Source of the DNA: Myxocyprinus asiaticus
Taxonomy: Eukaryota > Chordata > Actinopteri > Cypriniformes > Catostomidae
Direction of reading: 5' to 3'
Assembly: GCF_019703515.2 (NCBI RefSeq)
Contig: NC_059373.1
Span: 17,684,281 to 17,748,280 of the forward strand
Length of the DNA stretch: 64,000 bases
Shown here one piece after another: positions 1 through 64,000 of the stretch (positions are counted from its first letter, which is position 1; every line of letters starts with the position of its first letter). The notes under the pieces were generated by a model, which had not been told where the DNA came from, did no database searches, and saw only the letters and a list, made by a program, of their open reading frames with translations. A program made the position numbers and the translations under genes.

Positions 1-113
1 TGTCGGCATTGTATCGGCCTATCGGCCACCCTGCTTTCTGGATATAGGTATCGGCCATTAAAAAAAACCATATCGGGGGGCCTGGGTAACACAGTGAGTA
101 CTGACGCTGTCAG
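1..113. repeat. Repeat edge: TATCGG-rich element end plus SINE head fragment
   Basis: Positions 1-76 are rich in TATCGGCC-type words, like the termini of a common teleost interspersed repeat (a related end occurs at 10424-10450). At 76-113 a short stretch matches the head of the tRNA-derived SINE seen in full at 53755 (GGGGGCCTGGGTA at 77-89). The remaining bases to 398 show no gene; they are probably rad21 intron 1, since the first coding exon opens with an acceptor at 397-398. Confidence 0.45.
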
Positions 114-426
114 AAAGAGGGTGGAAAATTATCATGTTTCATAAATATATGACTGTTGTCTGTGCAAATAAACTTTACAAATATTATAAGTGAACCTCAA
201 GGAACAAAAAAAGTCATGTCATAACCCCTTTAAAATGTAGTTTCATTGGGGCAGCTTAATGAAGTCAGGTTGATTCAGTTATTTCAATATTATTTAATCA
301 TTTTTTACTTGAATAAAACCAGTTAATTTAGATGTTACCACATGAAGCAACATTTTTAGGTTACCATGTACCTAACAGCAACCCTATTTTTTCTGCAGGT
401 TCAGCATCCCCACCACCTCAGTTTGA

Positions 427-14687
<14,261 letters not shown>

Positions 14688-15272
14688 ACTCTTTACAGTC
14701 AACACCGGCAGGTTTTTTGTTTTTGTTTTTTTATGTTTTTGTTTGAATATAATGTGTTATGTATATCTGTGCTCGTGCATTTTTATGCATACTACATGTG
14801 CTCTCTGTTACACATGCAACAGAAAAAAAAAAAGTGCTTCTTACTGCAGTTTCTCAGTACAAGCATGAACTTTGGACATATTTTTGAAAATATTGTTGAA
14901 GACAAAAAATAAATGGTAACAATTTAGTGGGGAAAGAAATTGTTTTTAGATACAATATGGGAAAAAAAAAAAAAAACTTTTATGTTCTTAGAGTTACAGA
15001 TCACCCAAATACAGATGCTTATTTGTATGGGAATCGTCAAAAATGTTGGTATGTTTTCATAGGACAGTAAAAAATCATTGCAGTGAAGATCCATAGCTGT
15101 GGTGTGCTTTGAGGTGTGTTCTCTTCAGTCATTAAGTTTTTGAGATGCTATTTTATATTATTTATTGGCAAGGTTGCATCATTTTGCATGCTTTGAAGTA
15201 CATGTTGACAAATGCAACATATTTGTGTTTACTTTCGTGAAAGTGTTTGCTTTATTGTTTTAACTTAATAAA
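14688..15272 (+). other. rad21 3' untranslated region with polyadenylation signals
   Basis: After the TAG at 14685-14687 no further coding sequence follows. AATAAA hexamers occur at 14908-14913 and 15267-15272 on the gene strand, and further ones occur downstream (about 15577). The true cleavage site cannot be chosen from sequence alone. The stretch 15273-15960 is AT-rich and holds nothing else I recognise. Confidence 0.45.
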
Positions 15273-15977
15273 ATGGCGTTTTAGCTAAATATATATTTTT
15301 TAAATATAGTGAGGAAGAGTATTGTCCTAGTGTTAACCCATTCCGTTTTTTTGTTTGTTTGTTTGTTTGCAAACAAAACTACTACACTAACAATACATTT
15401 GTTCTAAAGCTGCCCTGACTTTTAATGTTGTGAACATTGATCCAAAGGCAGCTTCAGATTTGCTAGTAATCCATAAAATAATTTAAACAAACTTATTGTT
15501 ATACTGTGATATGCACTGGTTGTAAAGATATTTTTTGTGAGAGCGCTTTTTGAAACAGTCCATAGTCATTTTTGTAATAAAAGAAAAGTTCATTGGTCTT
15601 TGTTTTTTTTTAATGTAACTTTATGTACTTTATGAAAGCAGCTTGTAGTGTGTTATATTTAAAATGTTGTTATATAAATGGCAATGCTCTGTTTGATATG
15701 TCACATCTGATATGGTTAATCAGTTACCACGATCTGTTACAGTCCATACAGTCCTTTATTTAAAATGCAATGAAAACTTGTTTTCATTTTCAAAGTACAA
15801 CAATACATAATACTGGTAATAATAACAGGCATTATCATTAAAGCTATTTGTTACACATAATCTGTTGTCATTTGCTTGTATCCCTGATTATTGATAAAAC
15901 CGTATTGTGTAATTTTTGTAATAAAAGGTAATTAAAGAATCCTGTGGCGTGAATAGATTGACCGTATTAAAACCAAT

Positions 15978-15993
15978 ACACTAGGGGGCGCTG
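15978..15993 (+). promoter_or_regulatory. CTCF-like motif between rad21 and mterf3
   Basis: ACACTAGGGGGCGCTG matches the CTCF core pattern (CCASYAGRKGGCRC) at nearly every position. It stands just upstream of the presumed mterf3 first exon. Inference from motif only; occupancy is not visible in sequence. Confidence 0.5.
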
Positions 15994-16213
15994 CGACTTT
16001 ATTTGCTTTTGCGACTCACCAGCGAAGAATAAAACTGGAAACACATGAACGCGTTGTCCGGACTTATGCGCTGCTACAGAAATCAGGTAACTTTTTAAAA
16101 TTATATGACATACACAATATCGTAACCTGAAAATGTTGTCTCTGCTCTCACTGTCTCATAATGTTGTCAATCATACACACTGAAATACTGTGTGTAGAAC
16201 GTGTATATAAGCC

Positions 16214-16218
<5 letters not shown>

Positions 16219-16274
<56 letters not shown>

Positions 16275-16421
16275 CATATTTATCTATCAGCCATAAAACC
16301 ACAACATATTTTTCATAATCGTTTTTGTAAAGAGCAACACATAATCTACAAGCTTGTTAAAGTGCCAGTGTTGTTTTGTCATAATTTTTAGCAATTAATT
16401 TTTATATAAAGTTTGAATACA

Positions 16422-16469
<48 letters not shown>

Positions 16470-16475
16470 GTACTG

Positions 16476-16525
<50 letters not shown>

Positions 16526-17039
16526 AAAGTTGTAGGCACTTGTGAAAAACTTTCAAAATGAGGATTTCTTGAAAAAAAATAATGACATAAATAGTTTTCA
16601 TTTATCAATTTCATCATACAAAGTCCAGTAAACATAAAAAAGCGAAATCAATATTTGGTGTGACCACCTTTGCCTTCAAAACAGCACCAGTTCTCCTAGG
16701 TACACCTGGACACAGTTTTTCTTGGTTGTTGGCAAATAGGATGTTCCAAGCTTCTTGGAGAATTTGCCACAGTTCTTCTATCTATTTCGGCTGTCTCAAT
16801 TGCTTCTGTCTCTTCTTGTAATCCCAGACTGACTCAATATTCAGTGGGGGGCTCTGTGGGGACCATGCCATCTGTTGCAGGGCTCCCTGTTATTCTATTC
16901 TATTCTATTTGCAAAAGTAATGTTTGGGAGTATAAAATGTATATTTCCTATTGACACACAAAAGCTGAAAATATAAATGACCATCTTAAGACAAATGTTT
17001 TTGTGAAACATCTTATGTGCCTAAGACTTTTGCACAGTA

Positions 17040-17093
<54 letters not shown>
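16219..17093. repeat. (TA)n cluster enclosing Tc1-type MITE, mterf3 intron 1
   Basis: TA runs at about 16219-16275, 16427-16462 and 16479-16521, and a (GT)n-(TA)n run at 17043-17093, surround the Tc1-type element at 16521-17042. This is the same arrangement as the first copy in rad21 intron 8. Confidence 0.85.
16521..17042 (+). mobile_element. Tc1-type non-autonomous element, copy 2 (inverted relative to copy 1)
   Basis: The right end ACTTTTGCACAGTACTG is the family's terminal repeat. The left end (AGTAAAAGTTGTAGGCACTT) is diverged. The interior matches copy 1 (5772-6293) in reverse complement across its whole length, including CCAAGCTTCTTGGAGAATTT and TTCTATTCTATTCTATTT. No intact transposase. 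Confidence 0.75.
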
Positions 17094-17099
<6 letters not shown>

Positions 17100-17358
17100 A
17101 ATTAATATGTTGGCACAATCATTATTTGTCAATAAAACTAAATTTAACTGGCATAAGACTTTAGTACAAATGTTTTTTAAGGTCCTGAGAAACATAAATT
17201 CAGTCAAATGTTTCCAAACTTATAACTGGCAGTGTATTTGCTCAATAATATGTTATCAGATGTTATGTAGTAATAGTAATTATATAATAATAATTTTTAT
17301 AACAATAACATAACACACTATTTTTATTACACACAGGAAACCCCTGTTTCGAGTCATC

Positions 17359-19927
17359 ATGCATCTTCGTCAACGATGTGTGAATCTGTTTTGCACAAAA
17401 CCATTATCTTCAGCTCTCCAGCATTCGACACACATTCTGCGTCAACCCTCACATCACACCATAATGACAGCACTGCTTCAACACAGCCACAAACAGGTCC
17501 CAGTCCACACTCTCCCACGGAGATACAGTAGAGAGACATGGAGACCATGCGGAATACGCTACTTCATGGACCAGCATGCTGCATCACCAAATATTCCAAA
17601 TAATAACAGCAATCTTACACAGAAAGACGATGCAAGTCATCCTATTCTATTGGAAAATTCTGACTTGCAACAAATATCAAGCCAAATATCTCTCTCTGAT
17701 AGTCAAAATATTGGTATGTAACTCTCTTAGGTATTTAAACATTTTAAGATGTTTAAAGAAATGCAACTAATTTTTGAATTTGATATTATTTTGACTGATC
17801 TGCTTTGTTTTTTTGTAAATAAACACTCATTCTAATAAAATAAACTATATACAGTACAAATATACTGTATATAAACACTGTTATGCTAAAATATACACAC
17901 ATTTATTTTCTACAGGTTTGGATGCAGTTGTGCGGCCTTCTCCATTACAGGAAATGAGTGAGGAAGAAGCAGTACAAATCCAAGTTCCTTCAGCCCTTCC
18001 TCCAGTCTCTTTTACACTAAGACCGTATGTGGATAAATCAGAAACTCTCAGCAGACTGGTTCAGCTTGGTATGCCTCATACCTGTTGAGTTAGTTATGTT
18101 GGATTCTTTGAGATTTGTCTAACTTTCTGGTCAATTTGCAGGTGTGGACCTCTGGAAACTAGAGCAGAGACCCAATGTGGGCTCCATGCTGGTAAGGCTA
18201 GACTTCCATGATGATGTTGCACCCAGGCTACTCTTCCTCAAAGATCTGGGAGTTGAGGAGTCTAAACTGGGCTCACTGCTCACCAAGAACCCCTTCATCC
18301 TTACAGAACACCTGGAAAACCTTGAAGCCAGGTCAGAGGGGAAATTAACTGCATGTTTGCTTCACACAAAATCATATGTAAACCTGTTGTGTGACATTTA
18401 GCATATTATAATGATCTGCTTGAGTAAATTTGACATCAAATAGATTCTCCCTCTCTTCTTATAGCATTTGATTTTTTTTGTTTAAAACCTTGAACCTTAA
18501 GATTAGTTATTGCAATAGTTAATATTGAACTAACAATGTACAGTACAATATAAATTAACTTTAACCAAGACTAATAAATGCTGTAAGAATAATTATTGTT
18601 TATTGGTAGTTCATGCTACCTAATCCTTTAAATAATGTCAACATATAGAACCTTATTGTAAAGTGTTTTGAACTTTCTAGAATTGGAGTACCTGCATCAT
18701 TCAGACGGCCTAATTTTTATAATTTTATATTGATAATAGTTTGACTTATGGCACTGCATTCTTAAGCTTGCTCTGTCTCTTTGGCCTATTGCTTTAAATT
18801 GAAAGGGTGTCCTATCTGAAGTCAAAGAAGTTCAGTATGCAGTCTGTAGCTGTCATGGTGAGCAAAGCTCCATACCTGCTCAACTTTAGTGTCGAGAGGC
18901 TGGACAATCGGCTTTGTTTTTTCCAGCAGCAGTTGGGTCTCAGTGCTGAGAAGGTGAAGTTGCATTACATATATTCAATAAATTTAAATATGCACACCAC
19001 CCGTCGGCATTTGCAGAAGAGCCACACATACCATTGATTTTATGTATTTATTTTTTTCTTCAATTTATGCTTCCAGACTCGAAATGTTGTAACTCGTCTA
19101 CCAAAACTACTGTGTGGCAGTTTAGAGCCAATTAAGGAGAATCTAAAGGTCTGATGCACACTTTGTCTGTTTGGCATTCTTAATTTCTTTAATTGTGATA
19201 TTGTGGTGTTTGACTGTGACACAATCACTCCGTTTTCTTTCCAAGGTTTGTGAACTGGAGTTTGGCTTTCGTGGAAATGAAATACAGCAGATTGTCACCA
19301 CAGTTCCTAAAGTTCTAATTGCTAATAAAAGAAAACTCACCCAAATATTTGACTTGGTTCACAACACCATGGGCGTTCCACACTCTCTTATTGCAAAGTT
19401 TCCACAGGTACAAATTATTTCTTTCACACTGGTTTCAACCAAAACTGCTTAGTAACAAGTATACTGTATAACCCAAATTTAGAGTTTCAGTTTGATAGAG
19501 TTGTGATTACTATTATTACGTGGAGCTAGGATTATGTAATGACATTAAAACATGCAACTTTAGCTTGGTGTTTAGCATATTTAGCATTTTCAAAGAAGAA
19601 CTATCGTAGACTGCTATATTAAATTCTAAAGCTTGTCTTCGTGCTGTTTTCCATACACTGTTTACCTTGTGTGTTTGTTTTTTATTTAACTTCCTAATTA
19701 CTTTTACTGACTTGATTTTATTCTCCCAAAAGGTCCTTAATGCAAAATTTCTTCGCATCAAGGAGCGACACTTGTTCCTTGAGTACTTAGGAAGGGCCCA
19801 GTACCAACCATCGCAACCCAACTACATCTCTTTGGATCGATTGGTCTTCCTGCCTGATGAGATTTTCTGCTCTGAAGTAGCATTAGCCACTCTTGACGAT
19901 TTTGAAAGATTTCAGAAAACTTTGTAA
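17359..19927 (+). CDS. mterf3: Mitochondrial transcription termination factor 3, complete
   Basis: mTERF-family protein of the mitochondrial matrix; family members modulate mtDNA transcription and ribosome assembly. Coding exons 17359-17713, 17916-18068, 18142-18331, 18806-18953, 19077-19148, 19246-19407 and 19733-19927 give about 424 residues with all phases closing (human about 417). The N-terminal 110 residues are basic and hydrophilic, start [11 protein letters not shown], and fit a mitochondrial targeting leader. The mTERF repeat region follows, with family blocks [56 protein letters not shown] and [11 protein letters not shown] chose the ATG at 17359 because it is the first one in frame with the conserved body; a leader exon probably ends at 16086. 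Next gene downstream, uqcrb, is in the same orientation. Confidence 0.94.
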
Positions 19928-20247
19928 ATGTACAGAATTTTCATAATCAGTTGATACTGATTATTGCAAATATTTCATAAATACACATTTAAAAATGTAA
20001 TTGCCCTTGTTTATTTTATTAATTTGTGTTAATTTCATCTTTGTTTTAATTTCATCTTGTGTTTATGTATTCAAGCATAGTAAGTACAATTTATTTTTTA
20101 TTTATTTGCAAAAACACCATTTGTTGAGTCTCTTATATCCATTAAGTGCATTCCATTTATGATGATTAGAAACCAAGGTTAAATGACTGAAACAACAAAA
20201 AACATTACTCACTTTGAAAGGTCATACCAATACGAACATCTTAGCCC

Positions 20248-20571
20248 AGGGGTTTTCAAACTAGATTTAATTTAGATTATTATATTCTGTTGACAACCAT
20301 AGTCGGGGGGGGGGGGGATGAAGATCTAAATTATGTTTATTTCTCCTTCCTTGTAAAGTTCAAGGAAACTATGGATTTCTATCTATCTCTTTTTTTTTTT
20401 TTTTGGCTTTATACCATGGCAAAATAGAAGCCAATTATTTAATTTTGCAAATATCATCATGATTACAATTTTTTACACACAGTATAAATAAAAAATATAT
20501 AGCTGCCTTTTATATTTTAGGAAGGGGGTCATTAGCAAGGGGATCCTCATATTTGTGAGTTTGAAAACCCA
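20248..20571. mobile_element. hAT-like MITE with CAGGGGTTTTCAAACT ends
   Basis: The left end CAGGGGTTTTCAAACT is mirrored by AGTTTGAAAACCCACG on the right (12-13 of 16 match). That terminus is typical of hAT elements. The interior has a G run (20305-20318) and a T run (20391-20404). No coding capacity. Lies between mterf3 and uqcrb. Confidence 0.5.
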
Positions 20572-20832
20572 CGTCTTAGCCAATCCCACTGTTTTAATGC
20601 ATTTAATGTTTTGCTTAAGATTTTTTGAGCTTATATTGTGTTACTACTTACACACCACACTACTTTATACTGTTACTTATACAGACTAAGTTTACGTTTA
20701 AATTGTAAAACAAAGAAAAAAGGTAAACAAAACGGTTACAAGTCATAAATGGAGAAAAGTGTAACCAGATATTTTCAATAGGCCTACAGAAAAAGTCAAT
20801 AAGAAAAAAACAGAAAAGGTCACAAATACATT

Positions 20833-20915
<83 letters not shown>

Positions 20916-21411
20916 GCTAAAAAATAAATAAATAAATGGGATTATCTTAAATATTTGACATTGTGTCAACCAGTAACCCCACGCCATTCCCCAGCCCCAA
21001 CAGGCCAGGGTCCTTTTATAAATATTTTAATCCAAATTGAGTCAAAGGCACAGTTCTTATTGCTTTCAAGTTTTTTTTAAAGTTCAATAGATTCCAAATA
21101 CATTTTCATTTCATGTTTGAACTTCGAAAAGCTTTTGGAGAATTTGCATTTGTGAATATGGTATTTTGCTAACAGAAAAAAGGTTCATGATATTTTTTTC
21201 ACATTTGTGAAAACCGAAGATGACATTTCTATAAATAAATACAAAATTAGGAGTTACATAACACCTAATAAAATCAAGAATGTCACACCAAAATTTCACT
21301 GCAGAAGGACAATTCCAGAACAGATCAGAGAACAGTTTCAACCCCATGCCACAGTGCGGAATGAAGCGAAAAGAATTGCGCAATCACCGGATGAAACGTC
21401 ACAGTCACATC
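20572..21411. other. Intergenic mterf3-uqcrb, AT-rich with (GT)n(TA)n
   Basis: A compound (GT)n-(TA)n microsatellite fills about 20832-20912. The rest is AT-rich. A stretch around 21110-21360 resembles decayed repeat sequence with scattered short open frames (for instance CPSAVKFWCDILDF on the minus strand, of a LINE reverse-transcriptase style, weakly supported). No gene is called. Confidence 0.35.
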
Positions 21412-21430
21412 TCCCACAATCCTGCACTGC
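21412..21430 (-). promoter_or_regulatory. ZNF143/SBS-like element at the uqcrb start
   Basis: CTCCCACAATCCTGCACTGC lies about 15 bases before the uqcrb ATG and resembles the SBS motif (TCCCAGMATGCAYTGCG) frequent in TATA-less housekeeping and nuclear-encoded mitochondrial promoters. Motif resemblance only. Confidence 0.3.
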
Positions 21431-21444
21431 ATTAGCGATCAGAA

Positions 21445-24400
21445 ATGGCGTCGAGGGCACCAGGTAAAATGTTGTCGTGATTAATATGATCGTTTAATCA
21501 AGATGCTGATTATTTGCATTTACTGACATCATTTAAAATGTCTTTTTAAAAATGTCTGCATTCTATGCGTTCATAACCAATGTTTGTTGACGCAGTGGCT
21601 TGTTTTGATAGTGAATCACTGATGTCCTCTACTGTATGTCCCCTGTCCGCACTAGCGCGTGAACCTTTCGAATCGTCTAATGTCATTTTTGCCATTGATT
21701 ATATTCGATGTCCATTTTAAGCTGATTTAAATATGCTTATTTATTGTATTTTTGGTCTAAGTGTTAAACAGATGTATTTATTAATAGATAAATGATCCCT
21801 GATTCACTCTCTGATAGTTAGCCGTGTATAAAGTGGGTTATTAAGACAGTCCACATCTCATCTTGTTGAAGTGAACGTGAAAACGTTTATGTAACTCTTT
21901 CTGCCATAATAACTTGAAGGTTACTCCACACTTGAAGGCTTTAAGTACCATACCCCTTAACTCTTACAAACGTACATGATAATAACTGTCAGTTGATTTA
22001 AAGGACTTGTTCACCCAAAATGAAAACTCTCTCATCATTTACTCACCCTTATGATATACCAGATATGTGTGACTTTCTTTCTTCTGCAGAACACAAACAA
22101 AGATTTTAGAAGAATATTTCAGCTCTGTAGGTCCACACAATGTAAGTTAAAAGGGTCCAAAACATTGAAGCTCCATAGAGCACATAAAAGTTATCCATGC
22201 GACTCCACTGGTTTAATCCTTGTCTTCAGAAGCGATCCAATTGGTTTTGGGTCAGAACAGACCAAAATATGACTCCTTTTTTACTATAAAACTTGATATC
22301 AGCAGTCTCCTTGGCAATCATGATGTCAAGCTCAGTTACATTTCCTAGTGCTTGACACATGCGCAGTGCTCTAGATGGCGCTATAGGAAGTGTAATCGAG
22401 CTTGAAATCATGATCAAGGAAACTGCTTATGTCAAGATGTATAGTGAAAAGGAATTATATTTTGGTCTGTTCTCATGCAAACCCGATTGGATCACTTCAT
22501 AAGACATGAGTTAAACCACTAGAGATGACTGGGTTACTTTTATGCTGCCTTTGTGCTTTTTGAGCTTTAAAGATTTGGCACCCATTCACTTGCATTGTAT
22601 GGACCAACAGAGCTGAGATATTCTTCTACAAATATTTGTGTGCTGCAGAAGAAAGTAAGTCGTACACAACTGGGATGGCATGAGGGTGAGTAAATGATGA
22701 GAGAATTTTCATTTTTGGGGTGAACTATTCCTTTAACTGCGATGTTGTGCTTGAATTGTCTTTTTTGCTTACACCGATTGGTTTCTCTCTTATGTGTCAT
22801 ACCTCTAATTTGTGTGTTATTTTTATTTTCTGTCCCAATACAGCTGCAACCAGCAGGCTCTTGGTGGGCTTCAGGAAATGGTACTATAATGCATGCGGTT
22901 TCAACAAACTTGGTAAGCATTGTCACCTCTTCAAAGTGCACCGTTTACAAATTGTGACCTTTAAGGACTGATAATTAATTTGAAACACACATGTAACAAT
23001 TGATGCCTTATAGGTTTGATGCGGGATGATACCATCTACGAGGACTTGGATGTGAAAGAGGCTGTTCGTCGGCTCCCAGAACCAGTTTACAATGACAGGA
23101 TGTTCCGCATCAAGAGAGCTCTGGATCTGTCAATGAAGCAACAGGTTCTCCCTAAGGACCAGTGGACTAAATATGAGGAGGTGAGGAAGAGTTGCAGTCA
23201 GGGCTTGAAATTGGCTGCAGCTGAGCAAATTTAATTGAATTCATCTCGCGTTCAGCACTTTATAAGCAGAAAATATGCTTTTCCTATCTGACATGTGCAT
23301 TTTCCCTCTGGGACAGCGCAGATCAAAACTTGTGTGGTTCAGTCGGGCTTCACTCGATATAGCGGCAGCCGGCAGAGACCACAAAACTTATGTGACCCAT
23401 TTGAGTTCTACATAGAACGTTCTAGTATTAAGCTCAGTATGGAGGAAGTCGAACCTCTCAAACTGCTAGACAGCCCTGACATTAAACAGCACTGACGAGG
23501 CAAAGAGACAACAGTGTGCCATGCATCAACATCCATTACAAGGTTTTTAAGATATACATTGTCACCCAAACTAAAATGTTATTACTGTAGTAACACTAAC
23601 CGGTATAGATGCAAATAAATAGATTAGGGCAAATCTATAAATCGTAATTTTTATTATTAATAGCCTAATATTTCTCAATGGAATTATTTACTGTGAAACT
23701 GTGACTTTCTGTATGTGTTTAGGCTATTGTTTTTCATAACAAATACTATATTTTTTAGAAAGACCGTCTACATCAGGAGTTCTCCACTGAGGCGGTACCG
23801 CCCACCAGGGGGCGTTCAAAGGATGCCAGGGGGCGCTGAGAGCAAATTAGTAGAGAGGGGGGCATTAGGTTACAAATGGGGGGCGTTTATCTGTCATAAT
23901 AATCAAATCTATCAAGTTCCTCTTTGCATTAAAATGTTTATCTAGACTTGGAGTGTATCAGTTGGTTCTCAATTATACAGGTTGGTACACATTTGTAGCG
24001 CAGGTCATCTGATTTTGAAGTCTAGCGACGTGTGCAATACACAGGCGGAGGCACAACCTCGGCTAATGCATCTGTATGGCACTGTAGATAGATACAGCTC
24101 AATGGACACAGTAGCGCGAGCGCAAAGCTCTTAAACTCACAGTTTTGCAAGAATCAGTGAGAAGCAAGGCGTGAGAAGCAGAAACCATTTGAATTCAGCA
24201 CAGAATTCTACATCACCACCCTCGAATTTTCTATAGTAACACTAACTATACTTTAGGCAGAAATAGTTTGATAGTAAATATTATCATATCACTACTTCAG
24301 TTCTATTAAATTTGTCATAGACTATATTAGGGGAGTGAGGGAATACATTTTTGTTACAACTTATAAATATTTATATTTTGTACTTATTGTTTTTACATGT

Positions 24401-26633
24401 GTTTAGAGTAGGTCTACTGCTTATAATTACAAAAATGCAAAGGGAATGAAGGGGGCATTCACCAAAAAAAGGTTGAGAACCACTGTTCCATGGTCTGACC
24501 TGTGGTAATGGCCTTATTATTACAAATGCCACTGTTAAGAAATGGAAGAGCAACTGTAAACTTTCATAAGGGCAAGTATAATTAAGAATGGTTAAAAGGG
24601 TTTAAATCTGGACTTCCATGGACAAATGGACTTTGAGATGAGTTAAATCATTTGGCCTGTGTCCTGCTAGACTAATGTCTTACTTGTTCAAATACAATGT
24701 CCAAAGAAATGCTTGCAGTTACAGTCTCCAGTTACCATCATCAGTTTTTGTGGCGCGGGGGATTTTGGCTAGTGAAATTGCTTAGGAATATCACTGGCCA
24801 CAGTGACCAGTGAACCAAAAAGTTAATGTCAAGCCCTAGTTGCCGTGGCAATTTTTTTTTACCACTCTGGTGGTTAAAGGCCAACCACTACATGTGAACA
24901 GTGTTCAACGGTGGTTTGAGGGTGGGGGAGTTGGTGCGCACAAATTACTTTTTTATTGTGGACCAGACTTTTAAAAAGTGTGTCATTGAACACAGGATAG
25001 GTATTAAACCCTTTGTAAAATGTCACAAAATACAAAACACCCTAAAAAACATAATAAAAAATACAAATAGTTTGCATTGGTTTTAAAATGTCTTTCTCTT
25101 ATTGCACCATGTAGCCTATCTTATACAAATATCAACAGCTAAAAAATATTACAGAATGTCGAAAATCTGTTAATATAGCTAATCTCGAAAAATCAACATA
25201 ACTAATTATCAGTAAACAGTTGAACAATTAAATTGTTCAGTCCTACCTTGGGTAAAAGCTTTTCAGTTGTCAGATGTTATTAATTATTTCGACAGAAAAA
25301 ATAAAACATTGTCCGGTTTTGAGAGGACCTCACTGGGGTTGTGATGTTTCCAGATGCACTGAATACACGTTCAGGCAATGAAATTACTGTCAAAAAGTTG
25401 TTGTTGTTTTTATAACAAAGACAATATGGAAATAAGCATCATGAGGATAATTAAACAATTCTATAAATAACATTGCAATATATTACCAATTCACTAACAA
25501 AATTTTAGAAGAAAAACCTTGTTGAATAAAACCTTGTCAAATGATTCAGTCATAGTTTTTTGAAGATCGCCCCGTCTGAGCTGCAGGAGCTGAACATTGG
25601 TAAATTGAAGTGCTTAGTGGGTCCATGGACAACTGCACAGACAATGAAGCGAATGCACATCTGAGCTTGTACTAAGTTGCGTGTATCAGCACAGACAATG
25701 ACGCGAATGACCCAGCTGAACTTGAACAAGTATCGCGATATGCGCACTTCACGGAACATTGTGCTGTGTAGTGCAAAATCTCAAGGTCTCCAAAAATTGA
25801 AAATGAATGTGTTTTCTAGCATAAAGAATTGACAGCAGTTACTAAGGATCTAATACTTCACTATGCTCATTATATGCTATTATTTCATGAATTTATTTCA
25901 GGTTTTCATAAGGTCTTATACTGTAAGTTGATGCATTTATGTGCACATCTCCGCTGGTGGGGCGGGTGTCACAGAGATCCTAGCAGCCGTTGAATTTATA
26001 GCACAATGATGTACTGATGGAATAGTTAGGTCTGTTTGGTCTTTAGCTTCTTATTTTTTAACATGACATATTCAATTTGTGTTTCTGTTCAAAACCGAAA
26101 CATTCTCCAAAAATGTTCCACTTTTATGACATGCATCTCAACAACACATTTTCTGATGATTTTAACCAAGCAGAAATAAGAATCTAAAATACAAAGAAAC
26201 CCTAAAGGTTTTCTTTCTTCCGTGGACCAAAAAAAATGTTTGGTAGAATGGCTAGGCATGTCTTTCACTTAAAATGAATGTGTTGAGGTCCAGATACGAC
26301 ACATGCCCACCAAAATAATAAATCATAAAAGTAGTTCAAACGACTTTAGCGTTAAATTCCAAGGGTTCTGAAGCCATATGATAGCTTTATGTGAAATGTT
26401 AAGTCATTCACTCTAGTAATCTTCCACTATGCCATGGCTCTTAAACTTTTACAATATTCAGAATTTTCATTGTTTCATTGAACTATTCCTTGAATGTAAA
26501 ATCTCTGCTTCTGATATAAGATGTTTTCACCTGCTTTTAATTTCATTTCTTGTAGGACGTACGCTACCTTGAGCCCTATCTTGTTGAGGTTGTTCGTGAA
26601 AGGAAGGAGAAAGAAGAGTGGCTGAAAAAGTAG
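21445..26633 (+). CDS. uqcrb: Cytochrome b-c1 complex subunit 7 (UQCRB), complete
   Basis: Small subunit of respiratory complex III on the matrix side of the inner mitochondrial membrane, near the ubiquinone site. Four exons: 21445-21463, 22844-22912, 23014-23180 and 26556-26633. Phases close to 110 residues plus stop (human 111). The product starts [20 protein letters not shown], contains [20 protein letters not shown] and [18 protein letters not shown], and ends KEEWLKK. The very short first exon carries only MASRAP and one base. Intron 1 holds a MITE (21998-22736) and intron 3 a hAT-like element and a hAT fossil. A likely poly(A) signal ATTAAA lies at 26727-26732. Confidence 0.96.
21998..22736. 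mobile_element. Long-inverted-repeat MITE (TTCACCC family), near-complete copy
   Basis: It begins AAAGGACTTGTTCACCCAAA and ends TTTGGGGTGAACTATTCCTT, so both termini survive. Mirrored inner blocks include CTCATCATTTACTCACC / GGTGAGTAAATGATGAG and the TGGCGCTATAGGAAGTG centre that also occurs in the rad21 intron copy (2395). Sits in uqcrb intron 1. Confidence 0.75.
23772..24486. mobile_element. hAT-like non-autonomous element carrying two CTCF-like motifs
   Basis: The left end CAGGAGTTCTCCACTG and the inverted right end (AAGGTTGAGAACCACTG on the plus strand) are of the CAGNGGTTCTC hAT type. Near the left end, CCACCAGGGGGCGT (23802-23815) and TGCCAGGGGGCGCTG (23824-23838) both fit the CTCF core. 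No coding frame. Lies in uqcrb intron 3. Confidence 0.55.
25262..25372 (-). pseudogene. hAT transposase C-terminal dimerisation fragment
   Basis: Read on the minus strand from about 25372 downwards, the peptide [18 protein letters not shown] is the signature of the hAT-family C-terminal dimerisation region (family pattern S-ERVFS-G--IT--RSSL). The reading decays soon after. The surrounding 24500-25800 has no other recognisable transposase part. An old remnant in uqcrb intron 3. Confidence 0.5.
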
Positions 26634-26963
26634 GGTGAACGCAATGAGGCTGAAGCTCCGATATGGTGTGATGTCTGGTGTCTTGTATTTAAGAGAAAAT
26701 GTATTATGTGATGAGTAGCAGTACTCATTAAAATTTCCTTTGACAAAATGCCTGTTGTTCGTTTCTTTAATTTTGTTGAAACTTTAATTGTTCCTTGCTT
26801 GGATTTTGTGTACTTTAAATTTAATAAGTCAGGGCAACATTTTTTCCAGTCATGTCATTTTCCCAAAGAATATCTTTCAACCACATAGACTGAGATGTAC
26901 AATGAATTCAAAAGCAAAGACAATTTCATTATTTTAAAAGAATTCATTTGCCATTTTTATGTA

Positions 26964-27179
26964 CACTACCGGTCAAAAGTTTTGAAACACTTGACTGAAA
27001 TGTTTCTCATGATCTTAAAAATCTTTTGATCTGAAGGCGTATGCTTAAATGTTTGAAATTAGTTTTGTAGACAAAAATATATTTGTGCCACCATATTAAT
27101 TTATTTCATTATAAAACTAAAATGTAATAATAAAAAAAATTATAATGAGTAAATATTTCAAAACTTTTGACCGGTAGTG
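26964..27179. mobile_element. Small Tc1-type MITE with TA target duplication
   Basis: The left end CACTACCGGTCAAAAGTTTT is exactly inverted at the right (AAAACTTTTGACCGGTAGTG). TA dinucleotides flank both sides (26962-26963, 27180-27181). Only 216 bp and no coding sequence. Lies just downstream of uqcrb. Confidence 0.85.
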
Positions 27180-27181
27180 TA

Positions 27182-28353
27182 TATTGTGCATTTATTGTTT
27201 GTAGAGTAATGGGTAATATTTCATCAATACAGTAGATAAACCTACTATTTTTTTTTCTTCTCGTATTTAAATAAAGTCACTAATGAATTATACAGAATAT
27301 ATTGCAAATACTTCAATGAATTCCTCCACATGTTCAAAATAATGTATATATTATACATGCTTTTATATTATTTGTAGCTTCTGGTTTCTTCATTGTTTCT
27401 GTATTTTACCCTATTCACCAAAGATGCTTACATATGTAAGTGCCTCTTCAACTTTTAGCACTGTGGACATCTACAAACTAGTCTTTAAAAAAAAAAAAAA
27501 AAATCTCACTTTTTTTTATTTTATTTTCTCCTAACAAAGTATAACGGTGTATGTACACGTGTCATAGGAGAGTTGTCGTTTTTTCTTTTCTGAAAGTCAT
27601 GAAAATTACATCTCAAATTCTGTGTTGTTTAATAGAATTCTGTAGTGGAAGTGACAGAGATTTATGTTTTTTTTTTCCTTTGTCTTTCTAAGGCTAATTT
27701 CAATGCTAATATTTTATGTATCCTGAATTTAAATAATATTTTTGCCCTTTTTGCATAATTTGGCAAAATTACAGCTTAACTGTAAATGAGGCCCAGTAAA
27801 ATAAAGGTGCTATTTACTTTTAATTGTCTTCAAAACTTACTTTCTGGGTCTGAGAGAAAGCTAAAAGAGTAAAAACTGTGCATTAAAAGCTTTCGAAAAG
27901 TACCAAAAAATAAATTAAGGCCTGGTAGAAAGTTTCCATGTCAGTTTTAATGTGACGTTCACATACCAAAAAGAAAACATTTGAAATCTGGCCATTTTAG
28001 GGTGATCATCAGATAACAGGCATATTTCTGTCCCTGGGATGTATTTCTAGGAAAAACACATTTTAAATGTCCATAGTCCATTTAGATAGACGGATCTAGA
28101 CTTTTTTTTTTATTATTATTGTGTCTCAAGATGATTATTTTAATACATTTTATGTGTTTTATGGTAAATAAATAAATAAAAATGCATGTTTTGGTGTTGT
28201 CCCCAACCCTAAGTTTCAGATATAATGCCATATTTAAATTAAAGATTTCCTACAAAATTTTAATTAAACAGTGTTTAAGCTAACATTTTGTTAGCAAATT
28301 TTAAGTATACATCTGGATTTTGTTCTTTATTTACTTTAATTTATACCTGTCCC
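27182..28353. other. Intergenic, AT-rich, no gene seen
   Basis: Contains several homopolymer T/A tracts (for example around 27486-27502 and 28106-28116) but no open frame or structured RNA that I can support. Confidence 0.4.
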
Positions 28354-28896
28354 TTAAAGGTGCTTTATGTAAGATTGACAACAAACGTTTGAAATGGGTA
28401 CTGCAGTCCAAATTCAAAATATTGGAGAGTTGTCTCCCCAGCCCCAGACTCGAAGCTCATGCGGGTTGTTAGAATGTTTTAAAGGATTTCTGGGCTTTAA
28501 GCTGTCTCCATCTTCCAAAGGCATCTCCAGTATTTGTACTTCTTTTAATAAGCCTCTGGTCATGGCGGTTTTTAGGTCGGGTGGAATCTGTTATCTCTGA
28601 TCCAGTTTGTTTGCTGGCTTCATGGCTGCAGCACGCAGTGTTGTTTGCCTGAAAACTTGTTCAAATCTGGCAACCCGGCGGTGTCGAAATACTATTGGTG
28701 AGTGGGCAGTGGGCGGGATCACACAGGCCAAAACACAAACACAAATTCCGGCCCGGAATGGAAACTTCAAGTAGAATATACTGGCTGTAGGATTGTTATC
28801 GGAGACGTCAGTTTTTCAACTTAGCGTGTTTCCTAATTCTCTTATGGTAGTTTTATGATTTAGTACAGTAAAAAATACTACATATAGCACCTTTAA
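28354..28896. mobile_element. MITE with AAAGGTGCT...AGCACCTTT ends
   Basis: The left end TTAAAGGTGCTTTATGTA is inverted at the right as TACATATAGCACCTTTAA. A non-autonomous element of about 540 bp lying between uqcrb and the lrrc14b 3' end. The following stretch, 28897-29990, shows nothing I can name apart from a TTTATT at 29500-29505, a possible minus-strand poly(A) signal. Confidence 0.6.
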
Positions 28897-30422
28897 TGTG
28901 TTCGTCATTACAACACACTCTACATAATGCTCTGAAATAAACTTTTTTCAACATTACGTTTATTTGGTAGCCATGGTAACTTGAGATCATAAAAGTCTTT
29001 ATAGCAAGTCAGTCCACTGGCGGCCATCTTTGGAAAACTCTCGGGAGGCTATTTCCTGTCATGCTAGTGCAGCTCCTATCTACTTGAATGGGGGAACACC
29101 GAAATCTCAAAAACGGTTGGTCAAGATTACGATCAAAGAACATATTTCAAATCAGCAGTACAATCTGACAATGCTTGTATCATAAATTATGCTTCTTTAC
29201 CTCAGATTATGCTAAAATACGCAATTTTCCCAGCTTTTATAGCTAATACGCATGTGCGTTTTCGAGACGATTGACAGGCGATGTCTGTATCTAAAAGGTG
29301 ATTGGCTATTTTAACTGTAAGGCGGGCTTCCTTTCTACATCTGTTGGGTGCTAAGCTTCTTGGTTGGGCATTCCAATTTCTCCCATTCATTATAATAGAA
29401 GTGGCCAGTCTCTGTCCTACTCTCTGTCCTAGTGGAGCGCATGTCTGTCAAGAATAAAGACTGGTGTTTTGATGTCCAGAAAGGTAAGAAATTTTACTCT
29501 TTATTCTTAGTGATAGGCATGTACACTTATTACGTGTCAACACCAAACAAGTTATATTTTTGTTATATTATTTTGATGACTTTTTAATTCTTTTCTATTT
29601 AATGTACTGTACTTTACATGTAGATATCCAGCTAGACTTGCTAGTCATCCATTCTTTTTTTTTTTTTTTTGCAAAAATTACAAAGATGTCATCACAAGCA
29701 CAGTCATCACCAGCACATCACAGCTTGTGATAGTGATTACGGGTCGTGGTGATAATGACAGCACTCAAAATTCCAGCAATCCAATTCTGCCACTATTCTG
29801 TGAAATACCCTTTAATAAAAATCAAACACTTGGACATGAAAATGCCCGAAGTTAAAGAAACACCTATATATTTGTGTATGTTTACAAAAGTGCTAAGATA
29901 GACTGAATCTACTGATTGGTTAACATATCCATTTCTCCCTTAAATCAATTACAGGGATACATTCTTATTTCTTATTCACCATGAACGGGCTCACTCCATC
30001 ATTCTTTGCTCTCTCCGTTGGTTAACGCTATTCACTGCATCAATGAAGTTGCCTATGACACTGTTGAAAGAATGCAACATGGAGACTCCCAGCTCATTAC
30101 TTGGCTCATTGATGTCAGGATCGTAAGCTCCAAGCAATGGTGTGCAAACTTCGACATGTCCTTTCCCCGCTCTCTCAAGGATACCCACAAGTTCAGTCCT
30201 TGCTAGCTGGAACTTCTATCTATTGTAATTCAGCAGCGTCCTGTCATCCAGTGGGTACGTCACATCGTCAGAATAACAGTCACGAGGGACGGGCAACTCA
30301 ATATATCTGTTGATAAAGTGCAGTATACAATAAATTACACATTCAAAAAATCTCAGATGTTGGTCTACACTTTAATCTTCTGATGCATTTCTCCTGTCTC
30401 CTATCATATGCAGAGACAACTA

Positions 30423-31422
30423 CAGTTTAAGTCAGAAATTTACATACACCTTAGCCAAATACATTTAAACTCAGTTTTTCACAATTCATGACATTTAATC
30501 ATAGAAGACATTCCCTGTCTTTGGTCAGTTAGGATCACTATTGTTATACATAACAATGGTCATTATGGCCAAACAGTTCCATTTTTTAAATTTTTTTTTT
30601 ATCTTTCCAGAGGACATTTCTCCAAAAAAGTAAGATATTTGTCCCCATGTGCACTTGCAAACAGTAGTCTGGCTTTTTTATGGCAGTTTTGGAGCAGTGG
30701 CTTCTTCCATGCTGTGTAGCCTTTCAGGTTATGTCGATATAGGACTAGTTTTACTGTGGATATAGATACTTGTCTACCTGTTTCCTCCAGCATCTTCACA
30801 AGATACTTCTGGGATTGATTTGCACTTTTCGCACCAAATTATGTTCATCTCTAGGAGACAGAATGCGTCTCCTTCCTCAGTGGTATGATGGCTGCGTGGT
30901 CCCATGGTGTTTATACTCACATACTATTGTTTGTACAGATGAACGTGGTAGCTTCAGGTGTTTGGAAATTGCTCCCAAGGACGAACCAGACAAAAAAAAA
31001 TTCTGAGGTCTCGGCTGATTTCTTTTGATTTCCCCATTATGTCAAGCAAAGAGGCACTGAGTTTGAAGGTAGGCCTTAAAATACATCGACAGGTACACCT
31101 CCAATTCAGTACACCTCCTATCAGAAGCTAACTGGCTATTTGTCTAAAGGCTTGACATCATTTTCTGGAATTTTTCAAGCTGCTTAAAGGCACAGTTAAC
31201 TAAGTGTATGTAAACTTCTGACCCACTGGAATTGTGATATAGTCAATTAAAAGTGAAACAATCTGTCTGTAAACAATTGTTGGAAAAATTACTCATGTCT
31301 TGCACAAAGTAGATGTCCTAAACGACTTGCCAAAACTATAGTTTGATAATATTAAATCTGTGGAGTGGTTAAAAAATGAGTTTTAATGACTTTAAGTGTA
31401 TGTAAACTTCTGACTTTAACTG
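30423..31422 (-). mobile_element. Internally deleted Sleeping-Beauty-like Tc1 element, lrrc14b intron 2
   Basis: The left end CAGTTTAAGTCAGAAATTTA and the inverted right end AACTTCTGACTTTAACTG are the Tc1 type related to salmonid Tc1/Sleeping Beauty, flanked by TA on both sides. About 1.0 kb instead of 1.6 kb. The minus-strand transposase retains only an N-terminal part (EETGRQVSISTVKL, ARLLFASAHGD); the DDE core is missing near 30545-30600. It ends 57 bases from the exon 2 donor. Confidence 0.85.
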
Positions 31423-31833
31423 TAAAAGTAATCCATCCATAGGTTGATTAAGAATAGCTGGCATTCATGTAGTCATACCTCAGAGCTGGAAAACCCTGAG
31501 CCAGCACACTGAAAAGATGGTGCAGGGCAGCTGTGCTTAATGGGTTGCCTAAGATCTTGAATTCCTGGAGCCCCTGGCAGGGTGCCAGTGCTTGGCTGAG
31601 AAGATTCAGACTCTCTTCATCCAGACCACACTCTTCCAGACCCAGGCTGGTGTGCAGAACAGCGATGCAGGAGCTTCCGAAATGTGTTCGGGAAGAGGTC
31701 AGCTACCCCGTGACCACTGAGGTCCAGCTTTACTAAGTGCTCACTGTGCAGGCTGTTGGCAAAGTAGGCCATGTCTACTGCGTTGATGTTGCAGTTTGCT
31801 AGCTCTATACACTGCAGTGGAGTTTGGAGTGAA

Positions 31834-34321
31834 CTGGTAAAAGAGACAGATAGTCACTCGAGAAAAGTGCCTGGGAAGTGACTACATATACCAATTAACA
31901 TTTAACAAATAATACAATTACTAATAAAAAATAAATAATAATAATAATTGTGAATATTTTACACATATGTAAAATACACCTGCGGAGACCTCTGGAAACA
32001 CATTTGAGTAGCTCACTAACAAGTATTTATTTTCTTTTTTTTTTACTATTTATTGAGCTAGTCCGCAGCCAATGTAGCATTAAGTACAAGTGTAGTATGC
32101 ACTCAGTATCTAGTTTACATACTGTTGTGTGAAATAAGGTGCGACCCAAACCGCATTCTTCTGCACTATTCTACATCATTTTGTAGTGCTAGTAGTATGG
32201 TAACACTGAAAATACTACAAAAAGAAGTGAACCATAAGTACACGGATGATGCACTTCAGCTGTCAAAACGGAGTGTGGAATGTCTTTGTACACTCAGCAC
32301 TCATGGTTTGCTATGCGTAGCGGAAGGGGCGGAGTTACCTGGCTGTTTTGCTGGTCTGACAAAACAGTTGAAAATAATGGAGAATGTAGCAACTTGGAAA
32401 CTTCAGTGAAGACAGCACCTTACAAATGTAGGTTGAATGCTTTAACATCACCCCATGCTGTGTGAATATGTATGTTGAGATACAAGTGTTGAACTGAGGT
32501 TGGCTAATGCGCTAAAGCTAACGGCAACACATTGCATGCGTTTTAATTGTCACTTCCATCAGTTGTTGAATGGCAAATGCTTCCATGTAGTAAAAAAAAA
32601 AAAAAACGTTAAATGTTCCACTTGGAACAATAATTTGAAAATTCATACACAACATGGCTGAGTGCATAGTGTATATTGTAAGTGCTTAATGTGAACTGTG
32701 TCACTTGGGAAAGCTATAGAAATCTAGTATGCAGCACATATATTTTGCACTATATCCAATATGCAGTATGTGAAGCATGCACTATAAAAGTAGCATGTAG
32801 TGCATTGAGATAAACAACAGTGCTTAACCTACAATAGTACAAAAAGTACTACAAAACATGTGGTGTTGAGTCTATGGCTTGCACACGTCAATAAACAAGG
32901 AGAAAATACAGACTTTTTTTTATTTGCTGAGTGGAAAAAAAACTTTTCAGTAAAAAGTGTTTAAGAAAGTAATTCCAAAGTAAGACTGATTAATTTTATG
33001 AAGTAGTGGATTACTTTTGAGTAACTTTCCAAACCCTGCATGTAACATACTGTACAATCCCTCTCAATTCATAAACTCACTCTCAATTAATTAACTTCAG
33101 TATAGTAATAAAAGACATATAAGTTCCCAGAAATATTATTATTAAACATATTACATCTGCTTCTGATGTGAATTATTATTACCTATTGGACTAAATAGTG
33201 TTGTGGCATGAAATATTGTGCCTGCATGACGCACAGTGTTTTGACTGTTATTCACCTGCATTTAAATGTAGAAGGTATTATGTTGCCAGGCTCATGTCCT
33301 GGCCTACTTACAGCTTTGCAATGATACAGCTGTCTGCATTCTAGCAGTCCCACAAAACAAATAGGGAGCCATCCAATGTCAACAGCAACACTCTTGATTT
33401 AAAACAAAACTGATTAGAACTGCAATCCTTAATGCTATTCTCAAATAAGCAGCCACACCTCTCCGATCTTACATTTAACTTTATACATGACCTCCATAAT
33501 TTTATGGTGGATGATTTTTGTGATATTTGAGGAAGTTTACATGGAACCTATGATCTTTTTTGTTTTTGTTTTTTTGAGACACAAGAACTGAGGGGAGCCC
33601 AGGGCTAGCTGTCACAAAGGCTTTATCTCTATATTGACTTTTTTTAGTCAAAAGTCCAATTGCTTACATTTGCGTTTTCTCTCGCAGACGTTTTGTATGT
33701 TGGTTTGAACACCTAGTTAAAACCCCTCTTAAATATTTTTTTTTTTACAAAATCAGAAATGTGGATTCTACCCTCCAAAATAAATGTAAACTATCATATT
33801 TGTGTTAAAGGTCTTGGGTAAATGAGCAAACATAATCAAACCCCACTGGTACACATTAAAGCTAGGGTTAATGATATTATTAAGGCAGATTTTTGCAAAA
33901 AGATTTTATTTAGGCTGTTTAATGCAGTAAATGTAACGAGAGGTGTAGATTTTCTTTTGGTTGTTGTGATGGGGGTTGATAGAAGAACCAAAATGTTCAC
34001 TTGAAATCTACACCTTTGGTTTAATAAGAGATTCCATCTTAACAACTTATTCCATACAGTGTGATAACATACCTGGGGCAAATTGTCACAGGAGGTCAAC
34101 ATGTGTTCAGCAAACTGTATCTTTTGTCCTGGGCTGTAACTGTGAGAATATACAACAGCTTATTTTGTAGCCAAGATTTCAAGGGATGCCGCTATGCTAA
34201 TCGACTTTGAAAAATAAACCTACCCTGAGAAATATTAACTACAGTACAAAGTGTGACAATTAGCCCTGGTCTCCGCTACACCTGAACTCACATTGCTCAA
34301 ATGTGGTTTTAAAATCCCTAC
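31834..34321 (-). other. lrrc14b intron 1, no gene seen
   Basis: AT-rich. From about 32060 to 32830 the words AGTATGCA, ATGCAGTATG and GTAGTGCA recur in both orientations, suggesting an old inverted-end repeat. No coding exon with splice signals was found. Confidence 0.35.
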
Positions 34322-35418
34322 CTCAGCAGTTTTCTCGGGTGTCCAGTGAGAGTGGAGAAGTCCAGATAGAGCTCTCTTAGCTCAGTCAGTTTGCTCATCA
34401 GTTCACCCAGAACTCCCAAGAGGTCCTCATCATCTGGACTCAACCTGTGTACATTCAAAGCCTGTGCTGGAAACGTGAGTGAGCACAGCTGAGGGAACTT
34501 TAGCTGTGAGAACATTACCTCAATGTGTGGAGCCTCCAGTTGCACATTGTGCACCACTTCCAGCTTCTGTAGGCCATGTGATTCCACCAGCTTCAGCAAG
34601 TAAAAGAGATTCTTGAGGGCCAGCGAGTCCACACGTAAGCCTACAAAGTGCAGCTTTAATGGGCAATGTCTGCGCAGCAACAGAGCCTGGGTCACCACTT
34701 CATAGTTCCTTCCAGTAACAAAAGCATCAAGAAGGACATTGACCTCCACATCAAAAGCTGATGGTGCTGCTTGGCCAGCCTGCATAGACACCGTAGTCTC
34801 GTAGCACATGCAAGTAAGCAGTCCAGTCCTAGCCCAACGACCAAGCGTACGCCTGCATGGACAGACCTGGTGTTCTGTGTCTTGAAGGCCAATCATATCC
34901 ACTACATGAAGCATTTTTGCATAAGTGCTTGGAGCTTGGAGCACATAGTCCTTCAGACCTTTTAGAAAGGCCTCCAGACAGAGTCTGCAGGTGTGGGAGG
35001 TCAGATCATCTGGACAGTCCGCTGTTCTGCCCAGTAACTTGCGCAAGTTGAGCTCTGTGAGAGGCCACCTCTGAACCAAGTCATTGAGCACTGTGGGCTC
35101 CTCATGCAGATAGCTGGCCTTAAAGAATTGGGTAGAGATTGTAAGGCAAGCAACTGAGACTCTTACATGCATCTGGGCCATTCTGGACGAAGCCCTCTGC
35201 TGCTAAAAACTTGAGGCTTTTCATAACTGTGTTTGGCATCTCTTGAGATTAACCAAACTTTTTCTTTAGAGCTGTCAGCCTTTAGGAGACGTGGTGTTTC
35301 TCTGCCTTCTTTGCAACAACATATACAAGTGCGTAAACCCTTGGTGAGAATAGAACTTTAAGGCAGTGCACTCTGCTGACTGAGAGAATGAGGTGGGAGG
35401 TAGTTGAGAGGGGGTTGG

Positions 35419-35428
35419 TTATTTATAG
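35419..35428 (-). promoter_or_regulatory. TATA/MEF2-like element upstream of lrrc14b
   Basis: On the minus strand CTATAAATAA fits both a TATA box and the MEF2 pattern YTAWWWWTAR. It stands about 240 bases before the ATG, beside an E-box-like CAGTTG (35431-35436). Expression of the mammalian orthologue in heart and muscle would fit, but this is motif inference. Confidence 0.4.
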
Positions 35429-35436
35429 AAGCAACT

Positions 35437-36727
35437 GTCTCATACTAGCAGTGGCTAACAGGCAGAGGTTAAATAGCAATTAAATTCTGGAAACCAAATA
35501 GATGTCTCTTACCTGTGCTCATTAAGGGTCAATGGGGACAACAAAAAGCACAATGTAAGTACTCTGTAGCTACAGGAATAATATGGCTTAATCATTGCAA
35601 ATTATTTTACATTATTGATTATTAACAATTATTGTGCTGTAATTATTTTCAAAATAATTTGTAATGGACCAAAAGTAAAAATATTTTAAGCTCTCTTTTT
35701 AAAAGTGAGAAGGAGTGGGAGAAAATTATGAGCGAGAAAACACGTTGTTACTATCGTATTCACATTCATTTAACACAAAAGAGTCAAGTGACTGTATAAG
35801 TGACAGGGTTTCTACATTCATGGAAAACCTGAAAATATCAGGAAATTTTAAATGAGTGGTATCCAGGCCAGGAAAATTAATGGAAACCGATAAAATCTTC
35901 ATGGAAATTTCTATGGTGAATAATATACATTTTTCAAGTTATACTCTGCTCTAAAATATGTATTTGGCTAGAAATTGCTCTTTATGTGTGTAATTTCTAT
36001 AACAATTATGTTCAAAAATACTAATTTGAAATTAGAAACACTCCAAGCATCCACATTTTTTAAAAGCATTTAAAGACATTTTGTTTTATTAGAATTTATT
36101 TGATATGTAGGTGTATGAATGTTTATTTGATTTTTTTTTTATTATTTACTTGTGTGTAAATAAATGTTTTAATTTATAATATTATTATTTTATTATATTT
36201 TTAATTTAGTTTTATGATAATTATTATTATTGTCCAGTAATCTGAACAACTCAGGAATACAAATCTTGGAAAAGTCATGGGAAAATCATGGAAAATCATT
36301 GGTCAAAAGGCACCTTGTTTTATGTTTTTGTTATGTCTCACCATAAAGAGATTCTCTGTTTTGATCGACCCGTTCAGCCTGACGCATCAACAATGACACA
36401 ACCAATGGCGTGAGTTTGGAAGTGCGACTATCTTGTTTGTGCGATCAGCAGAAGCCTTATTAAACTTTTACATTATAAAAGTTTATTTTTGCAATTCCAT
36501 TCTGTGGCACAGAAATTTCACAATTCAGCCTTGACAATTCCATTGAGAACCACAAGAGGGAAGCACATACAAACATAATGGGTGCAAATGCAGCGACGGA
36601 TTGATTACAGTTCCTCTTTGTAGAGAAGAAAACTAATGCCACCTTCAAGAAGTCCAGAATTTGCTACTAAGTTACTCATTTTGTTCCACTCACTGACACT
36701 CCCATGACCTACACTCTTTCAGACCTC
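35437..36727. other. Region between lrrc14b promoter and nkd2 3' end
   Basis: AT-rich sequence without a supported gene. TTTATT at 36482-36487 may be the nkd2 poly(A) signal (AATAAA on the minus strand). Confidence 0.4.
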
Positions 36728-39700
36728 TTATGCTGAGTGGTAATGGTGATGATGATGATGGTGATGATGATGCTCATGGTGATGATGGTGCTCGTGCCTT
36801 TGAGGAATGGACATAAAGCCACAAGCAGGGACAGCTGGCCCAGGCTGCAACTCTCTGTCCAAGCCCTGGTTGCCTTTGGAAGGTGATGTGGTCTCACGGG
36901 CCCTGGCACGGATGCGTTTGCTGGAGCTGTGCAGCATAGGAGGCTGCGTTTGCTGCTGGGATGGATGGCACCAGTTGACAGGGTGATGCCCATGGAGCTT
37001 GCTGGGTTTGGCTGTAGCTCCACTGCCACCGACAGACTTGCTGCGGTTGCGGAGTGACCTGAGGAAAGAAATGGACCTCCCAGAATATTCCACAGGGCTT
37101 GAGGTCTCGGTCTGAGAGCAACGGTGATGGCCACGGAATGGGCTGTCCCGTCGCTGCTCCTCAGCAGATTGTTCTGAAGATATTAGAGTCAGATAAATCA
37201 TTATGAAAGCTCAAAAAATCTCATCTTCAACCAGACCTCACTAAACATTTAGAGACATGCAATGACTTGTATGTTTTTAATTGAACTGCAAAAGCTGAAT
37301 GTAACCAAGAGCATTTGAGAGGACATTGTAAGTGCAGATCTGCAGAATGGGAATGAGATTGAGATGAAGATACCAGAAACAACTTGTTACATTATGTTTG
37401 GTCATGGTAAACCTGAAATGAGTTTGGCCTTCACAACACTGAGTTCAGCAATTTTTCCTGACCTTTATGAAAAATATTCAGTGGCTATTTCATATTGGAA
37501 AAAAAGCAAAGAAATATTGTGAAGTTACCAGCATCAAATCTTGAGGTGTAATTCTCAGTCCCAGCCAGATCAAGATAGTGGTTCCTACGTTCTGTGTTTT
37601 CATCAACAGGGTAGTGCTTTTTGTCTAGATCACCCATCTGGCTTCTGACAGAGGTAAATGAAAGAAAATTGTTACTTATTTTAATCAAATATAATTTTCA
37701 TTCCTGTACTCATATTCTTTTTAATTTTGTATTGTAGTCTTGTGCATCTGGTTAAATAATTAATTAGGGGCTTTCTGCATCAAAGTTTTCTTAATAATAT
37801 GACACACTCATTTGTATTTAATAATGACTTGGTGCTTTTTACCTAATTTGAACATGATGACTTTCTGCACACCGTATTGTTCCCTCCATTTGATCTTGCT
37901 CATTATGAGATATCCCAATGTCCCGATCTTAAGGATTAAGACAAAAGCAAATTTAAGTCAGTGATATTGCATTGTGATCATTATCTCTGTAAAATGAACC
38001 AATAGTACCTACACAAAACAAAATAAGACAATATATTCCTGATAATTCCAGGTTCAGTCCACCTTTTCTGTTGCCTCTGGTTAATGGGGTGACACTCAGC
38101 TTCACACGCAGGGTTGTGCCATTGCTAAGAACCACCTGTTTGACTGACATCTCCACCACCTCATAGATCGCATGCATCAAGCTCAACATATTCTGCAACA
38201 AACACATAGAGAGAAACTCACCAATAATGGATTTGTGTACCATTGTAATAATGAAACAGTGGACTGCCATTTGTTTAAGCATTACCTCTTTGGTCACTTT
38301 GCCGTTGCTGTCAAAATCGTACAATGTGATCATCCACTCATGATGATTATCATCCATAGACATAATACACTCCACATCCTGATATCAACGTCACAAAAAT
38401 GTAAGAGGAAGATAATTGCTTCATTTTGGTATCAGAATGACAACATGTTTATTAATCAAGATTCAGTTGCCCCAAAAAACACATGAATATCATTGCATTA
38501 GAAAACAAAGTATCAAATCAACTAAAAAGAAATGATAGAGCTTTTCTCAATACTAACTTCACTGTTTCTATTCATTTTTGCTATAACTCTTAACTAACTG
38601 GTCACAAGGTCATTTTTAATGGATGTACAGTATACGCTTACTATAACAACATTTTTACGTGCTGAGTTTTACATGCCACGTTCTACGTTTTGCCACAGTT
38701 TCATGGTGAAATTAACACTTGAGATGAGATGCTTTAAGCGTTTTATTCACTTTCACACACATCACGAGTACAACGGCTGGTTATGATTTTATAAACACTT
38801 ATTTTTCGCTCTATTACTCGCACATTGCTATGTTATGATATCAAAACACTTTTACTTCTTAAGGCATCATTTGAAAAACAATTCATTTTAACACTTGTAT
38901 TACAGACTCACCTACATTTACACACTTATTCCAAAGTGATTATTTCCCATGGTAGCTCACCTGATAGAGTGTTGGACTTTTAGACTCGGAAGACCCTCAG
39001 TTCGAGCCCAGTCAAGCACGCAATCTGACACGAGACGAAAATGTCAAAGCAGCGACACAAAATGACGTGCTTTTGCAAATGTTGCGTTTGATTTTGGACT
39101 CTATCGGTTGGCTCAGGTGTTGGTATAACACATATAGTGTTGGTATGTCTGTTTTGTTCACCTCTCATTTGCTTTTAGGACACTGTTAGGTTTAGGTTAA
39201 TGTTTTAAGTTAAGGAGGTCCGTTTTATTCATTAAAACCTCCATCGAACATTCACTTCAAAAACCTGGTTACGAAGCCATTTCACTCGCTTTTAGCGCCC
39301 CTCATAGGACATTTCACTGGGAAAAAGCAGTGAAACCTGTAATCAAGCACGTAATTTCGTTTAGCAAAATGTTGCCTCGGTCATGCAATTTTCATAAGAT
39401 CCGGCTGATAAAATCAGTTCCCCTCACCACAGGTATAGTTCATCACATTCACTCAACTGTATGGACATGTTCCACTAATGTTTGACAACCAGAAACTGTC
39501 CAAATACTTTTGTCTTAATTTTGAAAACATCAATTATTTTATCATCTAAAACATATATTTATTGTTTTATTTGAAAAGTGTTCTTGTGCCACTTGGTTTT
39601 TTATTTGGTTATATTATACAAAGACGTCCAAACATTTTTAAATGTGGCTTTAGCATCCAAATACTTTTGGGGGCCACTGGATCTTACAACTTAGAAAACA

Positions 39701-42616
39701 ATTCACTCATGAATTTGAACTCAAATTCACTACATTTAACAATTGTTCGATGTTAAACGTGTAGTTTTCTCAATGGCAGACACTTACATTACTCTTTCCA
39801 TTTCTCCCCGGTGGATCTTTGAGTAGATGCTGTCTTTCATTTTCAGGAGAACAAAGGAAAGGTTTGTGACTCTCCGTTACTCTGTCTGGTAGCAGTGTTA
39901 CTACAAATAACAGAAAATGTTAATTGATGTAACTCAGAGAATTCTATGAACAACAAGTTATACCAGATCTAATTTATTTAATAGGAAATCCACATTTAGG
40001 GAATATTTAAAATGATAGATTCTTAGTCTAAATGACTGTGCTTCAAACAAAGACACTGTCTGTGAATGAGTTTCCTTTCCAAGCTCAAATTACCCTCCAG
40101 TGAACAGTTATGATCTTTTTTTGGATCTCTTCCACATAGATCCTAGAGGGGGAAAAAAAGAGAAAAAGATGCAAAACAACTCATTAAAACTTTGGACATC
40201 CAAAGAAAACATTGGTTTCTATATCAGCTAGTGTGTACGGTAAAGAGACTTACAATATGAAAGAATTAGATTAGAAATTAGATTAAATCAGAAATCATAG
40301 AAAACAGTTTATGCTAGTTCTTTAGAGGGTTATTGCAATTCCTAAAAGTCTCTAAAGTGTACACATATGCACACGCTCAAAATTAACTAATGATTGACAA
40401 CGTGAACTTAACATTGCTTAATCGCATTTGCACAGAAAAACAGTTTCTGAGCTTGAAAACCAGCACCCCATAATGAATTCACCAAGAACCAGAAAAAGAA
40501 TAAATAAATAACTTAATTCTTTGCACTCCTGTGGTCTTAAGCACAATTGTTTCCAGACACATTGTACTGTTGGTTTTTTAGGGAGGAAATTAATTACCCT
40601 CCATGACAAAACAGCTCAACATCGTCTCTAATCCTCCATGCCAAAATTATCTCCCTCTTTCACAGCATATTGGGTGAGGTCACTTAAACACTGCAAGTAT
40701 GCGGGCAACACATCTCACTATCAAATTCTTTGAATGTTCAGCAGTATCTGACAAAAAAGAAGGGATTGGTCTTGTTTTGTCATATTCCATGCTATAGCAG
40801 AGCTTCAACAGTAGACTTAGGTTTATACAGTGTAATTATATGGAATAAAATTATGTTGTGAATCATTTCTGACCATTTTCCGTCAATTTAATCTTTGCAT
40901 CAGTTCTGTCTTTAACATAAGCTTATCCAATTTCTTGCACTCACATAAAGAAATGGCACACTTCATCCCGGATTCAACGAGTTCTATTTAGATACTTTTT
41001 TTTGTTTGTGTTCTGACTGTAATGGAAGGTTTGTTACATTTGAATAAAGGAAAGCAACTGAATTGTTTCAACAAAAATTATAGCTAGATATCAATTTGCA
41101 ATTGAATTACATTATACAGTATTTGAAGAATACTTTATAAACATCTACTGTATATTTTCTGACTTTTGTTGTGACTGACCACCCAAAAGTTCTACATCTA
41201 AAATTGAGAATAGTTTACAATTAAATTCTGTAGTTTATTTTAGCAGTTTTTTTATAAACCTCAAAAGCAATAAGGTACAAAAGGTAATGCTATATTGTGA
41301 ATATGCAGTATGTCCGCTTCACATATATTAAGTGGTCTATATAATGAACACAGCACATATACTGTAGCTGTTACTTTGAAAGTAAAGAGTTAAAGTGACG
41401 TTCCTCACATGATGTAGACATGGTGTTAGTCATGCCAGCTTGATATTGTGCACCAGGTTAAAACCAAATATTAAGGCACAAACTCTCATTAAGTATATTG
41501 TTGGGCATATGAGCTCCATTTTCCAGGTGAAATGTCCACAGAGGGGCGCCAAAAGCGAGTTGTGAAGTGAGTTTTTTTCAGATACAGGCTGTAATATAGT
41601 GGAGAGAAATGCACATTTTATAAACTGTAATCCCCAACCCCCAAACCTAAACATCAGTGGAGTAAAACATTTACTGTTAGAGGGAAAAATGGAACCTCGG
41701 AATCGCACTAGCCACTAATTATGGGAACGTGATTACTTCCTGGTTTTAACTCGTGTTGCACCACAGTGGAAGGTAAACATGCCGGAGCCATTGCAAAAGT
41801 CTCTGATAGGAAATGGCTCTTGTTGGTGAGTCGGCTGCGGCACAATGTGCGTGGCTGATATGGTACCGGAACTCTCGGAAACAACACGCTGACTTCCTGT
41901 GTGATTATGTTGGACAAGCTCCAAAAAGGACAAAAAAGCATCATAAAAGTAATCCATACAACCTGCGCACTATATTCCAAGTCTTCTGTAGCCATTTAAT
42001 AGCTTTTTGTGAGGAACAGAATATTTAGGGCAATATTCACTGAAAATCTACCTTGACAGTCATGGTCACCATTCACTTTCATTGTAGGAAAAAGAGTAGA
42101 TTGGACATTCTATAATAATGTTTGTTTGTTTTTCCCACGAGAGAAAGAAGGTCACACAGGTTTGGACAAACAACATGAGGGTGAGTAAAACTGTTTTGCT
42201 CCACTAGTTCCCATCTTTTCCTAGCAAGGAAATCCAAAAGCAATATCTCTGCATTATGCTGCTAAAAGCAGAACCTGCAGCCTGACAGAATGCTGAAAAA
42301 AAAAGTGCAGAAGAGAAGTATGCTGAGTGATCTGTCTTTTTGCCAATGATTTTTCCCATCATCATGGCCAAGCCTCTGCCACGCTCTGCCTGCTCTAGGG
42401 CCTTTCATGTGGGCTCAGATTACCAGCTCTGAGGGGGTTTCTCCTGCCAAGAGCCGGGTGTCATTCTGCTAGACACCCCCCATCCCAACTCCTGTTCCTC
42501 TTCACCACTCACTCACACTGCTGTCTGTGCCCTCAGAACAGTTCAGAACAGTGCCTGGCTTTGTTTCCTCACACTTCCGGTCACCAAACACCTGGATAGA
42601 ACCCTTATAACATGGT

Positions 42617-42657
<41 letters not shown>

Positions 42658-45600
42658 TGTTTAATCATTACTGAGCCAAGTCGGTTGCAGTATGACCACG
42701 GCTCAAGGTACTAGAATATCTGACACCATATACTAAAACTGTTGAGGCTGGACTAGACTGATTAAATCTTTTGTGGTCTTGGAATAGACTCGAGCACAAT
42801 CCAGCATCACTATGCTTTCAATGTTTAGATGGGCAATCATTTGAGATAAAAATGCATAATTCTCAACATTTTTGTATTTCTCCCCAACCCAAGCATTACT
42901 GTATTAGTATGGACCAATAAGGCCTATAATACATGGAGAAAACGATCTGTTAGCGTTCCCATTTTTCGCAATGGCAGTTACTCGGCTGGCACAAGATCTC
43001 CTGAGCCATAAAAGCAATGTGACTAATTACTCTGGAGCCGCATACAAATTCTGAATGTAACTTGTAATGGACTGATGGCAAACAATACTTAAGACAGACT
43101 TAGTAAGTACTGTAAAAAGTCTCTCTAGAATAGACCACACATCAAACAAATCACTACACATTCTCCAGGCATGTCTAAGCAAACTAATATGTTGATGAAA
43201 GGTGCCTTTTTACTTCTGTCAGATAAATGACAACAATTTAGCATGAGTTTGTTCTTCATAAGAATCGATGGTCAAAAAATAAGGATAAAAGACCAACATA
43301 AGATCAATATAAGTCTAAAATGTTGGCAATTTTTGGTTATCCTTTCTGGTGAAATCAGTTTATCTGTTACTTTACAAATCTGGGTATTTTAAGTCCCTTT
43401 CGCCCTTTATAAAGATCATGGACTTTTTCTTTCAGGGCAAGTTTCTTTTCCAAAGTTTTACTATTAGGCCCTGTCCCAAATGGCACACTTGATGTGGACT
43501 TGCGGTCTCGTGGCCTTCATTTGCACATTCCCGCAAAGTGCATGAGACCATAGGGCGTCCTATTTGACATTTTAGCACCCCAAAGGGTTATCACGAGCAC
43601 CCCCTTTGCACCCTCAATGCGCCCTTCGGCTGAGCCCACATTAGTGCGAGCTCCACAGCGCACTACTACACAACAGTCCCCGCTGCTGATCCTCATGACC
43701 AATCACAGCGGAATGGAGTTACCGAGCTGGAGAAAAAATCATGTCGGCCGAGGCGATGTAAACTGTGGATTAAATATTGATTTTAATCATCGTTTTTCCT
43801 GATTGTCTTTGGCAGATCCCTTGCTTTTCTTGTGTATATATCACATTTTAGTCTGAGTAGTATATAACTGGTTCAAAACTTTGTTTTATTTAGTTTTCCA
43901 GAGATATGTAATTACTCCTATTCAGTTTTTGTTGAATAGTTTTTCTTGGGGAAGTTCATATAAGTAACCAAACGATAAACCTTTACTATTGTTGTTTCAA
44001 AGAGGATTTTAGAATTATTGTGAGTCTCTAAAATAGACAGGAGAGAATACTTTAATGCACACAGCTGTAGCTAGTAAAATTTCTTATATTTATTCATATA
44101 GCAACATTTGGTATACCAGTGACAGTGTACATATAAATATATATACAGTGTATATATACAGTTGAAGACAGAAGTTTACATACACCTTAGCCAAATACAT
44201 TTAAACTAAGTTATTCACAATTCCTTGCATTTTATCATAGAAAAATTCCCTGTTTTAGGTCAGTTAGGATCACAACTTTATTTTAAGAATGTGAAATGTC
44301 AGAATAATAGTAGAGAGAATTATTTATTTCAGCTTTTATTTTTTTCATCACATTCCCAGTGGGTCAGAAATTTACATACACTTTGTTAGTATTTGGTAGC
44401 ATTGTCTTTAAATTGTTTAACTTTGGTCAAACATTTTGTTGCTGGAATTTTGGCCCATTCCTCCAGACAGCTCTGGTGTACCTGGTTTGTAGGCCTCCTT
44501 GCTCGCACACGCTTTTTCAGTTCTGCCCACAAATTTTCTATCGGATTGAAGTCAGGGCTTTGTGATGGCCACTCCAATACCTTGACTTTGTTGTCCTTAA
44601 GCCATTTTGCCACAACTTTGGAGGTATGCTTGAGGTCATTGTCCATTTAGAAGACCCATTTGCAACCAAGCTTTAACTTCCTGGCTGATGTCTTGAGATG
44701 TTGCTTCATTATATCTACATCATTTTCCTTCCTCATGATTCCATCTATTTTGTGAAGTGCACCAGTCCCTCCTGTAGCAAAGCACCCCCACAACATAATG
44801 CTGCCACCCCCATGCTCCACGGTTGGGATGGTGTTCTTCGGCTTGCAAGCCTCACCCTTTTTCCTCCAAACATAACAATGGTCATTATGGCCAAACAGTT
44901 CCATTTTTGTTTCATTAGACCAGAGGACATTTCTCCAAAAACTAAGACCTTTGTCCCCATGTGCACTTGCAAACTGTAGTCTGGCTTTTTTATGGTGTTT
45001 TTGGAGCAGTGGCTTCTTCCTTGCTGTGCAGCCTTTCAGGTTATGCCGATATATGTCTCGTTTTACTGTGGATATAGATATTGTCTACCTGTTTCCTCCA
45101 GCGTCTTCACAAGGTCCTTTGCTGTTGTTCTGTGATTGATTTGCACTTTTCGTACCAAACTACGTTCATCTTTAGGAGACAGAATGAGTCTCCTTCCTGA
45201 GCGGTAGGATGGCTGCGTGGTCCCGTGGTGTTTATACTTGCATACTATTGTTTGTGTAGATGAACGTGGTATCTTCAGGCATTTGGAAATTGCTCCCAAG
45301 GATGAACCAGACTTGTGGAGGTCCACAATTGTTTTTTGAGGTCTTGGCTGATTTCTTTTGATTTTCCCATGATGTCAAGCAAAGAGGCACAGAGTTTGAA
45401 GGTAGGCCTTAAAATACATCCACAGGTACACCTCCTATTCAGTACACCTCCTAACAGAAGCTAATTGGCAAATTGTCTAAAGGCTTGACATCATTTTCTG
45501 GAATTTTCCAAGCTTCTTAAAGGCACAGTTAACTTAGTGTATGTAAACTTCTGACCCACTGGAATTATGATATAGTCAATTAAAAGTGAAAGTCTGTGTA

Positions 45601-48600
45601 AATAATTGTTGGAAAAAATTACTCGTGTTATGCACAAAGTAGATGTCCTAATGGACTTGCCAAAATATATAGTTTGCTAATATTAAATCTGTGGAGTGGT
45701 TAAAAAATGAGTTTTAATGACTTCAACCTAAGTGTATGTAAACTTCTGACTTCAAGTCTGGTTCATCCTTGGGAGCAATTTCCAAATGCCTGAAGGTATC
45801 ACGTTCATCTGTACAAACAATAGCAAGCATGTATAAACACCATGGGACCACGCAGCCATCATACCGCTCAGGAAGGAGACACATTCTGTCTCCCAGAGAT
45901 TAACGTAGTTTGGTGCAAAAAGTGCAAATCAATCCCAAAACAACAGCAAAGGACCTTGTGAAGATGCTGGTGGAAACAGGTAGACAAGTATCTATATCCA
46001 CAGTAAAACAAGCCCTATATCAACATAACCTGAAAGGCTGCTCAGCAAGGAAGAAGCCACTGCTTCAAAACCGCCATAAAAAAGCTAGACTACAGTTTGC
46101 AAGTGCACATGGGGACAAAGATCTTACTTTTTGGAGAAATTAAACAAAAATTGAACTGTTTGGCCATAATGACCATTGTTATGTTTGGAGGAAAAAGGGG
46201 AGGCTTGCAAGCCGAAGAACACCATCCCAACCATGAAGCATAGGGGTGGCAGCATCATGTTGTGGGGGTGCTTTGCTGCAGGAGGCACTGGTGCACTTCA
46301 CAAAATAGATGGCATCATGAGGAAGGAAAATGATGTGGATATATTGAAGCAATATTTCAAGACGTCAGCCAGGAAGTTAAAGCTCGGTCATAAATGGGTC
46401 TTCGAAATGGACAGTGACCACAAGCATACCTCCAAAGTTGTGGCAACATGGCCAAAATTTCAGCAGCTTATTGTGAGAAGCTTGTGGAAGGCTACCCAAA
46501 ACGTTTGACCCAAGGTAAACAATTTAAAGGCAATGCTACCAAACACTAAGAAAGTGTATGTAAACTTCTGACCCACTGGGAATGTGATGAAAGAAAGAAA
46601 AGCTGAAATAAATAATTCTCTCTACTATTATTCTGACATTTCACATTCTTAAAATAGTGATCCTAACTGACCTAAGAATGGGAATGTTTTCTACGATTAA
46701 ATGTCAGGAATTGTGAAAACTGAGTTTAAATGTAGGTGCATGTAAACTTCTGACTTCAACTGTATACACTGGCGGCCAAAAGTTTTGAATAATGTACAGA
46801 TTTTGCTGTTTCGGAAGGAAATTGGTACTTGAATTCACCAAAGTGGCATTCAACTGATCACAAAGTATAGTCAGGACATTACTGATGTAAAAAACAGCAC
46901 CATCACTATTTGGAAAGTAATTTTTGATCAAATCTAAACATGCCCCATTTCCAGCAGCCATCACTCCAACACATTATCCTTGAGTAATCATGCTAAATTG
47001 CTAATTTGTACTAGAAAATCACTTGCCATTATATCAAACACAGTTGAAAGCTATTTGGTTCGTTAAATGAAGCTTAACATTGTCTTTGTGTTTGTTTTTG
47101 GGTTGCCACAGTATGCAATAGACTGGCATGTCTTAAAGTCAATATTAGGTCAAAAATGGCAAAAAATAAACAGCTTTCTCTAAAACCCCGCCAGTCAATC
47201 ATTGTTTTGAGGAATGAAGGCTATACAATGCTTGAAAAAAGATTTCATACAAAGGTGTACACTACAGTCTTCAAAGACAAAGGACAACTGGCTCTAACAA
47301 GGACAGAAAGAGATGTGGAAGGCCCAGATGTACAACTAAACAAGAGGATAAGTACATCAGAGTCTCTAGTTTGAGAAATAGACACCTCACATGTCCTCAG
47401 CTGACAGCTTCATTGAATTCTACCCGCTCAACACCAGTTTCATGTACAACAGTAAAGAGAAGACTCAGGGGTGCAGGCCTTATGGGAAGAATTGCAAAGA
47501 AAAAGCCACTTTTGAAACAGAAAAACAAAAAGAAAAGGTTAGAGTGGGCAAAGAAACACAGACATTGGACAACAGATAATTGGAAAAGAGTGTTATGGAT
47601 TTTGGTTGGTGCCAGATGGCCTGGTTTAAGTATTTCTGTAACTGATGATCTTCTGAGATTTTCACACACAACAGTCTCTAGAATTTACTCAGAATGGTGC
47701 CAAAAACAAAAAAACATCCAGTGAGCGGCAGTTCTGTGGACGGAAATGCCTTGTCAATGAGAGAGGTCAACAGAGAATGGCCAGACTGGTTCGAACTGAC
47801 AAAGTCTACGGTAACTCAGATAACCGCTCTGTACAATTGTGTAAAAAGAATAGCATCTCAGAATGCTATTCTGAGATGCGGGTTGGCTCTGTTTTGGCGG
47901 CACAAGGGGGACCTACACATTATTAGGCAGGTGGTTTTAATGCTGTGGCTGATCGGTGTATGTATATATATCTGGCAGTGTGTGAGACTTATGTTCTCCT
48001 TTCTGTACAACTGACTGTGTTCTAAGCACCTGCCTGTAACCATCCATGTGTCTGAATCATGTTTATTTGTAAGGTTTTGTTGCTGTAATTATATGTGCAC
48101 TTTGTTTTCAGAGGTTCTTGATTAAATTGCCTAATGCTTTGTTGTCAGTGTTGCTTAAAAAATAATAAAGGAATATTCACCCAAAAATGAAAGTTCTCAC
48201 ATCGTTTAATCACCCTCATGCCATCCCTGATGTGTATGATTTTCTTTCTTCTGCTGAACACAAACAAAGATTTTTAGAGGAATATATCAGGTCTGTAGGT
48301 CCATACAATGCAAGTGAATGGGTACCAAAATTTTGAAGCTCCAAAGCAAATAAATGCAACATAAAAGAAATCCATTAGACTCCAGTAGTTAAATCCATAT
48401 ATTCAGAAGTGTTGGTGAGAAACAAATAAATATTTAACACTTTTTTTACTATTAGTCTTCACTTTCATATTCTTCTTTTGTTTTTGGCTATTCACATTCT
48501 TTATGCATATCACCGCCTTCTGGGCAGGGAGGAGAATTTATTGTAAAAAGGTCTAAAATATTGAACAACTTCTCACCCACACCTATCATATCGCTTCCGA

Positions 48601-51600
48601 AGATATAGATTCAACCACTGAAGTCGTATGGATTACTTTTTGCTGACTTTATGTGCTTTTTGGAGTTTCAATATTTTGGTACCCATTCACATCTTGCATT
48701 GTGAGGGCCAACAGAGCTGAAATATTCCTCTAAAAACCTTAATTTGTGTTCTGCAGAAGAAAGAAAGTCATACACATCTGTGATGGCATGATGGTGAGTA
48801 AATGATGAGAGAATTTTAATATTTTAGGTTTTTTAAAGTTTGTTTTAATCATTTGAGTATAACCGTCACCCCATGAACCCTGTTCTATGGATCACTGCCT
48901 TCAGCACACTTTGAAGCGGGGCAGAGAGAGGAAAAAAGGTGAAAGGGCCCTCTGAGCCCTGCAATCTTTCAAGTGTTTTACGAACCAGGCTGCAGAATCC
49001 TGCTATAAAAAAGAACAGTGTTCTAATTAAGCCTGAAAAAAACCATGGAGACAGAAAAGTGACAGATTTCCATTTCACTCTAGCATTTCATCCATCTCAG
49101 AATGATAAAGATGACATTTTTGTGGGGAACTGAAATTAAGGAAATTTGGACTTGGATTTGTTGATGCCAATATCTGAGATACTCGCTTGCATTATGTTTT
49201 CATAAGAAACACTATCATAATACTTAATATAAATAAATAAATTTAAGAGATACTTAAGAGATAATTTTTCATTTAGGGAAGCAAAGAGAGGTGCAAGATG
49301 CTTTCAAAGCAATCCGAATTGTCACTAAAACATGTATTTGTCACAATAGTAAACAACAATAAGTCATGCCAAAGCAAGTGACATTTGAAGCTATCAGATC
49401 TTATGGCTCTGAAAATTTGGATACAATTTCAGCTATTTGTCTAGAACAACGATTCCATCATCTGAGAAAAAGAACTACAAATCAATGACCTTCAGGTTTT
49501 TGTTATTACGTAATAATATTACAGTCTTGAGAATACCACAACCAGTTTATTGCCTAGCAGCTTATTAACTTGAATGTGCTATTTGTGATTTCTGAAGGTC
49601 CACTACTACAGGCAATTGGCCTGTCAAACTATTTCCAGCTTGTATCTTCTTTGCAACCTGGTCTTACATATTCACATTGCAATACCTAAATATTTGCAGA
49701 ATTATTTTATATGTATGTATCACAGCAGCTTCCTGGTGAAATGAACACTAGAGGAGCTACACCAATTACTTTTACTCCCTTTCACACAAATCACGAGTAA
49801 AAGGATACAATTTTACATACAACATTTGCATTACATAAACTACATTTACAAGATAGTTCAAGTGTGATCAAATTGCATGGTAGCTCATCTGATAGAGCAT
49901 TGCACTTGCAATGCAAAGGACAATGGTACAAGTCCTGAAGAGCACACAAGTCAACACACAAGCAGAAAATGTCAGAAGCACCAGGAAATTATGTGGTTGC
50001 TTCAGCAATTGTGTTTTTCATGTCACATTTGCTTTATGGCACTGTTGGTTATGTTTAGGTTTAAAGTTTAGGGTAGGGAGGGCAGTTTCGCTGATTTACA
50101 GTTCATTAGAGCATTAACATTCAAAACCTCATAAGTGTGAGAGAAAATTTGACTTGCATTTAGCACCACACAGTGCACATTTCACCTTGAAACTGCTGCG
50201 TTACGTGTAAGGAATCAGGCCAAAAATTTCACCACAGTCACATAATTTTCTTCTTTGTTCCCTCTAGTAAGTTATGTCCATCATAAAGTATCTCAGATCA
50301 GTCTTTACCTCTATCAAATATTACAAATAAATCCATAACACATAATAGTACAAGTAAGAATCAACTGTGTAATCCGGAGTAATTTTTTAAGAGCTGCTAG
50401 GGTAGTTGATACAACACCAAGGCTAAATGCACTTTCTAGTAAGTTGCTTTGGCCCAAACCACCAACCCTGATCTCTGAATTAGATGTTTAATGCACACAG
50501 CATCACCACAATAATCCAAGGCCTTTTCCCAAACCACTGATCCATATTTTGCAACTTGTTTCCACCAGCCTCCGACTTACAACTCCTCCTACTAACTACA
50601 CCTCCTTTCCCCCTTTCAAACACTCCCCCCCACCCCCATTTTCCCAGCACAGCCTCCCTCTGATTTCAAAACCAATAACAGATGTGTGGTGGGGCTTAGC
50701 TCAAAGACCCTGCTGTTCTGGCTGCTGGCCATATGCATTTCACACAGTGATGAAGGCTCCAGGCCCGCCTGAGAGAATGAGAGCAAAGGAAAAAGAGGGA
50801 AGAGAATGTGTTGACCCAACACCATTTACATACAATGCTGAGAAATACAATGCTGATAGGACCAGTCAGTGCTTGGTTAGTTTGAAAAATTGAGCATCCT
50901 TGAGTAGATTGACTGCCTATAAAGAACTAAATAAAATGTAAAAATTACACAACATGATGTGATAATTCAGCAAAGTTGATTTGTTAACCATTATGAGCCA
51001 CTAAGAAATAAATGTTCATTTCAGCACATATCTAATTAGCTTCTTAGTAGCCTACTTCAAATAGCGCATGACGCCACAATACCAAGCCATACAAAGACAG
51101 ATAAGGCTATATTTGGCATAACAATTACAAAATGTACAAATGAAAGGGTAACATGTATATAACAAGTCATATCTCAAATTATATAATGCTTAACATAACA
51201 GTAGCTTACTTAATGCACCTTCCAATAACAATACAGAATATGATAATACATGCCTATAAATCAAAGTGTCATGACATTTCTATTTACCTAATATTCTGTT
51301 AAGTATTAAGCAATATAATGTCGTAAAGTTTGTTAATGTTTTATTAAAAGTTATGGTAAAGTGCTAACAATGAAAGACAAGACTCGTCGAACAATCAACA
51401 CTAAGGAGCAACCCTATTCATTACCAAGAAAAGTAATACAGTGATAGGTAACAAAACTAAACATTAGGAATGAACTCTAGAATAAAGTTGTCTCTTTACC
51501 TGCTTGTCTCCGTTTCTGTGTACTTCGTCAATACAGTCAACTGCCTCCTTGAAAGCACCTCCTATTACAATGCAAATATTTATTCAAAAACAATTTTTAT

Positions 51601-51777
51601 ACTATATGGCAGAAATAATGAAGTTGTGTAGCCTGTCATCTTACCTTCTGGATTTTCTCTCCGTTTAAATGCTGGAAAAAAAGAGGGGGGAAATCGTATA
51701 AAGAATGCATCATACTGTAGCGTCTGGCATGTCGAAACGCAAACTGTCTTACCATGTTTCGATTGCAACTTTCCCAT
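36728..51777 (-). CDS. nkd2: Naked cuticle homolog 2, complete coding region (10 exons)
   Basis: Inducible Wnt antagonist that binds Dishevelled; the NKD2 type also escorts TGF-alpha vesicles and is N-myristoylated. Minus-strand coding exons: 51777-51753, 51671-51645, 51561-51500, 40142-40094, 39900-39788, 38378-38286, 38192-38063, 37927-37873, 37644-37529 and 37173-36728. Phases close to 371 residues (human NKD2 about 451). It opens MGKLQSKH, the NKD2 form rather than NKD1, with Gly2 for myristoylation. The EF-hand region reads EWMITLYDFDSNGKVTKE followed by NMLSLMHAIYEVVE. The conserved block DENTERRNHYLDLAG is in exon 9. The His-rich tail runs from RHEHHHHHEHHHH to the stop at 36728-36730. 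Exon 8 (short, donor CG/GTGTG at 37873) is the least certain boundary. Confidence 0.93.
38690..39390 (+). repeat. tRNA-related SINE-like repeat, copy 1 (nkd2 intron)
   Basis: The core at 38949-39008 (GGTAGCTCACCTGATAGAG, then GTTCGAGCCC) has the spacing of tRNA A and B boxes. Upstream and downstream arms (TTTCATGGTGAAATTAACAC, TTAGGTTTAGGTTAATG) match those of the copy at 49728-50250, so the repeat unit is longer than the tRNA-like part. Not a functional tRNA: no acceptor stem can be closed. Confidence 0.55.
39480..39682. mobile_element. Tc1-type end fragment, nkd2 intron
   Basis: CCAAATACTTTTGGGGGCCA with CTGG at 39655-39680 is, in inverse, a Tc1-style terminus (CCAGTGGCCCCCAAAAGTAT). A weaker related word, CCAAATACTTTTGTC, stands at 39499. 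Only part of the element remains. Confidence 0.4.
42619..42653. repeat. (GATA)/(GA)n microsatellite
   Basis: A short GATA start passes into an uninterrupted GA run in nkd2 intron 3. Confidence 0.9.
44159..45755 (-). mobile_element. Sleeping-Beauty-like Tc1 element, nearly full length, inactive
   Basis: About 1.6 kb. The left end CAGTTGAAGACAGAAGTTTA is preceded by TA. The right end has AACTTCTGACTTCAA, its last bases lost at the junction with the next copy. Minus-strand transposase from about 45372 to 44386: paired-type DNA-binding region (HKSGSSLGAISKCLKIPRSS, GRRLILSPKDERSLVRK), a one-base deletion near 45080, HGDKGLSFWRNVLWSNETK with the first catalytic position as Asn, GGGSIMLWGCFA, a TAG at 44647-44649 after CKWVF, MDNDLKHTSK, and QSPDFNPIENLWAELKKR. 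Broken by the frameshift and stop. Confidence 0.88.
45756..46762 (+). mobile_element. Sleeping-Beauty-like Tc1 element, 5'-truncated, inverted to its neighbour
   Basis: It begins inside the transposase gene (equivalent of SGSSLG) directly at the end of the previous copy. It continues on the plus strand through KVQINPKTTAKDLVKMLVET, CSARKKPLLQNRHKKARL, GGSIMLWGCFAAGGTGALHK and SDHKHTSKVVATW. A deletion removes the final DDE acid. It closes with the terminal repeat AACTTCTGACTTCAACTG and TA at 46763. Truncated Tc1 ends are unusual for cut-and-paste, so a deletion between two inverted copies is more likely. Confidence 0.82.
46767..48042 (+). mobile_element. Chimeric Tc1 element, copy B
   Basis: It starts CACTGGCGGCCAAAAGTTTT directly after the previous element with only TATA between. 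The plus-strand frame starts at 47156 (MAKNKQLSLKPRQS), is broken, resumes at LTCPQLTASLNSTRSTP and KKPLLKQKNKKKRLEWAKK, and reads WKRVLW straight into the second family at GLSISVTDDLLRFSHTTVSR, exactly as in copy A. The second family's terminal repeat (GGCTGATCGGTG) is at about 47948-47959. Shared sequence runs on to about 48042, where this copy ends without the first family's 3' end. A 12-bp palindrome (47853-47879) interrupts the second-family part. Confidence 0.75.
48167..48838. mobile_element. Long-inverted-repeat MITE (TTCACCC family), nkd2 intron 3
   Basis: Left AAAGGAATATTCACCCAAAA, right GGTGAGTAAATGATGAGAG. Inner mirrored pairs include CATACAATGCAAGTGAATGG and its inverse near 48685. 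Lies directly beyond the chimeric Tc1. Confidence 0.7.
49728..50250 (+). repeat. tRNA-related SINE-like repeat, copy 2
   Basis: The tRNA-like core at 49877-49938 reads ATGGTAGCTCATCTGATAG (A-box-like) and GGTACAAGTCC (B-box-like). Arms match the 38690 copy: CCTGGTGAAATGAACACTAG upstream, TTATGTTTAGGTTTAAAG downstream. Not a functional tRNA gene. Confidence 0.55.
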
Positions 51778-52381
51778 TTTGATTTCTCTTATCGATTTTT
51801 GAAAAGAGTTGTCACTTCAAGAACAACTGTGACATCTGTGCCATAACTGGAGTGGGATTGGGTAGAAATGTTTCAGTTTATGTCTGTCCATATTATTATT
51901 AGAGGATCAGATGAAGTTTAGGAAAATCCTTCTCTTCGCGAGGATCTGCAATGCGCTCATTCTTAATGGAGAACGCGCAACTCAAAAGACGCACCCTCCC
52001 CTCGACGACGTGCGCCTCCTGCAATTTTAGGAAAGGTATTCATTTGCTGGTAAATCTTTTGGATGAGAATTCTTAAAAAAATATTTCTAAATAATATTTG
52101 TTTTCATTTTACACTAAATGAACAACATTTCTTTACAATGAGATTGTAATCTAAGGCGATTCTAAAAAAATAAAAACCTCGTAAACTTGATCAGTTGTGT
52201 TTCTGATTAAACACAACATTAACGTTGAAACCCAAATACAAAATGTTGTCTCGAGAAACGCCAATCCCATCTTTATCTACCATGATTTCAGTGTTAGAAA
52301 TGCTAATTTTTTAGCCGGTTACATTACGTTTCATCTGTCACAACAGCCATTCAATTTAAGCCCCAGTGGTGATGTTACGAC
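51778..52381. other. nkd2 upstream region
   Basis: The nkd2 5' leader and promoter should lie here on the minus strand. A CG-containing patch around 51950-52015 (GAACGCGCAACTC, CGACGACGTGCGCC) is the best promoter candidate. No TATA box at a convincing position, so the start site is left open. Confidence 0.35.
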
Positions 52382-52909
52382 CAGGGTTGGGGAGTAACGG
52401 AATACATGTAACGGGATTACATATATAAAATACAAAATATAAGTAACTGTATTCCACTACAGTTACAATTGAAATCATTGGTAATTAGAATACAGTTACA
52501 TCCAAAAAGTATTTTGATTACTGAAGAGATTACTTTGCATTTTATTGTCATTTGTTTCATTTAATATTTAGTCCTTTCAGATGGAAAACATTTATACAAA
52601 TAAATGATGCGATCCAAAGTGCATTTGAACAGTGGTGAAACACTTTCTTATGATGTGTTACATTCATACGAGCAGACAGAGAATGAGTTTGGAGCAGAAG
52701 AAATATAAATAAACCTTGTGTAAATTGTCAGCTTTACGCTAAACTAAAATGCTATTTCTAGCCATTTTACATGCACATGTTACCAGGCACAAACATATTT
52801 TTTTGTCAAGAAAATACACGTTGGATCATAATTTCTTTTTTTCTAGTAAAGACCTTTGATATTAGGGTAAAAATCATATTCTTAATAATTTTTGTATTGT
52901 TTTCCTGTA

Positions 52910-52972
<63 letters not shown>

Positions 52973-53265
52973 CCTTAAAACAAGATCAGTTTGATTTATC
53001 TTGTTTGAGAAACAACACTGCATAAGATATTTAGGTTTTTCAGAGAATGTATTTTTAACATGTGTATTTTGTCTTACTGTACTGGCAGAGTTTTTATAGT
53101 CAAAACAAGTGAAAAAATCTACCAGTGCTGAAGAAGTAATCCAAAGTATTTAGAATACGTTACTGACCTTGAGTAATCTAATGAAATACGTTACAAATTA
53201 CATTTTACAGCATGTATTCTGTAATCTATAGTGGAATACATGTCAAAAGTAACCCTCCCAACCCT
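52382..53265. mobile_element. Inverted-end repeat (CAGGGTTGGGGAGTAAC family) with (TA)n
   Basis: The left end CAGGGTTGGGGAGTAACGG is mirrored at the right by GTAACCCTCCCAACCCTG. A frequent teleost DNA repeat type. It contains a (TA)n run at about 52918-52968 and no coding sequence. Confidence 0.65.
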
Positions 53266-53631
53266 GGTTATGACAAATATTAATTAACGAGTAATTTATG
53301 TGTTTATGTTCTCACTCGTGTACTTTTTCCAGTGTTATGTTATTCCATTTCACTTTACCTTGACAGTTAATGCAGTTATGGAGACTACAAAGTAGGCTAG
53401 TCAAACAGGCAGAAATATGAAATGGACCATACACATTCAGTAAAATCTGAAGTTGTTTCTCAAAAATATTCTCGCTAAGATTAAATGTTTTAGATACAAT
53501 TTTAATCTTTCCCTAACCGTTTGATTTGAGTGAATGTTGGAGATGGCAGGAGTCAATCAATGTCAAGGATATCCCCTCACAAAACTTAATTACTTCACAA
53601 TTTATGTACTATTTTCCTATGATCTTGGCTT

Positions 53632-53633
<2 letters not shown>

Positions 53634-53667
<34 letters not shown>
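53634..53667. repeat. (GT)n microsatellite
   Basis: An uninterrupted GT run between the preceding repeat and the SINE at 53755. Confidence 0.9.
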
Positions 53668-53668
<1 letters not shown>

Positions 53669-53754
53669 CACTTGAGCTGTGTCTCAAAACCTAGATAGCT
53701 GCCTACCTAGGCAGCATTTTTGGGAGAGTTGATTTGCTCAGAGATGCTGTCTAG

Positions 53755-54160
53755 GGGGGCCTGGGTATCTCAGCGAGTATTGACGTTGACTACCATTCCT
53801 GGAGTCGCCAGTTTGAATCCATGGTGTGCTGAGTGACTCCAGCCAGGTCTCCTAAGCAACCAAATTGGCCTGGTTGCTAGGGAGGGTAGTCTCACATGGG
53901 GTAACCTCCTCATGGTTACTATAATGTGGTTCTCGCTCTTGGTGGTGCACGTGGTGAGTTGTGTGTGGATGCAGCGGAGAATAGCGTGAAGCCTCCACAC
54001 GTGCTAGGTCTCTGCGGTAACACGCTCAACAAGCCATGTGATAAGATTGATGGTCTCAGACGCGGAGGCAACTGAGATTCGTCCTCCGCCACCCGGATTG
54101 AGGAGAGTGACTACGCCACCACGAGGACTTAGAGCACATTGGGAATTGGGCATTCCAAAT
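53755..54160 (+). repeat. tRNA-derived SINE, full-length copy
   Basis: The head GGGGGCCTGGGTATCTCAGC is followed by a B-box-like GTTTGAATCC at 53812-53821. The tRNA-unrelated body includes GACTCCAGCCAGGTCTCC and CACCCGGATTGAGGAG. The tail is GAATTGGGCATTCCAAAT. A 5'-truncated copy lies at 60218 and a head fragment at 76-113. Polymerase III promoter inferred from the boxes. Confidence 0.7.
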
Positions 54161-54436
54161 GCTGTCTAGGTAGGTAGACAGCACACTAGGTTTAGAGCTT
54201 AGATGATAGCATGTAGCGAAATGAAATGAAGCTTGTTTCTGTTTGCACATGCAGGATGACTTGGTCAATGAAAACAACTTCATTGTTGGTTTGATGGACC
54301 ATTTCTTCCGTTTCGTCACAAAGAGTTGTGTTGTCATCGACATCATAATTTTTGCCCTCCAAATGAACACGTGCTTTTCACAGGTGAGAAATATTATCTT
54401 TATCTGCGCATGTCCAATAATCTCACATGACGTATT

Positions 54437-55014
54437 AAAGGAATATTCTGGGTTCAATACAATTTAAATTTAAATGACAGCATTTGTTAAATAATGTTGG
54501 TTACCACAAAAATGTATTTTGACTTGTTACTTCCTTTTCTTAAAATTTAAATTAAATTAAAATCTGGGTTAAGTAATACACTTAGAATGGATGTGAATGG
54601 GGCCAATCAATTTATAGCCACAAGACGTAAACAATGCATGATTTTAGTGTGATAAAATTGCATACTAACCTTTTCTGTGTAGTTCTATTCAATTTTGCAA
54701 CTTTGTTGCCATGACGACATAATGCCATAAACCCTAAAAAAGGATTGAAACAACTTTTACAGCTCAAATTATACAAAAGTTTTAACAGAATATTTTATGC
54801 GTCCATTAATAAAATTATAAACTTCACAATTCTGCCTTTAAATCCTCCAAATATTGGCCACATTCACTTCCATTGTAAGTGTCTCACTGTAACCTCGATT
54901 GTTGTTTTTAAGGAAAAGGAGGGACATGTCAAATTTATTTTTGTGGTACTTAACATTGTTACAAATGTTGTTGATTGAGCTAAACTTGTATTAAACCCAG
55001 TATATTCCATTAAA
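54437..55014. mobile_element. Long-inverted-repeat MITE (AATATTCC family), catsper4 intron
   Basis: Left AAAGGAATATTCTGGGTTCA, right TTAAACCCAGTATATTCC. Inner mirrored blocks GGATGTGAATGGGGCCA and GGCCACATTCACTTCC. Sits between the S1 and S2 exons. Confidence 0.75.
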
Positions 55015-56242
55015 TTTTAAGATGTATTAATTTAACATGGTACTTTTTTTATTTATTTATTCTTTCAGGAATTTGCATTTTCGCTATATGTATGTAAACA
55101 CATTATTTTCACCATCTTTGTATGGGAAGTTCTGGCCAAGCGGTGTTGTGGTTTCAAGATTTTTTGGAGGGTACCATTTCCATTTTTTCCCTATTAAAGC
55201 CAGTGTTTTCACTTAACCTCTTGTTACCTCCAAACACTGCATCGTGCAATTCTCTAAATACTTCTTCATGCTGTTTTCAAACCTTTCAAATCTATTATTC
55301 CCCATAATGACTTTTGTGCCATATTTTTTAATCCCTCTAGAACTGGTGGAACATTACAAACTTCTTGATGACCCTTGCTCTCATTTTTGGATGCTGGATA
55401 ATCAGTGATTCCAACACCCTTAAGATGTACAGGTGTGGAATATGAGCTTTCAACACTGTCACAGAGCTTATGAAAATATTACTAACTAGCAGAATAATGT
55501 CTTATGTATTCAGAAGTTTCTTCCACGAGTATGCTTAGGTTAACTTCTCAAATTGGCTTTTTAGGGTTGTACGTATGATTGGTATCACCAGATGCTTTGC
55601 ATCCATGCAAGGCATGGTCAGGACAGTTAAGGGTCATCACAAAATCCATAGCAAACAAAAATGTTCTTTCTCCTTTTTCTTCTCTTCATGCTGGTATGTC
55701 TACACGTTTACACATTCATTTTTATATAGCTTCTGTTTAGATGCACCAACTAAAATGGTGCATCTTCTTTGTTTGGTTCTTTTTCAGGTGTATGCTGTTT
55801 GCTGAGTTTACCTGTTTAGTACTGCAGTTTCATCAGCCTATGGAAATCTATCTTCCTCCTCTTACACTTTGTTTTTCTGTTTAACACAAGATGGGTGGAC
55901 AGCCATCTTTAGGAAGTTTGAAGAGTAAGCTATATTATTATATTCTGCTTTCCAGAAACTTTCACAAGAATACCTTTTTGTACTTTGCATTTTTATCTTC
56001 TGCGGTACCCTCATTTTTGGATTTTTTGATGCCATTTACATAGGCAATCTGCACGTCAAAGCCAGACCAAACAGAGCAACAAAGTCCAACAGTGAATGCC
56101 GCCTCTAAAGTATTTCTGGAATATGTCAGTGATATGAGTCAGAGAGAGAGAGAGAGCGAGAGAGAACAACTCAAATGTTTATTTCCACTTTTTTACTTGT
56201 AGGTGCTTTTGAAAAACCAAAGAATCCTTTAAGGAATTCCTT

Positions 56243-56780
56243 TAAAGGAATATTCTCATTTCAATACAAGTTAAGCTTAACAGACAACATTTGAGGCATA
56301 ATGTTGATACCACAAAAATGTAATTTGACTCACTTTGTTAAAAAAGTTCAAATCTGGGTTCCAGTAATGCACTTACAATGAAAGTGAATGGGGCCAATCA
56401 GTAAAGGTTAAAATACTAACTTTTTCAAAAGTATATCCTCAAAATGTAAACAGTATGTGTTAACATGATTTCAGTGCGATAACACTGCTTACTTATATTT
56501 ACAGTGTAAAGTTATATCCAATTTTACAACTTTGTTGCAATGACGGAGTAATGCCGTAAACCCTTTTAACAGAAGAATTAATGCAAGTGCTTTTATAAAA
56601 TTTTAAGCTTCACATTTCTACCTTTACACCTTCCAAAAATTGGTCCCATTCACTTTCATTGTACCTCAATTTTAGCTTTTTTTTTTAAGGAATACAAGGG
56701 ATGAGTCTAACTGAATTTTGGTTGTAATCAACTTAATGCCACTAATGCTGTGGATTGAGCTTAACTTGTATTGAACCACA
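56243..56780. mobile_element. Long-inverted-repeat MITE (AATATTCC family), catsper4 intron
   Basis: Left AAAGGAATATTCTCATTTCA, with AATGAAAGTGAATGGGGCC, centre near 56510, then TGGTCCCATTCACTTTC. The right side fades out at ATTGAACCACA, so the right terminus is degraded. Lies between the S6 and coiled-coil exons. Confidence 0.65.
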
Positions 56781-57733
56781 TTTGCACATAGTGCTTGCTA
56801 AGGCAACCATAACTTGGAACAAGAATAACATGGATACTTGGGGATGGGCTCTTTTTAAATGGGCCAATAAGCAACCACCCAGAACACCCTTGTAAAACTC
56901 TTAAAACAACTCAGAACACCTCAGCATTTTGGCAGAAAGATTTGCATGGGCAAGCACCACTCACATTTTCTTCAGAAAATGGGAAATATAGTTTAGAATT
57001 TAAAAAACTGTCATGTTTTAACACATAAACTGGAAATGCTATAGGACAGTGCCATACTCGAGGAGATGATAAAGAAAACCAATATGACCAAGCGTCAAAA
57101 GACATTAAAGAGTGGCTACCTAAAGAACCTAACAATAGACACCTATGAGGATTTGGTACTTGTTATTTCAAAGATACAGAGGAACCTAGATGAATGCTTG
57201 GAGACTCATCAAGAGCTAGAAAAGTATGTTTCAATGTAGAAGAAATAAATACAAAATTTAAAAATATATGCATTATACTGGTTAACTGTAGGTACTCACT
57301 GGTTAACTGTTTGTGGAAATGGGCAAGAAATCAAATCTGTTAATATCTTCAATGTCTTACAGGATTGTAGAGGAGGTGCATAAAAGAAAGCATGAGCAGG
57401 GGACTTCGGTGTATAGAAAAACTCTCTCCCTGGAGAAGAATCTAATAAATGAGCTTGCCACTGGAGACATACTCTCCACACTTATCAACTTGGACAAGGT
57501 GAGTTCCAGATATATTCTAAACATTTAACAAAGAATCTTTTGTAGCCTTTGCCCAATAAAATATAGGCAGAAATACATACTTGCTCACATCCTCATCATT
57601 CAGTTTCAGATTAAATTGAATATCAAGTCATAAAATGAGTTGGAGTCTGTTTCAGGCACACATCTTAGACACCAGCACAGCCTCACCACACCTGAACAGG
57701 GGCATGATATTTCACGCTGCTAAACAAATTTAA

Positions 57734-58228
57734 ACCTCATCTCAAGCAGACTCTCTTCTCTCAGCCACTGGAAACACAAACACTTATAAGGCAAAAACTG
57801 AGTGGTACAAAGTAATATTTTTATAAATTTTTATATACACTTCTTGTCTGAATAAAGATTTAAGCACATAAAAGGGCTTAGCTGAACTCTTTATTCAGGG
57901 AATATCTGCTACAAAACTGTCACTCTGAATTTTTTGTTACATATTAACTGTACTTGATGTTTCCATTTTGAATTTGAAGTCCAAGGCTCAGTGTAGACTA
58001 CTGCGACTCCACTGGATCCCAGTCAAAAATGCTCATGAATATTCTTTACATTGAGTTTTAAATGTATTTGTAGAAAATTTACTTTATGGTCAATGGCCAA
58101 TATATCCTGATCCAAACATAACTGCTTTCATATGTCTGTTCAGTATTTGTTATTGGATTGAATTGTCTTTTCAAAACAAAACAAAAAAGTTCAGTCAGTT
58201 CAGTCTGATCATCATTTAAGTGTTAACT
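57734..58228. other. Convergent 3' ends of catsper4 and gatad1
   Basis: Fewer than 500 bases separate the two stop codons. AATAAA at 57851-57856 (plus) and TTTATT at 57890-57895 (AATAAA on the minus strand) are the plausible poly(A) signals, so the two 3' regions may overlap. Confidence 0.45.
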
Positions 58229-59581
58229 TCACCCAACAGTTTCTTTGATGGCAACAGCAGGTGTTGGTCCTATATGAGTCCAGATGTAGCCTTTTTCTGG
58301 ACAAACCGGTATTGTTGGGAAAGGGCAACTCCTTGATTTGAAATACTCTGATGGAGCATGACAGACAAACTCCAGGTATTCCATTTTTCTTGGCAAGTCC
58401 TCTTCTGGGCCTATGTAAAGAAATAAATGCATTTATATAGTCAGTCATAAATGAAACTTAAAAAAATTATCTTAAACATGCTCTGAATAAGGCATATGAC
58501 AGTCCTGGTGATGCATCCAGTTTGGCCAAGTAAATTCAAATTTCCTTTAAGAATATGGCAGATACACTTTTTGTAGATTTGACATTATATTAAAGGGATA
58601 GTTCAACCAAAATTGGTAAAAAAAAATAAAAAATTCTCTCATCATCTACTCACCTATCCTTCTGCAGAACACAAATGAAGAATATTCACAATACTCAGGT
58701 CCATATAATGCAAGTGAATGGTGAACAGACATCAGGAGGTCCAAAAAGGACATAAAAGCAATCCAAAAGGTGGGAGATTTATAGTAAAAATGGGTTCCTC
58801 CCACACATATCATATCACTTCTGAAGACTTGGATTTAACCACTGGATTAATTATTTTATACTGCCTTAGGTCCTTTTTGGAGTTCTGGTCACCATTCACT
58901 TGCATTGTAAGGAGCTACAGAGCTGAGATATTCTTATAAAAATCTTTGTTTCTATTCTGCAGAAGAAAGTCATACACATCTGGGATGGCATGAGGGTGAG
59001 TAAATGATGAGAATTTTGTGCATGAACTTACCAACAATGTAAGTGCCTGGATCAAACCGATCTCGTGGACTGGCCTGAGTTGGGATCAGCCACGTTAATG
59101 CAGCACTCTTCTCACAGTACTGGTCCTGGACGAAACCACGAATCTGTGCAAAATACGGTTTCCCATCGTCCTCATCTATAACTTTAATGACATCTCCTAT
59201 TTGATAGTAGACACCCTAATCACAAGGAGTGCAAGTTTGTGAATACAACGAACGTGGCAGTGAGAAAAACATTTTGAACAAAGGAGAGAAGTTACCTTGA
59301 AAAACATGGACTCCGACGTAATGATCGTCGACACGGACTCCGGTGCTTTGATTGGCTGCAGAATTTGAGGACATAAAGAATACATTTTTAAATATTTTAT
59401 TACACCTTACAGATATTGGGATAAAATCCATACACAAGACCGAATGAAAAGCACGTACATTTTTCAATTTGAAAATGTGTCGTCTACCCTTTCCTTTGGT
59501 TGAAACTTTTTTCTCAGATGCTGGCGCTTTGTACTTGGTGCTCCGTAACCGAGCTGAGCGTCTATGTATCTCCTGTTTGGA
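58229..59581 (-). CDS. gatad1: GATA zinc finger domain-containing protein 1, 5'-incomplete
   Basis: Chromatin-associated factor that joins complexes recognising H3K4me3. Minus-strand exons: 59581-59459, 59355-59296, 59215-59032 and 58410-58229, giving 182 residues in frame to TGA (58229-58231). The order follows the human protein: KQEIHRRSARLRSTKYKAP, GKGRRHIFKLKN, PIKAPESVSTIIT, GVYYQIGDVIKVIDEDDGK, FVQDQYCEKSAALTWLIPT, GPEEDLPRKMEYLEFVCHAP and EKGYIWTHIGPTPAVAIKE. The end (ETVG) is a few residues shorter than the human VANHL end. The exon with the GATA finger (about 86 residues) is not in the 4.4 kb upstream and must lie beyond the right edge. Intron 4 contains a MITE (58592-59020). Confidence 0.94.
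58592..59020. mobile_element. Long-inverted-repeat MITE (TTCACCC family), gatad1 intron
   Basis: Left AAAGGGATAGTTCAACCAAA, right GGCATGAGGGTGAGTAAATG. Mirrored CATATAATGCAAGTGAATGG and CCATTCACTTGCATTGTAAG. The right end abuts the GTTGG/GTAAG donor of gatad1 exon 4 within about 20 bases. Confidence 0.7.
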
Positions 59582-60217
59582 CTACAAAGAAAAACAAATG
59601 ATTTGTGGTGGATCAATTCACACTTTCATAATTTCAAAGTGATTCTGATATTCTTGAAAAAAGTATTGTTGGCATAAGTTGTTTGAAATAATATTTTGTT
59701 ATTATTTCTTAAAAAAAAAAAAAAGCAGTGAAAGAATTTAAAATATTAATATTTTAAAAACTTTTGTCAGGCGGTGTAATCAACATGCAGGTGGTCATTC
59801 TGTTGTCATAATACACAAATAAACAAACAAAACAAGAGAGAACCCCTTTAGACCCCAATGACAGTAAAGGTAAATACGTTACAGAATATCAGATGTTTTG
59901 ACATTTTTATGAAAATGCATTAAATTCTGAGAAACATCCCTAAGAAAACGTCTCTGGTTACACATGTAACCTCGGTTCCCTGAGATGACGGGAATGAGAC
60001 ATTGCAGTGAAACGCTTTGAGGAATTCCTTCTCCAGCGACATAGTTGAAGCCCTTGTATAATAACGCCAATCTTAATATTGGCAATGGTGTTTGAGCCCT
60101 GCCCTTTTAGGTGCGCATTTGCCCTATATAAGCGGGCACTCAATCACCATTTCTTCAGAATTTTCTGACTGAAGGACAAGAACGCATCACTCGTACCTCG
60201 AAACACTGAAGTAGTAG

Positions 60218-60480
60218 TGTGTAATGCGTGGTTCTTGCTCTCGGTGGGGCGCGTGGCGAGTAGTGCATGGATGCCAAGGAGAATAGTGTGGGCCTCCATA
60301 TGTGCTTTGTCTCCGCGGTAACGCGCTCAACAAGCCACGTGATAAGATGCACAGATTGACGGTCTCAGACGCGAAGGCAACGGAGATTCATCCTCCGCCA
60401 CCCGGATTGAGGCAAGTCACTACGCCACCATGAGGACTTAGAGCGCATTGGGAATTGGGCATTCCAAATTGGGGAGAAAA
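60218..60480 (+). repeat. tRNA-derived SINE, 5'-truncated copy
   Basis: It matches the body of the 53755 SINE from GTGGTTCTTGCTCTCGGTGG to the tail GAATTGGGCATTCCAAATTG, lacking the tRNA-like head. 5' truncation is the normal outcome of incomplete reverse transcription. Confidence 0.7.
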
Positions 60481-60498
60481 TCAAAAAGAAAAAAGAAA

Positions 60499-60563
60499 AA
60501 GTAAAGAGTAGACAGAATTATTTATTTCAGCTTTTATTTCTTTCATCACATTCCCATTGGGTA
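60499..60563. mobile_element. Solo fragment of Sleeping-Beauty-like Tc1 end
   Basis: AATTATTTATTTCAGCTTTT followed by CTTTCATCACATTCCCATTG equals the sub-terminal region of the 44159 element (44317-44366). No other part of that element is nearby. Confidence 0.6.
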
Positions 60564-60656
60564 AGCCTGCGCTGAACGCATCCGTGATTACCACCATTAG
60601 CCATAAGACCTGAACAGCATGATGCCGTTAAAAGGTTGGAGAGGTGCTAGAGCACA

Positions 60657-60705
60657 TTTACATTACATTTAGTTATTCAGCAGACGCTTTTATCAGAATC
60701 AGAAT
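60657..60705. repeat. Short teleost interspersed motif
   Basis: CATTACATTTAGTTATTCAG followed by CAGACGCTTTTATC is a very frequent teleost interspersed word. I cannot assign its family. Confidence 0.4.
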
Positions 60706-62323
60706 CAAAGCAAACTTATAAATGAGACACATAGCAAGCAATTTGTCATACAAACTTTAACATCATCTGCAGTATAGGACTGCCAAGTTCTCACAGTGAA
60801 CGGAAGACACGGAAGACATCGGCTGTACAACCTTTGTGTGCGCCACAGTTCGGAACAATCTCTATTGTGTTGTCTGCTAGGAGATTGTGAGATCCTGCGT
60901 GCAACATAGGCACATCCCCAGCCAGGACCATAGATGACCGATAGCCGCAAGTGAGATAACGGGTGCGTCGGCTCACTCGCTAGAAAAGATAGATCACCGC
61001 TTGCCACCGGGAAGCAGTTGTGCACAGAATGTGTGGGTAAAAGAAGCATTAAGTGCTTCTTCAAGTGTGTGCGCCTCGTGCAGTGCAACGAGCTCTTTTC
61101 TCTTTATGAGAATATACTTTATTTAAACACAAAACAGTGCTTTGTCTATTGTGTGAGAAAATCATCACACAGAAACAACACACATGCAATCTCCCAGCAA
61201 ACTCAGGCAAAGAGGGGAAGTGAACAGCGTGTAAATGTGTGTGCATGTTGAGCACGTGCAGCACGCGCAGACACAAACAGCGCTTTCACTATTGTGTGAA
61301 CATTGTTTATGTGAGCATGAGCAGCGAAAGAATATGCCGTCTCGAAGCGAGCGCATTACTGTTTTTGTGAAAACATTCTCTATTTGAACACAACACAGAA
61401 ACTGTTCAATGGCTTGGCTGTCTTTGGCGGAGCCGGAGCAGCGGGGGCGGGGTTCTCTGCCAGGCACTGATCTGAAATAGAGAGGTGAGTCATCATACTA
61501 AGTAACCGGTTACTTTTTGTGACCCACAACGTATCAGCTTGAGTTGACGGCTGGTTTTATACCGCGGTCCTCTGACTCCAAGGCCAACACTTAATGAGGT
61601 GAGTTAACACACAAGCTGGATCTCCGGGAAGAATGGCGGCAGCCAGACTGCAGGACCACTCATCCAGGCGAGATATTTCCAGCTCGACTGGAGGGGACCA
61701 CTGTAAACCGAGATCCTCAACCACCCGCGAGGGGACACGAATCAGCTCTTATCAGTGGCGCGCACACTCCTCACCTTCACTGGGGGGAGGGGCTGCAACA
61801 TCCTCCATGTCCGATGTTGCAAGGGACAGGGCATCATTATCACCACCAGACCCGCCGAATACGACAACACCGTGCTCATCCATAGAGGGCCGGAGGTTGT
61901 CATTTGCGTACTGCACTGGCAACAATGCTGCGTGGGAAGATCGAGGGGCTTGTGGGGCTTGTGCCAGCGTGAGATCCTCCTCGGAATCTTCCCATCTCTA
62001 CCTCGCAGCCTTGCTGTGCTTCCTCATGTGGTCCATCGAGACTTAACACAGAGGAAGCAGTTGGGAGGGCGCGGGAAGCGGAATTGTCCCTCAGAACGAG
62101 GGCGACCCTAGAATGGAGCGTCTTGTGACTCATGTCCTCACAGTGAGGGCAGTCTGTCCCCATGAGAGCTGCTTTGGCGCGGCCCAGGCAGCAAACGCAG
62201 CTCTCATGTTGGTCTGATGGAGCGATGTGTCGCTCACAGGAACACGTGATAAACATCTTTAAAAAAACACGTACACACAAGCGGTTTTACGTCACTTGGA
62301 CAGAAAAAAAAATAAAAAAAAAA

Positions 62324-62328
<5 letters not shown>

Positions 62329-62360
<32 letters not shown>

Positions 62361-62368
62361 CACACACA
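62329..62368. repeat. (TA)n(CA)n compound microsatellite at Tc1 edge
   Basis: A TA run passes into CA repeats that merge with the first bases of the Tc1 at 62369. On the other side the Tc1 is followed by a short TA run (63617-63629). Confidence 0.85.
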
Positions 62369-63616
62369 CACTATATTGCCAAAAGTATTCGCTTTTCTGC
62401 CTTTAGACGCATATGAACTTAAGTGACATCCCATTCTTAATCCATAGGGTTTAATATGACGTCGGCCCACCCTTTGCAGCTATAACAGCTTCAACTCTTC
62501 TGGGAAGGCTTTCCACAAGGTTTAGGAGTGTGTTTATGGGAATTTTTGACCATTCTTCCAGAAGCGCATTTGTGAGGTCAGACACTGATGTTGGACGAGA
62601 AGGCCTGGCTCGCAGTCTTCGCTCTAATTCATCCCAAAGGTGCTCTGTCAGGTTGAGGTCAGGACTCTGTGCAGGTCAGTCAAGTTCTTCCACACCAAAC
62701 TCGCTCATCCATGTCTTTATGGACCTTGCTTTGTGCACTGGTGCGCAGTCATGTTGGAACAGGAAGGGGCCATCCCCAAACTGTTCTCACAAAGTTGGGA
62801 GCATGGAATTGTCCAAAATCTCTTGGTATGCTGAAGCATTCAGAGTTCCTTTCACTGGAACTAAGGGGCCAAGCCCAGCTCCTGAAAAACAACCCCACAT
62901 CATAATCCCCCCTCCACCAAACTTCACAGCTGGCAAAATGCAGTCAGACAAGTGCCATTCTCCTGGCAACCACCAAACCCAGACTCGTCCATCAGATTGC
63001 CAGATGGAGAAGCGTGATTCGTCACTCCAGAGAACACATCTCCACTGCTCTAGAGTCCAGTGGTGGCGTGCTTTACACCACTGCATCCGACGCTTCGCAT
63101 TGCACTTGGTGATGTATGGCTTGGATGCAGCTGCTCGGCCATGGAAACCCATTCCATGAAGCTCTCTACGAACTGTTCTTGAGCTAATCTGAAGGCCACA
63201 TGAACTTTGGAGGTCTGTAGCGATTGACTCTGCAGAAAGTTGGCGACCTCTGCGCACTATGCGCCTCAGCATCCTCTGACCCCGCTCTGTCATTTTACGT
63301 GGCCTACCACTTCGTGGCTGAGTTGCTGTCATTCCCAATCGCTTCCACTTTGTTATAATACCACTGACAGTTGACTGTGGAATATTTAGTAGCGAGGAAA
63401 TTTCACGACTGGACTTGTTGCACAGGTGGCATCCTATCACAGTACCACGCTGGAATTCACTGAGCTCCTGAGAGCAGCCCATTCTTTCACAAATGTTTGT
63501 AGAAGCAGTCTGCATGCCTAGGTGCTTCATTTTATACACCTGTGGCCATGGAAGTGATTGGAACACCTGAATTCAATTATTTGGATGGGTGAGCGAATAC
63601 TTTTGGCAATATAGTG
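62369..63616 (-). mobile_element. Nearly intact Tc1 transposon, transposase with two stops
   Basis: The terminal repeats CACTATATTGCCAAAAGTAT (62369) and ATACTTTTGGCAATATAGTG (to 63616) are perfect inverses over at least 24 bases. The minus-strand transposase frame runs 63566-62451 with no frameshift: [66 protein letters not shown] (first catalytic Asp), [25 protein letters not shown] (second Asp), SPDLNLTEHLWDELERR (final Glu; DD34E type). TGA codons at 62787-62789 and 62680-62682 stand where family members have Trp. Apparently a young insertion. Confidence 0.88.
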
Positions 63617-64000
63617 TATATATATATATTTATTTATTTATTTCAGAGGATACAGCTCCTGCTGGAATGCTGCGGGAAGTGGGTAGATGTCTTGCTGCGG
63701 GAAGCAGGTAGATGTCTCGCTGAGGCAAAGAACCTGATGCTGGCGGCAAGGTGGAGAAGCTCTTTGCCAGAACACTAGAGGGGGCGGGGGAATCTTTCGC
63801 TGCAGGCGCTGAGAGTCAGGCGAAAAATGTCCTGATGCTTCTGCAGGGAAATCCCGTCTGCTGGAAGGTGTCCATTGACCACAAAGAGAGGGATGTTCAG
63901 ACGAGATGATTGTCGTAGTCAAAACGAGACAATGTCGGCCTTGAAGGAAGAAAATTCTGAAGAAATAGTGATTGAGAGCCGCTTATAAACGGCAAATGTA

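Follow-up and report, generated by a model that had tools for sequence, protein, structure and literature searches.

A decayed catsper4 copy in Myxocyprinus asiaticus and its open partner, most likely a pair left by whole-genome duplication

In the parts of the literature consulted here, CatSpers are reported to be lacking in teleosts (Cai and Clapham 2008, PMC2572835), zebrafish is reported to be without CatSper (PMC6660944, PMC4749565), and models of fish sperm motility have been built on this absence (PMC2572835, PMC4749565). CatSper was found in three ray-finned fishes, with none in zebrafish (Romero and Nishigaki 2019, PMC6660944), and two later papers refer to CatSper in salmon (PMC9603624, PMC8004680); among the titles and abstract openings of the open-access literature, we found no published report of CatSper in a cypriniform. 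Metazoans with CatSper are stated to have soluble adenylyl cyclase (sAC), with no exception (PMC6660944), and a paper of 2026 describes cypriniforms, zebrafish among them, as missing sAC (PMC12867704). Decay of a CatSper duplicate has been described in primates, where a lineage-specific duplicate of CATSPER2 turned into a pseudogene, and it was suggested in that connection that a heterotetramer needs one of each subunit, making duplicates excessive (Cai and Clapham 2008, PMC2572835). Finally, the consulted parts of a study of suckers (Catostomidae) describe a genome duplication common to the family, with 50 chromosomes in 25 pairs, a genome of 2.58 Gb and a Ks duplication peak of 0.184 in Myxocyprinus, in which 44.6% of BUSCO genes are single and 53.7% are complete and duplicated (PMC8412299, Table 1).

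The locus described here lies in a window of 64,000 nucleotides, i.e., the whole stretch of DNA that was analyzed (C30:17684281-17748280; the genome amounts to 2.34 Gb in 345 contigs). Positions 54255-57733 of this window are a relic of catsper4, the true start of the gene lying further upstream, near 53543. A DNA search with window 54200-57800 returned, besides the locus itself and many copies of a dispersed repeat, collinear matches on the minus strand of a second chromosome (C34:27160482-27165722). The C34 region aligns with the window over both the gene and its flanks, and GATAD1 adjoins both copies. Read against this second copy, the window contains the following features:

53543..53584, plus strand: relic of catsper4 exon 1, with its ATG at 53543-53545, a 26-bp deletion relative to C34 and the GT donor gone (placed by alignment)
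54255..54383, plus strand: exon 2, S1, open; the sole difference in length from C34 is a 3-bp in-frame deletion
55069..55170, plus strand: exon 3, S2, open (alignment to C34)
55341..55432, plus strand: exon 4, S3, open (alignment to C34)
55565..55693, plus strand: exon 5, S4-S5; against C34, one base is inserted near 55627-55635 and two are missing between 55657 and 55658
55788..55924, plus strand: exon 6, the end of S5 and the pore loop, with TGA at 55803-55805 where C34 has GGG
55972..56109, plus strand: relic of exon 7, S6; a 92-bp deletion at 55971/55972 took the acceptor and the start of the exon
55987/55988 and 56054/56055, plus strand: further lesions of the exon 7 relic, a 1-bp and a 2-bp deletion, respectively (alignment to C34)
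57045..57223, plus strand: exon 8, C-terminal, open, with a 6-bp in-frame insertion
57363..57498, plus strand: exon 9, C-terminal coiled-coil region, open (alignment to C34)
57656..57733, plus strand: exon 10 to TAA 57731-57733, open; C34 continues for 27 residues beyond, an equivocal lesion
57851..57856, plus strand: AATAAA, with the same signal at the corresponding point in C34 (alignment)

Eight lesions in the window copy are clear, and none of the eight is present in C34 when the two are aligned: the 26-bp deletion and donor loss in exon 1, the 1-bp insertion and 2-bp deletion in exon 5, the nonsense codon in exon 6, and the 92-bp deletion (with the acceptor), 1-bp deletion and 2-bp deletion in exon 7, the last two of which split S6 over two frames. 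The in-frame differences in exons 2 and 8 were excluded from this count, and a ninth candidate, the TAA at 57731-57733, was left uncounted because the recorded cyprinid CatSper4 proteins stop at about the same place. Thus, while the pore motif TQDGW is still readable in exon 6, the S1-S6 frame expected of a functional CatSper4 gene is interrupted, and the window copy has the properties of an unprocessed pseudogene: retained introns, disabling lesions and an intact relative. We considered splicing or read-through past the breaks, and rejected it, as no open reading frame reaches from S5 to S6 when the frames are inspected by eye; a processed copy was likewise rejected, as introns are present.

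The preliminary description, made from the window alone, had already recognized a decayed, intron-bearing catsper4, and its account of the breaks is borne out: the splice phases close across the S1-S4 exons (54255-54383, 55069-55170, 55341-55432 and 55565 onward), the last three exons are open, the S5 exon holds two frame changes, TGA stands exactly at 55803-55805 in the pore exon, and S6 lies in two frames. The set of exon-like blocks that it listed is real, but it missed the exon 1 relic and the 92-bp deletion of the S6 acceptor. It had also placed the gene between nkd2 and gatad1. GATAD1 indeed lies downstream (58232-59581, minus strand), and NKD2-like exons lie upstream (37515-38375, minus strand, from tblastn with human proteins); a stretch near 51.7 kb, read by eye only, is presumably the first exon of NKD2. 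The introns at window 54435-55014 and 56242-56778 contain a dispersed element of ~560 bp, whose ends are mutually inverted matches and which has many genomic copies. Windows 53750-54160 and 60240-60500, compared by eye, have SINE-like sequence in common, the former stretch being within intron 1, which is far shorter in C34.

The identity of the locus is clear from both copies. The top two PDB matches of the joined window S1-S4 pieces are CatSper4 chains (9ubw_D, E 8.3e-07, and 7eeb_D, E 1.3e-06), with bacterial sodium channels ranking behind them (E 2.8e-05), and CatSper4 is the best channel match of either copy. The C34 locus (27160451-27166026, minus strand) yields a model of 10 exons and 1287 nt encoding 428 aa, with no internal stops and nine introns that are all GT-AG; this model was made by comparison, and its exon 1 was placed from the splice signals and a brief match at the N-terminus. 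Residues 9-340 of its product match residues 33-383 of mouse CatSper4 (E 8.5e-43), spanning both the exon 1 stretch, which aligns with the mouse N-terminus, and the C-terminal motif, and the S1-S6 frame is unbroken with the pore motif T-x-D-x-W. In neutral simulations that started from the C34 frame, none of 2000 runs with 0.10 changes per site and an assumed indel rate of 8% of substitutions remained intact; 0.05% and 3.1% did so at 0.06 and 0.03 changes per site with indels, and 1.7% were stop-free at 0.10 changes per site with substitutions only.

Compared to mouse CATSPER4 (7eeb_D) and the CatSper4-like proteins of Alosa, Carassius and Labeo, the C34 copy likewise has S1-S6, TQDGW, the N-terminus and the C-terminal motif; the window copy, on the other hand, is broken, and the cypriniform copies are without the S6 Asn. 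Seven CatSper4-like fish proteins are present in a large protein collection, from Alosa, Carassius, Labeo, Cirrhinus, Cyprinus, Hucho and Lota, and in an alignment of eight fish CatSper4 sequences the column of the conserved S6 Asn is gapped in all five cypriniform rows (C34 included) but holds Asn in Alosa, Hucho and Lota. The cypriniform S6 has a one-residue deletion at this position, with FDA..GN in its place (exon 7, C34:27163676-27163835 and window 55972-56109). If the loss of the Asn was a single change, it would be older than the split of the sucker from the cyprinids. All four cyprinid models are incomplete in S1-S6, as Cirrhinus and Cyprinus are without S1-S2, Carassius is without part of S2 and Labeo without part of S6, gaps which may reflect faulty models, isoforms or decay. 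We infer expression of the C34 gene and a working channel as its product; this open gene may still encode an altered channel, as the cypriniform S6 is without the conserved Asn.

The divergence of the two copies speaks to the origin of the pair. Over 354 usable codons (range 24 to 402, which leaves out exon 1 and everything beyond codon 402), we obtained a Ks of 0.205, a Ka of 0.094 and an omega of 0.46 (bootstrap 95% 0.31-0.70); these values replace an earlier omega of 0.61 (with 46 window, 23 C34 and 20 unresolved of 89), in which badly aligned ends had been included. Among the 70 codons with a nonsynonymous difference, polarization by outgroups assigned 37 to the window copy and 20 to C34, with 13 unresolved, a modest imbalance (binomial p 0.033), and the corresponding omega values are ~0.60 for the window and ~0.32 for C34, both approximate as Ks was split evenly. 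If C34 represents the constrained rate, the window copy would have been free for about four tenths of its branch, a figure that, with so few changes, is only a guide. In the tree, the window and C34 copies pair with each other (100/99) to the exclusion of Carassius, Labeo and Cirrhinus, their branches being 0.17 and 0.077 long, respectively; a separation of the CatSper4 clade of eight rows from CatSper1-3 is tentative, with a support of 89/94, which is below the star level of the tool, with long branches and a window row that fills 36% of the columns. The two copies thus have flanking genes in common and a Ks near the sucker peak of 0.184, as is expected of a whole-genome-duplicate pair, and, given this Ks, the loss of the window copy looks like duplicate loss after polyploidy. 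The size of the genome and its paired loci also agree with a catostomid. Likewise, the catostomid Cat-4R duplicate genes lie on paired chromosomes with similar Ks (PMC8412299), in a paper which, in the parts consulted for comparison, does not mention CatSper.

Taking these observations together, the window locus is very probably a decayed homeolog, left by a doubling of catsper4 that most likely involved the whole genome, with the C34 partner presumably carrying the function. For the window copy, this is an ordinary outcome of polyploidy, in which a spare copy was lost and not the fish's only catsper4. Genome doubling would have produced two catsper4 copies, on C30 and C34; as the heterotetramer takes one of each pore subunit, one gene per subunit would suffice, and the spare C30 copy, once freed, would have taken on deletions, an insertion and a nonsense change. 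Spare copies of catsper2, catsper3 and catsperb, at the least, have gone the same way, whichever chromosome of a pair they lay on, the duplicates probably being lost as extra subunits are useless or harmful. In the case of the primate CATSPER2 duplicate, a spare CatSper gene likewise decayed with its partner kept, but here the duplication appears to be genome-wide, with several subunit genes doubled together.

Loci for the other pore subunits, catsper1, 2 and 3, as well as for catsperb and catsperg, are present in this genome. Human CatSper1-3 queries gave exon-by-exon matches with 36-49% identity in the good ones. We note that the open stretches of these subunits come from tblastn matches and not from full gene models, and that some of the matches meet stops where they extend beyond an exon edge or over an intron. 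For catsper1 there is one locus, on C14, with four exon cores open; a genome DNA search with 951 bases of catsper1 DNA found no second locus, and a match on C13 was rejected as its homeolog since it reads, by eye, as an exon of a T-type calcium channel. The catsper2 copy on C46 is open in eight exon cores, while its homeolog (C48:14524731-14526856) is decayed, its pore exon containing both TAG and TGA; the C48 sequence compared starts at roughly the place of the S1-S3 exons, which are accordingly not counted as lost. On C38, catsper3 is open in three cores, and in its C40 copy the exon following S2 is shortened by deletions of 15 and 28 bp; conversely, catsperb is open in four exons on C40, and on C38 it shows deletions of 5 bp, of 1 bp plus 2 bp with intervening stops, and, in a neighbouring exon-like stretch, of 11 bp. 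Losses between C38 and C40 are therefore bidirectional. One locus was found for catsperg, on C3, and the catsperd profile (Pfam PF15020) had no match in the genome, nor any in the controls, and is thus uninformative.

Within the exon stretches examined, a second open copy was seen for none of the six subunit genes found, and for four of these (catsper2, 3, 4 and b) a dead and an open copy form a pair. With the published BUSCO proportions, a non-neutral sample of genes, as a rough baseline, the chance of single copies would be ~0.04 for the four with a known dead copy and ~0.009 for all six, the latter counting catsper1 and catsperg, each known from one locus, as single; both values are a pointer only. 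By contrast, near-full channel-domain matches form 12 matching stop-free pairs on C9/C12 (4), C28/C29 (5) and C46/C48 (3), again a pointer only, as these chromosome sets were hand-picked, pairs were made by score and place by eye among the matches listed, and such channel genes may have a higher than usual rate of retention.

A different picture was obtained for two further sperm proteins. A search with human sAC (residues 1-469) returned nothing significant in the genome (best E 0.09), and the search for the sperm Na+/H+ exchanger with human SLC9C1 gave no convincing match, the best (E 0.003) being at the voltage-sensor part, with five of the six best places coinciding with channel-domain matches. 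The human sAC query shares 42% identity with a protein of Hucho, in a match covering 55% of the query, and 43% with one of Callorhinchus; because of this identity, and as human CatSper1-3 were detected at 36-49%, a retained sAC should have been detected. No cypriniform sAC was named among the 120 of 287 protein matches listed, within a limited range of protein length. Absence of sAC from this genome is likely but not proven, judging from searches with the human query only.

The preliminary description took the broken gene to be the catsper4 of the species in the course of being lost, and one that could help to date the loss of CatSper. A loss in progress across the lineage, with both catsper4 copies and their partners on the way out, would account for the dead window copy and the dead copies of catsper2, catsper3 and catsperb, and would be in keeping with the reported state of zebrafish (PMC6660944, PMC4749565, in the parts consulted), with the odd cypriniform S6 and the parts missing from the cyprinid models, and with the failure to match sAC and the exchanger convincingly. 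However, catsper4 is intact on C34 with an approximate omega of 0.32, and one copy each of catsper1, 2, 3 and b is open over the exon stretches covered, so that we consider such a loss improbable. With an open and complete homeolog on C34 and the other subunit loci in the genome, the claim of a datable loss finds no support, and CatSper does not seem to be wholly lost among cypriniforms, given the CatSper4-like proteins recorded for Carassius, Labeo, Cirrhinus and Cyprinus, even if these models are partly incomplete. That the C30 gene is in truth intact, and seems broken through faults of assembly or sequencing, is very improbable: several of the lesions are indeed 1-2 bp indels, but the 26-bp and 92-bp deletions, the lost donor and the nonsense codon are atypical of read errors, and amino-acid change in the window copy is about twice that of C34. 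Hardly credible is a six-transmembrane channel other than CatSper4, which was named at the outset as a possible refutation, since, despite the bacterial sodium channel matches of the window S1-S4 pieces, CatSper4 ranks best for both copies, the C-terminal match to mouse CatSper4 falls outside the channel domain, and the copies tend to group with fish CatSper4 proteins.

With the window copy read as a spare homeolog, it is the retained complex and the likely absence of sAC, rather than the broken gene, that hold the interest. This genome retains loci for four pore genes and two accessory ones, against the reported absence of CatSper from teleosts, and, if sAC is truly absent, CatSper exists in this fish without sAC, against the published rule. 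In addition, the duplication offers a natural test of what subunit dosage means for an obligate heteromer. We therefore put forward, tentatively and with more doubt than conviction, that some freshwater cypriniforms may have a complete but modified CatSper, in which the S6 Asn is gone, without sAC and the sperm Na+/H+ exchanger, and that the whole complex may have returned after the doubling to one gene per subunit, as a fixed heterotetramer would demand.
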